A stretch of 64,000 nt of DNA from Alphaproteobacteria bacterium. GTDB taxonomy: Bacteria > Pseudomonadota > Alphaproteobacteria > Sphingomonadales > JAKSBY01. Where the stretch lies: positions 1-64,000 of the forward strand of contig JAJFIV010000027.1 of assembly GCA_021774625.1 (NCBI GenBank). Direction: 5' to 3'. Every line of letters starts with the position of its first letter. Within the stretch, counting starts at the first letter, position 1. A model generated the notes under the pieces. The model was not told the origin of the DNA and ran no database searches. It worked only from the letters and a program-made list of their open reading frames with translations. Of this stretch, positions 1 to 64,000 are shown piece by piece. The position numbers and the translations under genes are program-made.

Positions 1-489
1 TTTCCTTCGCAGGATCCAGTCCCCAGACCAAAATCCAAAAACCAAACCCCGCATTCAAAAACGCTAACGAAGAATATAACCTAGCAAAGTCAAACAAAAC
101 CGCCGGCCACATTCCCCAATATCAACTCTGTCAAAGAACAAGAAGGGATACGGAGCGCACGCTAAACGCGCCCAACATCCCATACATATTTTTAAAAAAC
201 ACCGCCTGCCTGTGTGAACGTTTCCCGCAAACAGCGCAAGAGTATCTTATATGGGAGGAAAGGGATGGCTGTCAAGGGTGGTGATTGCATTGCCCGGCAG
301 CTTTTATATTGGTGGAAGAAAGGAAGAGAAGTGCTTGAAACAGCTATAAAAGAACGGTAATAACGGTAATAAGAAGGGGAGGTCACTCCCAATCTTCAAT
401 AGATATATTAAGTGATTGTTGGTATCGGGGTATTAAGCCTCTTCCAATTTCGATGTTATCGGCGGCAAAATTTTAGCAAGGGTGTGCGT
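1..489. other. Upstream region without a convincing gene
   Basis: No coding region in this stretch shows a ribosome binding site together with family-like sequence. It is AT-rich near its right end and contains a perfect 9-bp tandem repeat (AACGGTAAT at 353-361 and 362-370). A weak sigma-70-like pair, TTGAAA at 335-340 and TAATAA at 358-363 with a 17-bp spacer, could be the promoter of the M23 peptidase gene, but the -10 match is poor. The reading frame of the peptidase stays open back to a GTG at 412, which lacks a ribosome binding site. Confidence 0.4.
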
Positions 490-1992
490 GTGAGCAGCCA
501 GGGAAAAGAAAGCAGCCAGCATCACAGGCCGGCGCCTGACCGGGCGGTTTTGTCATTTGATCTCGGGCAAAATATCGGCTCGGCGCGCTGGTTTCGCGAA
601 CTGACGCTGCTTGTTTTAGGGCTTGCGGCAGTTGCCGGCCTCGCTTTTTTCCGCCCGGAACTGTCCGACCTGGAAAATGCCGGGATGGCGGAAGAAATTC
701 CTTCTGAGAACAAGATGCCCGCCGGACCCCGAAGCCCGCAGGGGCCGGATGCGCCATCCGCCCTGCCCTTCGTTGTTACATCGCCGCCGGTTCAAGCGGA
801 CAGTTTCGGCCCGCCATTGGAAAAAAGGGCGCCCGCCGGCATACGGCCGGCCGCAGAAAATGAAAAAAACCTGACTCTGAAACGGGGCGATACGCTGATG
901 GCGGCCATGGTCCGGGCCGGAGCAGACCGGAAGGACGCCTATCATGCCATTGAAGCGTTGTCGGACCACGTCAATTTGAGAAAAATCCAGGTCGGCCAGC
1001 CGATCAAACTGACATTCAATGCCAGCGAGGCCGGGGGCAACGGGCCGGCTTTATCATCGCTGATTCTGCAAACGGCGTTCGATCAAAAAGTCATCAGCGC
1101 CCGCGCTGAAAATGGCGGCTTTTCGGCCCATGGCGAGGATATTGCCATCCTTCCGCTCCTGATGTACGGCCAGGGCGAGATTACCGACAGCCTGTTTCTT
1201 TCGGCAAGGCGGGCCGGGCTGCCGCCTCAGGCCATTATTGAACTCATCCGCATTTTCAGTTTTGATGTGGACTTTCAAAGGGAAATCCGCCGCGGCGATT
1301 CTTTTGAAATCCTGTTCGAACGCCGGATCTCGTCGGAAACCGGCGCGGTCGAAAACGGCAATGTGCTTTATGCCAGCCTGACTCTCCGAGGACGGCGGCT
1401 TCAGCTTTACCGCCACATGCCGGATGATGACAATCGCGCCGACTATTTCGATCCCGAGGGACAGAGCGCCCGCAAGGCCCTGATGAAAACCCCGATTGAC
1501 GGCGCCCGGCTGACTTCGTCATACGGCATGCGCAAACATCCTGTTCTGGGTTATAACCGGATGCACCGGGGCAGTGATTTCCGGGCCCCCACCGGCACGC
1601 CAATTATGGCGGCCGGCGATGGCGTGGTTGAAAGGGCGAGCCGCTACGGCGCCTATGGAAATTATGTCAGCATCCGGCATAACGGCACTTACAAAACCGC
1701 TTATGCCCATCTCAGCCGCTATGCGAAAGGCGTCAAAAAAGGGGCGCGGGTAAAACAGGGCCAGATTATCGGCTATTCCGGCGCCACCGGCCGGGTCACC
1801 GCTGCCCATCTGCATTATGAGGTTCTGGTCGATGGCGCACAGGTCAATCCGATGACCCTGAATCTGCCGACCGGCCGGAAACTGGACGATCAGGCTTTGG
1901 CGGCTTTTGACCGCACCAGAGAATCGATTGCCGCCGATCTGGCCCTCTTGCGCCAGTCCAACGGAACAATCGCCACAATAGCGGCTCCCTGA
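490..1992 (+). CDS. M23 family metallopeptidase (peptidoglycan endopeptidase), membrane-anchored
   Basis: Predicted zinc endopeptidase that cuts peptidoglycan cross-links in the periplasm. From the GTG at 490 the protein has 500 residues: a cytoplasmic N-terminus, one membrane segment at about 36-54, a low-complexity linker, a LysM/opacity-like region (LTLKRGDTLMAAMV), and a C-terminal M23 domain. The zinc ligands and catalytic His are visible in HRGSD (about H359, D363) and HLHYE (about H440, H442). The GTG at 490 is preferred because AAGGG lies 7 nt upstream; the frame continues to a GTG at 412 that has no such site. The next gene, 133 bp downstream on the same strand, encodes another exported protein. 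The family call is firm; the exact bond cleaved is not known. Confidence 0.9.
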   Translation: MSSQGKESSQHHRPAPDRAVLSFDLGQNIGSARWFRELTLLVLGLAAVAGLAFFRPELSDLENAGMAEEIPSENKMPAGPRSPQGPDAPSALPFVVTSPPVQADSFGPPLEKRAPAGIRPAAENEKNLTLKRGDTLMAAMVRAGADRKDAYHAIEALSDHVNLRKIQVGQPIKLTFNASEAGGNGPALSSLILQTAFDQKVISARAENGGFSAHGEDIAILPLLMYGQGEITDSLFLSARRAGLPPQAIIELIRIFSFDVDFQREIRRGDSFEILFERRISSETGAVENGNVLYASLTLRGRRLQLYRHMPDDDNRADYFDPEGQSARKALMKTPIDGARLTSSYGMRKHPVLGYNRMHRGSDFRAPTGTPIMAAGDGVVERASRYGAYGNYVSIRHNGTYKTAYAHLSRYAKGVKKGARVKQGQIIGYSGATGRVTAAHLHYEVLVDGAQVNPMTLNLPTGRKLDDQALAAFDRTRESIAADLALLRQSNGTIATIAAP

Positions 1993-2124
1993 GAAACGGG
2001 ACTGCGACCGTAAAATGCGCGTTTTTCCAGAAACGGGATTGGCTTTGCTGATGTTTTCGGGCTATCATCGGCTTCAAGAATAAAGGCCGGTTCTCGGGCC
2101 GGCATTAAATACAGGATGGGACTG

Positions 2125-2709
2125 ATGGTGATGACTCTAGCAAAAAAACTATCCCTGGCAATTGGCGGACTGTTCGCGCTGGCCGTCTTTATGCCGGTCC
2201 AGTCCATGGCGCAAAGCGATATGGCAACGGATTTTCTGATCTGTGACAAGCTGAAGGATGAGGATGTCCGGCTCGCCTGTTTCAGCGCCATTGCCGCAAA
2301 AATGAAGGGGGAGAATGTGGCGAGCGACTATGCGGCGCCGCGTCAGCCCCGCAATACGGCGCGGGGCGATGATCTGGTCACGGTTCCCAGAAGCTATGTG
2401 GAAAGAGCGCCCGCCGCCGCAGTGCCGCCAGCGACAGGCTTTGGCACCGAGCAGTTGCGGGGAAGGGATAGCAGCGTTCAGTCGGAAACCCCGAAACGCC
2501 TGGTCGCAAATATTGTCAGAAAATGGGATAAGCCGTTCGGCAATATCGCCATTGAGCTCGATAACGGACAGGTCTGGGAAACCACCGAAAAGCCGAGACT
2601 GTCGTTCGCAAGGGTTGAAACCGTCGAGATTTACAAAGGCATGCTGAGCGGCTACCGGCTGAAAGCCAAGGGTGAAACCGGCATGGCGCGGGTCAAACGG
2701 GTTAAATAA
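2125..2709 (+). CDS. Exported protein of unknown function with a C..L.D...RLAC motif
   Basis: No confident family name. There is a clear N-terminal signal peptide ending near MPVQSMAQ, so the product should be periplasmic. The mature N-terminus holds FLICDKLKDEDVRLACF, a two-cysteine motif that recurs in short exported proteobacterial proteins and in some type VI accessory proteins. A Pro/Ala-rich linker follows, then a basic C-terminal beta-rich segment with GQVWETTE and YRLKAKGETG. Three in-frame ATGs (2116, 2125, 2131) are possible; 2125 has AGGA 8 nt upstream. It may be co-transcribed with the M23 gene. No type VI genes are nearby, so a secretion role is not implied. Confidence 0.7.
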   Translation: MVMTLAKKLSLAIGGLFALAVFMPVQSMAQSDMATDFLICDKLKDEDVRLACFSAIAAKMKGENVASDYAAPRQPRNTARGDDLVTVPRSYVERAPAAAVPPATGFGTEQLRGRDSSVQSETPKRLVANIVRKWDKPFGNIAIELDNGQVWETTEKPRLSFARVETVEIYKGMLSGYRLKAKGETGMARVKRVK

Positions 2710-3198
2710 CCGGGCATCTGCCATCTATTGAAATTCATGAATGAACGGGGGTGTAAATCTCTGTGCAGTGTGGTTTATTCAGCCGTTCACTGCACGGTGA
2801 AAGTATTCAACAGTTATTTTTTCCCGCTTTAATTGAATTACCCCTGATTCAACAACACACAACACACCAATCCTCTCTCTTTTTTCTTATTTTTAAACTT
2901 TTGTTGCAATTTTGCAACAACTCGCAGCAAATTTTTCAAAACCAAACTCAAGATATAGCTTTATATATATCGTTTACTCCGGCCATCTTCTAGGTTGGCT
3001 TCGCTTTTATGGGTGGAAAATAGGATTGCTTCTGACAGTTCGTCAGCTTGTTGCCTTGGGGCATAAGCAAAAATCAAATGAAAGCAGAGAATCAAGGCAC
3101 ATCGCGGAGCCGTTCAGCGTAACGCGTTTGAAGGTCCGCCGTCTGCCTTGAAAGTACAAACACCAACATCTTTTTTAAGAAAGAAGAGGGAAACAAAA
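2710..3198 (+). promoter_or_regulatory. AT-rich 489-bp leader of the TonB receptor gene, with palindromes
   Basis: No supported gene. Two inverted repeats stand out: GTGCAGTG at 2763-2770 with CACTGCAC at 2788-2795, and GTTGCAA-TT-TTGCAAC at 2903-2918, which looks like a dimeric repressor site. Pyrimidine-rich and AT-rich tracts surround the second palindrome. Two short open frames in this stretch have no ribosome binding site and no recognisable product. Substrate-responsive control is typical of TonB-dependent receptor genes; which regulator binds here cannot be told from the window. Confidence 0.4.
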
Positions 3199-6100
3199 GT
3201 GAGTATGGATCGTAATCAAAAATTACGTGCCGCACTGATGGGCAGTGCCGCATGGGCCTTTATGGCCGCTCCTGTCGCGCTGGCGCCGTCAACGGCGATG
3301 GCGCAGGACCAGGCTTCAGACGATGCCGAGGTCGATCAGATCATCATCACCGGTTCGCGTATCGCGCGCGCCGGTTTCGATACTTTGCAGCCCGCCGTCA
3401 ATGTTGATGCAGAATTCATCGATGAGCGCGGCTTCTTCAATATTGCCGACGCGCTCAACGAAATTCCTGCCTTCGGCATTCCGGTCGATAGTGCCGGCGG
3501 CCAGTCTTCTCAAAATCTCGGCCAGAATTTTGCCAACGCCTTCGGCCTCGGTACGCAGCGCACCCTGACGGTTATCAACGGACGCCGGACCGTCGGCCAG
3601 AATACGCCGACCTCGGTTGGGACCGGCGCTGGCGGTGGCCTGCAGGTCGATCTTAACATCATTCCCACGGCAATGGTTGAACGTGTTGAGACCATTTTTA
3701 TCGGCGGCGCCCCCATTTACGGGACGGATGCCATTGCCGGTACGGTCAACATTATCCTCAAGGACGATTTTGAAGGCTTCTCCGCCGATGCGCAATATGG
3801 CATCGATCAGCGCGGCGACGCGGAGAATTTCCGTATTCGCGGCCTGTGGGGCGCCAATACGCCCGACGGCAAAGGCAATGTGACCCTTTCCGCTGAATAT
3901 TCAACAGTGCGCAAGGTCGATGCCCGGGGCAATGAAATCGCCGCCCGTCAAGACGGTTTCTGTGAGAATCCCGAAGCCGGTATTACTGGGGGCGGTACGC
4001 CTGTTGTTGATCCCAACGATGGTCTGCCCGATCTCATCCCCTGCTCGGACAGCGCCAATGTCTGGCAGGTCCCCAATTCCGGCCTGCCGCTGCTTGGCGC
4101 CTTTGCAAGCGCAAATGGCAATGGGGCGCTGCGGAACGCGAATGGCGATCCGCTGGTTTTCGATGCCGATGGCAACCTGATCACCTGGGAAGAAGCCAAT
4201 CTGGGCACGCCGCGCAGCATCTTCTTCAGCCAGGGGGCCGACGGCTTTAACAATCCCTTGGTGGTTGGTCTTGACGAAACAAACACGCTGATCAGTCCGC
4301 TTGACCGCTGGATCATGTTTGGCACGGCCAAATACGAGATTGCGGACAACACCCGCGTCTTCCTCGAAGCCCAGTATGCACGTTCCGAATCGACGGACAC
4401 CAACAATCAGCCGCCATGGTCTACCGCCTTTTTCCGCGGCCAGACACAGGGCGAAATCCGCGTCAATCTTGATGACAATGCGTTTATCAGCAACCAGCTT
4501 CGCGACACGCTGACCATGAATTTTGATCGTGTTGATGCCGAGAACCAGGCCGCGGCGGACGCTGATCCGAATGTCACGTTCACACCGATTAACCGGACCG
4601 CATTTAATCTCTCCCGGTCGAATATTGATGTCGTGCAAGGCTCCCCCAATTTCCGGGATCAGGACGTATTCCGTTTTGTTGCTGGTTTTGAAGGCGATAT
4701 GGAATTCCTTGGCAACACCTGGTCCTGGGATACGGCTTTCAATTTCGGTGAAACCAATGCGACCACCCGTCAGTCGGAACTGAACCGGGTGCGTTATGCA
4801 CTTGCGCTTGATTCCATCGTCGATCAACGGGTTATCACTGATCCCGCGGACGGTGTTGTCGGCGATCCTGTCAATCCGGACACCTTTGGCAAGGCGGTCT
4901 GCCGCTCGACACTGGACGGGATCCCCAATCAGTTTGGAGACACCTTCCCCACGTCAGCCAATCCGACCCAACGCGCTGCCGATGGTTGTTTCGCTTTTAA
5001 TCCGTTCGGCATACAGGAACTGACGGATGAGCAGCGGGACTATCTCATACAGCAGAACTTCCAGGCCACAAAGATCCGGCAGCTGACGTATGAAGCCAAC
5101 TTCGCAGGTGACCTGCTTGAATTGCCGGCCGGGGTTATGTCGGTCGCTGGCGGCGCCACTCACCGACGGGAACAGGGCCGCTTCGAAAATGATTCGGGCG
5201 GCTTCACCGGTGCGTTCAATCTGGATGCCCCGAATGTGAATTCATCCGGTAAATTCAATACAACGGAGTTTTATGGTGAAACGCTGATCCCGATTATCTC
5301 TGGCGGCGAAGGTCTCCCCTTTGATGTTCCGTTCATTGAATCCCTCCAGCTCGATGCTGCGATCCGCTTTGTGGACAACAACATTGCCGGTAACGATGTG
5401 ACCTGGACGGCCGGTGGCCGGCTCAGGCCCAACCTGCCGTTTATCGAGGATGATCTGCTGATCCGCGGTAACTTCACGCGGTCCATCCGGGCGCCGTCGG
5501 TTCCGGAACTGTTCCAGCCCAGGGCATCGGTCAACACCTTCGCTCAGGATCCCTGCGATCCCGACTTTATCGTTGCCGGTCCGAATCCGGCGCTTCGCAG
5601 GGCCAACTGTCAGGCCCAGGTGGATTCCCTGATAGGGCAGGGTGTATTGCCAGCCGGGTTTAATCTGGCTGATTTTACCTCGCTGATTGTCAACCGGTCG
5701 GATCTGGGTTTCACGGGTGGTAATCCTGATCTTAATAACGAAAAGGCGGACTCCTGGACCGTCGGCGCCGTGTTTGCGCCGGAGTTCCTCCCGGGGTTCG
5801 AAATCTCGGTTGACTGGACCAGTATCCAGATCAATGACGCGATCATCACCGTATCGGGCACCCAGCTTCTGAATGCCTGTTTCGACAGCCCGGGTTTCCC
5901 GAACGTCAATGCCTGCGATTTGTTTGAGCGGGACAGCGAATTCCAGGTCAGAAACCCGCAGCTCAACTTCCTCAACGCTGCGGTGCGGGAATTTTCCGGT
6001 TTGGTCTCGAATGTCTCCTATCAGTTCGAAGGGGCGGATCTTTGGGAAAGCCTTCCCGGATCGTTCGAAATCTTCGGTAATTTCTTCCATGTTGCCAAGC

Positions 6101-6486
6101 ACGAGCAGGAAGTCGGGGGCGGCGATCTGGATATTCTGGCCGGTGAGCGGTTCAATGAAAAATTTCAGTTTCAATTGAACCTTCGCTATAACATCGACAA
6201 ACTTTCCTTGCTGTGGCAAACGCGCCATATCGGCTCATTTGTATTTAATCGCCAGGAAGGGGCAGAGAGACGGGCCGATGAGTTCAAGAAAGTCGACCCG
6301 ATCCGCTTTCATAATCTGACATTGGCTTATCAGATCAACGATAATTTCGGTATCCGGACAGTGGTGAACAACGTCTTCGACAAGCGGGATAACTTCCTGC
6401 GGGCTGCCGGCAGTGGCGGTAACAATTTGAACTTTACCGATCCGATCGGCCGCCGGTTCCTGTTCTCGGTGAACGCGAACTTCTAG
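3199..6486 (+). CDS. TonB-dependent receptor, outer membrane
   Basis: Outer-membrane beta-barrel importer of 1095 residues, energised by TonB-ExbBD. A signal peptide ends near PSTAMAQDQ. It is followed by a TonB-box-like stretch (QIIITGSRI), a plug domain rich in TVINGRR / PIYGTDAIAGTVNII motifs, and a large barrel ending in the usual C-terminal Phe (SVNANF). The GTG at 3199 is chosen because GAGGG lies 8 nt upstream; a longer frame begins at a TTG at 3148 without a site, and an ATG at 3205 is also possible. The NVFDKRDNF motif near the end is typical of this family. The substrate is unknown; no siderophore or polysaccharide-utilisation genes are adjacent. An intrinsic terminator follows. Confidence 0.93.
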   Translation: MSMDRNQKLRAALMGSAAWAFMAAPVALAPSTAMAQDQASDDAEVDQIIITGSRIARAGFDTLQPAVNVDAEFIDERGFFNIADALNEIPAFGIPVDSAGGQSSQNLGQNFANAFGLGTQRTLTVINGRRTVGQNTPTSVGTGAGGGLQVDLNIIPTAMVERVETIFIGGAPIYGTDAIAGTVNIILKDDFEGFSADAQYGIDQRGDAENFRIRGLWGANTPDGKGNVTLSAEYSTVRKVDARGNEIAARQDGFCENPEAGITGGGTPVVDPNDGLPDLIPCSDSANVWQVPNSGLPLLGAFASANGNGALRNANGDPLVFDADGNLITWEEANLGTPRSIFFSQGADGFNNPLVVGLDETNTLISPLDRWIMFGTAKYEIADNTRVFLEAQYARSESTDTNNQPPWSTAFFRGQTQGEIRVNLDDNAFISNQLRDTLTMNFDRVDAENQAAADADPNVTFTPINRTAFNLSRSNIDVVQGSPNFRDQDVFRFVAGFEGDMEFLGNTWSWDTAFNFGETNATTRQSELNRVRYALALDSIVDQRVITDPADGVVGDPVNPDTFGKAVCRSTLDGIPNQFGDTFPTSANPTQRAADGCFAFNPFGIQELTDEQRDYLIQQNFQATKIRQLTYEANFAGDLLELPAGVMSVAGGATHRREQGRFENDSGGFTGAFNLDAPNVNSSGKFNTTEFYGETLIPIISGGEGLPFDVPFIESLQLDAAIRFVDNNIAGNDVTWTAGGRLRPNLPFIEDDLLIRGNFTRSIRAPSVPELFQPRASVNTFAQDPCDPDFIVAGPNPALRRANCQAQVDSLIGQGVLPAGFNLADFTSLIVNRSDLGFTGGNPDLNNEKADSWTVGAVFAPEFLPGFEISVDWTSIQINDAIITVSGTQLLNACFDSPGFPNVNACDLFERDSEFQVRNPQLNFLNAAVREFSGLVSNVSYQFEGADLWESLPGSFEIFGNFFHVAKHEQEVGGGDLDILAGERFNEKFQFQLNLRYNIDKLSLLWQTRHIGSFVFNRQEGAERRADEFKKVDPIRFHNLTLAYQINDNFGIRTVVNNVFDKRDNFLRAAGSGGNNLNFTDPIGRRFLFSVNANF

Positions 6487-6516
6487 ACCAGATATAATCT
6501 CGTTTTAACGGATTAG

Positions 6517-6547
6517 AACCGGGGCCTTCGGGCCCCGGTTTTCTTTT
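6517..6547 (+). terminator. Rho-independent terminator after the TonB receptor gene
   Basis: A perfect 10-bp stem AACCGGGGCC / GGCCCCGGTT closes on a TTCG tetraloop and is followed by TTCTTTT. It lies 30 bp past the receptor stop codon. Because an A-rich stretch is not present on the other side it should act mainly on the plus strand, but the same hairpin may also slow minus-strand transcription leaving clpB. Confidence 0.9.
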
Positions 6548-6575
6548 GTGCAATAAAGATCCCCGCCTTGGAAAA

Positions 6576-9173
6576 TTACGCGGCGGCGCTTTCCTTGCCG
6601 GCAATAGTTAGGGCAAGCTGATCACCGCTTTTGGCGCCGGCGACTTCATCGCCGTCCTTGACCCCGCCTTCGAGAATCATCTGGGCCAGCGGGTCCTGCA
6701 GATGGCGCTGGATCGCCCGTTTCAAAGGCCTTGCCCCGTAAACCGGATCATAGCCGGTATCGGCCAGCCATTGCCGGGCGCCGTCATCCAGAACCAGGGA
6801 AATTTTCCGGGCGGCCAGAAGTGTGCGCAGATGCCCAAGCTGGATATCGACAATCGCGGCCATCTGATCGCGGCCCAGCCGGTGAAACAGAATGATTTCA
6901 TCCAGCCGGTTGAGAAATTCCGGCCGGAAGGCGGCGCGGACAGTCTCCATGACCGCCCCCCTCGCCTCTTCGACATCGGCGCCGTCCGGCAGACCGGCAA
7001 TGACCTGGCTGCCCAGGTTGGAGGTCAGAATGATCATGCTGTTGGTGAAATCCACCGTCCGGCCATGGCCATCAGTGAGACGCCCGTCATCCAGCACCTG
7101 CAGCAGCACGTTGAAGACATCCGGATGGGCTTTTTCCACCTCGTCGAACAGGATCACCTGATAGGGCCGGCGGCGCACGGCCTCGGTCAGAACCCCGCCT
7201 TCCTCATAACCCACATAGCCGGGAGGGGCGCCGATCAGCCGGGCAACCGCGTGTTTTTCCATAAATTCCGACATATCAATACGCAGCAGGGCGTGTTCAT
7301 CATCGAACAAAAAGGCCGCCAGCGCCTTGGTCAGTTCCGTCTTGCCGACACCGGTCGGCCCCAGAAACAAAAAAGAACCCAAAGGCCGGTTCGGATCCTG
7401 CAATCCGGCCCGCGCCCGACGGACGGAATTAGAAACCGCGTTGATCGCCTCTTTCTGACCAACCACGCGCTTTGCCAGCGCCTCTTCCATCTGCAGGAGT
7501 TTCTCCCGCTCGCCTTCCAGCATTTTATCCACCGGAATTCCGGTCCAGCGGGAAACGATCCCGGCAATATCCTCGGCCGTGACCTCTTCATTCAACATGG
7601 CATTTTTTTCGTGCTGTGAGGCCTCTTCGATTTTCTTTTCAAGGTCAGGGATAACGCCATAGGACAGTTCGCCCGCCTTCGCCAGATCGCCGCGGCGCTG
7701 CGCCTGCTCCAGCGCAATGCGCGCCCCGTCCAGCTCCTCCTTGAGCTTCTGGGCCGAGGCGAGTTTTTTCTTTTCCGCCCGCCATTTCACGGTCAATGCC
7801 GAGGATTTCTGCTCCAGATCGGCCAGTTCCTTTTCCAGCGCCTTCAGCCGTTCCCTGGAGGCCTTGTCATTTTCCTTTTTCAGGGCTTCCCGCTCGATCT
7901 TAAGCTGAATGATTTTGCGGTCCAGCTCGTCAATTTTTTCCGGCTTGGAATCCACTTCCATGCGCAACCGGCTTGCCGCCTCATCCATCAAATCAATGGC
8001 CTTATCGGGCAAAAACCGGTCGGTTATATAGCGGTTGGACAATGTCGCCGCCGACACAATGGCGCTGTCGGTGATCCGCACGCCGTGATGCAGCTCGTAT
8101 TTTTCCTTCAAACCGCGCAGGATGGAGATGGTATCCTCGACCGAAGGTTCGGCAATGAAGACCGGCTGAAAACGCCGCGCAAGCGCCGCGTCCTTTTCCA
8201 CATACTGACGGTATTCATTGAGCGTGGTGGCGCCGATGCAATGCAATTCGCCGCGCGACAGGGCGGGTTTCAAAAGGTTGGAGGCATCCATGGCGCCGTC
8301 GGTTTTCCCGGCGCCCACCAGGGTGTGCATTTCATCAATAAACAGAACCACTTCACCGGCGGATTCGTCCACTTCATGCAGGACCGATTTCAGTCTTTCC
8401 TCAAATTCACCGCGATACTTCGCTCCGGCAATCAGGGACCCCATATCGAGCGCCATAATGCGCCGGTCCTTCAGGCTTTCCGGCACGTCGCCATTGGCAA
8501 TCCTGAGCGCAAGGCCCTCCGCGATGGCGGTCTTGCCGACACCCGGTTCGCCGATCAGAACAGGATTGTTTTTTGTCCGCCGCGACAAAACCTGTATGGT
8601 GCGGCGGATTTCCTCGTCACGGCCGATCACCGGATCGAGCTTGCCGTCCTTCGCCGCCCGGGTCAGGTCACGGGCAAAACGTTTCAGCGCATCATAACTT
8701 TCTTCCGCCGTCTGGCTGTCGGCTGTGCGACCCTTGCGGATGGCATTGACGGCTGTGTTCAGGCCCTGCGCCGTCAGGCCGGCATCCCGCAAAATTCCGG
8801 CGGCTTTGGTGCCGGTTGCCAGGGTCAAGGCCAGCAGCAGGCGTTCAGCGGTCACATATTTGTCGCCCGCTTTTTCTGCAAGTTTTTCCGCCGCTTCAAA
8901 CAGTTTCGCCGTTTCCGGATCCAGATAAAGCTGACCGGCGCCCGATCCCTCGACCGCCGGCATAGCCGCCAGGGTTTTCTCGACGGCCTGCAGCGCCTCA
9001 TCCGGCCTGCCGCCGGCTTCACGGATCAGATTGGCGGCCAGCCCTTCCTTGTCGTCCAGCAGGACCTTCAGAATATGTTCCGGGGTAAAGCGCTGATGGT
9101 TGGACCGCAAAGCCAGGCCCTGCGCCGATTGAATAAAGCCACGCGTACGTTCGGTATATTGATCAATATTCAT
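6576..9173 (-). CDS. clpB: ATP-dependent chaperone ClpB
   Basis: Hsp100 disaggregase of 865 residues that works with DnaK to resolubilise aggregates. Domain order: Clp N-domain (1-145), AAA+ module 1 with Walker A GEPGVGKT and the [14 protein letters not shown] region, a long middle coiled-coil (about 400-530, charged and Leu-rich), and AAA+ module 2 with GPTGVGKT and [15 protein letters not shown]. The ATG at 9173 has AAGAGG 6 nt upstream; an ATG seven codons earlier lacks a site. It is the last gene of the minus-strand housekeeping block and lies downstream of the DUF4167 gene. No clear sigma-32 promoter was found in the 115 bp upstream. Confidence 0.97.
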
Positions 9174-9253
9174 TTTATGCCTCTTATCCCACATTATTAT
9201 TGTGCATGATTTGATAAAAAAATCACTGCAAATACGTTATAGCAGGAGATATA

Positions 9254-9273
9254 GTGTTGCTTTTATGCAACAC
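9254..9273. repeat. 7-bp inverted repeat between DUF4167 gene and clpB
   Basis: GTGTTGC-TTTTAT-GCAACAC forms a perfect 7-bp stem in the 115 bp between the DUF4167 stop codon and clpB. It could be a weak terminator or an operator upstream of clpB; no T-tract follows on the minus strand, so termination is uncertain. Confidence 0.4.
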
Positions 9274-9288
9274 AAGAGGCGATAGGGA

Positions 9289-9837
9289 CTAAGCGGAGAT
9301 ATCCTCGGCCGGCTTGTTACGCGGTTTGCGCGGAGCCTTTGGCTTGGCGTCCTCAGCGGGTTTTGCGCGGGCACGCTTCTTCGGTGCCGCTTCCGCAGTT
9401 TCACGGCCATTTTCCGTAACCGGGGGCGGCAACGGACTGGCGTCTCCCTTGATGGCCTCAACCGGTTTTTTGACCTCCCGTGTCCGATTTTGCCTAACAG
9501 GCCGCGGTTTATGGCCATTGGACCGGACCGCGGGCTGCTCGGCATTCGTATCATCCGCTGCGGCTTTGTTCGTGTTGTTGCTATGCTGCGGCTGGCGTTC
9601 ATTGACGACCCGCTGATGATGATCGGCGTACTGAAAATAGTTTTCCGCCAAAACACGGTCACCGGACTGCAGCGCATCGCGGGCAAGTGATTTATATTTG
9701 TCGATCAGTTGGCGGGAATTGCCCTTCAATTTGGGTTCTGCCCGGTTGGGATCTTTGAATTTCGGCTGACCGTTGCTGTTGGTGTGCCTCGGTCCGGACC
9801 GTGACCGTCCGCGACGGGGATTATGACTTTGCTTCAT
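9289..9837 (-). CDS. DUF4167 domain-containing protein
   Basis: Basic 182-residue protein. The conserved DUF4167 segment lies at about 25-80 (KGNSRQLIDKYKSLARDAL, then AENYFQYADHHQRVV). The remainder is a disordered Lys/Arg/Pro/Ala-rich tail typical of the family, and the N-terminus is rich in Arg and Ser. The family is mostly alphaproteobacterial and commonly sits between prmC and clpB, as here. The positive charge suggests nucleic acid or ribosome association, but that is an inference; no function is established in this sequence. Confidence 0.9.
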   Translation of the reverse strand: MKQSHNPRRGRSRSGPRHTNSNGQPKFKDPNRAEPKLKGNSRQLIDKYKSLARDALQSGDRVLAENYFQYADHHQRVVNERQPQHSNNTNKAAADDTNAEQPAVRSNGHKPRPVRQNRTREVKKPVEAIKGDASPLPPPVTENGRETAEAAPKKRARAKPAEDAKPKAPRKPRNKPAEDISA

Positions 9838-9929
9838 ACAAAAAAGTCTTTTGCCTATTTAAAGGAATTACCGGACCAGCAGACTGCTCCGCGCTGCTTT
9901 CCGCAACGCCCATCCTTAACGGAGGTTCT

Positions 9930-9989
9930 ATGGAGGTTATGATGCCATCGCATCCAGGGTCAAACCCAGCCCAATGGCAGGTACCCTAG
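9930..9989 (+). CDS. Possible 19-residue small ORF in an intergenic transcript
   Basis: A short frame with ATG at 9930 is preceded by ACGGAGG ending 4 nt upstream and encodes MEVMMPSHPGSNPAQWQVP. It lies on the plus strand between the divergent DUF4167 start and the convergent prmC end. It is followed after 10 nt by a hairpin with a T-rich tail. No family is recognisable. It may be a true small protein, a leader peptide without a downstream gene, or part of a non-coding RNA. Confidence 0.25.
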   Translation: MEVMMPSHPGSNPAQWQVP

Positions 9990-9999
9990 CCCGTTCCCG

Positions 10000-10030
10000 A
10001 GGGTTTTCCAACCCTATTTTTTATTTTTTC
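10000..10030 (+). terminator. Intrinsic terminator of an unassigned plus-strand transcript
   Basis: AGGGTT-TTCC-AACCCT forms a 6-bp stem followed by ATTTTTTATTTTTTC. The T-rich side is on the plus strand, so the element points away from prmC, whose 3' end is at 10048 on the other strand. An upstream ACCCT at 9983-9987 could pair with the same AGGGT and compete with this hairpin. Confidence 0.6.
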
Positions 10031-10047
10031 TGATAAATTCAGGGTGA

Positions 10048-10920
10048 TCAGGGCAAGGTAGCCTCAAAAATCCGTTCCATACCCGCCAAATCCCGATGGA
10101 TTTTGGTCGGCATGAGACCGTTTTCGCACAAAATGGCCTCCACTGCGCTTTTTTGCCCGGCGCCGATTTCAAAAAAGGCGGCGCCATCCCTTTTGAGCAT
10201 AGCGGGCAGGGCCGCCGCGATGATCCGGTAGCAGTCCAGCCCCTCCGTTCCGCCCGCGAGTGCGCCCGCCGGTTCATAACGGACGACATCCGGCAAAAGC
10301 CCTGCCATATCGCCGGCCGGAATATAGGGCGGATTGGAAAGGACCAGATCGAACGGCCCTTCGGTTTCCAGATCATCCATCCAGTTGCTTTTGATCAATC
10401 GGCAGCGATTTTCCTGCCGATGCCGGACTGCATTCCGCCGGGCGACATCCAGGGCATCTGCCGACCGGTCGGCGCCAAGCCCGGCGGCATTCGGCAATTC
10501 GCTTAACAGGGCAATCAGCAGACACCCGCTGCCGGTTCCAAGATCAAGAATATGCCAGGGGTGGTCCCGGCCTTTCTTGTTTTTCTCGATGAAGGCCAGC
10601 GCGGCCTCAATCAGGGTTTCGCTGTCCGGCCTCGGGATCAGAACCGCGCCGCTCACCTCAAATGACAGCCCCCAAAATTCCTTTTCGCCGAGAATATAGG
10701 CCACGGGCTCACGCTGTTCGCGGCGATCCGCCATGGCATAAAAATGGTTGCGCCTTGCCCGGCTGATCTCTGGTGTGTCAAGAGTATACAGCGCCAGCCG
10801 TTCACAGTTCAAAGCGCATGCCAGCAGCAGTTCCGCATCCAGCCGCGCCGTCTCAATCCCGGCTTTTGTCAGCCGCGCTTCCACTTCTTTCAGAAGAGCA
10901 AAAATATCATCCTGCATCAT
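10048..10920 (-). CDS. prmC: Peptide chain release factor N5-glutamine methyltransferase
   Basis: SAM-dependent enzyme that methylates the Gln of the GGQ motif in release factors RF1 and RF2. The SAM site is seen in [14 protein letters not shown] and the catalytic glutamine-binding motif in [10 protein letters not shown]. The N-terminal helical domain contains [11 protein letters not shown]. The ATG at 10920 matches the usual family N-terminus and overlaps the end of prfA by 14 bp; an ATG at 10917 and a longer frame from 10950 are possible, and none has a strong ribosome binding site, consistent with coupling to prfA. Its substrate RF1 is encoded immediately upstream. Confidence 0.95.
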
Positions 10921-11995
10921 CGGCCAGGGCGGCCAGACGGGACGCTTCATCTTCCGCCGTCAATGCGAAGATCAATTCGTCCAGAGCGCTGCCTTCGAGA
11001 ATCTGATCCAGTTTGTGCAGGGTCAGATTAATCCGGTGATCGCTGACGCGCCCTTGCGGAAAATTATAGGTGCGGATGCGTTCGGACCGGTCGCCGCTGC
11101 CGACCTGAGAGCGCCGGGTATCAGCCCGTTCCTGATCGGCAATCTCCCGCTCCCGTTCGTAAAGCCGGGCGCGCAGCACTTTCATGGCCTTTTCCTTGTT
11201 TTTATGCTGGGATTTCTCATCCTGCTGCTGGACCACAAGACCGGACGGGATATGGGTGATGCGGACAGCGGAATCGGTGGTGTTGACCGACTGTCCACCG
11301 GGACCGGAGGCGCGGAAAATATCAATCCGCAAATCCTTTTCATCGATTTTGACATCCACCTCTTCCGGCTCCGGCAGCACTGCTACGGTCGCCGCTGAAG
11401 TATGAATGCGGCCGCCGGATTCCGTTTCCGGCACCCGTTGCACCCGATGCACGCCGGATTCATATTTCAGCTTGGCAAATACGCCTTTGCCAACAATGGC
11501 CGCCACCACTTCCTTAAAGCCGCCGACATCACCGGCGGAAATATTCAGCGGGTTCACCTTCCAGCCCTGCAATTCCGCAAAGCGCTGATACATCCGGTAA
11601 AGGTCGCCGGCAAAAAGCGCCGCCTCATTGCCGCCGGTGCCGGCGCGGATTTCCAGAATGGCCGGGCGGTCATCGGCCACATCCTTGGGCAGCAAAAGGA
11701 CCGCCAGTGCTTTTTCCATCTTGGGGATTTCTCCCTTCAGGCGATGCCATTCCTCGGACGCCATCTCGCGCATCTCCGCATCGCTGTCGGCATCCTCCAT
11801 CATTTCCGCCAGATCGGCGAATTCAAGGCGGGCGGCTTTCAGGGCTTCCGCCTCTTTCACCACCGGCTCAAGGTCGGAAAACTCTCTGGAAAGGGCAATA
11901 AATTCCTCCCGCCCCAGCGCACCGGCATCCTGCAGCTTTTCCTGCAAAAAAAGATGGCGTTGCAGAATCTGATCGATTTTTTCCGAAGGGATCAT
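10907..11995 (-). CDS. prfA: Peptide chain release factor 1
   Basis: RF1 of 362 residues, reads UAA and UAG stop codons in the ribosomal A site. The peptidyl-hydrolysis motif GGQ is in [19 protein letters not shown], followed by the usual basic helix ([16 protein letters not shown]). The N-terminal coiled coil and decoding domain are of normal length. The start overlaps hisS by 4 bp and the end overlaps prmC, so hisS-prfA-prmC are probably translated from one message. Confidence 0.97.
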
Positions 11996-13236
11996 GCTTT
12001 TTGCTCCAGCGCATGGTCGAGATCAGACAACAGGACCAGGGTCTGTTCCCCGCCATCAAGATCGCGCAGCATGACGGATCGCCCGGCCAATTCCTCTTCG
12101 CCCATGATCAAGGCAAAAACCGCCTTCTGCTTGTTGGCCCGGGACAGCCGTTTTTTGACGTTGCCGCTATAAGACAGCTCCACTGAATGGCCTTTGCCGC
12201 GCAGATCAAAAGCCAGCTTTCGCGCCGCTGTTGCGGCATCCTCACCAATGGGAATAATCGCAATGGGACGCGGGCTTTCCGGTGTATGTTCCAGCAGCAT
12301 GGCCAGCCGTTCAATACCGCCGGCCCAGCCGACACCAGGCGTGGGGGGGCCGCCCAGCTGTTCGATCAGACCATCATAGCGGCCGCCGCCGATGACCGTT
12401 CCCTGGGCCCCCAAGGCATCGGTGACAAATTCAAAGGCGGTGTGACAATAATAATCAAGGCCGCGCACCAACGCCGGATTTTCAAGATATCCTAGCCCCA
12501 ATTCATCGAGGCCCGACTTGACGGCGGCAAAAAAGTCAGCGGCCTCGGCGGTGAAATAATCACCGATTTTTGGGGCGCTTTCCACCAGCGCCCGGTCGCC
12601 TTCATCCTTCGAATCAAGAATCCGCAGGGGATTGCGCTCAAGCCGGGACCGGCTGTCTTCCGATAATTTCGACCGATGACCCTGAAAATAGTCCACCAGC
12701 GCCGCCCGGAAAGCCCGGCGGCTTTCCGCATCCCCCAGACTGTTCAGATTCAACAGGGTCTTATCGGCCACGCCAAGGGCCTGAAGGGTCTGGTAACCAA
12801 GGGCAATGATATCCACATCAGCGGCAGGCCCCGCCTCGCCGATGATTTCCGCATCAAGTTGATGAAACTGGCGGAATCGGCCCTTTTGCGGGCGTTCATA
12901 ACGGAACATGGGGCCATGGGCGTAAAATTTACAGGTTCCGAACTGACGCAGGCCTTCCGAAATAAACGCCCGGGCGATGCCGGCGGTATATTCCGGCCTC
13001 AGGGTCAGCTGCTCGCCGCCGCGGTCTTCGAACGTATACATTTCTTTTGCGACCACGTCCGATGTGTCGCCAAGGGTCCGTTTAAAGACCTCGGTAAATT
13101 CGAAAACAGGCGTCGCGATGGGGTCAAAGCCGAAGCGTTCAGCCACCGCCTGGAATTCGGAGACCACATGCGCCTGACGCCGGGCGTCATCGCCCCATAT
13201 ATCACGCGTACCGCGAACCGGTAGAAGTTTGGACAC
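11992..13236 (-). CDS. hisS: Histidine--tRNA ligase
   Basis: Class II aminoacyl-tRNA synthetase of 414 residues that charges tRNA-His. N-terminal [12 protein letters not shown] matches the family; motif 2 is seen in [20 protein letters not shown], and the histidine-binding segments are [16 protein letters not shown] and GGGRYDGL. The C-terminal anticodon-binding domain covers the last 90 residues. The start is a GTG with AGGA 7 nt upstream. The 3' end overlaps prfA by 4 bp. Confidence 0.97.
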
Positions 13237-13264
13237 AGATTTATCCTGTCCTTAAAATGTTGAG

Positions 13265-14404
13265 CTAATGGGCCGCTGATGCAGCCTGAGGTTCCGCATC
13301 GGCCGCCGCCGCGGCCTCCAATTCCGCCGCCTTGGCTTCGACCAGTTCAACAATATGGTCCACCAGCGCATCGTCCTTGATTTTGTGATCGGTGACGCCG
13401 GAAAGATAAACCATATGATTGCCGTTGCCGCCGCCGGTCAGGCCAATATCGGTTTCCCGCGCTTCACCGGGGCCATTGACGACACAGCCGATTATGGAAA
13501 GGCTGAGCGGCGTCGAAATATGGGCAAGGCGCTCTTCCAGGGTTTCCACGGTCTTAATCACCGGAAAAGCCTGACGGGCGCAGGACGGGCAGGAAACGAT
13601 CCTGACCCCGCGATGACGCAGACCGAGCGATTTCAGAATATCGTATCCGACTTTGATTTCTTCCACCGGATCGGCAGAGAGCGAGACCCGGATGGTATCC
13701 CCAATCCCGGCCCACAGCAGCATGCCCATGCCGATGGAGGATTTGACCGAGCCGGAGCGAAAACCGCCCGCCTCGGTAATGCCGAGATGCAGTGGATAAT
13801 CGCAGGCGCCGGCCAGTCCCTGATAGGCGGCAACCGCCAGAAACACATCGGACGCCTTGCAGCTGATCTTAAATTCGTGAAAGTCGTTATCTTCCAAAAT
13901 ACGGGCGTGATCGAGCGCGCTTTCCACCATGGCTTCGGGACAGGGTTCGCCATATTTTTCCAAAAGGTGCCGTTCCAGCGACCCCGCATTGACGCCGATC
14001 CGCATGGAACAGCCATTAGCCTTGGCGGCCCGCACCACTTCCCTGACCCGGTCCGCGGAGCCGATATTGCCGGGATTGATCCTGAGACAGGCTGCTCCCG
14101 CATCGGCGGCTTCCAGCGCCCGCTTATAGTGAAAATGGATATCGGCGACGATCGGCACATTGGCCGCCCGGCAGATTTCCGGCATGGCCGCGGTCGATTC
14201 CTCATCGGGGCAGGAAACCCGGATGATATCGGCGCCGGCCTCTTCAATCTGACGGATCTGATTGATGGTGGCCCGGGCGTCACTGGTCAGGGCATTGGTC
14301 ATGCTCTGCACGGTAATCGGCGCATCGCCGCCAACCGGTACATTACCAACCATGATCTGCCGGGATTCCCGGCGAAAAATATCGCGATAGGGACGAACGC
14401 TCAT
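13265..14404 (-). CDS. ispG: 4-hydroxy-3-methylbut-2-enyl-diphosphate synthase
   Basis: IspG/GcpE, 4Fe-4S enzyme of the non-mevalonate isoprenoid pathway, converts ME-cPP to HMBPP. Family motifs: [11 protein letters not shown] at the N-terminus, the TIM-barrel core, and the cluster cysteines in CPSCARQAF and [12 protein letters not shown]. The C-terminus carries an Ala-rich tail (about 20 residues) that is not part of the conserved fold. The ATG at 14404 has AAGGA 7 nt upstream. The gene lies 28 bp upstream of hisS on the same strand. Confidence 0.96.
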
Positions 14405-14509
14405 CAAAGCATCCTTAAAAAGCCAAACCGGCCCTTAAAATGGTGAAAGTTACGGCGGATAGCAAGGCCTTATCCGCATTTGCTGCAAACATTTAATGGA
14501 ATTAGACCG

Positions 14510-15529
14510 TTAGCGCAAGGCACCCAGTTTGGTGGCAACGGCCGCTCCCATCCTGAGGCGCTCGGGATCCAGGGCTATATTGCGCACGATCCCGCCCCGT
14601 GCCCCCAAATTACGCATCGGTTCGCCGTCAACATGGATGGCCAGTGCGCCGGCATTGCTGGTGGTCAGGCTCAGTCCGTCGAGGGCGGGTGGAAAATAGC
14701 TTTCGCCGGCAGCCAGCACATGGTCGAGGATCACCTGATCATTGCGGCCGGTGATCCGGACCCAGACGTCCTCAGTGGCCCGCAGCAGAATACGCGAAGC
14801 GGCCCCTGGCAAGTCTTCCGCCGGCCGCTCGGGCGATCTTACCGGCAGCAGCGAAGCCGGCGCCATGCTTTCGAAAGAAGTCCGGACAATCACCGTCTTT
14901 TTTTCCTCCGGTTGCCCGTTAATGATTTCGCGTTCCGGCGCCGGGCTGGCCGTCTTTGTTGCAGCCGCAGGGTCATTTTCTGCCTCAGGCGCACGGCTAT
15001 TCAACGCCATTTCGGAATAAGCGGCCTGTTGCGCTTCCGGCTGTTCGGCAGGACTTTCCACCAGCGCCGACAGATGCTGCGGCAGAGGCATGACCCGGTT
15101 CTCAGTGATATTTGTCTGCGCGAAATTATGAAACCAGCCAAAATAAGCTATGCCGATGACAGCCGCTGTCAGCGCCAAAAGCGATCGTGCAGGAAAACGG
15201 GAATCTTCAATGGGCTCGGGAAAATGGAGATGGGGCTTGGCCTCTGTAAGCGAATATTCATTTTTAAACTGGGCCGCCAGTTTTTCCCCGTCGAGCCGCA
15301 GATGACGGGCATAAGAGCGCAAAAACCCGATTGAATAAGCGAAAGCCGGGAGATCGGCATATTGATCCTCTTCCAGCGCCCGGAGGTGACGCGACCGGAT
15401 GCGGGTCGCACTTTCTATGCTTTCAAATTTTCTGCGCTGCCGAAGACGCGCCGCCTTCAATTGCGCCCCAACGCTCTCGGTTTTTTGATCGTTCACAGCC
15501 GGCATTCCTGTGACGGCGTCATTCTGCAC
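14510..15529 (-). CDS. RodZ-like helix-turn-helix / DUF4115 membrane protein
   Basis: Bitopic protein of 339 residues resembling the cell-shape factor RodZ. It has an N-terminal xenobiotic-response-type HTH (GAQLKAARLRQRRKFESIESA, then LEEDQYADLPAFAYSIGFLRSYARHL), one membrane helix (about 118-137), a variable Ala/Glu/Pro linker and a C-terminal DUF4115 beta domain (EDVWVRITGRNDQ and LDGLSLTTSNAG). It probably links MreB filaments to the wall machinery. The GTG at 15529 is the longest start; an ATG eight codons later is also possible and neither has a good ribosome binding site. The gene precedes ispG, an order seen in other proteobacteria. Confidence 0.85.
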   Translation of the reverse strand: MQNDAVTGMPAVNDQKTESVGAQLKAARLRQRRKFESIESATRIRSRHLRALEEDQYADLPAFAYSIGFLRSYARHLRLDGEKLAAQFKNEYSLTEAKPHLHFPEPIEDSRFPARSLLALTAAVIGIAYFGWFHNFAQTNITENRVMPLPQHLSALVESPAEQPEAQQAAYSEMALNSRAPEAENDPAAATKTASPAPEREIINGQPEEKKTVIVRTSFESMAPASLLPVRSPERPAEDLPGAASRILLRATEDVWVRITGRNDQVILDHVLAAGESYFPPALDGLSLTTSNAGALAIHVDGEPMRNLGARGGIVRNIALDPERLRMGAAVATKLGALR

Positions 15530-15643
15530 CGTCTTTATTAGCCCCTAACCCATCTCTCAAAGCTCTGACCCCCTCCACTCGCCCTTCATTCCGGATAATC
15601 GGACCGGCCGGTAAAATGGCGTCTGCTTTTAGAGTAATGAGGG

Positions 15644-15686
15644 AGAGTCAATAAAAAATTAAGCGGCAGAGTCAATAAGAAATTAA
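15644..15686. repeat. Two 19-bp imperfect direct repeats upstream of rodZ-like gene
   Basis: AGAGTCAATAAAAAATTAA at 15644-15662 and AGAGTCAATAAGAAATTAA at 15668-15686 differ at one base and are offset by 24 bp. They lie between ptsP and the rodZ-like gene. They may be a regulatory site or slippage product. Confidence 0.6.
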
Positions 15687-15728
15687 TTACGCCAGGATGT
15701 TACCGCTACCCGTTCACCCCATCTGCGA

Positions 15729-17993
15729 TCATATGATGACAGCATGGTCTTTCGCAAAAGAACGCAGCTTTTCCCGAAGGCTGTGATCCGGCGAATTGAG
15801 CAGCGGCAACAGAAAATCCGTTACCGCTTTCACGTCAAGACTTCGCACCATGGTACGGACCGGACCGATGGCCGAAGGGGATATGGAAAGCCGCTTCAGG
15901 CCAAGCCCCATAAGGGCCATGGCTTCCAGCGGCCGGCTTCCCATCTCGCCGCAAAGGGTGACCGGAACCCCTGCTTCATTGCAGGTCTTGACCACCCATT
16001 GGATCAGGGATAAGGCGGCGGGGGAGAGCAGATCATAACGGTCCGCAAGCCGCGGATTGGCCCGGTCGCTGGCGAAGAAAAACTGCATCAGATCGTTGGT
16101 TCCGATGGAAATAAAATCCACTTCCGGTAACAGACTATTCATCTGCCAGGCCAGGGAAGGCACCTCCAGCATGCAGCCGATGCGGATTTTCGCCGGGGCT
16201 GGTTTTTTCAGCTTTTCGAGTCGCCGCACCTCCTTGGCAACGACGTCCTTCGCATCCCTGACCTCGGAAACGTCGGCGATCATCGGAAACATAATGTTGA
16301 GACAGCGCCCCGTCGCCGCCATCAGAAGAGCCCTGATCTGATACCGCAGAAGGGCCGGACGGTCGAGCGCAACGCGGATGGCGCGCCAGCCAAGAGCAGG
16401 ATTTTCTTCCCGGTCATGGGGCAAAAACGGCACCGACTTATCGCCGCCAAGATCGAGGGTGCGGAAAATGACCGGCTTGTCGCCCGCCGCGTCCATCACT
16501 TCCCGGTACAGCGCCATCTGGGTATCAAGCCGGGGCAGCGTGGAACTGACCATGAACTGAAATTCGGTCCGGAAAAGCCCTATTCCGCCGGCGCCGGTTG
16601 CATCCAGATTGGGCAGATCGATCAGCAAGCCGCCATTCATCAGAAGCTGCACCGGAACGCCATCCCTGCTGATTGCAGGCAGGTGACGCTGGGCGGCATA
16701 TTCGGCGACCCGGGCCTCACGGATGGCGATGTTATCCTGATAGGTCTCAACAATATCGTCGGTCGGGCGGATAAAGACATGTCCGCCCTCGCAATCGACG
16801 ATAACATTTTCGCCGTCCTCCACCGAGGACAGTATTCCTCTCACGCGGCCAATCATCGGGATGCCCATCGCCCGGGCAATGATGGTGACATGGGCCGTTG
16901 GCGACCCCTCCTCCAGGGCGATGCCTTTCAAATATGTCCGGTCATAATCCAGAAGCTCTGAAGGCCCCAGCGACTTGGCAATGATAATCGTGTCCGCTTT
17001 CAGGGGCTCTTCCGCCGCCGTTCCGGTGCGGCCGGCGAGAATTCTGATCAGGCGGTGCGCCAGATCATCGAAGTCACTCAGCCGTTCCCTTAGATAAGGA
17101 TCGCTGGTTCTCATCATCTGGGTATGCATGTCCTGCTGCACCCGTTCGACCGCGGCTTCGGCGGTAAGGCCGGATTGGATGGCATCCTTGATTTTTCGCT
17201 GCCAGCCCCTGTCATAGGCAAACATTTTATAGGTTTCGAGAATGTCCCGGTGTTCCCCGGCCGTCGCAATTTCCGCCACCGACATCATCCGGTCCAGTTC
17301 ACGCCGCATGGTATCGAAAGCTTCCTGCAGGCGGCTGATTTCCTGTTCGGCATCATCGGCAATCAGTTGCGTCACTTCGACTTTGGGTTCGTGGAAAACC
17401 GCAGCGCCGCTGGCAATACCGTCCGCAAGTTTCTGGCCATCAAGCACTAGCGATTGACCGGCGCCCGCCGTTCCGTTGCCGTTATTCGCTGATTCCAGAA
17501 GATCGCCGGTGCCTACCAGTTCGGCGAGCACCATGGAGATGGTTTGCAGTGCTTCAACCTCTTCATCCGAATACCGCCGGGTGACCTTGTTCTGCACTAC
17601 CAGTACGCCAACCACGCGGCCATGGCGGACAAGCGGGACACCCAACAGGGAATGATAGATTTCCTCGCCGGTTTCGGGCCGGTAGACAAAAGAGGGATGA
17701 GTGGAAGCTTCGGGCAGATTGAGCGGCAGCGCATTAAAAGCGATCAGTCCGACAAGACCTTCGCCGAATTTCAGCCTGGTCTGATGGACCGCTTCCGGCT
17801 TAAGGCCTTCGGTGGCGAATAACTCAAGCTCGCCCCCTGACCGCGCGAGGTAGACCGAGCACACTTCGGCCACCATGTTGCGGGCAATCTCCTTCACCAC
17901 CTTATTAAGACGGGATTGCGCCGAACCGGCTCCCGCCATCACTTTATGTAAACGGCGCAGCAATAATCTGGGGCGGCTTGTGAGATTATACAC
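15729..17993 (-). CDS. ptsP: Phosphoenolpyruvate--protein phosphotransferase PtsP (enzyme I-Ntr)
   Basis: First component of the nitrogen-related phosphotransferase chain; autophosphorylates with PEP and passes phosphate to NPr. 754 residues: an N-terminal GAF domain (about 25-160) that in this family senses glutamine, the swivelling phosphohistidine domain with SPTAHVTIIARAMGIP (His about 370), and the C-terminal PEP-binding barrel with FRTLDLGGDK and the active-site Cys in TLCGEMGSRPLEAM. The start is a GTG with GAGG 8 nt upstream. No NPr or EIIA gene lies in the window. It lies between the nitronate monooxygenase and the rodZ-like gene, same strand. Confidence 0.95.
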   Translation of the reverse strand: MYNLTSRPRLLLRRLHKVMAGAGSAQSRLNKVVKEIARNMVAEVCSVYLARSGGELELFATEGLKPEAVHQTRLKFGEGLVGLIAFNALPLNLPEASTHPSFVYRPETGEEIYHSLLGVPLVRHGRVVGVLVVQNKVTRRYSDEEVEALQTISMVLAELVGTGDLLESANNGNGTAGAGQSLVLDGQKLADGIASGAAVFHEPKVEVTQLIADDAEQEISRLQEAFDTMRRELDRMMSVAEIATAGEHRDILETYKMFAYDRGWQRKIKDAIQSGLTAEAAVERVQQDMHTQMMRTSDPYLRERLSDFDDLAHRLIRILAGRTGTAAEEPLKADTIIIAKSLGPSELLDYDRTYLKGIALEEGSPTAHVTIIARAMGIPMIGRVRGILSSVEDGENVIVDCEGGHVFIRPTDDIVETYQDNIAIREARVAEYAAQRHLPAISRDGVPVQLLMNGGLLIDLPNLDATGAGGIGLFRTEFQFMVSSTLPRLDTQMALYREVMDAAGDKPVIFRTLDLGGDKSVPFLPHDREENPALGWRAIRVALDRPALLRYQIRALLMAATGRCLNIMFPMIADVSEVRDAKDVVAKEVRRLEKLKKPAPAKIRIGCMLEVPSLAWQMNSLLPEVDFISIGTNDLMQFFFASDRANPRLADRYDLLSPAALSLIQWVVKTCNEAGVPVTLCGEMGSRPLEAMALMGLGLKRLSISPSAIGPVRTMVRSLDVKAVTDFLLPLLNSPDHSLREKLRSFAKDHAVII

Positions 17994-18036
17994 AGACTTT
18001 CCTCTGAGCCGAAATAAGGTTGACCGCTTTATACAT

Positions 18037-19071
18037 TCACTGTTTTTGTAGCAGAAAACTGGCGGCCTGTTCGATCAATTCTGCGATAATATCTTTTGTC
18101 GATTGCTCCAAGGTAACCATTCCAACACTTTGCCCGGCCATCAGTGATCCGGTTTCCACATCGCCGTCAATCACCGCGCGGCGCAGCGCACCGGCCCAAT
18201 AATGCTCAATGGCAAGCTGTGCCGCTGACTGATCAAGCTTGCCCGCCTGAAAATCGGCGATCACTTTTCGTTGATGGATCATAAACTCATCGGTTCCCTT
18301 GTTACGGATGGCGCGCACAGGGATGACCGGAAAACGGGCATCCAACTGAACGGTCGGGATCGCGTCACGCGCCGCCGCCCGTAGAAAGGCCTTTTTGAAA
18401 TTGGCGTGGGCAATGGATTCGGTGGCGCAGACAAAGCGCGTGCCAAGCTGGCAGCCGGCGGCTCCCATCCGCAGATAACTGGCAATGGCCTCGCCACGGC
18501 CAATCCCGCCGGCGACAAAGATGGGAATCTGATCAATATGCGGCAGGATTTCCTGAACCAGGACGGCGGTGGAAACCGGGCCGATATGGCCGCCGGCCTC
18601 GGCGCCCTCAATAATCAGGGCATCAACCCCGGAGCGCACAAACTTTTTGGCAAGCACCAGAGCCGGGACAAAACACAGCACCTTTGCGCCGCTGTCCTTG
18701 ATTTTCGCAATGGTCCCGCCATGCGGAATCCCGCCGGCCAGCACCACATGGCCGACTTTGTGAGCGGAACAGACATCGATGAGAGCATCCAGATCCGGAT
18801 GAAGAGTGATGAGATTAACTCCAAAGGGTTTTTTGGTCAGCGCCCGGGTCGCTTCAATCTCGGCGGATAAAAGAGCGGGTGTCATGCTGCCGCAGGCAAT
18901 AACTCCAAAACCGCCGGCATTGGAGATCGCGGACACCAGATTGCGTTCCGATACCCATGTCATGGCTCCGCCTAAAATGGCGGCATCCACCCCGAGGAAC
19001 GCTTTTCCCCGTTGCCATAATCTTTCCAGCTTTTCACAGCCTGCAACCTGATCGGCGTCTTTTAATGCCAT
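18037..19071 (-). CDS. Nitronate monooxygenase family FMN protein
   Basis: FMN-dependent TIM-barrel protein of 344 residues related to 2-nitropropane dioxygenase and to FabK-type enoyl reductases. Visible motifs: AILGGAMTWVSERNLVSAISNAGGFGVIACGSM at the N-terminus (substrate and FMN face), EGAEAGGHIG, and FVAGGIGRGEAIASYLRMGAAGCQLGTRF (phosphate binding). The usual catalytic His is present in the GGHIG loop. The start at 19071 is chosen because GAGGT lies 5 nt upstream and because the longer frame would run into lysC. It starts 10 bp after lysC. Whether the substrate is a nitronate or something else is open. Confidence 0.85.
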   Translation of the reverse strand: MALKDADQVAGCEKLERLWQRGKAFLGVDAAILGGAMTWVSERNLVSAISNAGGFGVIACGSMTPALLSAEIEATRALTKKPFGVNLITLHPDLDALIDVCSAHKVGHVVLAGGIPHGGTIAKIKDSGAKVLCFVPALVLAKKFVRSGVDALIIEGAEAGGHIGPVSTAVLVQEILPHIDQIPIFVAGGIGRGEAIASYLRMGAAGCQLGTRFVCATESIAHANFKKAFLRAAARDAIPTVQLDARFPVIPVRAIRNKGTDEFMIHQRKVIADFQAGKLDQSAAQLAIEHYWAGALRRAVIDGDVETGSLMAGQSVGMVTLEQSTKDIIAELIEQAASFLLQKQ

Positions 19072-19081
19072 TCTGACCTCA

Positions 19082-20308
19082 CTATTGTGCGGGCTCATCA
19101 AGCCCGTATGCCGTGTGCAGGGCGCGAACCGCCAATTCCGTATAAGCCGCATCCACCAGAACACTGATTTTTATTTCCGATGTGGAAATCACCTGAATAT
19201 TAATCCCTTTGTCTGCCAGCGCCTCGAACATTTTGCGGGCAATGCCGACATGGGAACGCATGCCGACGCCAACCACCGAAAGTTTAACCACATTATTGTC
19301 CGCAACGATACCGTCATAATCCACACGATCCTTCAAATCCTCCAATATCTTCAGAGTGTGTTTCAACTCGGTCGAAGGAACGGTAAAAGTAACGTCTGTG
19401 GTCTTGCCATCCTTGCCGATATTCTGGACGATCATATCGACATTGATATGCCCTTCCGCCAGCGGACCGAATATGGCGGCGGATATGCCGGGTTTATCCG
19501 TCACACCGAAGACCGTCAGTTTCGCATCATTTTTTGAATAGGCAATACCGGTAACCAGTTCCTGTTCCACAATTTCATCCTCGCCAACAACCAACGTTCC
19601 GGGAACGTCATCAAAACTTGATAAGACCTGCAGCCTCACTCCATGGCGCATGGCAAGCGCAACCGAACGGGTGTGCAATACCTTGGCGCCGAGCGAGGCC
19701 ATTTCAAGCATTTCCTCATAGGTCACTTTTTCCAGCTTGCGCGCCCGCGGCACGATCCTGGGATCAGTGGTGTAAACGCCATCCACATCGGTGTAAATAT
19801 CACAGCGGTCCGCTTTCAGCGCTGCCGCAAGCGCCACAGCCGTGGTATCGGACCCGCCCCGCCCCAGGGTCGTGATTCTGTTGTCATCGCCGAGACCCTG
19901 AAACCCTGCCACTACGGCCACCTGGCCATCTTGCAGTCTTTCTTCCAGAGACGCCACCTCAATGGCGTCGATTTTTGCCGCGCCATGGACGCCATCGGTC
20001 CGGATCGGTATCTGCCATCCCAGCCAGGAACGGGCGGAAACGCCCATTTCCTGGAGGATGATTGCCAAAAGTCCGGCGGTAATCTGTTCACCGGCGGATA
20101 CCACCGCATCATATTCCCTGGCATCATGCATTGGCGACGCATCCCGGCAAAAGCTGACCAGTTGATCCGTCGTTCCCGCCATGGCGGAAACCACGACCGC
20201 CACCTGGTGGCCGGCATCCACTGTCCGCTTGACGCGTGCGGCAACATTGCGGATGCGGCTCAGATCGCCGACAGATGTTCCACCGAATTTCTTGACAATG
20301 CGCGCCAT
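19082..20308 (-). CDS. lysC: Aspartate kinase
   Basis: Catalyses aspartate to aspartyl phosphate, the first step to Lys, Thr, Met and diaminopimelate. 408 residues: N-terminal kinase domain ([11 protein letters not shown] and later [16 protein letters not shown]), followed by two ACT domains in the last 150 residues ([18 protein letters not shown] and [21 protein letters not shown]) that usually mediate feedback inhibition. Diverges from ubiG across 139 bp. The monooxygenase gene follows directly. Confidence 0.96.
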
Positions 20309-20447
20309 ATGAGTGTGTCCTTGTCACATGGACTTTGTCGGCGGCCCGGCCCCCGACCAAGTGCCGCTTCTTCTTAAGATGTCCTTTTGGCCAGCGCAAG
20401 GCCGGAGGGGCGCAGAGCAAGGGTCAAACCCGTAACAGGATTAAAAA

Positions 20448-21224
20448 ATGGCAGCCACACAGCAAACAGACAGGAAAAACAGGGCCGCCTCCGCTTCCAT
20501 TGATCCCGCGGATGTTGCCCGCTTTTCCGCGCTGGCGGACCAATGGTGGAACGCAGACGGACCGTTCAAACCTTTGCACAGGCTGAATCCGCTGCGGCTT
20601 GCTTATATCCGGAACGCGCTTGCCGGCCATTACAGTTTTGATGTGAAGGCGCGGCGGCCGCTGGCCGGCCTCAGCATCCTCGATATCGGCTGCGGCGGCG
20701 GGCTGCTGTCGGAGCCGCTAGCCCGGCTCGGCGCCCGCATGACCGGCGCCGATGCATCCGCAGAAAATATCCAGATTGCAAAACTGCATGCTGAAAATAT
20801 GGGCCTCGCCATCGATTACCGGAATGCGGCGGCGGAGACGCTGGTAAATGCCGGTGAAAAATTTGATGTCATCATCAATATGGAAGTGATTGAGCATGTC
20901 GCCGATGTGGATGCTTTTTTGGCGGCCTGCCGGGCTTTGCTGAAGGAGAACGGCCTCATGCTTTTTTCCACCCTCAACCGCACGGCCAAATCCTTTGCCA
21001 TGGCTATCGCCGGCGCCGAATATCTGCTCCGCTGGCTGCCCCGCGGCACCCACGACTGGGAAAAATTCCTGACGCCGGATGAAATGACCGCCGCCCTAAA
21101 AAAAGCCGGGTTCGGTGACATCGCGTTGCGCGGCATGACATTCCGGCCACTGAACGGCCGGTGGGACCTGACCGATGATCTCAGTGTCAATTATCTGGGT
21201 GCTGCCAAGCCGGTCATTGAATGA
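20448..21224 (+). CDS. ubiG: Bifunctional 2-polyprenyl-6-hydroxyphenol methylase / 3-demethylubiquinol 3-O-methyltransferase
   Basis: O-methyltransferase acting twice in ubiquinone biosynthesis at the membrane. 258 residues with the class I SAM motif LDIGCGGGLLSEPLARLGA, acidic residue GADAS, and the UbiG-specific FSALADQWWNADGPFKPLHRLNPLRLAYI near the N-terminus. The C-terminus has GTHDWEKFLTPDEM. AGGA is 7 nt before the ATG. Its gene ends 3 bp from the convergent DUF1178 gene. It supplies the quinone needed by the respiratory nar enzymes encoded at the right of the window. Confidence 0.96.
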   Translation: MAATQQTDRKNRAASASIDPADVARFSALADQWWNADGPFKPLHRLNPLRLAYIRNALAGHYSFDVKARRPLAGLSILDIGCGGGLLSEPLARLGARMTGADASAENIQIAKLHAENMGLAIDYRNAAAETLVNAGEKFDVIINMEVIEHVADVDAFLAACRALLKENGLMLFSTLNRTAKSFAMAIAGAEYLLRWLPRGTHDWEKFLTPDEMTAALKKAGFGDIALRGMTFRPLNGRWDLTDDLSVNYLGAAKPVIE

Positions 21225-21227
21225 GCT

Positions 21228-21713
21228 TCAGGCGTCCGTCCGTTTGGCGCCGATAAAAGGCAAGGGCACAACCTCGATTCCCTCTTCCGTGAGGTCCGCC
21301 GATTCCGCCAGGCTGGCTTCACCGTATATGCTGCGCTTCTCGGATTCGCCATAATGAATTTTGCGGGCCTCTTCGGGAAATTTATCGCCGACATAATCGC
21401 AGTTTTTTTCCAGATGGTCCTTTACCTTGCCGACGGCTTCACTGAGTTGCGCCTCAATATGATCAGGAAGCACGGGCAGCGCCTTGTCATCAATCGGTGA
21501 GGCCACGGTCTGTATTTCGTGTTGCGGCCCGGCGGCGGTCCGCCTCGACGACGGTTTTATGTTGGGGGCCATAACGGCCTTTTCAACGGCATAATCGTTG
21601 CAGACCGGACAGGCAATTTTGTCCGCGTCTTTCTGCTGGCCGTAGCTTTCACTGGACCGGAACCAGGCCTCGAACTTATGGCCGTTTCCACAGATCAAGT
21701 CGAATACAATCAT
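21228..21713 (-). CDS. DUF1178 family protein
   Basis: 161-residue protein. The N-terminus MIVFDLICGNGHKFEAWF with CPVCND is characteristic of DUF1178 and likely forms a zinc ribbon (Cys9, His12-type ligands, then CPVC). The central part is charged and variable, and the C-terminus contains EEARKIHYGE and IYGEAS, also conserved. Function unknown. It overlaps the upstream nitrilase gene by 4 bp and belongs to the comF-grxC-nitrilase-DUF1178 arrangement common in alphaproteobacteria. Confidence 0.92.
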   Translation of the reverse strand: MIVFDLICGNGHKFEAWFRSSESYGQQKDADKIACPVCNDYAVEKAVMAPNIKPSSRRTAAGPQHEIQTVASPIDDKALPVLPDHIEAQLSEAVGKVKDHLEKNCDYVGDKFPEEARKIHYGESEKRSIYGEASLAESADLTEEGIEVVPLPFIGAKRTDA

Positions 21714-22540
21714 ACGCTTGTTACTTTCACGTCGCGGCCATGTTGAAGGGACGGGATCCGCGCTCTCGCTTCATCTACATCGCTTAAGCATAATTTTGCA
21801 AGGGTCACGCCCGCCTCCTTGCCGCCATCGGCAAGGATATCCCCCCATGGCCCGACGGCGAGGGAATGACCAAAAGTTTCCCGGCCGCCCGAGTGCCGGC
21901 CGGTCTGAGCCGGAGCCAGGACAAATGCGCCATTCTCGATAGCGCGGGCTTTCAGAAGGGTGTGCCAGTGTACCTCGCCGGTGACTTTGGTGAAGGCGGC
22001 GGGAACGCTCAGAATTGTCGCGCCTCCGAGGGCCAATTCCCGGTAAAGTCCGGGAAACCGGAGATCATAACAGACACTGAGACCAACCTTGCCCCATGGC
22101 GTTCTCGCCAGAACCGCCTGATCGCCGGGCCGATAGCTGCCCGATTCCCGGTAACTTTCGCCGCCCGGCAGATCCACATCAAACATATGAATTTTATCGT
22201 AACGGGCCGCAATATTCCCATCCGCTGAAATCAGATAACACCGGTTAGCCGCCTTATGATCCGAAAGGCGGATGGCCAGGGAACCGGCCAGCAACCAGAT
22301 ATTCAGTTCTGCAGCCAGCGCGCGAAGAGCCGCCAGAGCCGGGTCCTGATCCTCGGTCAGGATATTTGCGAAAAGAATGTCCCGCCGGACTTCCAGCAAA
22401 TTGGTCATTTCCGGCGTCAGAATGAATTCCGCGCCTTTTTTCGCCGCTTCCCGGATCAGCGCCGAGGCCGAGCGAATATTATGCGCCACATTGTCTGTGG
22501 ACGACATCTGAACAAGACCAGCGGTGAAAGAATTGCTCAT
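21710..22540 (-). CDS. Carbon-nitrogen hydrolase (Nit1/omega-amidase type)
   Basis: 276-residue nitrilase superfamily amidase. The catalytic Glu-Lys-Cys triad is seen in FILTPEMTNLLE, YDKIHMFD and VGLSVCYDLRFPGLYRELAL. The YDKIHMFDVDLPGG region is typical of the Nit1 branch, whose known members hydrolyse deaminated glutathione. The nearby glutaredoxin gene fits a glutathione-related role, but that is inference. Its ends overlap grxC and the DUF1178 gene by 4 bp each. Confidence 0.9.
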   Translation of the reverse strand: MSNSFTAGLVQMSSTDNVAHNIRSASALIREAAKKGAEFILTPEMTNLLEVRRDILFANILTEDQDPALAALRALAAELNIWLLAGSLAIRLSDHKAANRCYLISADGNIAARYDKIHMFDVDLPGGESYRESGSYRPGDQAVLARTPWGKVGLSVCYDLRFPGLYRELALGGATILSVPAAFTKVTGEVHWHTLLKARAIENGAFVLAPAQTGRHSGGRETFGHSLAVGPWGDILADGGKEAGVTLAKLCLSDVDEARARIPSLQHGRDVKVTSV

Positions 22541-22794
22541 CCGGCCAGAAGCGGGTCCAGAGCACCCTTTTGCTCCATCGCATAGAGATCGTCGGAGCCG
22601 CCGATATGCCGGTCATCGATAAAAATCTGCGGCACGGTATGCCGGCCGCCGGCCCGCTGCTTCATTTCGTTTCTTTTGGCTGCATTCATATCAACACCGT
22701 ACTCGGTAAAGGCAATACCCTTGCTTTTCAAAAGCGATTTGGCCCGGAAACAATACGGGCATAACATAGTGGTGTAAATTTCAACTTTGGCCAT
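22537..22794 (-). CDS. grxC: Glutaredoxin 3
   Basis: 85-residue dithiol glutaredoxin, reduces disulfides with glutathione. Active site CPYC at Cys12-Cys15 (TMLCPYCFRAKS), the cis-Pro motif TVPQIFIDD and the GSDDLYAM glutathione-binding turn are all present. The ATG at 22794 has GGAG 7 nt upstream; a frame starting 7 codons earlier is not supported. Part of the comF-grxC-nitrilase-DUF1178 unit. Confidence 0.96.
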   Translation of the reverse strand: MAKVEIYTTMLCPYCFRAKSLLKSKGIAFTEYGVDMNAAKRNEMKQRAGGRHTVPQIFIDDRHIGGSDDLYAMEQKGALDPLLAG

Positions 22795-22846
22795 AGAAAC
22801 TCTCCAAAAATCCACAGCCTCTGCTGTGCCGGTTTACGAATCGCTG

Positions 22847-23635
22847 TTATATAAGACTGTGCGCGGGTTCGACAACCCGCGCCAGGGTGAGGACATGAAT
22901 TTCTTCCGCGCCGGCTTGCAAAAGAGCTTTGGCACAGGCGCCTGCCGTCGCTCCGGTCGTGTAGACATCATCCACCAGAATTAGCTTTAGCCCTTGAAAG
23001 GGCCGTGCCGCCTGATTGCGCACAGCGAACGCGCCCCGGACATTCCGATGCCGCTGTCTTCGGTTCAGCCCCCCCTGGCTTTCCGTTGCCCTTTGCCGGA
23101 CCAGAGAAAACGCATCAATCGGAATACCAGTGATTCGTGACAGGCTTTTGCCGATCAGCGCAGACTGGTTAAAGCGGCGCTTGAAAAGCCGCCAGCGATG
23201 CAGCGGGACCGGCAGGATGAAATCCGCGCCGGGCAGGACACCGGCGCCGGCCCGTGACAGCCAGAGAGCGAAGGCCGCAGTGCCATCTGTCCTGTCGCCA
23301 TGCTTGAAACCAAGGATCAAACGCTTTGAGCCGTCATCATAGCGAAAGACGGAGCGGGCGGAATGATAGGCAGGCGGGCGGGCAAGGCATGCCGCACACA
23401 GTGCCCCTTCACCGGCATCGAATTCGAAGGGATAACCGCACCGGATGCAATGCGGCGCGGTAACGAAATGAAGCTGACCCCAGCAGGCCGCGCAAAGACT
23501 GCCCTGCCGGTCGGTCCCGGCGCCACAGGAAAAACACCGGGGCGGCAACAGAAAATCCAGCCCCCAATCATATAAATGCCCGAAGGACCATGCTGTCCCA
23601 CCGGAATGCTCCGGATTCTGCTGCAAATCGACCAT
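22847..23635 (-). CDS. comF: ComF family phosphoribosyltransferase-like protein
   Basis: Homologue of the competence protein ComF, about 262 residues from the ATG at 23635. N-terminal zinc-binding cysteines (CFSCGAG, CAACWG, CIRCG, CAACLA) are followed by a phosphoribosyltransferase fold with the PRPP loop LILVDDVYTTGATAGACAKAL. In natural transformers ComF supports DNA uptake; in other bacteria its role is unclear, and no competence genes are in the window. The start is uncertain: a longer frame reaches 23746 but would extend into the divergent methyltransferase gene. A 9-bp perfect hairpin lies in the last codons. Confidence 0.9.
   Translation of the reverse strand: MVDLQQNPEHSGGTAWSFGHLYDWGLDFLLPPRCFSCGAGTDRQGSLCAACWGQLHFVTAPHCIRCGYPFEFDAGEGALCAACLARPPAYHSARSVFRYDDGSKRLILGFKHGDRTDGTAAFALWLSRAGAGVLPGADFILPVPLHRWRLFKRRFNQSALIGKSLSRITGIPIDAFSLVRQRATESQGGLNRRQRHRNVRGAFAVRNQAARPFQGLKLILVDDVYTTGATAGACAKALLQAGAEEIHVLTLARVVEPAHSLI
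22861..22882. repeat. Perfect 9-bp hairpin in the 3' end of comF
   Basis: GCGCGGGTT-CGAC-AACCCGCGC lies within the last coding codons of comF (about 12-20 nt before the stop on the minus strand). It has no following T-tract. It could pause transcription or protect the 3' end of the message, or be a chance codon choice. Confidence 0.5.
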
Positions 23636-23723
23636 GCCAGACAGATTATCCCAGTTCCTCCACCGCCACCAGCAAGAATGCGGTCTCTTCCGTTCACATC
23701 TGATTCGTGCCATAGGACGAAAG

Positions 23724-24581
23724 ATGAATGTGGCAAGTGATCCCATAAAGATTTTCGACCGGCGCAGCCTCTGGCTTCACCGCAGACGGGCCGCACCGCT
23801 TTTTCACCGGTATGATTTTCTGCACCGGGAGGTCGCTGATCATATCCGTGACCGCCTTCAGGATATCAGCCGGCCATTTTCGCGCGCCCTTGATATCGGT
23901 GGCCGTGCCGGGACGCTGCCTGCCGGTCCTGTCATCCGTACATCGCAGCATGCCGGCATTAACCAGGCCGCTGATGCGATTATGGACGAGGAACTTATCG
24001 CTTTCGCACCCGAGACCTTTGACCTTGTGGCCAGTGTTCTCAGCCTGCACTGGGTCAATGACCTGCCGGGCTGCCTGTTGCAGATCCGCCGGATTTTAAA
24101 ACCGGACGGACTTTTTATCGGCGCCATGCTCGGCGGCGAAACGCTTCGAGAATTGCGGCAGTCCCTGCAGGAGGCGGAACTGGAAATCGAAGGCGGCGTC
24201 AGCCCGCGCCTGTCGCCCTTTGCAGATGTGCGGGATCTTGGCGGCCTCTTACAGCGGGCGGGGTTTGCCCTGCCGGTCACCGACAGTGACAGGGTGACGG
24301 TCAGTTATAGCGATCCGTTTGCCCTGATGAAGGAATTGCGCGGCATGGGGGAGACCAATGCGGTTCGTGATCGCAAAAAAACCTTCTCCCGGCGGCAGAC
24401 TTTTTTGCGGGCGGCGGAAATCTACCAGGACCGGTTCGGTGATGGCGAAGGGCGAGTACCGGCAACCTTTCAGGTTATTTATCTGACCGGCTGGGCACCT
24501 GCACCGTCACAGCCGCAACCTTTAAAGCCCGGCAGCGCCCGGACCAGTCTTACCGCTGTTTTAGGGAAGAAAAAGCAATAG
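23724..24581 (+). CDS. Class I SAM-dependent methyltransferase (NDUFAF5/BioC-like)
   Basis: 285-residue methyltransferase resembling mitochondrial NDUFAF5 and BioC. It begins with IKIFDRRSLWLHRRRAAP, has the glycine motif ALDIGGRAGTLPA (one residue changed from the more usual GCG), and the conserved SVLSLHWVNDLPGCLLQIRRILKPDGLFIGAM. In eukaryotes NDUFAF5 hydroxylates an arginine in complex I; the bacterial role is unproven. The ATG at 23724 has AGGA 6 nt upstream. It diverges from comF, an order often seen in alphaproteobacteria. A frame from 23634 is rejected because it lacks a site. Confidence 0.85.
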   Translation: MNVASDPIKIFDRRSLWLHRRRAAPLFHRYDFLHREVADHIRDRLQDISRPFSRALDIGGRAGTLPAGPVIRTSQHAGINQAADAIMDEELIAFAPETFDLVASVLSLHWVNDLPGCLLQIRRILKPDGLFIGAMLGGETLRELRQSLQEAELEIEGGVSPRLSPFADVRDLGGLLQRAGFALPVTDSDRVTVSYSDPFALMKELRGMGETNAVRDRKKTFSRRQTFLRAAEIYQDRFGDGEGRVPATFQVIYLTGWAPAPSQPQPLKPGSARTSLTAVLGKKKQ

Positions 24582-24591
24582 CCGGGAGGCG

Positions 24592-24984
24592 CTACGCTGT
24601 CGCGAGATCAACGACCGTGGCGCGGTTCAGGACGGCATCCCTGAGGCTTCCGACGGCTGCCATGATCTGCGCCTGATGGGCCGGGGCAACGCCCAGTTCT
24701 TCCAGAACCGCCTGTAAATGACCGGCAACACGGTCGAAATGACCATCGTTCAAACCCTTTGCAGCCAACCGTTTATGGGCTTCCCGCATGTAAACCTCCG
24801 CGTTCTGAGCCTTGCCGCTAAAGGCGAGCCGCAGAAATTTTTCCATTTTTCCGCGCTGGGATACCACATCCACGCCCGTAAAAAAGCCGTTGATCTCAGC
24901 GTCGTTGATAATTCTGCCGTAAAGGGATGAAATCGCAGCCTCTAAGGCCGCAGCGCCACCAATATCATCATACAAGTTTGTCAT
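24592..24984 (-). CDS. Group 1 truncated haemoglobin
   Basis: 130-residue haem protein. It matches group 1 truncated globins: Tyr22 at the B10 position (SSLYGRII), the FFTGVD turn, the proximal His70 in YMREAHKRL, and the C-terminal LRDAVLN helix. Such globins bind O2 and NO and can detoxify NO. This fits an organism that produces nitrite and NO during nitrate respiration, although the nar operon is 28 kb away. The ATG at 24984 has GGGAAAG 5 nt upstream. It converges with the methyltransferase gene at 24581. Confidence 0.9.
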   Translation of the reverse strand: MTNLYDDIGGAAALEAAISSLYGRIINDAEINGFFTGVDVVSQRGKMEKFLRLAFSGKAQNAEVYMREAHKRLAAKGLNDGHFDRVAGHLQAVLEELGVAPAHQAQIMAAVGSLRDAVLNRATVVDLATA

Positions 24985-25042
24985 ATGCTTTCCCGAAATG
25001 GTTGAGATAAGCACGTATTGGTAGAGTGCAATGTTTAAAATT

Positions 25043-25055
25043 CTACTAAAAGTAG
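25043..25055. repeat. Small palindrome between truncated haemoglobin and Nudix genes
   Basis: CTACT-AAA-AGTAG is a 5-bp inverted repeat in an AT-rich stretch (25015-25068). It could be an operator for the haemoglobin gene or a weak terminator after the Nudix gene. No FNR or NsrR consensus could be matched with confidence. Confidence 0.35.
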
Positions 25056-25068
25056 CTTTATATATATT

Positions 25069-25515
25069 TCAGGCGGAAAGAAAATCCTGGAGCATGGCAA
25101 TGAGAGGAATATCCGCTGGCGGCATAGGATAGTCGCCAAGTCTGGCCGGGCGCACCCACTTGACCGTCTGACCTTCCTGCGGCTGCGGCGCGCCCTGCCA
25201 TTTCCGGCAAAGATAAAGCGGCATCAGAAGATGGAAATCATCGTAGGAATGGGAGGCAAAAGCGAAGGGGGCAAAACAGCTGGCGCAGACTTTCAATGCT
25301 AATTCCTCAGTCAATTCACGCGCCAGAGCCACTTCCGGAAGCTCGCCCTGATTCACTTTGCCGCCGGGAAATTCCCAAAACCCGGCCATTTTTTTACCTG
25401 CGGGGCGGCTGGCGATCAAAATCCGCCCATCCGTGTCAATCAGTGCCGCGGCGGCAACCAGAACCACCGGTAAGGGTTTGGATAAATTAAGGGAATCATT
25501 AGGACAATCACACAT
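25069..25515 (-). CDS. mutT: Nudix hydrolase, MutT-type (8-oxo-dGTP diphosphatase)
   Basis: 148-residue Nudix protein. The Nudix box is complete: GKVNQGELPEVALARELTEEL, with the REx2EE metal-binding core. The region before it, ASRPAGKKMAGFWEFPGG, is characteristic of MutT, which removes 8-oxo-dGTP from the nucleotide pool. The C-terminus (EGQTVKWVRPARLGDYPMPPADIPLI) also matches. Function as an antimutator is likely; symbol assigned by family resemblance only. Confidence 0.88.
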   Translation of the reverse strand: MCDCPNDSLNLSKPLPVVLVAAAALIDTDGRILIASRPAGKKMAGFWEFPGGKVNQGELPEVALARELTEELALKVCASCFAPFAFASHSYDDFHLLMPLYLCRKWQGAPQPQEGQTVKWVRPARLGDYPMPPADIPLIAMLQDFLSA

Positions 25516-25657
25516 GCAGGTCCCCTATCACGGTGCAAATGCCTTGGCAAGACGGGCAGCGTTAACTTTTGTGAAATGCTTTTTTTACGGTCTGTTAATC
25601 TTCCGTGACAGATGATGGTCTGATGGCGGAAATCCGTCATATGCGAAGGATATCATC

Positions 25658-25852
25658 ATGATCAGGCCATGGGTTGGATTTTGCGCCAGGTTTCGGGCAG
25701 ATCAACAGGGCGCCGCCGGGATAGATTACGTACTTTTGGCGGCGCTCGTCTCGCTTGGCATGTTTCTCGGCGTGGTGCTTTTCGGCGATTCCCTGCGCGA
25801 ATTATTTACCACTGTAGCCGATACAATCAATGAAATTGTCTTTGGGCGCTAG
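25658..25852 (+). CDS. Flp/Fap-type pilin component, orphan
   Basis: 64-residue Flp pilin precursor. After a basic leader there is the prepilin cleavage region QGAAGIDYVLLAALVSLG followed by a hydrophobic helix. In most Flp pilins the residue five after cleavage is Glu (the EY motif); here it is Asp (IDY). AAGGA lies 7 nt before the ATG. None of the tad/cpa secretion genes are nearby, so it must use machinery encoded elsewhere, or be a stand-alone minor pilin. Confidence 0.85.
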   Translation: MIRPWVGFCARFRADQQGAAGIDYVLLAALVSLGMFLGVVLFGDSLRELFTTVADTINEIVFGR

Positions 25853-25872
25853 GGCCGGGCACCTGCCTGTTT

Positions 25873-26133
25873 TCACCCCGAAGACACAAGCCGCCGCTCT
25901 GTTTCGGCTTCTTTGCGGATGGGCGGGATTATACTCCGCTCAGGTGAGGACAGCGCTTCATTGGCAAGCCTGTTTTGCACGGCTTTTTTTGCTTCCAGCA
26001 CCTCTTTCCGCATTTCATACAATTCAACCATGTCGGCATCGTCCACGGCTTCATAACGGGCGATGGCATTTTCCACGGCATCTTCCATTTGTTCCAGAAA
26101 GTCGATGTGAAGCTCCAGGTTTGACAGACTCAT
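25873..26133 (-). CDS. Small hypothetical protein, helical
   Basis: 86-residue acidic, helix-rich protein (FLEQMEDAVENAIARYEAVDDAD, then MRKEVLEAKKAVQNRLANEA), with a short Pro-rich, charged tail. No family was recognised. The gene is plausible because AGGAAG lies 6 nt before the ATG and codon composition resembles its neighbours. It converges on the pilin gene, ends 20 bp from it, and lies between it and secA. Confidence 0.65.
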   Translation of the reverse strand: MSLSNLELHIDFLEQMEDAVENAIARYEAVDDADMVELYEMRKEVLEAKKAVQNRLANEALSSPERSIIPPIRKEAETERRLVSSG

Positions 26134-26230
26134 AATTTTCTTCCTTTCATCATGGCCAGATGATTTTCAATGCTTCCTGCCAATCAAAAATCGTGCCAAT
26201 CATCGCTGCAAAATATTTTTCATACAGAAC

Positions 26231-26327
26231 AAGGAGGTAGCGAAGTTGAACGTTTCCACTAGACTTTAGCGTTAGCGGGCAGAAGGAAAGACTTGCCCCC
26301 TTTTCGCATAGAAGGGCAAAGCTTGCC
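26231..26327 (+). promoter_or_regulatory. Possible secA leader: orphan Shine-Dalgarno, 7-codon ORF and exclusive hairpins
   Basis: AAGGAGGT at 26231-26238 is followed 7 nt later by TTG and a 7-codon ORF (26246-26269, MNVSTRL). Downstream, TTGCCC at 26293-26298 can pair with GGGCAA at 26314-26319, while GGCAA at 26315-26319 can instead pair with TTGCC at 26323-26327. The two stems exclude each other. This resembles the leader of genes controlled by translation of a short peptide. The secA start is 84 nt further on. Confidence 0.3.
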
Positions 26328-26410
26328 TAAGGCCGAGGTTGACAGCCCCAAGCCCGCCCCTTATCTCTGCTTCACACTCCATCCGGACCTTCCGGGCAAA
26401 GGGCATATCT

Positions 26411-29125
26411 ATGTTGGGTTTAGGTACAATCGCCAAAAAAGTTTTCGGCACCACTAATGACCGGATCGTGCGCAGCTATCAAAAGACCGTGGATGCGATC
26501 AATGCGCTGGAGCTGGAGGTCGAAAAGTTATCGGACGAGGCGATCAAGGCGCAGACATTAAAGTTCCGTGAGCGGCTTGCGGCCGGCGCAAGCCTTGCTG
26601 ATATTCTGGTCGAAGCCTTTGCCACGGTGCGCGAAGCTGCCAAGCGCACCCTCGGCCAGCGTCATTTCGATGTTCAGCTGATCGGCGGCATTGTCCTGCA
26701 CAAGGGTGATATCGCCGAGATGAAAACCGGCGAGGGCAAGACACTGGTCGCAACTCTCGCGGTTTATCTGAACGCCATTGAAGGCAGGGGCGTTCATGTG
26801 GTGACGGTCAATGATTATCTGGCAGGCCGCGACGCCGAATGGATGAGCCAGGTGTATAACTTTCTGGGTCTTACCGTCGGCACCATTGTTCACGGACTAG
26901 ATGACGGCCAGCGGCGGAATGCCTATGCCGCGGATGTCACTTACGGCACCAACAATGAATTCGGCTTTGATTATCTGCGCGACAATATGAAGTCCAGCCG
27001 CGAGCAAATGGTGCAGCGGCCGTTTAATTTCGCCATTATTGATGAAGTGGATTCGATCCTGATCGATGAAGCGCGGACCCCGCTGATCATTTCCGGGCCG
27101 ACCCAGGATAAATCCGATCTTTACATCACCATTGACCGGCTGGTCCGCCAGCTTGGTGAAGATGATTATGAAAAGGACGAAAAGCAGCGATCAATCACGC
27201 TGACGGAAGACGGCACCGAGCGCATTGAGAATATGCTGAAGGAAGGCAAGCTTTTAAAGACCGACAATCTTTATGACTATGAGAATTCGGAAATTGTCCA
27301 CCATGTGGATCAGGCGTTGAAAGCGCAAAAAATGTTCGAGCGTGATACGGACTATATCGTCAAGGACAACCGGGTCATTATCATTGATGAATTTACCGGC
27401 CGCATGATGGAAGGGAGACGTTATTCCGGCGGCCTGCATCAGGCGCTGGAAGCCAAGGAAGGCGCAGCAATCCAGGCGGAAAACCAGACCCTGGCTTCGA
27501 TCACCTTCCAGAATTACTTTCGGCTCTATCCCAAGCTTGCGGGCATGACCGGCACGGCGGCGACGGAAGCGCAGGAATTTGCCGATATCTACGGCCTGAA
27601 TGTGGTGGAGATTCCAACCAACGTCCCCGTCGCCCGGGTTGACGAACATGACGAATTTTACCGGACCGCCAAGGAAAAATATGAAGCGCTGGTCGAGGAA
27701 ATTATCGCCTGCCAGAAAAAAGGCCAGCCGATGCTGGTCGGTACCGTTTCCATCGATAAATCCGAACATCTTTCCGCCTTTCTGAAAAAGCGCAAAGTCA
27801 AACATAATGTGCTGAATGCCCGCTATCATGAACAGGAAGCCAGCATCATCGCGCAGGCGGGCCGCGCAGGCGGGGTCACCATCGCCACCAACATGGCGGG
27901 CCGGGGCACCGATATTCAGCTCGGCGGTAACTATGAAATGCGCCTTGAGGAAGAAACCAGTGGCATCGAGGATGAGGCGGAGCGGCGGAAAATAGCCGAA
28001 CGCATCCGGGCCGACATCGCCGCGGACAAGGAAAAGGTTCTTGCGGCGGGCGGGCTTTATGTGATTGCGACCGAACGCCATGAATCGCGCCGCATCGATA
28101 ACCAGCTGCGGGGACGTTCGGGCCGTCAGGGCGATCCCGGCCGTTCCAAATTTTACCTGTCGCTGGAAGATGATCTGATGCGTGTTTTCGGCCCCGAGCG
28201 CATGGACAGCATGCTGGTCAAGCTGGGGCTTGAGGAAGGCGAGGCCATTATCCATCCCTGGATCAACAAGGCCATCGAAAAAGCGCAGCAGAAGGTCGAA
28301 GCCCGCAATTACGATATGCGGAAAAACGTGCTGAAATATGATGACGTGATGAATGATCAGCGCAAGGCGATCTACGAACAGCGAATCGAGATTATGAGCG
28401 CCACCGATGTCTCGGAAACCATTGCCGATATGCGGGAAGAAACCATCGAAGACATTGTGATCACGCATATTCCGCCAAAATCCTATTCCGATCAGTGGAA
28501 TGCCGAAGGCCTCGGCGTTGATGTGCGGCGTATTTTCGGCCTTGATCTCCCGGTGGAGGACTGGGCCAGGGAAGAGGGCGTGGATGAGCAGGTCCTTATC
28601 GAACGGATCAAGGAGGCGGCCGCCAAAAAGCTTGCGGAAAAGGTCTCACACTATGGTCCGGACTTCTGGCGGAGCATCGAAAAAAGTCTTTTGTTACAGG
28701 TGATTGATCAGACCTGGATTGAACATCTTTCGGCCCTTGATCATCTGCGCCAGACGGTTAATCTCAGGGCCTATGCCCAACGTGATCCGCTGAATGAATA
28801 TAAAACGGAAGCTTTTTCCATGTTTGAGCGGCTTCTGGTCAGGGTGCGGGAGGAAATCTCGCAATTGCTTTCGCATATCGAATTTTCAACGGAACCGCGC
28901 CCGGAAATGCTGACGCCGCAACAAAAGGAAATGCGCCCGCAGCATATTGATGCCACCACCGGTGAGAATGACGCCCTGCCGGCCGCCGCCGGCCCCAGGC
29001 TTTCGACGGGACCCGCCGCGGAAATTAATCCCGCCGATCCCTCCACATGGGGTAAGGTGCCGCGCAATTCACCCTGTCCCTGTGGGTCCGGCAAAAAATA
29101 TAAACACTGTCACGGCAGGTTATAG
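26411..29125 (+). CDS. secA: Preprotein translocase ATPase SecA
   Basis: Motor that pushes unfolded preproteins through SecYEG. 904 residues: nucleotide-binding domain 1 with [18 protein letters not shown] box ([21 protein letters not shown]), preprotein-crosslinking domain, NBD2 ([20 protein letters not shown]), helical wing, and a C-terminal zinc motif [12 protein letters not shown] that binds SecB. The ATG at 26411 begins [18 protein letters not shown], the normal family N-terminus; AAAGGG is 9 nt upstream. A longer frame from 26339 is not supported. It is followed 21 bp later by an AhpD-like gene. Confidence 0.97.
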
Positions 29126-29146
29126 AAACAGTACGATTGGGTAATT

Positions 29147-29749
29147 ATGCCTTTTTTATCTTCGCTGCCTGAAAATACCGATCTTGCGGATGTTCTGAAA
29201 CGTTTCCCCGATAGCGTAAAACCGCTTCTGGAATATCATGATGTCATATTGCGCGGCCCGTCTCCCCTCAGCATAGCCCAGCGGGAATTGATTGCGGCCT
29301 TTGTCTCCGGCCTCAACCAATGTGATTTTTGCTATGGCGCGCATTCCTCTTACGCCGAGAGTTTCGGCATTGAGCCGGAAGTCCTGGACGGCCTGTTCAG
29401 CGATTTCGATGGAGCGGCCATCGACGATAAAATGCGCCCGGTTCTGGCTTACGCAAAAAAGCTGACGCTGACACCGGCCAAGATTGTCAAACGGGATGTG
29501 GATGCCATTCTGGAGGCAGGCTGGGAGGATCAGGCGGTCCATGATGCGGCGGCCGTCACCGCGCTTTTCAATTTGATGAACCGGATTATTTTTGGCCTGG
29601 GGGTTGAACCCCATGGCGACATCTTTGCCATGCGCAAGGAAGATGCCCGCCAAAAATCAATTGAGGAACGGCGGGCGGCCAATGAAAAAGATGTGAACCC
29701 CAACCATTATTGCGATTACGGACGGATGCTCGGCATCATCAAAGACTAG
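29147..29749 (+). CDS. AhpD-like carboxymuconolactone decarboxylase family protein (peroxidase-related)
   Basis: 200-residue protein of the AhpD superfamily. The redox centre CxxC with the assisting histidine is at C59, C62 and H66 (CDFCYGAH). A helical N-terminal part (FPDSVKPLLEYHDVILRG) matches the uncharacterised peroxidase-related group. The C-terminus ends in NPNHYCDYGRMLGI. It probably acts as a thiol-dependent peroxidase or disulfide carrier. Its TAG stop codon lies inside the repeat element that starts at 29746. Confidence 0.8.
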   Translation: MPFLSSLPENTDLADVLKRFPDSVKPLLEYHDVILRGPSPLSIAQRELIAAFVSGLNQCDFCYGAHSSYAESFGIEPEVLDGLFSDFDGAAIDDKMRPVLAYAKKLTLTPAKIVKRDVDAILEAGWEDQAVHDAAAVTALFNLMNRIIFGLGVEPHGDIFAMRKEDARQKSIEERRAANEKDVNPNHYCDYGRMLGIIKD

Positions 29750-29771
29750 AGTCTTTTCTGATCAGGTTGAC
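29746..29771. repeat. Half copy of a palindromic intergenic repeat
   Basis: The 26 bases from CTAGAGTCTTTT to GGTTGAC are identical to 49561-49586. The TAG in this string is the stop codon of the AhpD-like gene. After position 29771 similarity fades (CCATTTGACC versus ACAATTTGATC) and no right arm is present, so this copy is decayed or truncated. See 49562-49610 for the full element. Confidence 0.8.
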
Positions 29772-29836
29772 CCATTTGACCGGAACCCGGCCCCATCTTT
29801 CAAGAAGCTCAGAGCGAACGGCAATTCAGCGCAGAC

Positions 29837-31723
29837 TTAATTTCCCAGACCCTTCATCATCATATCGGCCATGCGGCGGGCAAAGTCGGATGGATCCTTA
29901 ACCGCTTCGCCTTCTGCAATAAGCGCCTGGTCAAGCAGCAGACAGGCGGGGTCCTTCATCCGCTCTGCCGCCCCCTTTTCACCGGCCTGTTTCTGCAGCG
30001 CCTTGATCAAATCATGATCGGGGTTGATTTCAAGAATTTTGGGCGCCGTATAGCCGAGCTGATTCTGACTCTGCAAAATCCGTTCAAGATGCATATCCAG
30101 CGCCCCTTCATCGGCGACCAGACAGACCGCGCTGTCCGTCAGCCGGTCCGTTATTCTGACATCCTTGACCGCATCACCAAGGGCTTCCTTCAGGTGAGCA
30201 ATCAGCAGACTGATTTCGCCGGTGTCTTTGCGGTCTTCCGGCTTTTTCTCTTCGGCCGCCGCAATATTTTTCAGGTCGGTGCCGCCGCGGGTGATGGATT
30301 TAAAGGGCTTGCCGTCAAATTCAGTGACGGCGGACAGCCAGAAATCATCGACCGGGTCCGACAAGAGCAGCACCTCGACGCCTTTTTTACGGAAGCCTTC
30401 CAGTTGCGGGCTTTTGGCGACACTGTCCGGCGAGGTGCCGGTGACATAATAAACACCGGTCTGGCCCTCTTTCATCCGGGTTACATAATCGGCAAGTGAT
30501 GTGAGGCTGCCCGAACCTGTTGAGCGGAAACGGCAGAGTTTCAGGAGATCGTCCCGCCGCTCCTCATCCTCGTAAATACCCTCCTTGATGACCGGGCCGA
30601 AATTTCCCCAGATTTTTGCGTAATCTTCCGGCTTTTTATCGGCAAGTTTGGCAAGTTCCGTCATCACCCGGCCGGTCAGCGCCTTTCTGATGCGAACCAG
30701 TATCGGGTTGTTCTGCAGCATTTCCCGCGACAGATTGAGCGGCAGATCTTCAGAATCGACCACCCCTTTCAGAAAGCGCAGATAGTTCGGGATCAGGCCT
30801 TCGCATTCGTCGGTGATAAAAACGCGCCGGACATAAAGTTTGACCCGCGACTGCCGGGTGGGATCAAAGAGGTCAAATGGTTTCGTGTCCGGAATGAACA
30901 GCAGTGCCGCATACTGGATTTTGCCCTCCGCCCGGTAATGGATGATGTGGGCCGGCTCGCCAAATCCGCCGCCGGAATGGCGGAAAAATTCCGTATATTG
31001 TTCCGGTTTGATGGCCGACTTCTGCCGGGTCCAAAGGGCGGACGCCGTATTGACCGTCTCCGCTTCCCCCGCCTTCCCGGCCTGCAGCCGGATCGGAAAG
31101 GCGATATGATCGGAATAGGTTCTGATGATGGTTTCCAGGCGGTCCTTGGCAAGAAATTCCTTGGCGTCCTTATTGAGATGAAGCGTGATTTCCGTGCCCC
31201 GGCGGTCTTTCGCCGCCGGTTCGATAGCATAAGAGCCCTTGCCGTCGCTTTTCCACAGCCAGGCCTGATCCTCGCCGGCCTTTCGGGTCAGAACCTCGAC
31301 CTGATCCGCTACCATGAAACTCGAATAAAACCCGACGCCGAACTGGCCGATCAGCTGACTGTCTTTTTTGGCGTCGCCGGTCATCTGCTCGACAAAGGCC
31401 GCTGTGCCTGAACGGGCAATGGTGCCGAGATTCTCGATGAGTTCTTCCCGGTTCATGCCGGCGCCGTTATCGGCAATGGTGAGGGTTTTGGCCTTTTCAT
31501 CCGCCGTGATGGTAATAGCAAAATCCGTATCGCCGTCCATGAGATCGGGTTGGGTCTGGCTGAGATATCGCAGTCTGTCGCAGGCATCGGATGCGTTGGA
31601 AATCAGCTCGCGCAGGAAAATTTCCCGGTCGCTGTAAACCGAATGCACCATGAGGTGCAGAAGTTTTGATACCTCTGCCTCAAAACCAAGGGTTTCCGCA
31701 TTGTTTTTCGCGCCGTCAGGCAT
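29837..31723 (-). CDS. htpG: Molecular chaperone HtpG (Hsp90)
   Basis: 628-residue ATP-dependent chaperone. The N-terminal GHKL ATPase domain is evident (FLRELISNASDACDRLR, ADNGAGMNREEL, IGQFGVGFYSSFMVAD), followed by the middle domain (FITDECEGLIPNYLRFLKGVVDSEDLPLNLSRE) and the C-terminal dimer domain. It starts 2 nt after the DUF4340 gene stop, with GGA 6 nt before the ATG, so it is probably translated from the same message as the ABC transporter genes upstream. Confidence 0.97.
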   Translation of the reverse strand: MPDGAKNNAETLGFEAEVSKLLHLMVHSVYSDREIFLRELISNASDACDRLRYLSQTQPDLMDGDTDFAITITADEKAKTLTIADNGAGMNREELIENLGTIARSGTAAFVEQMTGDAKKDSQLIGQFGVGFYSSFMVADQVEVLTRKAGEDQAWLWKSDGKGSYAIEPAAKDRRGTEITLHLNKDAKEFLAKDRLETIIRTYSDHIAFPIRLQAGKAGEAETVNTASALWTRQKSAIKPEQYTEFFRHSGGGFGEPAHIIHYRAEGKIQYAALLFIPDTKPFDLFDPTRQSRVKLYVRRVFITDECEGLIPNYLRFLKGVVDSEDLPLNLSREMLQNNPILVRIRKALTGRVMTELAKLADKKPEDYAKIWGNFGPVIKEGIYEDEERRDDLLKLCRFRSTGSGSLTSLADYVTRMKEGQTGVYYVTGTSPDSVAKSPQLEGFRKKGVEVLLLSDPVDDFWLSAVTEFDGKPFKSITRGGTDLKNIAAAEEKKPEDRKDTGEISLLIAHLKEALGDAVKDVRITDRLTDSAVCLVADEGALDMHLERILQSQNQLGYTAPKILEINPDHDLIKALQKQAGEKGAAERMKDPACLLLDQALIAEGEAVKDPSDFARRMADMMMKGLGN

Positions 31724-31725
31724 AA

Positions 31726-32790
31726 TTATTCCGTCTCCATTTCTTCTTCCGGTCTGTCAACAAGATCCGCCCGCCTCCGGGTCAGATCATCGGCTTTGAG
31801 GCCAGGGAGTTTATAAGCCCAGCCGGTCCAACGCTGATTGAGGTCTGCCGCCTCCTGAGCGCCATCTTCCGGCGCGCCTTGCATCACCGCGGGCGCATCT
31901 GCCTGTTCCGGCGCGGCCGGATCGTAGGATGCCGTTAGCCAGGCCCAGCGGTCGTTCCCCGCCCCGGCGACAACCAGGCGCACGGAAAGGCCATCAAAGG
32001 TGCGGACGATAGCGGTCATGGGATCCGTAAACACCATATCCTCAATCCGCGCCACATCCTCAAAAGCAAGAAACTGCACAGCGCCTGCGATGGAATTGAG
32101 CATGCTTGTTTTCCCCCCTTCGCCGTCCGCCAGCCCCTCCAGCGAGAAATTATAGCTGTCAGGGTCATCCCGGCTGATGGTAAAGCTTTCACCATCCTCA
32201 TGGGATAACGCAACCCCGGCAATGCGTTTGCGCTCCAGGGTCAGGATATTTTTATCCAGCCATTCGACAGGCTCCGGCTGCGTTTCGGCCAGACCGGACG
32301 CCAGCCAGGTCTGTGTCTCGCCGTCCGGCAGCACAAAAGTCCGGTTTTCTCTGGCGGCGCCGTCATATTGGCTATTGCCTATATCCAGCCTGGCGAGCGA
32401 GCCCCCATCCTCCGCCAAAACCGCAAGCGTCAAAGCTTCCGCACCCAAACCGACCCTCGCATAAAGATCAGGATTGCCGGTTTTAGGTTCAACCTTTTCA
32501 GCCCTGCTCAAGCCAAGCAGGAAGGCCCGGGCTTTTTCCTGATCCGCGGGATAACCGGCTTTTTCCGCGACCTGCCAGATATCGCCAGCCCTAACAAGGG
32601 TAACGGTGTCCTCACCGGCCGCCATTTCGATCCTTGCCGCCTCATTCAGGTGATCCGCCAAAGCGGGGAAAAACAGATCACCTGTTCCTTCCAGTGGCGC
32701 GGGTCCGCGGTTCATCAACAATACTGCCACGGCCAGCAGCACCGCAATCACCGTGATCAGGCTGAGAAGTTTGACCGGTTTTGCGCTCAT
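31726..32790 (-). CDS. DUF4340 domain-containing protein
   Basis: 354 residues. A single N-terminal membrane helix (LLSLITVIAVLLAVAVLLMNRG) anchors a large periplasmic beta-rich region with the DUF4340 repeat (IWQVAEKAGYPADQEKARAFL and IGNSQYDGAARENRTFVLP). In this family such proteins commonly follow a GldG-like protein and ABC-2 permease and probably form part of the same exporter. It overlaps the GldG-like gene by 4 bp. Substrate unknown. Confidence 0.85.
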   Translation of the reverse strand: MSAKPVKLLSLITVIAVLLAVAVLLMNRGPAPLEGTGDLFFPALADHLNEAARIEMAAGEDTVTLVRAGDIWQVAEKAGYPADQEKARAFLLGLSRAEKVEPKTGNPDLYARVGLGAEALTLAVLAEDGGSLARLDIGNSQYDGAARENRTFVLPDGETQTWLASGLAETQPEPVEWLDKNILTLERKRIAGVALSHEDGESFTISRDDPDSYNFSLEGLADGEGGKTSMLNSIAGAVQFLAFEDVARIEDMVFTDPMTAIVRTFDGLSVRLVVAGAGNDRWAWLTASYDPAAPEQADAPAVMQGAPEDGAQEAADLNQRWTGWAYKLPGLKADDLTRRRADLVDRPEEEMETE

Positions 32791-34685
32791 GCGGCCCTCC
32801 TGCGGGAAAAACCCCGGAACAGCAGCACACCAACCACGATCAAAACAGGGATCAGCGCAATATTGATAAAGGCCAGCCAGCCGCCCAGACTTTCAATATC
32901 CTGACGCAAGTTCCTCTGAACGGTCCGAAGTTCGCGCCGCGTTTCCAGCATATCGGCCCGGAACCGTTCAATCTCGGCTTCCTGCTCCGGGTTCAACAGT
33001 TCGCTGCCGGAAGGCGATTGTGATTCGAGTTCGGCAATACGGGCCTCCGCGTCCTGAAGTTTTTCCTGCAGCCGCTGTTCTTCCGCCAGGAAATTCGCAT
33101 CGGCCGCTTTGCGGATATCCTCAACAACGGTGAAAGGCCGCTGGGAAACCCCCCGGCTGCGCAGACCGATCAGATCGTCGGAGCCCGCCAGATTATCGAT
33201 GGCATTGATGAAAAAACTGCCATTATCGGCAATGGGCTGAACGACCCTCTGGCCGAAAAAGTCCTGGACCTGCACCCAGAAACGGTCATCGAATAAATCC
33301 GCATCGGCGCCGATAATCAGATTGATGGGGCCTTCAGACTTTGCGAGCCAGGCTCCGGCGGGCGTTTCTCCGCCTTCAGCGGCCGGTGGGCCATCGGGAA
33401 AGGCACTGGGCGCTTCGCCGGTGAGCCGGGCGATCAGAATATGGCGCTCCTCGTCGGGGATCAGATTCCGGATCAGACGGTCCGGATCGGGATCGCCCTG
33501 ACCCTCCGAGGCATCAACCAGCGCCGATGTTTCGCTGGAAGTCACCAGAGGTATCAGGGTTGTTGTCGCGCCCGTCAATGCCCGCAGCGCCCCGGATGTC
33601 GCCATATTCAGGTTTTGCAGATTACCGGTTACGATATCGGACGGATCAATATAATCTTCCGTAATGCCCATCCAGAGCGGATAATCGCGGACCGCGCGGG
33701 CGCCGAAGCCCCCCATATTGACCTTTTGCGCCAGTTCGAGATCGCTGACAATCATGCCTGGCACCATTTCCACGCCCCAGGCTGCAAGCAGCCGGTTCAT
33801 GTCGGACGATTCCGCCGCCATGGACGGGGCGCCGCTGGCCGCCGCCTGCGCCGCCGCTGCAGCGGACGCCTCCGAATAGGGATCGGTAAAGATCAGCGCC
33901 TTGCCGCCCTTCATGACAAACTGGTCAATCTGGAACAACTGGGCTTCGCTCAGTTCCGGCGGATGAGCGATCAACAGGACCGCAATATCATCGGGAATGG
34001 TCGTAAAACTTCCGTCCAGAGTGGAAAGTTCGAAAAACTGCTGCATCTGTTCATAAATTACATAGGGCCGGCCCTGACCCCGGGCAAAGGCCATGATGCC
34101 GCCCGGCCCGAACTGCATGGGCAGGCTGGAAAGAAGGCCGACCTTAGGCCTCTCACCCTGTGCCAGCGCATAGATGGTTTTTGTCAGGTCATATTCCAGG
34201 AACTTTTCCCGCTCGTTATTGAAGAAGGGAATCACCGCTTCCCGGTCGGTGGAATCATTGACCACCAGGCCGAGGTAAATGGTCTCTCCAGCCTGGGTCG
34301 GCAACCCCTGAAGGCCAAGTCCAACGGCCTCATCCTCTTCATCGGTGAAGGGTTCGGGATTAATGATTTCAAGCCGGATATTATCGCCCGCAATGGCCGC
34401 ATATTCCTGCAGAATATCCTGCACCCGCTGCCCATAGCTGAAAATCGTGGGATAGGGGGTCGCCAGTTTTTCAGAAAAGAAAAACCGCATGCGGACCGGT
34501 TCTTCCAACGAGCGCAGGGTGTTTTTCGTGCCCTCGCTGAGGGTATAAAGATTATCTTCGGTCAGATCGAGCCGCACGCCTCTGAGAAGGGTATTGGCGA
34601 TGACATTGATGGCCAGGAACAGAATCACGGCAAGAATGATCAGCAAAGCCGGGGTCAGTGTTTTGTGCGAAACGCCGTTCATCAT
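32787..34685 (-). CDS. GldG-like ABC exporter auxiliary membrane protein
   Basis: About 632 residues. An N-terminal membrane segment (ALLIILAVILFLAINVIAN) is followed by a large extracytoplasmic PF09822-type domain (EEPVRMRFFFSEKL, YGQRVQDILQEYAA, AVLLIAHPPELSE), a C-terminal coiled coil of heptads (residues about 545-590), and a final membrane helix. The start at 34685 is an ATG-ATG with AAGGAGG 4 nt upstream. Overlaps the permease by 4 bp. In gliding Bacteroidetes GldG works with GldF and GldA; in other bacteria the cargo is unknown, and no gliding is implied. Confidence 0.85.
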   Translation of the reverse strand: MMNGVSHKTLTPALLIILAVILFLAINVIANTLLRGVRLDLTEDNLYTLSEGTKNTLRSLEEPVRMRFFFSEKLATPYPTIFSYGQRVQDILQEYAAIAGDNIRLEIINPEPFTDEEDEAVGLGLQGLPTQAGETIYLGLVVNDSTDREAVIPFFNNEREKFLEYDLTKTIYALAQGERPKVGLLSSLPMQFGPGGIMAFARGQGRPYVIYEQMQQFFELSTLDGSFTTIPDDIAVLLIAHPPELSEAQLFQIDQFVMKGGKALIFTDPYSEASAAAAAQAAASGAPSMAAESSDMNRLLAAWGVEMVPGMIVSDLELAQKVNMGGFGARAVRDYPLWMGITEDYIDPSDIVTGNLQNLNMATSGALRALTGATTTLIPLVTSSETSALVDASEGQGDPDPDRLIRNLIPDEERHILIARLTGEAPSAFPDGPPAAEGGETPAGAWLAKSEGPINLIIGADADLFDDRFWVQVQDFFGQRVVQPIADNGSFFINAIDNLAGSDDLIGLRSRGVSQRPFTVVEDIRKAADANFLAEEQRLQEKLQDAEARIAELESQSPSGSELLNPEQEAEIERFRADMLETRRELRTVQRNLRQDIESLGGWLAFINIALIPVLIVVGVLLFRGFSRRRAA

Positions 34686-35419
34686 CCGGCCTCCTTCTTG
34701 GCTTCGATTATGATCCGGTTCAAAAACAGCCAAAGGGCAATCAGACTGAGGAAATACACAAAATCCCGCCCTTCGATCACGCCGTCAATGATAGTGTTGA
34801 AATGGGTCAGAAAACTGAAACCGGCAATCAGCGTCAGAAGAAACTGCGGCGCCCAGGCCTGAAAAAAATCAAGCACGATGGGAAGGCCGCTGACGGTAAA
34901 CAGGAAACAGACGGTCACGGTCAGAATGAAGGCGACCACCTGGTTTTTGGTCATTGCCGACAGTGCGGCGCCAATGGCGAGATAGGCGCCGGCCATCAAA
35001 AGGCTGGCAATATACCCGGCAAAAATAACGCCGTTATCGGGATCGCCAAGATAACTCACCGTCACCCAGATGGGAAAGGTGAGCGCGAGCGCAAGTCCGG
35101 CAAACGCCCAGGCCGCAAGATATTTACCGGCCACCACCGCCCAGGTCGGCACCGGCAGGGTCATCAGAAGTTCCAGCGATCCGCTTTTCCGCTCCTCCGC
35201 CCAAAGCCGCATGGAAAGGGAGGGGATCAAAAACAGGTAAAGCCAGGGATGATAGGCAAAGAACGGTTTGAGATCCGCCTGGCCGCGATCGAAAAAACCG
35301 CCGACATAGAAGGTGAAAACGCCGGTGACGATCAGAAAAATCACAATAAATACATAAGCCAGCGGTGTTGCGAAATAGGCCCGGAACTCCCGCTTGAAAA
35401 TACTTGACACGTCATTCAT
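34682..35419 (-). CDS. ABC-2 type permease (GldF-like)
   Basis: 245-residue inner membrane protein with six predicted transmembrane helices and the family pattern FKREFRAYFATPLAYVFI near the N-terminus and LFLIPSLSMRLWAEERKSGSLELLMTLPVPTWAVVAGKYLAAW in the middle. The ATP-binding gene precedes it with a 1-bp overlap and the GldG-like gene follows with a 4-bp overlap, indicating a translationally coupled exporter unit. Confidence 0.88.
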   Translation of the reverse strand: MNDVSSIFKREFRAYFATPLAYVFIVIFLIVTGVFTFYVGGFFDRGQADLKPFFAYHPWLYLFLIPSLSMRLWAEERKSGSLELLMTLPVPTWAVVAGKYLAAWAFAGLALALTFPIWVTVSYLGDPDNGVIFAGYIASLLMAGAYLAIGAALSAMTKNQVVAFILTVTVCFLFTVSGLPIVLDFFQAWAPQFLLTLIAGFSFLTHFNTIIDGVIEGRDFVYFLSLIALWLFLNRIIIEAKKEAG

Positions 35420-36378
35420 CAGGCGGCCTCCGCTTTTATGTCCGCATCGGCGTGGGTCAGGCTGCGGAACAGATCATCAAGCCGTCCGGGGTCAATTTCA
35501 AACTGCTCCACCATCCAGTTTTCCCGATCCATCGCCGACCGGATGGTTCTCACCAGATCAGCACCGCCAGCGGGAATAGTGACAAGGCGGGTGGTGGCCC
35601 CGACATCCGTCCGTTCAACTTCCTTCACACCAGCAAGCGCAGCGAGTTTTTCCGCAATCCCGCCGGCGTCTGCCGCGGACACGGTCAGAATAACCGCGCC
35701 GTGCGTACGGGAGCGCGCCTTCAGTTCCTGCGGCGTGCCATCGGCAACGATGCGCCCGCGATCAATGATCACCGCCCGGCCGCAGACCGCATCCACCTCT
35801 TCCAGTATATGGGTGGAGATGATGATTGCCTTTTCCGTCGCCATTTCAGCAATCAGATTGCGGACCTCGAATTTCTGGTTGGGGTCAAGACCGTCCGTCG
35901 GCTCATCCAGAATCAGCACATCGGGATCATGCAAAATTGCCTGCGCCAGCCCGACCCGCCGCCGGAAGCCCTTCGACAGGGTCTCAATCGGCTGATCCAG
36001 CACCGTTTGCAGATGGACCCGGCGGCTCGCGCTATCAATGGCTCCGGCCTTGTCCTCAATGCGCCGGATATCGGCAATGAAGGAAAGAAACCCCCGCGGC
36101 GTCATATCGCCGTATGCGGGAGCCCCTTCCGGCAGATAACCAAGTTTCCGCTTGGCGGCTATAGGCTGGTCGGCGATATTGAAACCGCAGACCGACGCCG
36201 TCCCCGATGTCGGGTTTAAAAAGCCGGTCAGCATTTTCATTGTCGTGGTTTTGCCGGCCCCGTTGGGTCCCAGAAAGCCCAGCACTTCACCTTTATTTAC
36301 GGTCAGGCTGATGCCATTCACTGCCTGAATGGAACCGAAATGCTTGACCAGACTGCTTGCCTCCAGCATCGTTGTCAT
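35419..36378 (-). CDS. ABC transporter ATP-binding protein (GldA-like)
   Basis: 319-residue ATPase. Walker A GPNGAGKTTTMKML, signature LSKGFRRRVGLAQAILHDP, Walker B VLILDEPTDGLD and a C-terminal extension of about 90 residues that is common in ABC-2 exporter ATPases. It is the first gene of the minus-strand unit ATPase / permease / GldG-like / DUF4340 / htpG. The N-terminus begins MTTMLEASSLVKHFG. The cargo cannot be predicted from sequence. Confidence 0.9.
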   Translation of the reverse strand: MTTMLEASSLVKHFGSIQAVNGISLTVNKGEVLGFLGPNGAGKTTTMKMLTGFLNPTSGTASVCGFNIADQPIAAKRKLGYLPEGAPAYGDMTPRGFLSFIADIRRIEDKAGAIDSASRRVHLQTVLDQPIETLSKGFRRRVGLAQAILHDPDVLILDEPTDGLDPNQKFEVRNLIAEMATEKAIIISTHILEEVDAVCGRAVIIDRGRIVADGTPQELKARSRTHGAVILTVSAADAGGIAEKLAALAGVKEVERTDVGATTRLVTIPAGGADLVRTIRSAMDRENWMVEQFEIDPGRLDDLFRSLTHADADIKAEAA

Positions 36379-36471
36379 AAACGCCTCTTCCCATCTGTTT
36401 CATGTGCTTTCCGCCCTGCTAGATAGTAAAATAAGAGCGCTTCATCAAGTCTGCACAGCAGGAAAAAATAA

Positions 36472-37164
36472 TTATGCGACACGAGGGGCTTGCCTGGCAA
36501 AACCATCAAAAAGGTCAAGCATTCTTTCCCGCCATTCGGTCACCGCGTCGCCGGGCTCAAGGACATCCCGGCGGCTAACACTACGCGCCCATTGAAACGG
36601 GCCGAAAGCGGCAAAATCCGCATAGCCCGGCTGATCGCCGGCAAGATAGGACTGGTCGCTCAGGATATAGCGCATGGGGGACAGGGCTTTCTGCAGGTTA
36701 GCGACATGCCCGTCCCGGTCGGCGGCATACTCTTCCATGGCAGAGCCGAGGCGGGCTTCCCTGGTCGAACGGAAATAGGCCTGGTTTTCCTCATCCAGCA
36801 GGGCATGAATATCCAGAATCAGGACCGGAAACAGGCCCAGCACCACGGTGCGGTCAACCCAGGCATTGAAGAACCGGCTGAGCGCTTTTTCCCGGGGACC
36901 GACGAACAAGGCGGGACGGTCGGGATAGGTGGCCTCCAGATAGCAGGCAATATCCCACGAATCGGCAATCCATTTCCCGCCGTCTTCCAGCGCCGGGACC
37001 GTTTTCGCCCCGGCAGGCTCAAGCGCCGCTTTATCGGTAAAGGTAACAAAGACGCTTTCCGGATGGAATCCCTTGTGGGCCAGCGCCATTTTTGTGCGCC
37101 AGACATAGGGGCTGAAGCTGAGTGCAGGATCTTTACCCACGGCCAGTTCAACCAATTTCATCAT
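36472..37164 (-). CDS. Glutathione S-transferase family protein
   Basis: 230-residue GST-fold protein. The N-terminal thioredoxin-like domain begins MMKLVELAVGKDPALSFSPYVWRTKMALAHKG, with the Pro of the cis-Pro turn in AKTVPALEDGGKWIADSWDIACYLE, and the all-helical C-terminal domain ends with WARSVSRRDVLEPGDAVTEWRERMLDLFDG. The Ser before the first helix (SFSPYVW) is a candidate catalytic residue. Substrate unknown. It diverges from the O-methyltransferase gene. Confidence 0.8.
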   Translation of the reverse strand: MMKLVELAVGKDPALSFSPYVWRTKMALAHKGFHPESVFVTFTDKAALEPAGAKTVPALEDGGKWIADSWDIACYLEATYPDRPALFVGPREKALSRFFNAWVDRTVVLGLFPVLILDIHALLDEENQAYFRSTREARLGSAMEEYAADRDGHVANLQKALSPMRYILSDQSYLAGDQPGYADFAAFGPFQWARSVSRRDVLEPGDAVTEWRERMLDLFDGFARQAPRVA

Positions 37165-37253
37165 TTATCTACTCCCTGAATAAAACTTGCGCTACTTTGC
37201 ACATGTTTGATCAGGATTGCCAACAGAGATGGCGGAAAAAAGGTAAAAAATGA

Positions 37254-37320
37254 CCCAGCCGCATCGCAGGGCTTTGAGGGGGGCTGTAGGGGTAAGGTTC
37301 CCTCTGCGACAACGGCTGGG
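37254..37320 (+). ncRNA. Possible structured RNA upstream of O-methyltransferase gene
   Basis: CCCAGCCG (37254-37261) pairs with CGGCTGGG (37313-37320), and after a bulge TCGCAG (37264-37269) pairs with CTGCGA (37304-37309). Together they make a 14-bp stem with a G-rich loop (GGGCTTTGAGGGGGG and CTGTAGGGGT). An outer pair ATTGCC (37216-37221) with GGCAAT (37352-37357) could extend the fold. The gene start is 120 nt downstream. No known riboswitch consensus was matched. Confidence 0.3.
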
Positions 37321-37440
37321 CTTGACGAGGCCAACAAACATACTGTCAAGGGGCAATGCGGCGCGATTGAGCCTGAAATGGGGCAAAAAAAAGACGATAG
37401 ATCAACAACGCGGAAGACATTGAAAGGAAACAGGAAAAAA

Positions 37441-38103
37441 ATGGGCCGGGATATTTTAATGACCGAAGAATTGGCTGATTATGTTGCCACATCACTCGGC
37501 GCAGAGCCAGAAATTTTTAAAGAATTGCGGGCGGAGACGTCTGCGCTTGGCGCCATCAGCCAAATGCAGATTGGCTGGTCCCAGGCGCTTTTCATGCAGG
37601 CGCTGGCCATATCCATTTCCGCAAAACGCTATCTCGAGATCGGTGTTTTTACCGGCTATAGCGCCCTCGCTATTGCGGATATTCTGCCGGCTGACGGCGA
37701 AATCACCGCGCTCGATATTTCAGAGGAATGGACGGCTATCGCCCGAAAATATTGGGAAAAGGCGGGTGTCGGGGATAAAATTGACCTGCTGCTGGGCGAT
37801 GCGAAAGAAAATTTGCAGTCATTAACCGGGCACGGACTTGCCGGTGCTTACGATCTTGCTTTTATTGATGCGGATAAGACAAGTTATGCCCATTATTTCG
37901 CTGCTGTCCTTCCCCTGCTGAGGACCGGCGGTGTCATCCTTGTCGACAATGTTCTTTGGGGCGGCGCCGTCATTGATCCCGACGATAAAAGTGAAGACAC
38001 CATGGCCATCCGGGCCTTCAATCAGATTGTCCGCGATGACCGGCATGTCTTCACATCCATGCTGCCTATTGGCGATGGAATCACTTTGTGCGTTAAGCTT
38101 TAG
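37441..38103 (+). CDS. Class I O-methyltransferase (CCoAOMT-like)
   Basis: 220-residue SAM-dependent O-methyltransferase. Characteristic residues: YLEIGVFTGYSALAIADILP (SAM motif), LAFIDADKTSYAHYF (acidic and metal-binding) and GGVILVDNVLWGGAV (metal ligand). Similar enzymes methylate catechols and other diphenols. ATG at 37441 has AGGAAA about 7 nt upstream; the frame is open for 78 further codons to 37207, but without a site. A 276-bp gap from the divergent GST gene carries the structured element noted separately. Confidence 0.85.
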   Translation: MGRDILMTEELADYVATSLGAEPEIFKELRAETSALGAISQMQIGWSQALFMQALAISISAKRYLEIGVFTGYSALAIADILPADGEITALDISEEWTAIARKYWEKAGVGDKIDLLLGDAKENLQSLTGHGLAGAYDLAFIDADKTSYAHYFAAVLPLLRTGGVILVDNVLWGGAVIDPDDKSEDTMAIRAFNQIVRDDRHVFTSMLPIGDGITLCVKL

Positions 38104-38114
38104 TTAAGCGGACC

Positions 38115-38771
38115 CTACTTTCTGTTGATTTCGCCGGAGCCGGAAATCCGCATGCGGCGGACGCTCGGGTCGCCATAGACGTCCACCTCGCCGGAACCGC
38201 TGACCTCGACGGAAATATCGCCGGTGGCATGCACCGAGGCATCCCCCGACCCGCTGATTTCCACATCACCATTCCGGCAGATCAGATTCTGGGCTTCGAC
38301 ATCTCCGGAACCGGAAATATCGATTTCTATATCGCCGCAATTGCCTTCGGCGGTGATATCGCCGGAACCTGAGATGCTGAGTTCAACATTTCCGCCATCA
38401 ATACCGGTGATTTCCGCTTCGCCGGAACCTGAGATGCCGAAGCTTTCAAAGCTCGCCATGGAAATGGTTGCTTTGATATCGCCATGGTTCGACCAGCGGC
38501 CGTTTTTCTTGATGGAAATATAAAGGGTATCGCCTTTGACTTCGGTTTTGATATCGTCGATATCGTCTTCATCCGCCTGGATGGACACGGACTGACCGCC
38601 GCCAACGGTAACGACGGAATCGATGCTGCCTTTGGTGACGACTTTGGTGAAGGCCCCAACCTCGCGGCTTTCCGTCACATCCTTTGCCAGTACGATGGCC
38701 GGCGTGATGATTACCAAGGCTGCGCCGGCCAGCAGGGCTATGAGAAGTTTCTGTTTCAGGGTAATCTCCAT
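38115..38771 (-). CDS. DUF2807 (GIN) domain exported protein
   Basis: 218-residue protein with an N-terminal hydrophobic signal/anchor (LLIALLAGAALVIITPAIVLA) and a repetitive beta-solenoid domain. The motif SGSGD/E recurs about six times at roughly 15-30 residue spacing, as in the head GIN domain family. Probably periplasmic or surface-exposed. Function unknown. A related gene precedes it by 32 bp on the same strand. Confidence 0.85.
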   Translation of the reverse strand: MEITLKQKLLIALLAGAALVIITPAIVLAKDVTESREVGAFTKVVTKGSIDSVVTVGGGQSVSIQADEDDIDDIKTEVKGDTLYISIKKNGRWSNHGDIKATISMASFESFGISGSGEAEITGIDGGNVELSISGSGDITAEGNCGDIEIDISGSGDVEAQNLICRNGDVEISGSGDASVHATGDISVEVSGSGEVDVYGDPSVRRMRISGSGEINRK

Positions 38772-38803
38772 TTTTTAATCCTCGCTTTCTTTATTTTCGC
38801 CGT

Positions 38804-39457
38804 TTATTTAACTTCAAAATCACCAATCCCAGCAATGCGCGGACGCACGTCGGACGGCTTACCGTAAACATCGATATCACCAACCCCGTTGATTGCGGCA
38901 ACCACGCGTTTTGAAGCAAACACATCCGCATCGCCGGCGCCATTCAGGGTAATTTCAACATTTTCACATTCAAACTCTTCGGCATCCAGATCACCGGCGC
39001 CATTGATTTCAAATTCGGCTGAAATACATCTGCCGGAAATGTCGATATCGCCGGCGCCATCGATCGTGATCGCAAAATTCTCGCTGTCGACGCCGGTAAG
39101 GGTGGCGTCCGCCGCGCCCTCTATATGCAGGCTGTTCAGCTCCGCGACCGTAATATTGGCAACCACATCGGTATCCTTGCGCCAGCGGCCTTTTTTCATC
39201 TCGATAACCAGCGTATCACCATCCACCGAGGTTTCGACTTTTTGGATATATTCCTCATCCGCCGTGATTTCGACCGACTGAGGGCCGCCAACCGTCACAT
39301 TCAGCTCCAGCGCCCCCTGAATCAGGATTTTTGAAAATTCCGGAACATTCCGCGTTTCAGCGGCGTCATCCGCCACCGCAGGGGCTAAGGTCAAAGCGCC
39401 AGCCAGAGCAATCGCGACCAGAGAAGCCGAACCGGCCAATATAGGGGAAAATTTCAT
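38804..39457 (-). CDS. DUF2807 (GIN) domain exported protein
   Basis: 217-residue paralogue of the next gene. It has a signal peptide (MKFSPILAGSASLVAIALAG, cleavage near AVADD) and a beta-solenoid in which the repeated motif is GAGD rather than SGSGD. Charged, with three cysteines (CISAEFE, ECENVEI). The start at 39457 has GAGGAG 7 nt upstream and a well-placed promoter; the longer frame (to 39478) would begin inside that promoter. The tandem pair is unusual and suggests cell-envelope adaptation. Confidence 0.85.
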   Translation of the reverse strand: MKFSPILAGSASLVAIALAGALTLAPAVADDAAETRNVPEFSKILIQGALELNVTVGGPQSVEITADEEYIQKVETSVDGDTLVIEMKKGRWRKDTDVVANITVAELNSLHIEGAADATLTGVDSENFAITIDGAGDIDISGRCISAEFEINGAGDLDAEEFECENVEITLNGAGDADVFASKRVVAAINGVGDIDVYGKPSDVRPRIAGIGDFEVK

Positions 39458-39476
39458 GTGTGGTCTCCTCACCATC

Positions 39477-39518
39477 ATTGTATCATTTCGATATACTATA
39501 TATCAATTGGATATACTA
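39477..39518 (-). promoter_or_regulatory. Sigma-70-type promoter with phased operator repeats for the DUF2807 pair
   Basis: On the minus strand, TTGATA (39501-39506) and TACAAT (39477-39482) are separated by 18 bp, a strong -35/-10 pair. The 9-mer TAGTATATC occurs twice, 20 bp apart (39510-39518 just upstream of the -35, and 39490-39498 inside the spacer), so both face the same side of the helix. That places a repressor-like site over the promoter. The predicted transcript would start about 13 nt before the 39457 ATG. Confidence 0.65.
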
Positions 39519-39623
39519 ATACAAGCGGAATCTTTTACGACAATGTAATAATAGTATGACGTAAGGATCAGTGCAACAAAAATATCCTTGCCAAGAGCGG
39601 GAAAGGGCGCAAAACTCATACCA

Positions 39624-39977
39624 ATGGAGGATGAAGCGCCCATATATTCCCTGCCGGCGGGGCAAGGCTGCAAGGCCTCCCGGGTTTTCTTCAGCCGCGG
39701 CGAATTATGGCACATTCTGAATATCTATGGCCGCATGGTGGCGGCCGGCAAGTGGCGGGACTATGCCATTGATATGTTGCCGGATGCCGCCGTCTTTTCC
39801 GTTTATCGCCGGGCCAGCGAATTTCCCCGCTACCGCATCGTCAAACGTCCGGAACTTGCCCGCAAACAGGGGATATATTCTGTGCTCGCCCCGGATGGCC
39901 GGATCGTCAAACGGGGCCATTCCCTGCAAAGTCTTTTGCGAATGTTCGATACCAAGCTGATGCGCCTGGTAGACTGA
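39624..39977 (+). CDS. DUF2794 domain-containing protein
   Basis: 117-residue cytoplasmic protein typical of alphaproteobacteria. The conserved core is FSRGELWHILNIYGRMVAAGKWRDYAIDML followed by FPRYRIVKRPELARKQGIYSVL and GRIVKRGHSLQSLLRMFD. Function is unknown. The start is uncertain: the ATG at 39624 lacks a clear ribosome binding site, and a TTG at 39588 is possible. A bidirectional terminator separates it from the convergent Bax-inhibitor gene. Confidence 0.8.
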   Translation: MEDEAPIYSLPAGQGCKASRVFFSRGELWHILNIYGRMVAAGKWRDYAIDMLPDAAVFSVYRRASEFPRYRIVKRPELARKQGIYSVLAPDGRIVKRGHSLQSLLRMFDTKLMRLVD

Positions 39978-39985
39978 CTCCAATA

Positions 39986-40014
39986 AAAAACCCGGCCTTT
40001 TGAGCCGGGTTTTT
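39986..40014. terminator. Bidirectional intrinsic terminator
   Basis: AAAAACCCGGC (39986-39996) pairs with GCCGGGTTTTT (40004-40014). Runs of A before and T after allow it to end transcription in both directions, serving the DUF2794 gene on the plus strand and the Bax-inhibitor-1 gene on the minus strand. Confidence 0.9.
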
Positions 40015-40033
40015 CTGGTAGCTGAACCTGTCC

Positions 40034-40792
40034 TTAGTTGCGGTTTCCAAACAGGCGAAGCAGCATGATAAACATATTGATGAAATCGAGATAGAGCATT
40101 AATGCGCCCATGATTGCCTTTTTGCTGGCTGTCTCGTGGCTGTCGCCTTCAAAATAGGCCTCCTTGATTTTCTGCGTATCGTAAGCTGTCAGGCCGGCAA
40201 AAATCAGAACGCCGAGCAGCGAGATCGCGTAATAAAGAGCGGGTGACGCCAGAAACCAGTTCACGACCATGGCAATGATAATGCCGATCAGGCCCATAAA
40301 CAGGAACGTTCCCCAGCCGCTTAAATCCTTCTTGGTCGTATAGCCGTAAAGGCTGAGCGAGCCGAAGGCCGCAGCAGTAATGAAGAACACCCGGGCGATG
40401 CTGCCGCCCGTATACATGAAAAAGATTGAGGACAGTGACAGCCCCATCAATGTGGCGAAAGCCCAGAATACGGCCTGGTTTGCCTTCGCGCTCATCCGTG
40501 AAAAACCGCCAAAACTCAGCAGCAGAACAAGCGCAAGAGGCGAAAAAGCGACGATCATGCCAAGCATTGAATAACCGGTCACTTGACCGAGGGGCGTCAC
40601 TTCGTAAAGCATGTCGCGGATCGGTGCGAAAGAATAGCCGAGCCAGGCCATAATGCCGGTCAGCAGGACACCGGACGCCATATAGTTATAGACCCGCAGC
40701 ATATAACTGCGAAGGCCTTCATCAATTTCCGCGCGCGACCGGACATCTGTGCCGGAAACGCCGAAACGCCGTTGTTGTTCAAATTCAGCCAT
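40034..40792 (-). CDS. Bax inhibitor-1/YccA family membrane protein
   Basis: 252-residue polytopic protein with about seven membrane helices. Family signs include LRSYMLRVYNYMASGVLLTGI near the N-terminus and the aspartate pair in LIFAGLTAYDTQKIKEAY, followed by LYLDFINMFIMLLRLFG near the end. Bacterial members act as pH-sensitive calcium leak channels or interact with FtsH. It lies upstream of the 40862-41038 repeat-flanked element. No known ybhL-type leader hairpin was seen in the 69 bp before that element. Confidence 0.92.
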   Translation of the reverse strand: MAEFEQQRRFGVSGTDVRSRAEIDEGLRSYMLRVYNYMASGVLLTGIMAWLGYSFAPIRDMLYEVTPLGQVTGYSMLGMIVAFSPLALVLLLSFGGFSRMSAKANQAVFWAFATLMGLSLSSIFFMYTGGSIARVFFITAAAFGSLSLYGYTTKKDLSGWGTFLFMGLIGIIIAMVVNWFLASPALYYAISLLGVLIFAGLTAYDTQKIKEAYFEGDSHETASKKAIMGALMLYLDFINMFIMLLRLFGNRN

Positions 40793-40861
40793 GGTCTATT
40801 CCCTTATTTATGCAGAATTCAGTTGTTAATATCGTCCTCTTTCGCTGCTTTTTCAAGGGCC

Positions 40862-41038
40862 AGGATCAGGCCCCATTAAATTCATCTATTCTGCGCCTCG
40901 CCATTGATTTCCGGACAGGCACAGGGATGCAGGAAATATAGCATATTTTCAAAGCCTTGTAACGCATCCGGGAAACAGGGGCGGGAGCGCCCGAAGGGTT
41001 TTGAACAGAATTGCATGAATTGAATGGGGCCTGATCCT
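40862..41038. mobile_element. 177-bp element with 24-bp terminal inverted repeats (MITE-like)
   Basis: The left end (40862-40885) and the reverse complement of the right end (41015-41038) match at 23 of 24 bases, beginning AGGATCAGGCCCCATT. Weaker symmetry (ATTCTG) continues inward for another 10 bases. The interior has no convincing gene. The right end overlaps the TAG stop codon of ybbP by two bases, so the element abuts the gene 3' end exactly. No clear target-site duplication is visible, so transposition is not proven. Confidence 0.55.
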
Positions 41039-43577
41039 AATTCTCCCTTAATATTCTCGCCGGTTTGGCCGCCAGAGCCCGCCACGTGCCTGCGAGCCCG
41101 AAAAAGATGGTAATCGCAATACTTGAAACGATGGTTAAGATCATCGCGCCCGGTAAAAACGTATAAGTCATATCCATCACCTCATGCACGACGACATAGC
41201 CCGCCAGCGTCCCCAGCCCGATGGCAACAATCCCCGTCACCAGGCCAAGTATAGCATATTCCGTAACGTAAGCACGGAGCACATCCCTGCGAATGGCCCC
41301 CAGCACTTTCAGGATCACCGCATCATAAACCCGGTGCCGGTGTCCCGCCGCCAGCGCCCCCGCCAGAACCAGAATTCCGGCAATAACCGTAATCAACGCC
41401 GTGACCCGCACCGCTGTACCGATCTGTTGCAGCATCCCGTTAAGGCTGTCGAAAACATCCTTCATGCGAACCGCCGTGACGTGGGGCAGACTGTCGGTCA
41501 CCGCCCGGTGCACCAGCGGTTCCGCCTCCGCTGTCGCCGCAAGGGTGCTGAGATAGGTATAGGGAGCTGCATCAAGCGCTCCCGGCGCAAAAACAATCAG
41601 AAAATTGAGACCGAGATCGTCCCAGTTGATGCGGCGTAAATTGGCGACGGTCGCGGTGATTTCCCGGCCCAACACATTGACGGTCATGGTGTCACCAAGC
41701 TTGAGACCCAATCCGGCGGCCTCGTCAACACCCAGCGAGACCAGGGGTGGCCCTGAATAATCAGCCGGCCACCAGTCCCCTTCCACCAGTTCATTCCCTT
41801 TGGGAATCCCGGTGGCAAAGGTAAGACCGCGGTCACCGCGCACCACCCAGCGGACGTCCGAGGCGATTTCCGCATCCGCGACCGGCACCCCGTTCAAAAA
41901 TTCCACCTTGCCCCGCAGCGACGGGACCGTGCGGACATCACTGACGCCGGCAATAGCGTTCACCGTCTGCAGATAGCCTTCGTGTTCATCCTTCTGGATA
42001 TCGATAAAGAAAAAGGCGGGGGCCTTGTCGGGCAAGCTTTCCGCCACCTGCAGATTGAGATTGCCTTCCACCAGCGCAATCACCGCGAACAGCGTGAAAC
42101 CAAGCCCCAGGGAAAGAACCACCGGACCCGTGGCCGAGCCGGGCCGGTGAATATTCGCAATGGCAATGCGCAGACCCGGTCGTTTGAAGCGCGGCATTCG
42201 CGCCGCTGCTTTCTGAATCAGCCAGCCGGTGAAACGAAGCAGCAAAAGGCTTCCCGCTGCCGCTGCAGCAAATCCGGCAGCCAGGGCCTTCAATGGATTG
42301 AGTCCGATGGCCAGCGCGATAATGGCTGCTATCGAGCCGATAATCACCGCGATATATTTTAATTCTGGCAGCCTTCTTTCGGGGGCTATCAGGCTGCGGA
42401 ACAGTCTTGCAGCCGGAATTTCCCGCGCGCGCGCCAACGGCCAGACAGCAAACGCGAGCGTGATCAGGAACCCGTATGCACTTGCCGTCACCAGTGTGCC
42501 GAGATGAATGCCCCCTTCCGGCGAAATGGGCAATTGATCGGACAGAGCTTCGGTAAATAACAGCGGAATCCCGGCGCCGATCAGGAGACCGGCCACAATG
42601 GACACTAGGGCCAGCCCCATCACCTGCGCCAGATATATGCGGAAGATCAATGCCCCTTCCGCCCCGAGCACTTTCAGGATCGCGATGGTTTCCGTCTTGG
42701 AATCAAGATAGGCGCGCACCGCGTTGCCGACGCCGACGCCGCCCACCACCAGTGCCGTCAATCCGACCAGAGTGAGAAACATGCCCATGCGATTGACAAA
42801 ATTACGGATACCCGGCGCACTGTTGGAATGATCACGCACCCGCCAGGATTCATCGGCAAAGCGTTCATTGGTTTGTTCGACCCAGGCTTTGGTGTCGGTT
42901 TCTTCCGGCATGCGGATGCGGTAATGATAATTGACCAGACTGCCGACCCGGATCAGGCCGGTATCGTCCATGGCCTCAAGGCCGATCATCGCCGTCGGCC
43001 CCAGCTGAAAGCCCTCATTGGCCCGGTCCGGTTCCTTTTCGAGAAGGGCCCTCACCGTAAAGGCGGCATCGCCGATCAGCACTTCATCGCCGACGCCTAT
43101 GCGCAGCCGTTCGGCCAGGGTTGGCGCAATCACCGCGCCCCAGTGGCTGACTTCTTTCTGAAAAAGCGACGCGCGGTTCGCCTCCGGCGTCAGCGCCATC
43201 TCGCCATAAAGCGGGTAGGCGCCGTCAACTGCTTTCAGTTCGACCAGGGTCCTCTCACCGCTCCGGCTGGCGCGGGCCATGGCGCGCATGCGCATCAGGC
43301 TGGAAACGTCGCCGGCCTGTTCAAAATAGGCCCGCTGTTCCGCATTGGCCTCCTGTTGAAAAACCCGGACTTCCGCATCACCGCCCAGAAGCGCCCGGCT
43401 TTCGGTCCGCAAACCGTCGAGCAACGCATCGGTCAGGGCGCCGACCCCGGCGATGGCGGCCACACCCAGCGCCAGACAGGCAAAGAAAACCCGGAACCCT
43501 TTCAGCCCGCCGCGAAATTCCCGAAGCGCAAAACGCAGGGTCAGGGGCAGACGAGAATAGCCGTGGCTGGCGCTCAC
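41037..43577 (-). CDS. FtsX-like ABC transporter permease (YbbP-like)
   Basis: 846-residue membrane protein with one N-terminal helix, two FtsX/MacB-type domains, and about ten membrane segments, paired with the downstream-facing ATPase. E. coli YbbP has the same size and shares gene order (tesA diverging from ybbA-ybbP). N-terminus LRFALREFRGGLKGFRVFFACLALG, with conserved VGNAVRAYLDSKTETIAILKVLGA. The start is a GTG at 43577 that overlaps the ATPase stop codon by 4 bp. Longer frames exist but run into the ATPase gene. The stop codon TAG is contributed by the flanking repeat element. Confidence 0.85.
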   Translation of the reverse strand: MSASHGYSRLPLTLRFALREFRGGLKGFRVFFACLALGVAAIAGVGALTDALLDGLRTESRALLGGDAEVRVFQQEANAEQRAYFEQAGDVSSLMRMRAMARASRSGERTLVELKAVDGAYPLYGEMALTPEANRASLFQKEVSHWGAVIAPTLAERLRIGVGDEVLIGDAAFTVRALLEKEPDRANEGFQLGPTAMIGLEAMDDTGLIRVGSLVNYHYRIRMPEETDTKAWVEQTNERFADESWRVRDHSNSAPGIRNFVNRMGMFLTLVGLTALVVGGVGVGNAVRAYLDSKTETIAILKVLGAEGALIFRIYLAQVMGLALVSIVAGLLIGAGIPLLFTEALSDQLPISPEGGIHLGTLVTASAYGFLITLAFAVWPLARAREIPAARLFRSLIAPERRLPELKYIAVIIGSIAAIIALAIGLNPLKALAAGFAAAAAGSLLLLRFTGWLIQKAAARMPRFKRPGLRIAIANIHRPGSATGPVVLSLGLGFTLFAVIALVEGNLNLQVAESLPDKAPAFFFIDIQKDEHEGYLQTVNAIAGVSDVRTVPSLRGKVEFLNGVPVADAEIASDVRWVVRGDRGLTFATGIPKGNELVEGDWWPADYSGPPLVSLGVDEAAGLGLKLGDTMTVNVLGREITATVANLRRINWDDLGLNFLIVFAPGALDAAPYTYLSTLAATAEAEPLVHRAVTDSLPHVTAVRMKDVFDSLNGMLQQIGTAVRVTALITVIAGILVLAGALAAGHRHRVYDAVILKVLGAIRRDVLRAYVTEYAILGLVTGIVAIGLGTLAGYVVVHEVMDMTYTFLPGAMILTIVSSIAITIFFGLAGTWRALAAKPARILREN

Positions 43578-44308
43578 GATCCGGCCACCGTTTTCAGTTC
43601 GGCGCGCCTTGCCGCATGGCCGGTGATTTCCTCGCGGGCGATCAGGCCGTCGGACATATGCAAAATACGGTCGCAACGGGCGGCAAGCGAAGGATCGTGG
43701 GTCACCAGCACCAGTGTCGTATCCCGCTGATCGTGCATATTGAACATCAGATCAATGATGGCGTTGCCGGTGGCGCTGTCCAGATTGCCGGTGGGCTCAT
43801 CGGCAAAGAGGATTTTAGGCTCCGGCGCGAGGGCGCGGGCGAGCGCCACGCGCTGCTGTTCGCCGCCCGAAAGCTGGGTCGGATAATGTTCGACCCGCGG
43901 GCCAAGACCAACCGCCGCCAGTTCCTCTTCCGCCCGCTCAAAGGCATCCTTGTGCCCGGCCAGCTCCAGCGGCACCGCGACATTTTCCAGGGCGGTCATG
44001 GTCGGGATCAGGTGAAAGGACTGTAAAACAATCCCCAGCCGCTGACGCCTGTGGAGCGCCAGACCGTCTTCGCTTTGCTGACCCAGTTCAAGACCGTCAA
44101 CAATGACCGTGCCGCTAGAGGCGCGTTCCAGTCCGGTCATGATGGCGAGTAACGTGGACTTTCCCGACCCCGAAGGGCCGACAATACCGAGCGCTTCGCC
44201 GGGCGCCACCGACAAATCAATTCCACGAAGGATATTGACCTCGCCCGCTCCACTCACCAATGTTAAATGTATATCGTGTAGTTGAATAATAACATCACTT
44301 GCTGTCAT
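43574..44308 (-). CDS. ybbA: ABC transporter ATP-binding protein (YbbA/LolD type)
   Basis: 244-residue ATPase. Walker [20 protein letters not shown]-loop [15 protein letters not shown], signature [19 protein letters not shown], Walker [13 protein letters not shown] and H-loop VTHDP. Probably an outer-envelope lipid or substrate exporter component partnered with the YbbP-like permease. The ATG at 44308 is chosen because GGA lies 8 nt upstream; longer frames extend into the divergent esterase gene. The two start codons are only 13 bp apart. Confidence 0.9.
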
Positions 44309-44320
44309 ATTGGATTCCAG

Positions 44321-45031
44321 ATGAAACCTGTTTTTTATAATTCTAACGGATATGTGGTAAAAACAAGGGAAATCAAGCGATTTATCCGTGTTTTGAGCGC
44401 CTTTGCGGCTGTCTTCATCATCATCGCAGTGCCGGCAGGCGAAAGCAAGGCCAATGGCGGCAAGGCTGATGAAACCGTGATCGTCGCCATGGGAGACAGC
44501 CTGTCTGCCGGCTACCGGCTGGAGCCGGACGCGTCTTTTCCGGCGCAGCTTCAATCTCACCTTCAGAAAAATGGTCATGCGGTCCGCGTCATCAACGCGG
44601 GTGTTTCCGGTGATACGTCATCCAGCGGCAGGGCGCGGCTCGACTGGGTTTTATCGGATATTCCGAATGGCCGGCCCGGCCTTCTGATCCTTGAACTGGG
44701 ATCGAATGATGCGCTGCGTGGTGTGGAACCCGCCATCGTGCGCAATAATCTCGATTATATACTGGAAAAACTGGCGGAACGCGACATCCCGGTCCTGCTG
44801 GTCGGGATGATAGCACCTCCCAATCTCGGCCAGGAATACAGCGCGGAATTCAACACCATCTTTCCCGATCTTGCGGAAAAATATCAGACCGTACTTTATC
44901 CTTTTTTCCTGGAGGGCGTCGCCGCTGATCCCGCGCTCAATCTTGATGACGGCATCCACCCCAACAGGGAGGGCATTGGCATCATCGTGGAAAAAATCGC
45001 GCCCTTTGTTTTAACCGCCCTCGAAAAATAA
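44321..45031 (+). CDS. tesA: SGNH-hydrolase arylesterase (TesA-like)
   Basis: Secreted lipase/thioesterase of about 236 residues. The SGNH blocks are visible: GDSLSAGYRL (Ser), INAGVSGDTSSSG (Gly), ELGSNDALRG (Asn) and DGIHPNREG (Asp-His). A signal peptide sits in FIRVLSAFAAVFIIIAVPAG. The start is uncertain: ATG at 44321 is used; a GTG at 44354 or an earlier ATG at 44282 are alternatives. It diverges from ybbA as in E. coli. Symbol by similarity. Confidence 0.82.
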   Translation: MKPVFYNSNGYVVKTREIKRFIRVLSAFAAVFIIIAVPAGESKANGGKADETVIVAMGDSLSAGYRLEPDASFPAQLQSHLQKNGHAVRVINAGVSGDTSSSGRARLDWVLSDIPNGRPGLLILELGSNDALRGVEPAIVRNNLDYILEKLAERDIPVLLVGMIAPPNLGQEYSAEFNTIFPDLAEKYQTVLYPFFLEGVAADPALNLDDGIHPNREGIGIIVEKIAPFVLTALEK

Positions 45032-45038
45032 CCGGTAG

Positions 45039-46079
45039 ATGGATGATCGCCCGTTAGGAACCAGCGGTCTTTCGGTGAGCCGTCTCGCGCTTGGCACCAT
45101 GACCTATGGCGCGCAGAATACCCGGGCCGAAGCCTTCGCGCAGTTGGATTACGCCCGGGATCAGGGCATTAACTTCATCGATACGGCCGAAATGTATCCG
45201 TCGCCGCCCAGGGAGGAATGGCAGGGGACAACGGAAAGCATTATCGGCAGCTGGCTCACGAAACGAAAGACGCGGGCCAAGATCATTCTCGCCGGGAAAG
45301 TCGCGGGACCTGGCATCATGCCCTATATCCGGGACGGGAAGGTCCGGCTGGACCGGCGCAATATCGATGCCGCCATTGAAGCGAGCCTGAAGCGGCTGCG
45401 GACCGATTATATCGATCTTTATCAGGTCCACTGGCCGGACCGGGACACCAATTTTTTCGGCCGGCTCGGCTATACGGGTGAGGCGACAACGGACGGTTCG
45501 GTTCCCATTGAAGAAACACTGGGCGCGCTCGCCCGTCATGTGGAAAAAGGCACGATCCGCCATATCGGCGTTTCCAATGAAACGCCATGGGGGCTCGGCC
45601 AATATCTGAAAGCGTCTGAACGCAAGGACTTGCCGCGCATTCAGTCGATCCAGAACCCCTATCACCTGCTCAACCGCAGTTTTGAAGTGGGACTGGCGGA
45701 AATATCCGTCCGCGAACAGATCGGTCTGCTCGCCTATTCTCCGCTCGCCATGGGTTATTTGACAGGGAAATATCTGGGCGGGGCAAAGCCCGCAGGGGCC
45801 CGCCACTCGCTCTATGATTTCTATGCCCGCTATAATACGCCGCGGCGCGATCCGGCGGTTGCGGCTTATGTGGATTTTGCCAGGGATCACGGCCTTGACC
45901 CCGCGCAGATGGCGCTTGCCTTCGTCCTCAGCCGTCCGTTTGTGACAGCGGCCATAATCGGCGCCACAAATCTTCAGCAATTACAGTCCAACATCGCTGC
46001 GCGTGACATTATCCTGAATGATGATATCATGACGGGACTGCAGGAAATCTATCTGCTGCATCAGGACCCCTGTCCTTAA
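45039..46079 (+). CDS. tas: NADP(H)-dependent aldo-keto reductase (Tas-like)
   Basis: 346 residues, the same length as E. coli Tas. Aldo-keto reductase fold: GTMTYGAQN at the N-terminus, catalytic Tyr in DTAEMYPSPP, HIGVSNETPWGL and the NADP-binding region near FVTAAIIGATNLQQLQSN. The Asp and Tyr of the catalytic set are preserved. It begins 7 bp after the esterase gene and 10 bp before thpR, suggesting one plus-strand message. Physiological substrate unknown. Confidence 0.87.
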   Translation: MDDRPLGTSGLSVSRLALGTMTYGAQNTRAEAFAQLDYARDQGINFIDTAEMYPSPPREEWQGTTESIIGSWLTKRKTRAKIILAGKVAGPGIMPYIRDGKVRLDRRNIDAAIEASLKRLRTDYIDLYQVHWPDRDTNFFGRLGYTGEATTDGSVPIEETLGALARHVEKGTIRHIGVSNETPWGLGQYLKASERKDLPRIQSIQNPYHLLNRSFEVGLAEISVREQIGLLAYSPLAMGYLTGKYLGGAKPAGARHSLYDFYARYNTPRRDPAVAAYVDFARDHGLDPAQMALAFVLSRPFVTAAIIGATNLQQLQSNIAARDIILNDDIMTGLQEIYLLHQDPCP

Positions 46080-46089
46080 GGAGGCACCA

Positions 46090-46671
46090 ATGCGTCTTTT
46101 TGTCGGCATAGACTTACCGGATCCTATCAAAGACAGATTGCTGCTGCTTCAGGGCGGGATCGAAGGGACGCGCTGGCAACGGCGCGATCAGCTCCATCTC
46201 ACCCTCCGCTTCATCGGAGAGATCAATGGCCGGGAGGCCGATGAAATTCATTTCGCGCTGGATGGCATCCGTTTCCGGACTTTTGATATGGCTCTCACCG
46301 GCGTCGGCTTTTTTGGCAAGGAATATAAGCCCCGGCATCTTTGGGCCGGCGTGCGGCGGCCCGAACCGCTTATGCACCTGCATGAAAAAATTGACCGGGC
46401 GTTGACTTTCGCGGGTATTGACGCTGAACAGCGGAAATACAGGCCCCATGTAACGCTCGCCCGTCTTAAAGGCCGGCCTGAGTTCGCTCCATTCCTGGCC
46501 GCCCATAATGATTTCCGCACACAGAGTTTCCGGGTCGATCATTTCTGCCTCTTTTCCAGCCATTTGCATCGGGACGGGGCGGACTACCGGATTGAGGAAA
46601 TCTATCCGGCGTCAGACGCCATGCTGTTGGAGGATGTGATCAATATTCTTGATATACCCGCCGCCGAATAA
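46090..46671 (+). CDS. thpR: RNA 2',3'-cyclic phosphodiesterase (2H phosphoesterase)
   Basis: 193 residues. The two HxTx motifs that define the 2H family are present: HLTL at H36 and HVTL at H120. N-terminal RLFVGIDLPDPIKDRLLLLQ matches ThpR/LigT. AAGGAGG lies 6 nt before the ATG. Its last 60 nt overlap the fructosamine kinase gene on the opposite strand (46612-46671), so the two genes share 3' ends. Confidence 0.92.
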   Translation: MRLFVGIDLPDPIKDRLLLLQGGIEGTRWQRRDQLHLTLRFIGEINGREADEIHFALDGIRFRTFDMALTGVGFFGKEYKPRHLWAGVRRPEPLMHLHEKIDRALTFAGIDAEQRKYRPHVTLARLKGRPEFAPFLAAHNDFRTQSFRVDHFCLFSSHLHRDGADYRIEEIYPASDAMLLEDVINILDIPAAE

Positions 46672-47469
46672 CGCGGCATGAACCAGCAACGGCCAGAGGT
46701 TATAGATATCGCGCCGGACCTCGAAAAAACCCGGTTCAATGGGCCGGATTTCCCGGTAGGCAAAGAAAAAATCCTCCCCGAATGTTCCGAACAGGGTGGA
46801 AAAGGCCAGGTCCATTTCCGCATGGCCAAAGGAAATGGCCGGATCGATAAAGCCGGAAATTTTATCGCCGGCAACAAGGATATTTCCATCCCAAAGATCG
46901 CCATGCAGCAGGCTGGGGGCTTCCGGTTCTTCAATGAATCGATCCAGTATTTCCGCGAACCGTTCAATGCGGGCGAAGAAAGCGGCATCAATCCCGCCAG
47001 CCTCCCATGCCAGCCGGGCCATGTGAAGCAGACGGCAATTTCGAAAAAATGAAATCCAGCCATCTTGCAGATTATTGGGCTGCGGCAAGCGGCCGATTAC
47101 CGTATCGAAGGCAAGACCATGGTGATCCGCCGTGAGATTATGGAGCGCAGCAACATGCCTGGCGGCATCCCTTTCGACGGATGCTGTCATCCGGCCGCCG
47201 GCCTCAAGATATTCCATCACCAAAAGCCCCGGCTCCTGATAGAGGACCAAAGGAACCGGCAGGCTGGAGTTTTCTTTCAGATAGCGCAGCATGCGCGCTT
47301 CAATGCCTGAAGTGTCCCGCTGGTCTGATCGCGGCTGTTTCGCGACCAGCCGCCTGCCGTCCTTAAGATCAATCCGGGAAACCGCCGCTATGTCACCGCC
47401 GGAAAGCCTGTGAAAATTAACGGGTTTCTCGCCGAAAACGCGTTCGATTGCCGCGGTGAGCCCGGACAT
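46612..47469 (-). CDS. Fructosamine kinase family protein
   Basis: 285-residue kinase of the fructosamine-3-kinase/aminoglycoside kinase fold. Visible: the ATP-binding region (GDIAAVSRIDLKDGRRLVAKQ), the catalytic loop HGDLWDGNILV, and the DFG-equivalent GFIDPAISFGHAEMDLAFS. Bacterial members phosphorylate ribulosamines or erythrulosamines on proteins, leading to their deglycation. Its gene overlaps the phosphatase gene by 1 bp. Human and plant homologues have been linked to a low-Mr phosphatase activity, which supports joint work. Confidence 0.9.
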   Translation of the reverse strand: MSGLTAAIERVFGEKPVNFHRLSGGDIAAVSRIDLKDGRRLVAKQPRSDQRDTSGIEARMLRYLKENSSLPVPLVLYQEPGLLVMEYLEAGGRMTASVERDAARHVAALHNLTADHHGLAFDTVIGRLPQPNNLQDGWISFFRNCRLLHMARLAWEAGGIDAAFFARIERFAEILDRFIEEPEAPSLLHGDLWDGNILVAGDKISGFIDPAISFGHAEMDLAFSTLFGTFGEDFFFAYREIRPIEPGFFEVRRDIYNLWPLLVHAALFGGGYIKNIDHILQQHGV

Positions 47470-47960
47470 CAGGACCGGTCATGATCAGGGAAATGGCGGG
47501 CGAGTAAAGCCGTTTTCAATCCCTCCGCTGCCCGCTCCACCAGATTGAAGCAGCGGACAAAGCCGTCTTCGCCGCCATAATAGGGATCCGGCAGTTCCTT
47601 CAGCGGCAGGTCATCCGCATAATCGAGGAACAGGCCGAGCCGGGGCTGGAATTTCTCCGGGCATTGGGATTTCAGATTGCGCAGATTGTCGTGGTCCATG
47701 GCGAGAATGTAATCAAAAAGTTCAAAATCCTCCGCGACAACCTTGCGCGACCGGATCATCGAAAGATCAATTCCATATTGCGCCGCCGTTCTTATGCCGC
47801 GCGGGTCCGGCGGATCGCCCGCATGATAGCCGGTGGTGCCCGCCGAATCGATCAGCACCTGCGCCTGCAGGCCGGTGCTTTCAAAACGCGAGCGGAATAC
47901 GCCCTCCGCCATCGGCGAACGGCATATATTCCCCATACAGACAAATAAAATTCCGACCAT
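47469..47960 (-). CDS. Low molecular weight protein-tyrosine-phosphatase family protein
   Basis: 163 residues. The P-loop CMGNICRS (C8, R14) and the general-acid region LPDPYYGGEDGF are typical. The family includes arginine/tyrosine phosphatases and, in mammals, phosphatases for ribulose-5-phosphate adducts. Start at 47960 has AGGG 6 nt upstream; a start five codons earlier lacks a site. It precedes the fructosamine kinase in one message and diverges from the sirtuin gene. Confidence 0.92.
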   Translation of the reverse strand: MVGILFVCMGNICRSPMAEGVFRSRFESTGLQAQVLIDSAGTTGYHAGDPPDPRGIRTAAQYGIDLSMIRSRKVVAEDFELFDYILAMDHDNLRNLKSQCPEKFQPRLGLFLDYADDLPLKELPDPYYGGEDGFVRCFNLVERAAEGLKTALLARHFPDHDRS

Positions 47961-48031
47961 GGCAATCCCTAACAATATTTTCTACACACTATGGGATTGT
48001 CCGCATGAGGGAAAGATCGGAGGCATTTTTT

Positions 48032-48742
48032 ATGACGCATTACAGGAATATTGTCATTTTAACCGGCGCCGGAATTTCGGCCGAATCGGGGCTCGCCACT
48101 TTCCGTGACCAGGGCGGGCTTTGGGAAAATCACCGGATCGAGGAGGTGGCGACGCCCGAAGCCTTCGCCTTTGACCCGGACCTGGTGCAGAATTTTTACA
48201 ATATGCGCCGCGCGGCGCTCGGCACGGTGGCGCCCAATGCGGCTCATAAGGCATTGGCGCGGCTGGAAGCGGAACATAGCGGACAGGTCCTGGTGGTCAC
48301 GCAGAATGTCGATGACCTGCATGAACGGGCAGGCAGCAAAAATCTGCTGCATATGCACGGCGAACTGGCAAAGGCGCGCTGCCGGCCTTGTGGCAAGGTT
48401 CATGACTGGCGGGAGGATCTTCACCAGACCACTCCCTGCCCGGCTTGTGGCGCCGCTCCGGCCCTGCGTCCACATATCGTCTGGTTCGGCGAAATGCCGT
48501 TTCATATGGATATGATTGAGGCCGCGCTTTATGAGGCTGACCTGTTCCTCTCCATCGGCACGTCCGGCAATGTCTATCCCGCTGCCGGTTTTGTCGCGCA
48601 AGCTCGCAGTTATAGCCGCGCCCATACGGTGGAACTCAATCTGGAGCCCTCGGAAGGCCACAGTCAGTTTGCAGAAACCATCCACGGCCCGGCCGGCCAA
48701 ATCGTTCCGGATTATGTGGAGAAGATTCTTGGCGGCGGATAG
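48032..48742 (+). CDS. cobB: NAD-dependent protein deacylase (class III sirtuin, CobB-like)
   Basis: 236 residues. NAD-binding GAGISAESG, the nicotinamide pocket TQNVDDLHERAG, catalytic His109 in HMHGE, and four Cys (117, 120, 136, 139) forming the zinc knuckle. The Y56-x-x-R59 pair in NFYNMRRA matches the signature that confers desuccinylase/demalonylase specificity in class III sirtuins. GGAGG lies 8 nt before the ATG. It diverges from the phosphatase gene across 71 bp. Confidence 0.92.
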   Translation: MTHYRNIVILTGAGISAESGLATFRDQGGLWENHRIEEVATPEAFAFDPDLVQNFYNMRRAALGTVAPNAAHKALARLEAEHSGQVLVVTQNVDDLHERAGSKNLLHMHGELAKARCRPCGKVHDWREDLHQTTPCPACGAAPALRPHIVWFGEMPFHMDMIEAALYEADLFLSIGTSGNVYPAAGFVAQARSYSRAHTVELNLEPSEGHSQFAETIHGPAGQIVPDYVEKILGGG

Positions 48743-48783
48743 TCTTTCCGAATCGGTCGAAGGACGGATATAGCCGGTAAATC

Positions 48784-49236
48784 TTAATGCCGGGTGCTGC
48801 TGACGCCGCCCTCAACGGTCTGTTCGATTTCCTCCATATCTTCATCCGAAAAGCCGAAATGATGGCCGATTTCATGGATCAGGACATGGCGGACCACGGC
48901 ATCCAGGGGATCGTCGGATTCGCACCAGAAATCGAGGATCGGCCGGCGGAAGAGAAGCACCATGTCAGGTTCATCCGGTAGATCAAATGTGCTTTTCTGA
49001 TCCAGGCTGACCCCCTGATACAGCCCCAGCAGGTCGAACGGGGTGTCGAGCCCCATCGCCTCAATGATCTCATCGTCAGGAAATTCCTCGACGCTGATCA
49101 GAACATTCTGCAATTGGGAGCGCAGGGGATCGGGAATGATGGCGAGCGCTTCCTCCGCCATTTCCGCTATATCGTCCGCATCCGGCGCATAGAGCCCCTT
49201 CCAGCGACCGCGAATGAAAACTTGATCCCTGCTCAT
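48784..49236 (-). CDS. Metallopeptidase family protein (zincin-like, DUF1025)
   Basis: About 150 residues from the ATG at 49236. The zinc motif [11 protein letters not shown] (HExxH plus third ligand Asp) lies near the C-terminus; it is the signature of a small zincin family. The N-terminus contains the [29 protein letters not shown] pattern. Start has no strong ribosome binding site; longer frames to 49407 overlap the pterin dehydratase gene. Function unknown. Confidence 0.8.
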
Positions 49237-49276
49237 CCGCGGACAATATTCTCCTTTAAAGGGAAAGGCAAAAAGT

Positions 49277-49564
49277 ATGGAAAAATTTACACAGGAGCAA
49301 ATCGAAGAGGCCCTTTCCGGCCTGGATGGCTGGTCAAAAACGGAAGGGCGTGATGCCATCGAAAAAACTTTTACCTTCAAGGATTTCAATGCGGCCTTCA
49401 GTTTCATGACCAGAGCAGCGCTGGTTGCGGAAAAAATGGACCATCATCCGGAATGGTTCAATGTCTATAACAAGGTTGACGTCACCCTCGCCACCCACGA
49501 TGCCGGCGGCCTGACGGAAAGGGACATGAAACTCGCCAAAGCGATGGACGGATTTGCACGCTAG
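49277..49564 (+). CDS. phhB: 4a-hydroxytetrahydrobiopterin dehydratase
   Basis: 95-residue pterin-4a-carbinolamine dehydratase. The active-site pattern HHPEW (H56, H57) and His74 ([15 protein letters not shown]) are conserved. It recycles pterin cofactor for aromatic amino acid hydroxylases; no hydroxylase is in the window. The stop codon TAG is the left end of the palindromic element at 49562-49610. Confidence 0.94.
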
Positions 49565-49610
49565 AGTCTTTTCTGATCAGGTTGACACAATTTGATCAAA
49601 AAAGACTCTA
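49562..49610. repeat. 49-bp palindromic element bounded by the stop codons of two genes
   Basis: The left arm TAGAGTCTTTTCTGATCA (49562-49579) and right arm (49593-49610) are inverted repeats with 17 of 18 matching bases around a 13-bp loop. The first three bases are the stop codon of phhB; the last three, read on the minus strand, are the stop codon of the HSD10-like gene. The element probably also terminates both transcripts. A 26-bp identical half copy occurs at 29746-29771. Confidence 0.85.
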
Positions 49611-50369
49611 ACGCGGTTCCATACGGATGGCGCCGTCAAGCCGGATCACTGTTCCGTTCAACATGGCATTTTCAACGATATGCCGGGCAAGGGCCGCATA
49701 TTCCTCTGGCCGTCCCAGCCGCCCTGGAAACGGCACGCTGGCGCCAAGCGAGTCCTGCACGTCCTGCGGCATCGCCGCAACCATCGGCGTCAGAAAGATA
49801 CCGGGGGCGATGGAAACAACGCGAATCCCTTTGTCGGCCAGATCACGGGCAATCGGCAGCGTCATCCCGGCGACGCCGCCCTTGGAGGCGGAATACGCGG
49901 CCTGGCCGACCTGCCCTTCATAGGCCGCAACGGAAGCGGTGCAGATAATCACCCCGCGCTCCTCCTCATTGACCGGGTCTGCGGCAGCCATGCGGGCGGC
50001 AGCCAGCCGGGTGCAGTTGAAAGTGCCGATCAGATTGACCCGGATCACTTTTTCAAACAGCGCCAGGTCGTGAGGCTCCCCGCGGCTGACCGTCTTTGAA
50101 GGCGGCGCAATGCCGGCGCAATTAACCAGAATACGCGCGGTTCCGTGCATGACTTCCGCTTCGGCAATGGCGGACTGGGTGCTTTCTCCGTCGGCGACAT
50201 CGACCTCAAAGAACAGCCCGCCAATATCGCCGGCGAGCTTTTTTCCTACGCCCTCATTCAGATCAAAAATCGTAACCCTTGCGCCTGCATCCGCGAACGC
50301 CCGCGCCGTTGCCGCACCAAGCCCCGAGGCCCCGCCGGTCACAATTGCCGCCAATCCGTCCAGTTTCAT
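49608..50369 (-). CDS. SDR-family dehydrogenase, HSD10-like (3-hydroxyacyl-CoA dehydrogenase type 2)
   Basis: 253-residue NAD(P)-dependent short-chain dehydrogenase. TGGASGLGAATAR nucleotide motif, Asp at the end of beta-2 (IFDLNE) favouring NAD, NCAG, and catalytic YSASKGG. The segment VSIAPGIFLTPMV, VPFPGRLGRPEEYAALA and VIRLDGAIRM closely parallel human HSD10/ERAB, which acts in branched-chain amino acid and fatty acid oxidation. Diverges from the M28 peptidase gene over 84 bp. Confidence 0.9.
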   Translation of the reverse strand: MKLDGLAAIVTGGASGLGAATARAFADAGARVTIFDLNEGVGKKLAGDIGGLFFEVDVADGESTQSAIAEAEVMHGTARILVNCAGIAPPSKTVSRGEPHDLALFEKVIRVNLIGTFNCTRLAAARMAAADPVNEEERGVIICTASVAAYEGQVGQAAYSASKGGVAGMTLPIARDLADKGIRVVSIAPGIFLTPMVAAMPQDVQDSLGASVPFPGRLGRPEEYAALARHIVENAMLNGTVIRLDGAIRMEPR

Positions 50370-50453
50370 GTGATTTGCTCCTTAAAAGATATTTTGCCAG
50401 CGTCTTTAACATTAAGCTATGCTTTGCCGGAAACATAATCTTGAGGGTGGTCC

Positions 50454-52496
50454 ATGAAATATACAGGCATTGCGGCTTTCGCTTTCTCGCTGATTTTTAC
50501 TTTTGATCTGGCGGCGCAAATATCTGGCCCGCCGCTCGTCCCGGAAGCGGATGCCATGCTTTTCGCCGAGGAGCTTTCCGGCGAGGCGGCCAAGCGTAAT
50601 CTGGAATATCTCAGCCGGCTGCACCGCATGCGCGGGTCCCGCGATTTCCGCGCAGCCAGCGAGTTTATTGCCGGCAAGCTGACGGATTACGGTCTGAGCA
50701 CTGTCGAAATCCTGCAATTTCCCGCGGACGGCAAAACCATGTATGGCACGCAAAAAGCCCGGCCTGCCTGGAATGCGGATTTCGCCGAATTGTGGGAACT
50801 GGAAGAGATTGACGGCAAATGGGAGCGCAAAGCCCGTATAGCCGATTGGAATTCCATGCCTGTTTCCCTCGCACAGGATAGTGAAAGCGCCGATGTCACG
50901 GCGGACCTTGTGGATGTGGGAGCCGGCACGTCCGACACCGACTATGATGATAAAAATGTCCGCGGCAAGCTGGTTCTGATCTCATCACAACCCGGTGCCG
51001 CCGCGCCTCTGGCCATCGATAAACACGGCGCCGCCGGCATGGTTTCCTATGCGCCAAATCAGAAAACCGGCTGGTGGAAGGAAGATGAAAATCTGGTGCG
51101 CTGGGGGCATCTCGACAGCTTCACCGAAACCAGAAGCTTTGCTTTCATGATCTCGCTGAAACAGGCCCGCTCTTTTCAGCAGCGGCTTTCGCGGGGTGAC
51201 CGTATCCGGCTCCATGCCAAAGTCGAGGCGGGCCGCAGTGACGGGTTTTACGATATCACCACGGCAGTGATTGAAGGCGCGGACCCGGATTTGAAGGATG
51301 AGGAAATCGCCTTTTCCTGTCATCTGGATCATCAGCGGCCGGGCGCCAATGACAATGCCTCGGGCTGTGTCACCATTCTGGAAGTCGCGCGGGCTTTTTC
51401 CAAACTGATCAATGAAGGCCGGATTCAGCGGCCCAGGCGGACAATCCGCTTTATCTGGCCGCCGGAAATCGAGGGCACGATGGCGCTTCTGAATGCCCGG
51501 CCGGATTTTGCCCATCGCATCAAGGCGGTGATCCATATGGATATGGTCGGCGGCGGGTCGGAAACCAAAGCCATCTTCCATGTCACCCGCTCACCGCAGA
51601 GCCTGCCGACTTTTATCAATGACATCGCCGAAGCCATCGGCGCTTTCGTTAATCAGGAGAGCGACGCCTTTGCCAGCGGTCAGGACACGCCCTTTGCCCT
51701 GACCGCTCCGGAAGGCGGCAAGGAAGCGCTGCAGGCTTCGCTGGCGCCCTATTCCGGCGGCTCTGATCATCAGATATATACGGAAGGTTCGTTCAAAATC
51801 CCGGCCATCTATCTCAATGACTGGCCGGACCGGTTCATTCACACCAATTACGACACGCCGGCCAATATCGACCCGACAAAGCTGAAACGGGCCGCCTTTA
51901 TCGGCGGCGGCAGCGCCTGGGTTCTCGCCAATCTGACGGATGATGATATTGGAGACGTCTGGCAGGTGATGAAAAGCCGGATGCTGACCCGCGCCGCTGT
52001 CACCCTGACAAAAAGCGAGACGCTTTCGCGCAGCGAGCGGGAAAACCTCAGCCGGCACGCCCTGGACTATGAGCGGGGCGCCCTGAAATCGCTGGATGGA
52101 TTTGCGGCCACACCCGATGATATAGAGCGTAATATGGGGGCTTTTCTGATCCATCTGGAACAAATTCTGGGGGCGCCGGGCTCCGCCCCCCATACCGCAT
52201 CGACCGATATCGTTTATCACCGCAACCCGGACCTGAAGGGTCCGGTGTCCGTCTTCGGCTATAATTATTTTACCGATCATTACGCGGCGGCGGCAGATAT
52301 CAGGCTGTTTTCCCATCAGGGATTATGGGGCGGTGGCGGTGATTACGCCTATGAAGCGCTGAATTTTGTCGATGGATCACGGACGGTCACCGACATCCGC
52401 AATGCGCTATCCGCCGAATTTGGCCCGATTCCGGAAGAAATTGTCGAGGATTATCTCAGGGCGCTTGCCGAAATCGGGATTATTCAGGAAAATTAA
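50454..52496 (+). CDS. Secreted M28 family aminopeptidase with C-terminal winged-helix-like domain
   Basis: 680-residue exported peptidase. Signal peptide MKYTGIAAFAFSLIFTFDLAA. A PA-like insert occurs at about 150-250 (GKLVLISSQPGAAAPLAIDKHGAAGMVSY). The M28 zinc site includes the CHLDHQRPGANDNASGCV block, later Glu in PPEIEGTMAL and the distal His near SGGSDHQIY. The last 60 residues (YEALNFVDGSRTVTDIRNALSAE) resemble PqqD-like or winged-helix repeats found at the C-terminus of related M28 proteins. Start has GAGGG/GTGG upstream. The nar promoter begins 28 bp after its stop codon. Confidence 0.87.
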   Translation: MKYTGIAAFAFSLIFTFDLAAQISGPPLVPEADAMLFAEELSGEAAKRNLEYLSRLHRMRGSRDFRAASEFIAGKLTDYGLSTVEILQFPADGKTMYGTQKARPAWNADFAELWELEEIDGKWERKARIADWNSMPVSLAQDSESADVTADLVDVGAGTSDTDYDDKNVRGKLVLISSQPGAAAPLAIDKHGAAGMVSYAPNQKTGWWKEDENLVRWGHLDSFTETRSFAFMISLKQARSFQQRLSRGDRIRLHAKVEAGRSDGFYDITTAVIEGADPDLKDEEIAFSCHLDHQRPGANDNASGCVTILEVARAFSKLINEGRIQRPRRTIRFIWPPEIEGTMALLNARPDFAHRIKAVIHMDMVGGGSETKAIFHVTRSPQSLPTFINDIAEAIGAFVNQESDAFASGQDTPFALTAPEGGKEALQASLAPYSGGSDHQIYTEGSFKIPAIYLNDWPDRFIHTNYDTPANIDPTKLKRAAFIGGGSAWVLANLTDDDIGDVWQVMKSRMLTRAAVTLTKSETLSRSERENLSRHALDYERGALKSLDGFAATPDDIERNMGAFLIHLEQILGAPGSAPHTASTDIVYHRNPDLKGPVSVFGYNYFTDHYAAAADIRLFSHQGLWGGGGDYAYEALNFVDGSRTVTDIRNALSAEFGPIPEEIVEDYLRALAEIGIIQEN

Positions 52497-52524
52497 CTTC
52501 CGATCCTTTCAATCGACGGGATTC

Positions 52525-52573
52525 TTGACTTGAGTCAATTCCCTGTCTCGTCGCCTCCCCTAACCTGCCTCCA
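52525..52573 (+). promoter_or_regulatory. FNR/CRP-family box and class II promoter of the nar operon
   Basis: TTGAC-TTGA-GTCAA at 52525-52538 is a perfect palindrome matching FNR/FixK-type half-sites (TTGAY). A -10-like TAACCT at 52561-52566 suggests a start near 52573, placing the palindrome centre at about -41.5, as in class II FNR-activated promoters. No NarL or ModE site was identified. Confidence 0.75.
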
Positions 52574-52606
52574 ATCGTGAGTCTTATCATTGGTAAGGGG
52601 ACGGCC

Positions 52607-55333
52607 ATGCAGCATCTTGAGGGTGTAACGCGGGGGCAGCAGAAGCAGATACTCGGTATGAGTACGCTGGCGTTCACCGTCTGTTTTGCAGTCTGGACGA
52701 TCTTTTCGATTATCGGTGTGCAGATCAAGAATGACCTTGGCCTCAGCGAAACCCAGTTCGGCCTGCTGGTGGGAACACCGATCCTGACCGGTTCGCTGTC
52801 CCGTATTTTTCTAGGCGTCTGGGCCGATCAATATGGCGGGCGGATTGTTTATTTCCTGACCATGATCGCGGCTGCCCTCGCCACTTTCCTGCTGTCCTAT
52901 GCGACGAGCTATGAAGGGATGTTGCTGGCCGGACTGGGCGTCGGAATGGCTGGCGGGTCCTTCGCGGTCGGGATCGCCTATGTCTCCAAATGGTACCCCA
53001 AGGAAAAACAGGGCACGGCGCTTGGCATCTTCGGTGTGGGCAATGTGGGGGCGGCGGTGACCAAATTCGTCGCGCCGTTTGTAATGGTTGCGTATGGCTG
53101 GACGATGGTGGCCGAAATCTGGGCAGCGGCGCTCGTTGTAATAGCGATCCTTTTCTGGCTGACCACGAAGGATGACCCGGAATATCAGGCCCGCAAGACC
53201 AGGGGCGCGAAGGCGCGCTCCGCCCTGTTGCAGTTCGAACCGCTGAAAAACCAGCAGGTCTGGCGCTTTGCTCTATATTATTTCTTCGTCTTCGGCGCGT
53301 TTGTGGCGCTGGCGCTGTGGCTGCCCCGCTATCTGATCGGCGTCTACGGGCTGGATATCAAGACGGCGGGCATACTGGCGGCCGCCTATTCGGTTCCGGC
53401 CAGCCTGTTTCGGGCTTACGGTGGTCATCTCTCCGACCGGTTCGGCGCCAGAAAGGTGATGTATGTCACCTTTGGCATTTCCATCCTGTGCCTCTTTATG
53501 CTGTCCTACCCCAAAACCGATTACATCATTCACGGCATCGAAGGCCCCATCCGGTTTGCGACGGAAATGAGCCTTGTGCCTTTTGTGGTGGTGACCTTTA
53601 TTCTTGGTTTCTTCATGTCGCTGGGCAAGGCGGCGGTCTATAAGCATATCCCAGTTTATTATCCCGACCATGTGGGGTCCGTCGGCGGCCTAGTGGGCAT
53701 GATCGGCGGGCTCGGCGGCTTTATCCTGCCCATTGCCTTCGGCGCCATGAATGATCTGACAGGGATTTGGACAAGCTGCTTCATGTTGCTGTTCGCAATT
53801 GTGACGGTCTCTTTCCTGTGGATGCATATGGCGGTCCGGCAGATGGAACGGAAGGCGGCGGGTACGGCCATTGAGGACCTACCGGCATTCCCCGAACTGC
53901 AGCATGTGCATGAACCGGGAAAACACCGCGAAACGGCCTCCCGGACACTGACCGACTGGCGGCCGGAGGATCCCGCTTTCTGGGACAGTACGGGCCGGAA
54001 AGTCGCCCGGCGGAATCTCTGGATTTCGGTGTTCAGTCTGCTGCTGGCCTTCTCGGTTTGGATGGTATGGTCTATGGTTGTGGCGGAACTGCCTTCTGTC
54101 GGTTTTAGCTATTCGACGGATCAGTTGTTCTGGCTGGCGGCTCTGCCGGGGCTTTCGGGGGCAACCCTGCGCATCTTCTATTCCTTTATGGTGCCAATTT
54201 TTGGCGGCAGGCTGTGGACAACCCTGACAACGGCCTCCCTGCTGGTCCCGGCTTTCGGCATCGGTTATGCGGTGCAAAACCCTGATACGCCTTACTTCAT
54301 CTTCCTGGTATTGGCGTTGCTTTGCGGCCTCGGCGGCGGAAACTTCGCCTCCTCCATGGCGAATATTTCTTTTTTCTTCCCGAAACGTCAGAAAGGCAAC
54401 GCTCTGGCGCTCAATGCCGGGCTTGGCAATCTCGGGGTCTCGGTCATGCAGTTTGCCGTGCCGCTGGTGATCACCATAGGGGTTTTCGGCGCCCTCGGCG
54501 GCGAGGCCCAAACGACCAGCGACGGTACCAGACTATGGCTGCAGAATGCCGGTTTCATCTGGGTGCCGTTCCTGATGGTTTCGTCGATTCTGGCCTGGCT
54601 CGGCATGAACAACCTGGCGTCGGCCAGGGCTTCCTTTGCGGAACAGGCAGTGATTTTCCAGCGCAAGCACAACTGGATCATGTGCTGGCTCTATACCGGC
54701 ACCTTCGGTTCCTTTATCGGCTATTCAGCGGGCTTCCCGCTTTTGGCCAAGACCCAGTTTCCTGACGTGAATTCGCTGCAATATATATTTCTGGGACCGC
54801 TGGTGGGCGCCTTGTCCCGTGCGGCGACGGGCTGGATATCCGACAGATTCGGCGGCGGGCGGGTCACTTTCTGGACATTTATCGTGATGATCGCAGCGGT
54901 GGGGGGCGTGCTCTATTTCCTTGGCATCAAGGAACAGGAGGGGACCTTCTGGGGCTTCTTCGCCATGTTCATGATCCTGTTCTTTGCGACCGGGGTCGGC
55001 AATGCCTCCACCTTCCAGATGATCCCCGTCATCATGCGGAAGGAACTGGACCGAATCATGCCAAGGGAAACACCGGCAGTGCGCCTGAAAAATGCCGAAA
55101 AAGAATCCGCCGCCATTATCGGCTTCACCTCGGCGGTAGCGGCCTACGGCGCCTTTTTCATCCCCAAGTCCTATGGCACCTCTATCACGGCGACCGGCGG
55201 GCCGGAAGCAGCGCTCTGGGGCTTTATGCTCTTCTACGCCACCTGCGCCGTCCTCACCTGGTTTATCTATACCCGTAAAAGCGGCCTTCTCCGTGACATC
55301 GAGCATCGCCGCCCCCTGGAGATTACAGCATGA
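52607..55333 (+). CDS. narK: Fused nitrate/nitrite transporter NarK1-NarK2
   Basis: 908-residue major facilitator protein that is a tandem fusion of NarK1 (about 1-410, H+/nitrate symport type) and NarK2 (about 450-908, nitrate/nitrite antiport type), each with about 12 membrane helices. Family glycine-rich motifs are seen in GLGVGMAGGSFAVGIAYVSKWYPK (helix 4/5) and LCGLGGGNFASSMANISFFFPK in the second half. AAGGGG is 6 nt before the ATG at 52607. It overlaps narG by 4 bp and heads the operon under the FNR-type box. Confidence 0.93.
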   Translation: MQHLEGVTRGQQKQILGMSTLAFTVCFAVWTIFSIIGVQIKNDLGLSETQFGLLVGTPILTGSLSRIFLGVWADQYGGRIVYFLTMIAAALATFLLSYATSYEGMLLAGLGVGMAGGSFAVGIAYVSKWYPKEKQGTALGIFGVGNVGAAVTKFVAPFVMVAYGWTMVAEIWAAALVVIAILFWLTTKDDPEYQARKTRGAKARSALLQFEPLKNQQVWRFALYYFFVFGAFVALALWLPRYLIGVYGLDIKTAGILAAAYSVPASLFRAYGGHLSDRFGARKVMYVTFGISILCLFMLSYPKTDYIIHGIEGPIRFATEMSLVPFVVVTFILGFFMSLGKAAVYKHIPVYYPDHVGSVGGLVGMIGGLGGFILPIAFGAMNDLTGIWTSCFMLLFAIVTVSFLWMHMAVRQMERKAAGTAIEDLPAFPELQHVHEPGKHRETASRTLTDWRPEDPAFWDSTGRKVARRNLWISVFSLLLAFSVWMVWSMVVAELPSVGFSYSTDQLFWLAALPGLSGATLRIFYSFMVPIFGGRLWTTLTTASLLVPAFGIGYAVQNPDTPYFIFLVLALLCGLGGGNFASSMANISFFFPKRQKGNALALNAGLGNLGVSVMQFAVPLVITIGVFGALGGEAQTTSDGTRLWLQNAGFIWVPFLMVSSILAWLGMNNLASARASFAEQAVIFQRKHNWIMCWLYTGTFGSFIGYSAGFPLLAKTQFPDVNSLQYIFLGPLVGALSRAATGWISDRFGGGRVTFWTFIVMIAAVGGVLYFLGIKEQEGTFWGFFAMFMILFFATGVGNASTFQMIPVIMRKELDRIMPRETPAVRLKNAEKESAAIIGFTSAVAAYGAFFIPKSYGTSITATGGPEAALWGFMLFYATCAVLTWFIYTRKSGLLRDIEHRRPLEITA

Positions 55334-58300
55334 GTCACCTTCTTGACCGCCTGAATTTTTTTTCGAAAAGCGGGACCCCTTTTTCCGGCGGTCACGGCAG
55401 AACCACAACTGAAAACCGCGACTGGGAGGATGCCTACCGCAAACGCTGGCAGCATGACAAGATCGTCCGCTCGACCCATGGCGTGAACTGCACAGGATCG
55501 TGCTCCTGGAAAATTTATGTGAAGGGCGGGATCGTCACCTGGGAAACCCAGCAGACCGATTATCCCAGAACCCGGCCGGACCTGCCCAATCACGAACCAC
55601 GAGGCTGCTCACGGGGCGCCTCTTATAGCTGGTATATCTATTCCGCCAACCGGGTGAAGTACCCGCTGGTACGCTCCCGGCTCGTGAAGCTGTGGCGGGA
55701 AGCCCGGAAAAGCATGGCCCCGGTCGCCGCCTGGACCTCTATTGTCGAAGATCCGGCCAAACGCGACAGCTATACCAAAATCCGTGGCCATGGTGGTTTT
55801 GTGCGGGCGGAATGGGACGAAGTGACGGAAATCATCGCCGCCGCCAATGCCTATACGGCGAAGAAATACGGCCCGGACCGGGTGGTCGGCTTTTCGCCCA
55901 TTCCGGCCATGTCCATGGTGTCCTATGCAGCGGGCTCGCGCTATCTGTCGCTGCTGGGCGGGACCTGCTTGTCCTTTTACGACTGGTATTGCGACCTGCC
56001 CCCGGCGAGCCCGCAGACCTGGGGCGAACAGACGGATGTGCCGGAATCCGCCGACTGGTACAATGCCGGCTTTCTGATGCTGTGGGGATCGAATGTTCCC
56101 CAGACCCGCACGCCGGATGCCCATTTCTATACCGAAGCCCGCTACCGGGGCGCCAAATCCGTGGTGGTGTCGCCGGATTATTCGGAAGCCGCGAAATTTT
56201 CCGACCTCTGGCTTCATCCGCAACAGGGGACCGATGCGGCGCTCGCCATGGCCATGGGCCATGTGATCCTGAAAGAATATCACCTCGACCGGCAGGCCAA
56301 ATATTTCGAGGATTACGCCCGGCAATATACCGACATGCCGATGCTGGTGCGGCTCGTGAAAAAAGACGGGCATCTGGTGCCGGAACGGCTGCTGCGGGCT
56401 TCCGACTTTGAAAGCGATCTCGGTGAGGGAAATAACCCGGACTGGAAAACCGTTGCTGTGGATGAGCATAGCGGCGAAGTGGTGGCGCCGGGCGGTTCCA
56501 TCGGTTTCCGCTGGGGTGAAAAAGGCAAGTGGAACCTGGAGGAAAAAGACAGCGGCGGGGCCAACACCAAGCTGCGCCTGAGCGCCATCGCCGAAGGCGA
56601 CCATGATGCAGTCGCCGATGTCGGTTTTCCCTATTTCGGCAACCGCGAGCATGACTATTTCAAGGGCACTGATCATCCGGATGTGCTGGTCCGCAAACTG
56701 CCGGTCCGCAAAATCAAATTGAAGGACGGCGAGGCCATGGTCGCCAGCGTCTTTGATCTGTTTGTCGCCAATTACGGACTGGACCGGGGTCTCGGCGGCG
56801 ACAATGTCCCCTCGTCCTATGACGACATGGTGCCCTACACTCCGGCCTGGGCGGAATTTATTACCGGCGTGCCCAAGGATCATATCATCACCGTCGCCCG
56901 GGAATTCGCCACCAATGCGGAAAAGACGGACGGCAAATCCATGGTGATTTTGGGCGCGGGGCTTAATCATTGGTACCATATGGACATGAATTACCGGGGG
57001 ATCATCAATCTTCTGGTGATGTGCGGCTGTGTCGGTCAATCGGGCGGTGGCTGGTCCCATTATGTGGGCCAGGAAAAACTCAGGCCGCAAACCGGCTGGC
57101 TGCCGCTCGCCTTCGCGCTTGACTGGAGCCGGCCGCCCCGGCAGCAAAATTCCACCTCTTTCTTCTACGCCCATACGGATCAGTGGCGTTACGAGACGCT
57201 GGATGTGTCGGAAATTCTCTCCCCCACAGCACCCGATGGGCCGTGGGACGGGGCGCTGATCGATTATAATATCCGTGCCGAACGCATGGGCTGGCTGCCC
57301 TCGGCTCCGCAGTTCAAAACCAACCCGCTGGATATCACCAAGGCGGCGAAAGTGGCCGGCAAAGACCCGAAAGACTACATCATTGACGGCCTGAAATCCG
57401 GTGATCTGGAAATGTCCTGTTCCGATCCGGACGATCCCGCCAACTGGCCGCGCAATCTCTTTGTCTGGCGCTCTAATCTTTTGGGATCGTCCGGCAAAGG
57501 CCACGAATATTTTCTCAAGCATTTGCTTGGCACCAAGCATGGCGTGCAGGGCAAGAATCTTGGCGAAATGGGGCACACCAAGCCGCAGGAAGCCGTCTGG
57601 CATGAAGACGCGCCGGAAGGTAAGCTTGACCTGCTGGTGACGCTCGATTTCCGCATGTCCACTACCTGTGTCTATTCGGATATCGTGCTGCCCACTGCAA
57701 CCTGGTATGAAAAGAATGATCTGAATACCTCGGACATGCACCCCTTTATTCATCCCCTGTCGGCGGCCATCGATCCGGTCTGGGGATCGAAATCGGATTG
57801 GGAAATCTACAAGGCAATCGCCAAAAAATTCTCGGAAATAGCACCGGAGGTTTTGGGTGTGGAACAGGATGTGGTCCTGACACCAATCCAGCATGACACC
57901 GCAGGAGAAATGGCGCAGGCCATGGATGTGAGGGACTGGACACGGGGCGAGATCGACCCTATTCCCGGCAAGACCATGCCGCAGATTGCCGTGGTTGAAC
58001 GGGACTATCCTAACCTTTATAAGCATTTCACCGCCCTCGGCCCGCTGATGGAAAAACTCGGCAATGGCGGCAAGGGCATTGGCTGGAACACCGATCATGA
58101 GGTGGAACATCTGCGCGCCCTCAATGGCGTGGTGACGGAAGACGGCCCGACCAAAGGCATGGCGAAGATCGAAAGCGATATTGATGCGACTGAAGTGATC
58201 CTGATGCTGGCCCCTGAAACCAATGGTGAGGTGGCCGTCAAGGCCTGGGAGGCCCTGTCCAAAAATACCGGGCGAGATCACACGCATCTTGCCAAGCCTA

Positions 58301-59070
58301 AGGAAGACGAAAAAATTCGCTTCCGCGACGTGGTGGCCCAGCCGCGCAAAATCATTTCCTCGCCCACCTGGTCGGGGATTGAATCGGAAAAGGTTTGCTA
58401 TAATGCGGGCTATACCAATGTTCACGAGCTGATCCCGTGGCGGACGCTCACCGGACGCCAACAGCTTTATCAGGATCATCTCTGGATGCGGGCCTTTGGC
58501 GAGGCGCTCTGCGTCTACCGCCCGCCTATCGATACCAAAAGCGTCAAGCCGATGCTGGAGGCCGGCGGCGGCGACCGCCGGCATGTGATCCTGAATTTCA
58601 TCACGCCGCATCAGAAATGGGGCATCCATTCGACCTATACGGATAACCTTCTGATGCTGACGCTATCCCGCGGCGGGCCCATTGTCTGGATGTCGGAGGT
58701 GGATGCGGCCAAGGCCGGCATTGTCGATAATGACTGGGTGGAGGCCTTCAATTCCAATGGCGCGCTGGTTGCGCGGGCGGTGGTTTCCCAGCGTATGAAG
58801 GAAGGCACGCTTTTCATGTATCACGCCCAGGAAAAGATCGTGAATGTGCCGGGCTCCGAAATTACCGGCCAGCGCGGCGGCATCCATAATTCCGTCACCC
58901 GGACGGTGTTGAAACCGACCCATATGATCGGCGGCTACGCCCATCAATCCTACGGCTTTAATTATTACGGAACAGTCGGTTCGAACCGGGACGAATTTGT
59001 TATCGTCCGTAAAATGGAAAAGGTCGACTGGCTGGAAGGCCCGGCCACCAACAAGGAGGCTGCAGAATGA
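55330..59070 (+). CDS. narG: Respiratory nitrate reductase subunit alpha
   Basis: Catalytic molybdopterin (bis-MGD) subunit of 1246 residues on the cytoplasmic face of the membrane. The FS0 cluster ligands are H50, C54, C58 and C93 (HGVNCTGSCSW, RGCSRG), a His-coordinated 4Fe-4S as in E. coli NarG. The Mo-site segment SFYDWYCDLPPASPQTWGEQTD, the QTRTPDAHF region and the C-terminal LFMYHAQEKIVNVPGS are conserved. Overlaps narK and narH by 4 bp each. Confidence 0.98.
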   Translation: MSHLLDRLNFFSKSGTPFSGGHGRTTTENRDWEDAYRKRWQHDKIVRSTHGVNCTGSCSWKIYVKGGIVTWETQQTDYPRTRPDLPNHEPRGCSRGASYSWYIYSANRVKYPLVRSRLVKLWREARKSMAPVAAWTSIVEDPAKRDSYTKIRGHGGFVRAEWDEVTEIIAAANAYTAKKYGPDRVVGFSPIPAMSMVSYAAGSRYLSLLGGTCLSFYDWYCDLPPASPQTWGEQTDVPESADWYNAGFLMLWGSNVPQTRTPDAHFYTEARYRGAKSVVVSPDYSEAAKFSDLWLHPQQGTDAALAMAMGHVILKEYHLDRQAKYFEDYARQYTDMPMLVRLVKKDGHLVPERLLRASDFESDLGEGNNPDWKTVAVDEHSGEVVAPGGSIGFRWGEKGKWNLEEKDSGGANTKLRLSAIAEGDHDAVADVGFPYFGNREHDYFKGTDHPDVLVRKLPVRKIKLKDGEAMVASVFDLFVANYGLDRGLGGDNVPSSYDDMVPYTPAWAEFITGVPKDHIITVAREFATNAEKTDGKSMVILGAGLNHWYHMDMNYRGIINLLVMCGCVGQSGGGWSHYVGQEKLRPQTGWLPLAFALDWSRPPRQQNSTSFFYAHTDQWRYETLDVSEILSPTAPDGPWDGALIDYNIRAERMGWLPSAPQFKTNPLDITKAAKVAGKDPKDYIIDGLKSGDLEMSCSDPDDPANWPRNLFVWRSNLLGSSGKGHEYFLKHLLGTKHGVQGKNLGEMGHTKPQEAVWHEDAPEGKLDLLVTLDFRMSTTCVYSDIVLPTATWYEKNDLNTSDMHPFIHPLSAAIDPVWGSKSDWEIYKAIAKKFSEIAPEVLGVEQDVVLTPIQHDTAGEMAQAMDVRDWTRGEIDPIPGKTMPQIAVVERDYPNLYKHFTALGPLMEKLGNGGKGIGWNTDHEVEHLRALNGVVTEDGPTKGMAKIESDIDATEVILMLAPETNGEVAVKAWEALSKNTGRDHTHLAKPKEDEKIRFRDVVAQPRKIISSPTWSGIESEKVCYNAGYTNVHELIPWRTLTGRQQLYQDHLWMRAFGEALCVYRPPIDTKSVKPMLEAGGGDRRHVILNFITPHQKWGIHSTYTDNLLMLTLSRGGPIVWMSEVDAAKAGIVDNDWVEAFNSNGALVARAVVSQRMKEGTLFMYHAQEKIVNVPGSEITGQRGGIHNSVTRTVLKPTHMIGGYAHQSYGFNYYGTVGSNRDEFVIVRKMEKVDWLEGPATNKEAAE

Positions 59071-60596
59071 GAATTCGCGCACAGATCGGCAAGGTTCTTA
59101 ATCTTGATAAATGCATCGGCTGCCACACCTGTTCGGTTACCTGCAAGAATGTCTGGACCAGCCGCGACGGTGTTGAATATGCCTGGTTCAACAATGTGGA
59201 GACCAAGCCCGGCATCGGCTATCCCGACGACTGGGAAAACCAGGCGCGCTGGAATGGCGGCTGGGAACGCACAAAATCCGGCAAATTAAAGCTGAAAGTA
59301 GGCGGAAAACTGAAGGTGCTCGCCAAAATCTTCGCCAATCCCGACCTGCCGGAAATCGATGATTATTACGAACCTTTCACCTTCGATTATGAAACCCTGC
59401 AAAATGCGCCGGAGCGCCAAGCGATGCCGACCGCAAGGCCGCGTTCACTGATTTCCGGCGAGCGGATGGAGAAAATCGAGAAAGGCCCCAACTGGGAAGA
59501 AATCATGGGCGGTGAGTTTGCCAAACGCTCCGCCGATTATAATTTCGAAGGCGTCCAGAAGGAAATTTACGGCGAATTTGAAAACAGCTTCATGATGTAT
59601 CTGCCGAGGCTGTGTGAACATTGCCTGAACCCGAGCTGTGTCGCCGCCTGTCCGTCGGGCGCCATCTACAAGCGGGAGGAAGACGGCATTGTCCTGATCG
59701 ACCAGGAAAAATGCCGCGGCTGGCGCATGTGTGTGTCGGGCTGCCCCTACAAAAAAATCTATTATAACTGGAATACCGGGAAATCGGAAAAATGCACCTT
59801 CTGCTATCCCCGCATCGAAGCCGGCCAGCCGACCGTCTGTTCTGAAACCTGTGTCGGACGCATCCGTTATCTGGGCGTCATGCTCTATGACGCGGACCGG
59901 ATTGAGGAAGCCGCATCCACCGAAGATGCGCAGGATCTTTACGAGGAACAGCTTTCCGTCTTTCTCGACCCCAACGATCCGGAGATCATCGCGGAAGCCA
60001 GAAAGCAGGGCATTCCCGACGCCTGGCTGGAGGCAGCAAAAAAATCGCCCGTCTACAAGATGGCCATGGACTGGAAAGTCGCCTTTCCGCTGCATCCGGA
60101 ATACCGCACCTTGCCCATGGTCTGGTACGTACCGCCACTCTCTCCCATTCAGTCTGCCGCGGAAGCCGGTAAAATCGGCATGGACGGCGCAATGCCGGAC
60201 GTCCGCTCCCTCCGCATCCCGCTCCGCTATCTCGCCAACCTGTTGACGGCTGGCAAGGAAGAGCCGGTGGCCCTGGCGCTGGAGCGGATGCTCGCCATGC
60301 GCGGATATATGCGGTGTAAAACGGTGGAAGGCTATACAGATGAAAAGATTGCCGGAACCGTTGGCCTGACCAGCCAACAGATCGAAGATATGTATCAGCT
60401 TATGGCGATCGCCAACTATGAGGACCGTTTCGTCATCCCAACCACCCATCGGGAGGAAGTGGAAGACGCCTATGAGCTGCGCGGCTCCTGCGGCTTTTCC
60501 TTCGGTAACGGCTGCTCGGGAGGCACCTCCGACGCCAATCTGTTCGGGACACCGAAGCGCAAGAAAATCAAAACACCCACGGAGTTTTTGTCATGA
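59067..60596 (+). CDS. narH: Respiratory nitrate reductase subunit beta
   Basis: Electron-transfer subunit of 509 residues with four Fe-S clusters: CIGCHTCSVTCKNVW, CEHCLNPSCVAACPSGA, CRGWRMCVSGCPYKK and CTFCYPRIEAGQPTVCSETC. In the third set Trp replaces one Cys (CRGWRMC), the hallmark of the 3Fe-4S cluster. The C-terminus is of normal length. Overlaps narG and narJ by 4 bp each. Confidence 0.98.
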   Translation: MRIRAQIGKVLNLDKCIGCHTCSVTCKNVWTSRDGVEYAWFNNVETKPGIGYPDDWENQARWNGGWERTKSGKLKLKVGGKLKVLAKIFANPDLPEIDDYYEPFTFDYETLQNAPERQAMPTARPRSLISGERMEKIEKGPNWEEIMGGEFAKRSADYNFEGVQKEIYGEFENSFMMYLPRLCEHCLNPSCVAACPSGAIYKREEDGIVLIDQEKCRGWRMCVSGCPYKKIYYNWNTGKSEKCTFCYPRIEAGQPTVCSETCVGRIRYLGVMLYDADRIEEAASTEDAQDLYEEQLSVFLDPNDPEIIAEARKQGIPDAWLEAAKKSPVYKMAMDWKVAFPLHPEYRTLPMVWYVPPLSPIQSAAEAGKIGMDGAMPDVRSLRIPLRYLANLLTAGKEEPVALALERMLAMRGYMRCKTVEGYTDEKIAGTVGLTSQQIEDMYQLMAIANYEDRFVIPTTHREEVEDAYELRGSCGFSFGNGCSGGTSDANLFGTPKRKKIKTPTEFLS

Positions 60597-61291
60597 TCCG
60601 CACCTTCAAAATTCTGTCGGCCCTGCTGTCTTATCCGACCCTGGAAATCCAGGAGGCGGCAGGCGACTTTCTCGGGGTTCTGAAAAGCGAGGCGCTGCTG
60701 AAAGATCCGGAAATCAAAGCACTGACACCTTTGATCGGGGAAATCAGCACCCGCGATATTTATGATCTGCAGGAACGCTATGTGCTGCTGTTCGACCGCA
60801 CCCGGTCGCTGTCTTTGCATCTTTTTGAGCATGTTCATGGGGAAAGCCGGGACCGGGGCCAGGCCATGGTTGATCTGGGGGCACTCTATTCAAAGCATGG
60901 TCTGGATATTTCAACGGAAGAACTGCCGGACTATCTGCCGCTTTTCCTCGAATTCCTGTCCGTTCTCTCGCGGCAGGAGGCTCTGGACTATCTCACCCAG
61001 CCCGCCCATGTGCTCGCCACCCTGGCGGAGCGGCTGGAGCGGCGGCGAAGCTCCTATCAGGCGGTTTTCAATGCTTTGACAGCCCTGACCGGCGTGAAAG
61101 AAGTGCCGGAAGAACTGGCGGCAGAGCCCGAGGATGATCCCAATGACCTCGCAGCCCTGGATGCGGCATGGGAAGCGGAGCAGGTCACGTTCGGCCCCGG
61201 CGCTGCGCTGGCTGACCAAAAAGGCTGCCCGCAGGCGCGGGAGATGCTGAACCGGATGGCGGAAGCCCCGATGAAAGGCAAGGGAGCATAA
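60593..61291 (+). CDS. narJ: Nitrate reductase molybdenum cofactor assembly chaperone
   Basis: 232-residue dedicated chaperone that binds the NarG N-terminus and guides cofactor insertion before membrane attachment. Family signature LSYPTLEIQEAA, RYVLLFDRTRSLSLHLFEHVHGESRDRGQAM and the DYLPLFLEFLSVL segment. Overlaps narH by 4 bp and is separated from narI by a single base. Confidence 0.96.
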   Translation: MIRTFKILSALLSYPTLEIQEAAGDFLGVLKSEALLKDPEIKALTPLIGEISTRDIYDLQERYVLLFDRTRSLSLHLFEHVHGESRDRGQAMVDLGALYSKHGLDISTEELPDYLPLFLEFLSVLSRQEALDYLTQPAHVLATLAERLERRRSSYQAVFNALTALTGVKEVPEELAAEPEDDPNDLAALDAAWEAEQVTFGPGAALADQKGCPQAREMLNRMAEAPMKGKGA

Positions 61292-61292
61292 A

Positions 61293-61988
61293 ATGGCGGA
61301 TTTTCTCAACACCTTCTTTTTCGGCATCTATCCCTATATCTGCCTCACCGTCCTCGCCCTCGGCTCGATCATCCGCTATGACCGGGAACCTTACAGCTGG
61401 CGCTCCGGTTCCAGCCAGCTGTTGCGGCGAAAGCAGTTGATGGCCGGCTCCATCCTGTTTCACGCAGGCGTACTGATCGTCTTTTTCGGCCATCTGGTCG
61501 GACTTTTGACGCCGATACAGCTTTTCGACCTCATCGGCATCAGTCATGGCGCGAAGCAGATGATGGCGATCATTGTGGGTGGCGTTGCCGGCGCTTTTGC
61601 GCTGATCGGGGCCAGCCTTCTTCTGCACCGCAGACTTTTTGATCCGCGCATCCGCCGCACCTCCTCCTTCGGCGATATCGGTATTCTGTTTTTGCTGTGG
61701 CTGCAGCTGATTATCGGACTTGGCACCATTGCCGTTTCCATGGGCCATCTGGACGGCGGGGAAATGGTGAAATTCATGTACTGGGCGCAGGGCATTTTTA
61801 CCTTTGATCTCACTGCCGCCTCTTACGTGGCCGATGCCCACCCGGTCTTTAAACTGCATCTCTTTCTGGGATTGACTATTTTTCTGCTGTTCCCATTCAC
61901 GAGGCTGGTCCACATGCTCTCCGCGCCCGTCCGCTATATCTGGCGCGGCGGTTATCAGATCGTGCGGTCCAAACATCCGGCGGAATGA
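61293..61988 (+). CDS. narI: Respiratory nitrate reductase subunit gamma
   Basis: 231-residue membrane cytochrome b subunit that oxidises quinol and passes electrons to NarH. About five membrane helices; haem ligand histidines in FHAGVLIVFFGHLVGLL and in LHLFLGLTIFLLFPFTRLVHML, and the AYSWRSGSSQLL-type loop (here EPYSWRSGSSQLLRRKQLM). Last gene of the operon; no T-tailed terminator was recognised in the next 95 bp. Confidence 0.97.
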   Translation: MADFLNTFFFGIYPYICLTVLALGSIIRYDREPYSWRSGSSQLLRRKQLMAGSILFHAGVLIVFFGHLVGLLTPIQLFDLIGISHGAKQMMAIIVGGVAGAFALIGASLLLHRRLFDPRIRRTSSFGDIGILFLLWLQLIIGLGTIAVSMGHLDGGEMVKFMYWAQGIFTFDLTAASYVADAHPVFKLHLFLGLTIFLLFPFTRLVHMLSAPVRYIWRGGYQIVRSKHPAE

Positions 61989-62083
61989 CGGAAGCGAACA
62001 ACCGCTCCTGCGGCGGTCCGAGGCCGGGGAAATGCGCTAACGGCGCAATCAATCCTTGATGGAAGTGAGTGATTGGCGGACCG

Positions 62084-62497
62084 TTACATCGGCCTCAGGG
62101 TTGCGCTTTGAATGAGAATATCGGTTTGGCCATCACCCAGCATGCGATCAGAAGTCCGCTGCAGCACGGCATCAAGCACGCCAATATTCAATGGCCGGCT
62201 GATATCAATATGCGTACTTGCCAGCCGCGTCAAAACCTGGACATAGGCATCGCGCAGACGCGGTTGCATCTTGCGCGCCTTTTCCAGGGTTTCCGCATCT
62301 CTGACGGCAAGATTCAAACTGACGGCGAGCAGGCCGTGAACACGGGAATCTTTGAGAACGGTCACCGACAGGGGCTCGAACGCAACAAATAAGGCATCCG
62401 GGTCTGACGCCGCCTTTTCCCTCTCTGCAGCCAAAACAGGCAGGGCCAACCCTATAAATGCGAGAGAAAATAGTATGAAAGAAAAATATCGGGGCAT
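62084..62497 (-). CDS. FliL-like exported/periplasmic protein
   Basis: 137 residues with a signal peptide ending near LPVLAAE. The rest resembles the periplasmic domain of FliL: FEPLSVTVLKDSRVHGLLAVSLNLAV, MQPRLRDAYVQVLTRL and LGDGQTDILIQS. FliL stabilises the flagellar stator. The usual cytoplasmic/TM N-terminus is missing, so this is a divergent relative. Its upstream region carries a CtrA-like half palindrome and the sRNA-like locus. Linkage to a FlaEY-like gene supports a flagellar role. Confidence 0.55.
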   Translation of the reverse strand: MPRYFSFILFSLAFIGLALPVLAAEREKAASDPDALFVAFEPLSVTVLKDSRVHGLLAVSLNLAVRDAETLEKARKMQPRLRDAYVQVLTRLASTHIDISRPLNIGVLDAVLQRTSDRMLGDGQTDILIQSATLRPM

Positions 62498-62572
62498 TGG
62501 CTGTTTCTTTATAAAGCTCCCGGCGTCCTGCGGAAATTCGTCGGGCCATCAGCAGAGATTAGAGGCTGTTTC

Positions 62573-62587
62573 TTAAGCATCGGTTAG
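62573..62587. promoter_or_regulatory. CtrA-like box upstream of FliL-like gene
   Basis: TTAA-N7-TTAG at 62573-62587 matches the Caulobacter-type CtrA consensus TTAA-N7-TTAA at 7 of 8 bases. It lies 76 nt upstream of the FliL-like ATG. CtrA controls flagellar genes in many alphaproteobacteria, but short matches occur by chance. Confidence 0.3.
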
Positions 62588-62590
62588 CGG

Positions 62591-62628
62591 AAATTAATTG
62601 CATTTTGCAAAATTAATTGCATTTTGCA
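62591..62628. repeat. Perfect 19-bp tandem duplication
   Basis: AAATTAATTGCATTTTGCA occurs at 62591-62609 and again at 62610-62628 without change. Each copy contains TTGCA-TTT-TGCA(A), an inverted repeat typical of dimeric regulators. They lie about 100-130 bp upstream of the sigma-54-type promoter at 62725, a common distance for enhancer-binding proteins. Confidence 0.85.
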
Positions 62629-62724
62629 TCGCAAATTACATAAAATACGGCGATTTTTTTCAGAAAAACTTATCTTCTTAAAAAATAGCCATTTTTTTCA
62701 ATAGGTTGGTTTTAATGCTGCATG

Positions 62725-62740
62725 TGGCATTGCTCTTGCA
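62725..62740 (+). promoter_or_regulatory. Sigma-54-type promoter
   Basis: TGGCATTGCTCTTGCA has the invariant GG and GC doublets separated by 10 bp and matches 10 of 12 consensus positions (TGGCACG-N4-TTGCW). It is oriented on the plus strand, away from the FliL-like gene. Predicted start near 62751. No ORF follows before a terminator. Confidence 0.65.
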
Positions 62741-62750
62741 TAAACATCAT

Positions 62751-62872
62751 TGCCTCTCGAGCAGGGGCGCGGGAGCGGGCGAAACCGAACCCCCATCATT
62801 CACCCGTTCCCGTTGTCCCCCTGCCCGAAGGAAAATATCAAAGAAGCCGCCCCTGATTTGGGCGGTTTTTTT
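62751..62872 (+). ncRNA. Candidate sigma-54-dependent small RNA (about 120 nt)
   Basis: Between the sigma-54-type promoter and an intrinsic terminator the sequence has no ATG and no ribosome binding site. It folds into a long hairpin: GCAGGGG (62761-62767) with CCCCTGC (62818-62824), and GGGAGCGGG (62771-62779) with CCCGTTCCC (62803-62811), closed by a C-rich 23-nt loop. A single-stranded linker with AAGGAAAATATCAAAG leads to the terminator. The 3' end faces the end of the FlaEY-like gene. Could instead be the bidirectional terminator region of flaEY. Confidence 0.45.
62847..62872 (+). terminator. Intrinsic terminator
   Basis: CCGCCC (62847-62852) pairs with GGGCGG (62860-62865) and is followed by seven T. 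The strong T-run is on the plus strand. In the other direction the tract is weaker (CTTCTTTG), so it may also serve the FlaEY-like gene that ends at 62922. Confidence 0.85.
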
Positions 62873-62921
62873 GCGCCCCCGCTGTCCGCTTATTTTTCGG
62901 CATCGCCGATCGGATCCACGA

Positions 62922-64000
62922 TCAAATAAAGAGGTTGAATCCCGCCGATTGATTGACCGCCTGAAGCCTGAACAGGGCCTCCTGAAAGCCGGCCAGCTGT
63001 TTGGCGATTCTGGGCGGCGTATCGCCCGCAAACTGCGCCTCACGCTTCAAGGCGGCGGCAAAAGGATCAAAAGTCAGGGACCGGAAGGCGCGCTGCACCG
63101 TAGCGATGGCGGTATCAAGCTGACTGAGGACAAATTTCGCCGTCGCTTTATCGCGCAGATGAAGGCCCAAAGGCAGGTCAAGGGCAAAAGAACCGCCCAG
63201 ATTGTCCGCATCCGCTCCCTCATCCTCTTCCTCCAGGTCGAACAGCAGTTCGGTCGACAGAATGCGGGTGGGTTCGATGCCAAGCCGCGCCAGGGCGTCC
63301 TTATCATCCGGCCCCGAAATAATATCGATTTTCGCCCCGTTGACGGCTTCTATTTTCAGGGTGGGCCCGTCCGGCCCGCTCACTTCCACCGCCTTGATCT
63401 TGCGGAACGAAAGGCGATTGATTTTGGCGGCGATTTTTTTGAACGTATCGCCGGCTTCAATGGTGATTTTGCGGGCGCGGGCACCATCAATGGAAATAAA
63501 GAACTGGTCGCCGCTCCGCACCGTGGTCTGGGTGACGATATCGCGGGTCTCGACCGGATTGAATGTTCCGACGGGCAACCCGAGCTGTGTTAAAACCGAG
63601 CTTCCGGAATTGGTAAAGGCGATACCGGAACCGGCGTTGTTTGATAAAAGCAGGCCGAATTGTTCAACAAAATCAATGGCGCCGGTTGTGCCGTCAATTT
63701 TGGCGGCGAAGGCGTCTTTGAAACCTTTCTTGCTTTCTCCCTGTATGCCGCCATTGGTTTCACCGGCCACAAAAACCTTGCCATTATTGATCGTAACCGC
63801 ATTGACCCGGTCTGTTTCCACACTGCCAAGAAATGTCGTGAAATTTATGGAGGCGGACCCGCCATTATCATTCAGACCGACAACAAAGCCGTCTACTCCT
63901 CCTGAATGAGCGACCGGGCGCGCTCCGCCGCCAAAATTCGCATTGGAGGCGGACCCGGTGATAAAAACGGAATTTCCTTCCACCGCGATCCCCGAGACAG
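62922..64000 (-). CDS. FlaEY-like SBBP-repeat protein, C-terminal part (runs off the window)
   Basis: The frame is open to the last base, so the gene starts beyond 64000. The visible 358 or so residues include SBBP-type beta-propeller repeats (VEGNSVFITGSASN, GKVFVAGETNGG) and then a flagellin-type segment (ISIDGARARKITIEAGDTFKKIAAKIN) and a helical C-terminus (AFRSLTFDPFAAALKREAQF). This domain mix matches the alphaproteobacterial flagellar regulator FlaEY. It suggests that a flagellar gene cluster continues to the right. Family call moderate; function inferred. Confidence 0.6.
   Translation of the reverse strand, partial: VSGIAVEGNSVFITGSASNANFGGGARPVAHSGGVDGFVVGLNDNGGSASINFTTFLGSVETDRVNAVTINNGKVFVAGETNGGIQGESKKGFKDAFAAKIDGTTGAIDFVEQFGLLLSNNAGSGIAFTNSGSSVLTQLGLPVGTFNPVETRDIVTQTTVRSGDQFFISIDGARARKITIEAGDTFKKIAAKINRLSFRKIKAVEVSGPDGPTLKIEAVNGAKIDIISGPDDKDALARLGIEPTRILSTELLFDLEEEDEGADADNLGGSFALDLPLGLHLRDKATAKFVLSQLDTAIATVQRAFRSLTFDPFAAALKREAQFAGDTPPRIAKQLAGFQEALFRLQAVNQSAGFNLFI

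Follow-up and report, generated by a model that had tools for sequence, protein, structure and literature searches.

Comparative genomic analysis revealed a small RNA gene in the window (used here for the whole 64,000-nucleotide stretch of DNA analyzed), whose predicted transcript of ~122 nt occupies 62751..62872 on the + strand. Judged by its conservation, the RNA is a real gene, previously unlisted and conserved across marine alphaproteobacteria including Kordiimonas, Emcibacter, and their relatives; the assignment draws on the fold z-score, homologues found with a covariance model, and covariation. The gene probably encodes a trans-acting regulatory RNA and is wired like the qrr genes for the quorum-sensing RNAs of Vibrio: a LuxO-like activator and sigma-54 would drive transcription, and a loop would pair with mRNAs.

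Organization of the Locus

The RNA lies between two minus-strand genes considered for context only, a divergent FliL-like gene (62084..62497, start at 62497) and the 3' part of a convergent 951-aa gene with SBBP repeats (62922..64000, stop at 62922). An operon resembling narGHJI nitrate reductase was seen by eye among the open reading frames at 55330-61988, upstream of the FliL-like gene. A perfect 19-bp tandem repeat of AAATTAATTGCATTTTGCA (62591-62609/62610-62628, no strand assigned) generates two LuxO-type enhancer sites, likewise without an assigned strand. Site 1 (TTGCATTTTGCAA, 62598..62610) exactly matches TTGCAWWWTGCAA, the upstream site published for LuxO of Vibrio (PMC10162802). Site 2 (TTGCATTTTGCAT, 62617..62629) has one mismatch and lies 19 bp away from it, a distance of about two turns of the helix. 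Both are ~110-127 bp upstream of a sigma-54 promoter (TGGCATTGCTCTTGCA, 62725..62740, + strand) that agrees with TGGCACG-N4-TTGCW at 10 of 12 positions and has the GG-N10-GC spacing, and from which transcription is predicted to start at ~62751. A sigma-54 promoter with TTGCAWWWTGCAA sites ~100 bp upstream is the layout of a Qrr-type promoter, as Vibrio LuxO sites lie ~100 bp ahead of the sigma-54 site (PMC11407668). The transcript would end at an intrinsic terminator (62845..62872, + strand) composed of a GC stem and seven T residues at 62866-62872. Apart from a linker described as unstructured, every element of the preliminary description was recovered where it had been placed, and its statement that no start codon intervenes held, since ATG and GTG are absent from 62751-62872 and only two TTG occur.

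The window alone gave little statistical contrast. The sigma-54 pattern with at most one mismatch had five matches against 6.2 expected, TGGCATTGCTCTTGCA being the only exact one, such that the match by itself is within chance for the window; the LuxO-type pattern with one mismatch was likewise no commoner than chance, and a generic terminator scan listed no + strand terminator. Conservation was therefore the key test, and it is together with folding that it places the feature above chance. At the scale of the 2.99-Mb genome, the sole exact match to TTGCANNNTGCAA is the site at 62598.

Distribution and Conservation of the RNA

A first nucleotide search of 60 relatives returned short matches; those of five genomes were read and proved to contain this RNA together with its promoter and the motifs upstream, and a covariance model was built from these copies and the window. 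Of the 199 genomes of the order, 47 gave a match to the model; one of these (G143) was judged spurious, leaving 46. The RNA was carried by the window's genome, by nearly all f5 family members, by many f8 genomes, and by a single f2 genome, usually with one copy per genome. A scan of named genomes for exact patterns identified f5 as Kordiimonadaceae (K. sediminis, K. gwangyangensis, K. marina, K. laminariae, and K. aquimaris) and f8 as Emcibacter-type genomes. The same arrangement of boxes, sigma-54 site, C-rich RNA, and FliL-like neighbor was present in G040 (family f7), which the RNA model had missed. Three loci (L066, L068, and L073) were excluded from this locus type as promoter and synteny were absent. 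An improved, wider model run on 385 alphaproteobacterial genomes recovered only the window and one unconvincing match (G241), under strict filters that divergent members may escape. No Rfam family reached its gathering threshold in the relatives, the window contained no Qrr and, up to an E of 10, no credible match to any family, and a search of phages and plasmids with a Kordiimonas copy gave no match. Searches of open-licence papers turned up no account of an RNA like this one in Kordiimonas.

Of 45 homologous loci, 44 had a sigma-54 site scoring 9-12 of 12 located 22-25 nt ahead of the point where the aligned RNA begins, and rpoN is present in the window's genome. Motifs resembling TTGCA-N3-TGCAA numbered 96 upstream of the homologous RNAs compared to 5.1 expected from composition-preserving shuffles; they were mostly near -140/-121/-98 from the promoter, a spacing similar to that of the window. 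An intrinsic terminator followed the RNA in 28 of the 45 loci and in none of the shuffles. The reading as a sigma-54-type non-coding RNA gene was thus borne out in relatives, where promoter, sites, and hairpin are conserved with covariation, and on this comparative evidence the label of sigma-54 sRNA is right.

Secondary Structure and the C-Rich Loop

The predicted transcript folds at -65.1 kcal/mol compared to -39.3 kcal/mol in shuffled sequences (z = -6.9), with none of 200 shuffles as good. The linker had been called unstructured, which proved wrong: its CCCCCTGCCCGAAGG pairs with CCTCTCGAGCAGGGG at the RNA 5' end to form an outer stem that, by eye, is restored by compensatory changes in some relatives such as L050. 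The covariation analysis proposed for the hairpin was carried out on 30 sequences, and helix P2 (62769-62779 with 62803-62813, + strand), which encloses the C-rich loop region, was changed on both sides in nine of 11 pairs and had 83% of cells paired against 38-59% in slid controls. The apical mini-hairpin covaried at two of four pairs in f8 (UCCG/CGGA, UUCG/CGAA, and UCUG/CAGA), although extra loop C residues were shortened in several f8 sequences of alignment A4 and the pair counts of this hairpin (P3) depend on that edit.

The loop is the best-conserved part of the family, reading GACCCCCAA in most relatives and GAACCCCCA in the window, with ACCCCCA common to both (62789..62795, + strand) and predicted to be the base-pairing seed. 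A stretch of ~20 nt that contains the mini-hairpin hardly varies among Kordiimonadaceae. At one locus (L029, G070:C1:34291-34481), a single sigma-54 promoter precedes a tandem pair of RNAs, and a terminator follows the downstream copy. Most f8 RNAs seem to be longer, and they continue into a second conserved structured stretch, observed ~80-160 nt after the RNA start at L057-L061, L063, L065, L067, and L069-L071; it reads AACTCCA..TGGAGTTAGGCGGCC...GGCCGCC and has no simple T-run terminator.

A LuxO-Like Protein as the Likely Activator

Eight full sigma-54 activators are encoded in the window's genome, one of them by a LuxO-like gene at 310643-312040 on the same contig as the RNA. LuxO was the best NCBIfam model for this protein (625 bits vs. 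389 for the next, a margin of 236), its score of 625.5 bits being below the cut-off of 800 of the LuxO equivalog NF041946, and LuxO was also the best PDB match (444 vs. 322 bits). Ten of the 11 DNA-binding residues shown to be essential in V. cholerae LuxO (PMC11407668) are identical, the exception being I425, replaced by L. By score, this kind of LuxO-like protein stands apart as a group (at least 466 bits vs. at most 438). A second LuxO-like group, 45-49% identical to the LuxO of the window's genome, was observed in some Kordiimonadaceae and family f6 (e.g., G005:C1:1688673, G033:C1:2122090, and G184:C12:11391). Adjoining luxO in the window's genome is a hybrid kinase that combines PAS, receiver, and Hpt domains; a related hybrid kinase lies beside luxO in three f8 loci, two of which have an Hpt domain on the other side.

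Across the 199 genomes, the RNA and luxO were found together in 44, the RNA only in two, luxO only in seven, and neither in 146 (Fisher p 3.5e-34, a value uncorrected for phylogeny, which confounds it). The one complete genome with the RNA and without luxO, G008, retains rpoN and an intact RNA with no sigma-54 site and no boxes, and a sigma-70-like TTGTCT-N17-TATATT was seen by eye directly before the RNA. The RNA was not detected in three f7 genomes with luxO. Boxes also occur at the promoter of luxO itself in 10 of 28 loci, in part of Kordiimonas (15 boxes vs. 1.9 expected), a sign that one protein may bind there and at the RNA promoter. Two Kordiimonadaceae genomes (G103 and G106) keep luxO and the sigma-54 RNA with no recognizable LuxO boxes; altered LuxO specificity was considered for them and rejected, as the recognition helix looks ordinary. 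The positions upstream of the RNA in these genomes (L051 and L047, respectively) hold TGTCTNTATTTAAGA / TTGTCTTAAATAGAGACAA repeats in place of the boxes, and mixed forms were seen in other Kordiimonas genomes.

The preliminary description had proposed a sigma-54-controlled RNA acting in flagellar assembly. In such a flagellar sigma-54 cascade, FlbD would fire the promoter after basal body assembly and the RNA would tune flagellin or other late flagellar mRNAs. The RNA is strictly syntenic with a FlaEY-like gene and frequently with a FliL-like gene, FlbD and RpoN are both present in the genome, and Campylobacter jejuni has a flagellar sRNA of RpoN-dependent origin (PMC11187230), all of which favor that proposal. 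The upstream repeats, however, fit the LuxO consensus; FlbD is a separate protein (791 bits, cut-off 750) with a DNA-binding helix (GNRTHAANILGISIRTLRNKL) that differs from that of LuxO; the RNA tracks the luxO-like gene, G008 lacking the sigma-54 promoter despite rpoN; and the FlaEY name found no confirmation in Pfam or NCBIfam. Control by FlbD is hence improbable, and the sequence comparisons indicate that the activator is likely LuxO-like. That no sigma-54-linked flagellar sRNA had been described was also too strong a statement, given that FlmE (CJnc230) of C. jejuni derives from an RpoN-dependent flagellar mRNA (PMC11187230).

Two further readings concern the RNA itself. In one, there is no gene: the hairpin would only end the minus-strand FlaEY-like message, and promoter and repeats would be coincidental or serve the FliL-like gene. 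In its favor, the GC stem also reads as a minus-strand terminator, and neither the promoter pattern nor the box pattern shows enrichment in the window. Against this stand the sigma-54 promoter at a fixed distance, the sites, the covariation, and a loop conserved across families; moreover, no sigma-54-like pattern was found toward the FliL-like gene, and many loci keep sites and RNA with no FliL-like neighbor detected, leaving this the least probable reading by far. Slightly more credible than FlbD control, yet still unlikely, is an RNA under the same LuxO/sigma-54 promoter whose C-rich loop and mini-hairpin titrate a protein or antagonize other RNAs. The near invariance in Kordiimonadaceae would suit a protein site, one genome has two copies within one transcript, and no recurring mRNA target was found. 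We know of no protein that recognizes an ACCCCCA loop, whereas exposed C-rich loops are common among mRNA-pairing RNAs, and the window copy shifts the loop flanks (GAACCCCCATC) and keeps only ACCCCCA.

The Flagellum-Associated Neighborhood

The position between FliL-like and FlaEY-like genes given in the preliminary description is fixed, while the name FlaEY lacks profile support, the profiles displaying SBBP repeats. In nearly all homologous loci, a homologue of this gene occupies the corresponding position, convergent with the RNA. The FliL-like gene matches FliL profiles below their cut-offs (Pfam E 0.0028 and NCBIfam E 4.6e-5) and adjoins many homologous RNAs, making the assignment weak but repeated. 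Because the RNA is in synteny with these genes, the flagellar link comes from gene position and not from the promoter, and such a connection is plausible on the genomic context.

Proposed Mechanism and Target Searches

Sequence comparison demonstrated the conserved promoter, sites, and hairpin, the covariation, the co-occurrence with luxO, and the synteny, and a route from signal to mRNA can be proposed for the LuxO-dependent RNA. The phosphorylated LuxO-like activator, of the NtrC family, would bind the two TTGCA-N3-TGCAA sites at 62598-62629 and loop over ~110 bp to contact the sigma-54 RNA polymerase at 62725-62740, from which the ~122-nt RNA would be initiated and extended to the terminator at 62872. 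The hybrid histidine kinase encoded beside luxO, which itself carries an Hpt domain, most likely sets the phosphorylation of the activator. By analogy with Qrr (PMC2680268; PMC4878744), the phosphorylated protein would induce the RNA, whose loop would then act on mRNAs. The ACCCCCA sequence, displayed by a long stem rich in GC, probably pairs with G-rich segments of these mRNAs. The input might be density dependent and the RNA might affect flagella. A search of eight genomes with the shared complement TTGGGGGTCG gave scattered matches and no recurring gene, and pairing with luxO leaders as feedback was no better than in shuffles (mean z 0).

Comparison with Known Systems

The RNA is Qrr-like at its promoter; the Rfam sequence test places it outside the Qrr family. 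Shared with Vibrio Qrr are the sigma-54 promoter with TTGCAWWWTGCAA sites ~100 bp upstream, the LuxO-family activator, an RNA of ~100-120 nt with an intrinsic terminator, a phosphorelay kinase/Hpt nearby, and LuxO-type sites at luxO promoters too in part of the Kordiimonas genomes. In contrast to Qrr, the RNA has a C-rich apical loop rather than the Qrr pairing region, shows no Rfam Qrr similarity, and occurs in Alphaproteobacteria, usually as a single copy in a fixed flagellum-associated neighborhood. LuxO/Qrr wiring was not described for Alphaproteobacteria in the open-licence literature, save for one gene annotated LuxO in Micavibrio (PMC3189940). The chances appear evenly balanced that the alphaproteobacteria possess the complete LuxO/sigma-54/sRNA circuit, described so far in Vibrionaceae, with a non-homologous RNA output at a flagellum-associated locus, the RNA arm having been replaced or recruited independently and the circuit perhaps switching between motile and settled life.

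If the RNA is transcribed and LuxO-controlled, wiring of the Qrr type, running from a phosphorelay through LuxO and sigma-54 to a small RNA, would not be special to vibrios. Shared promoter logic with a different RNA would then offer a comparative system for the evolution of sRNA circuits and a handle on signaling in Kordiimonas and Emcibacter-type marine bacteria, for which no paper on such a system was found. The defined RNA family, with its near-invariant seed, would also allow a direct search for targets, and G008 serves as a natural experiment, lacking the activator and carrying an RNA without the sigma-54 promoter.

The C. jejuni FlmE (CJnc230) RNA is also linked to RpoN and a flagellar locus; it is, however, processed from flgE mRNA (PMC11187230), whereas a dedicated promoter with enhancer sites precedes the present RNA, which is oriented convergently to the neighboring gene. 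The anti-Shine-Dalgarno sRNAs alphaR8/SisA-D are likewise alphaproteobacterial, and they too have sibling copies and a short, conserved pairing motif rich in pyrimidines. AlphaR8 has the single-stranded UUUCCUCCCU as its core and typically neighbors a gene for N-formylglutamate amidohydrolase, and the promoters of its siblings are unrelated (PMC12559287); the core described here is instead ACCCCCA within an apical loop behind a conserved sigma-54/LuxO-type promoter. The same apical loop as in the RNA (CUGACCCCCAACAG or CUCGACCCCCAAUCG) was also observed on other stems at L145 (G075:C94:6815-6900), L068 (G076:C1:959961), L066 (G023:C1:1298646), and L202 (G014:C1:1356821), all without a sigma-54 promoter, and these are possibly sibling RNAs with one common seed.
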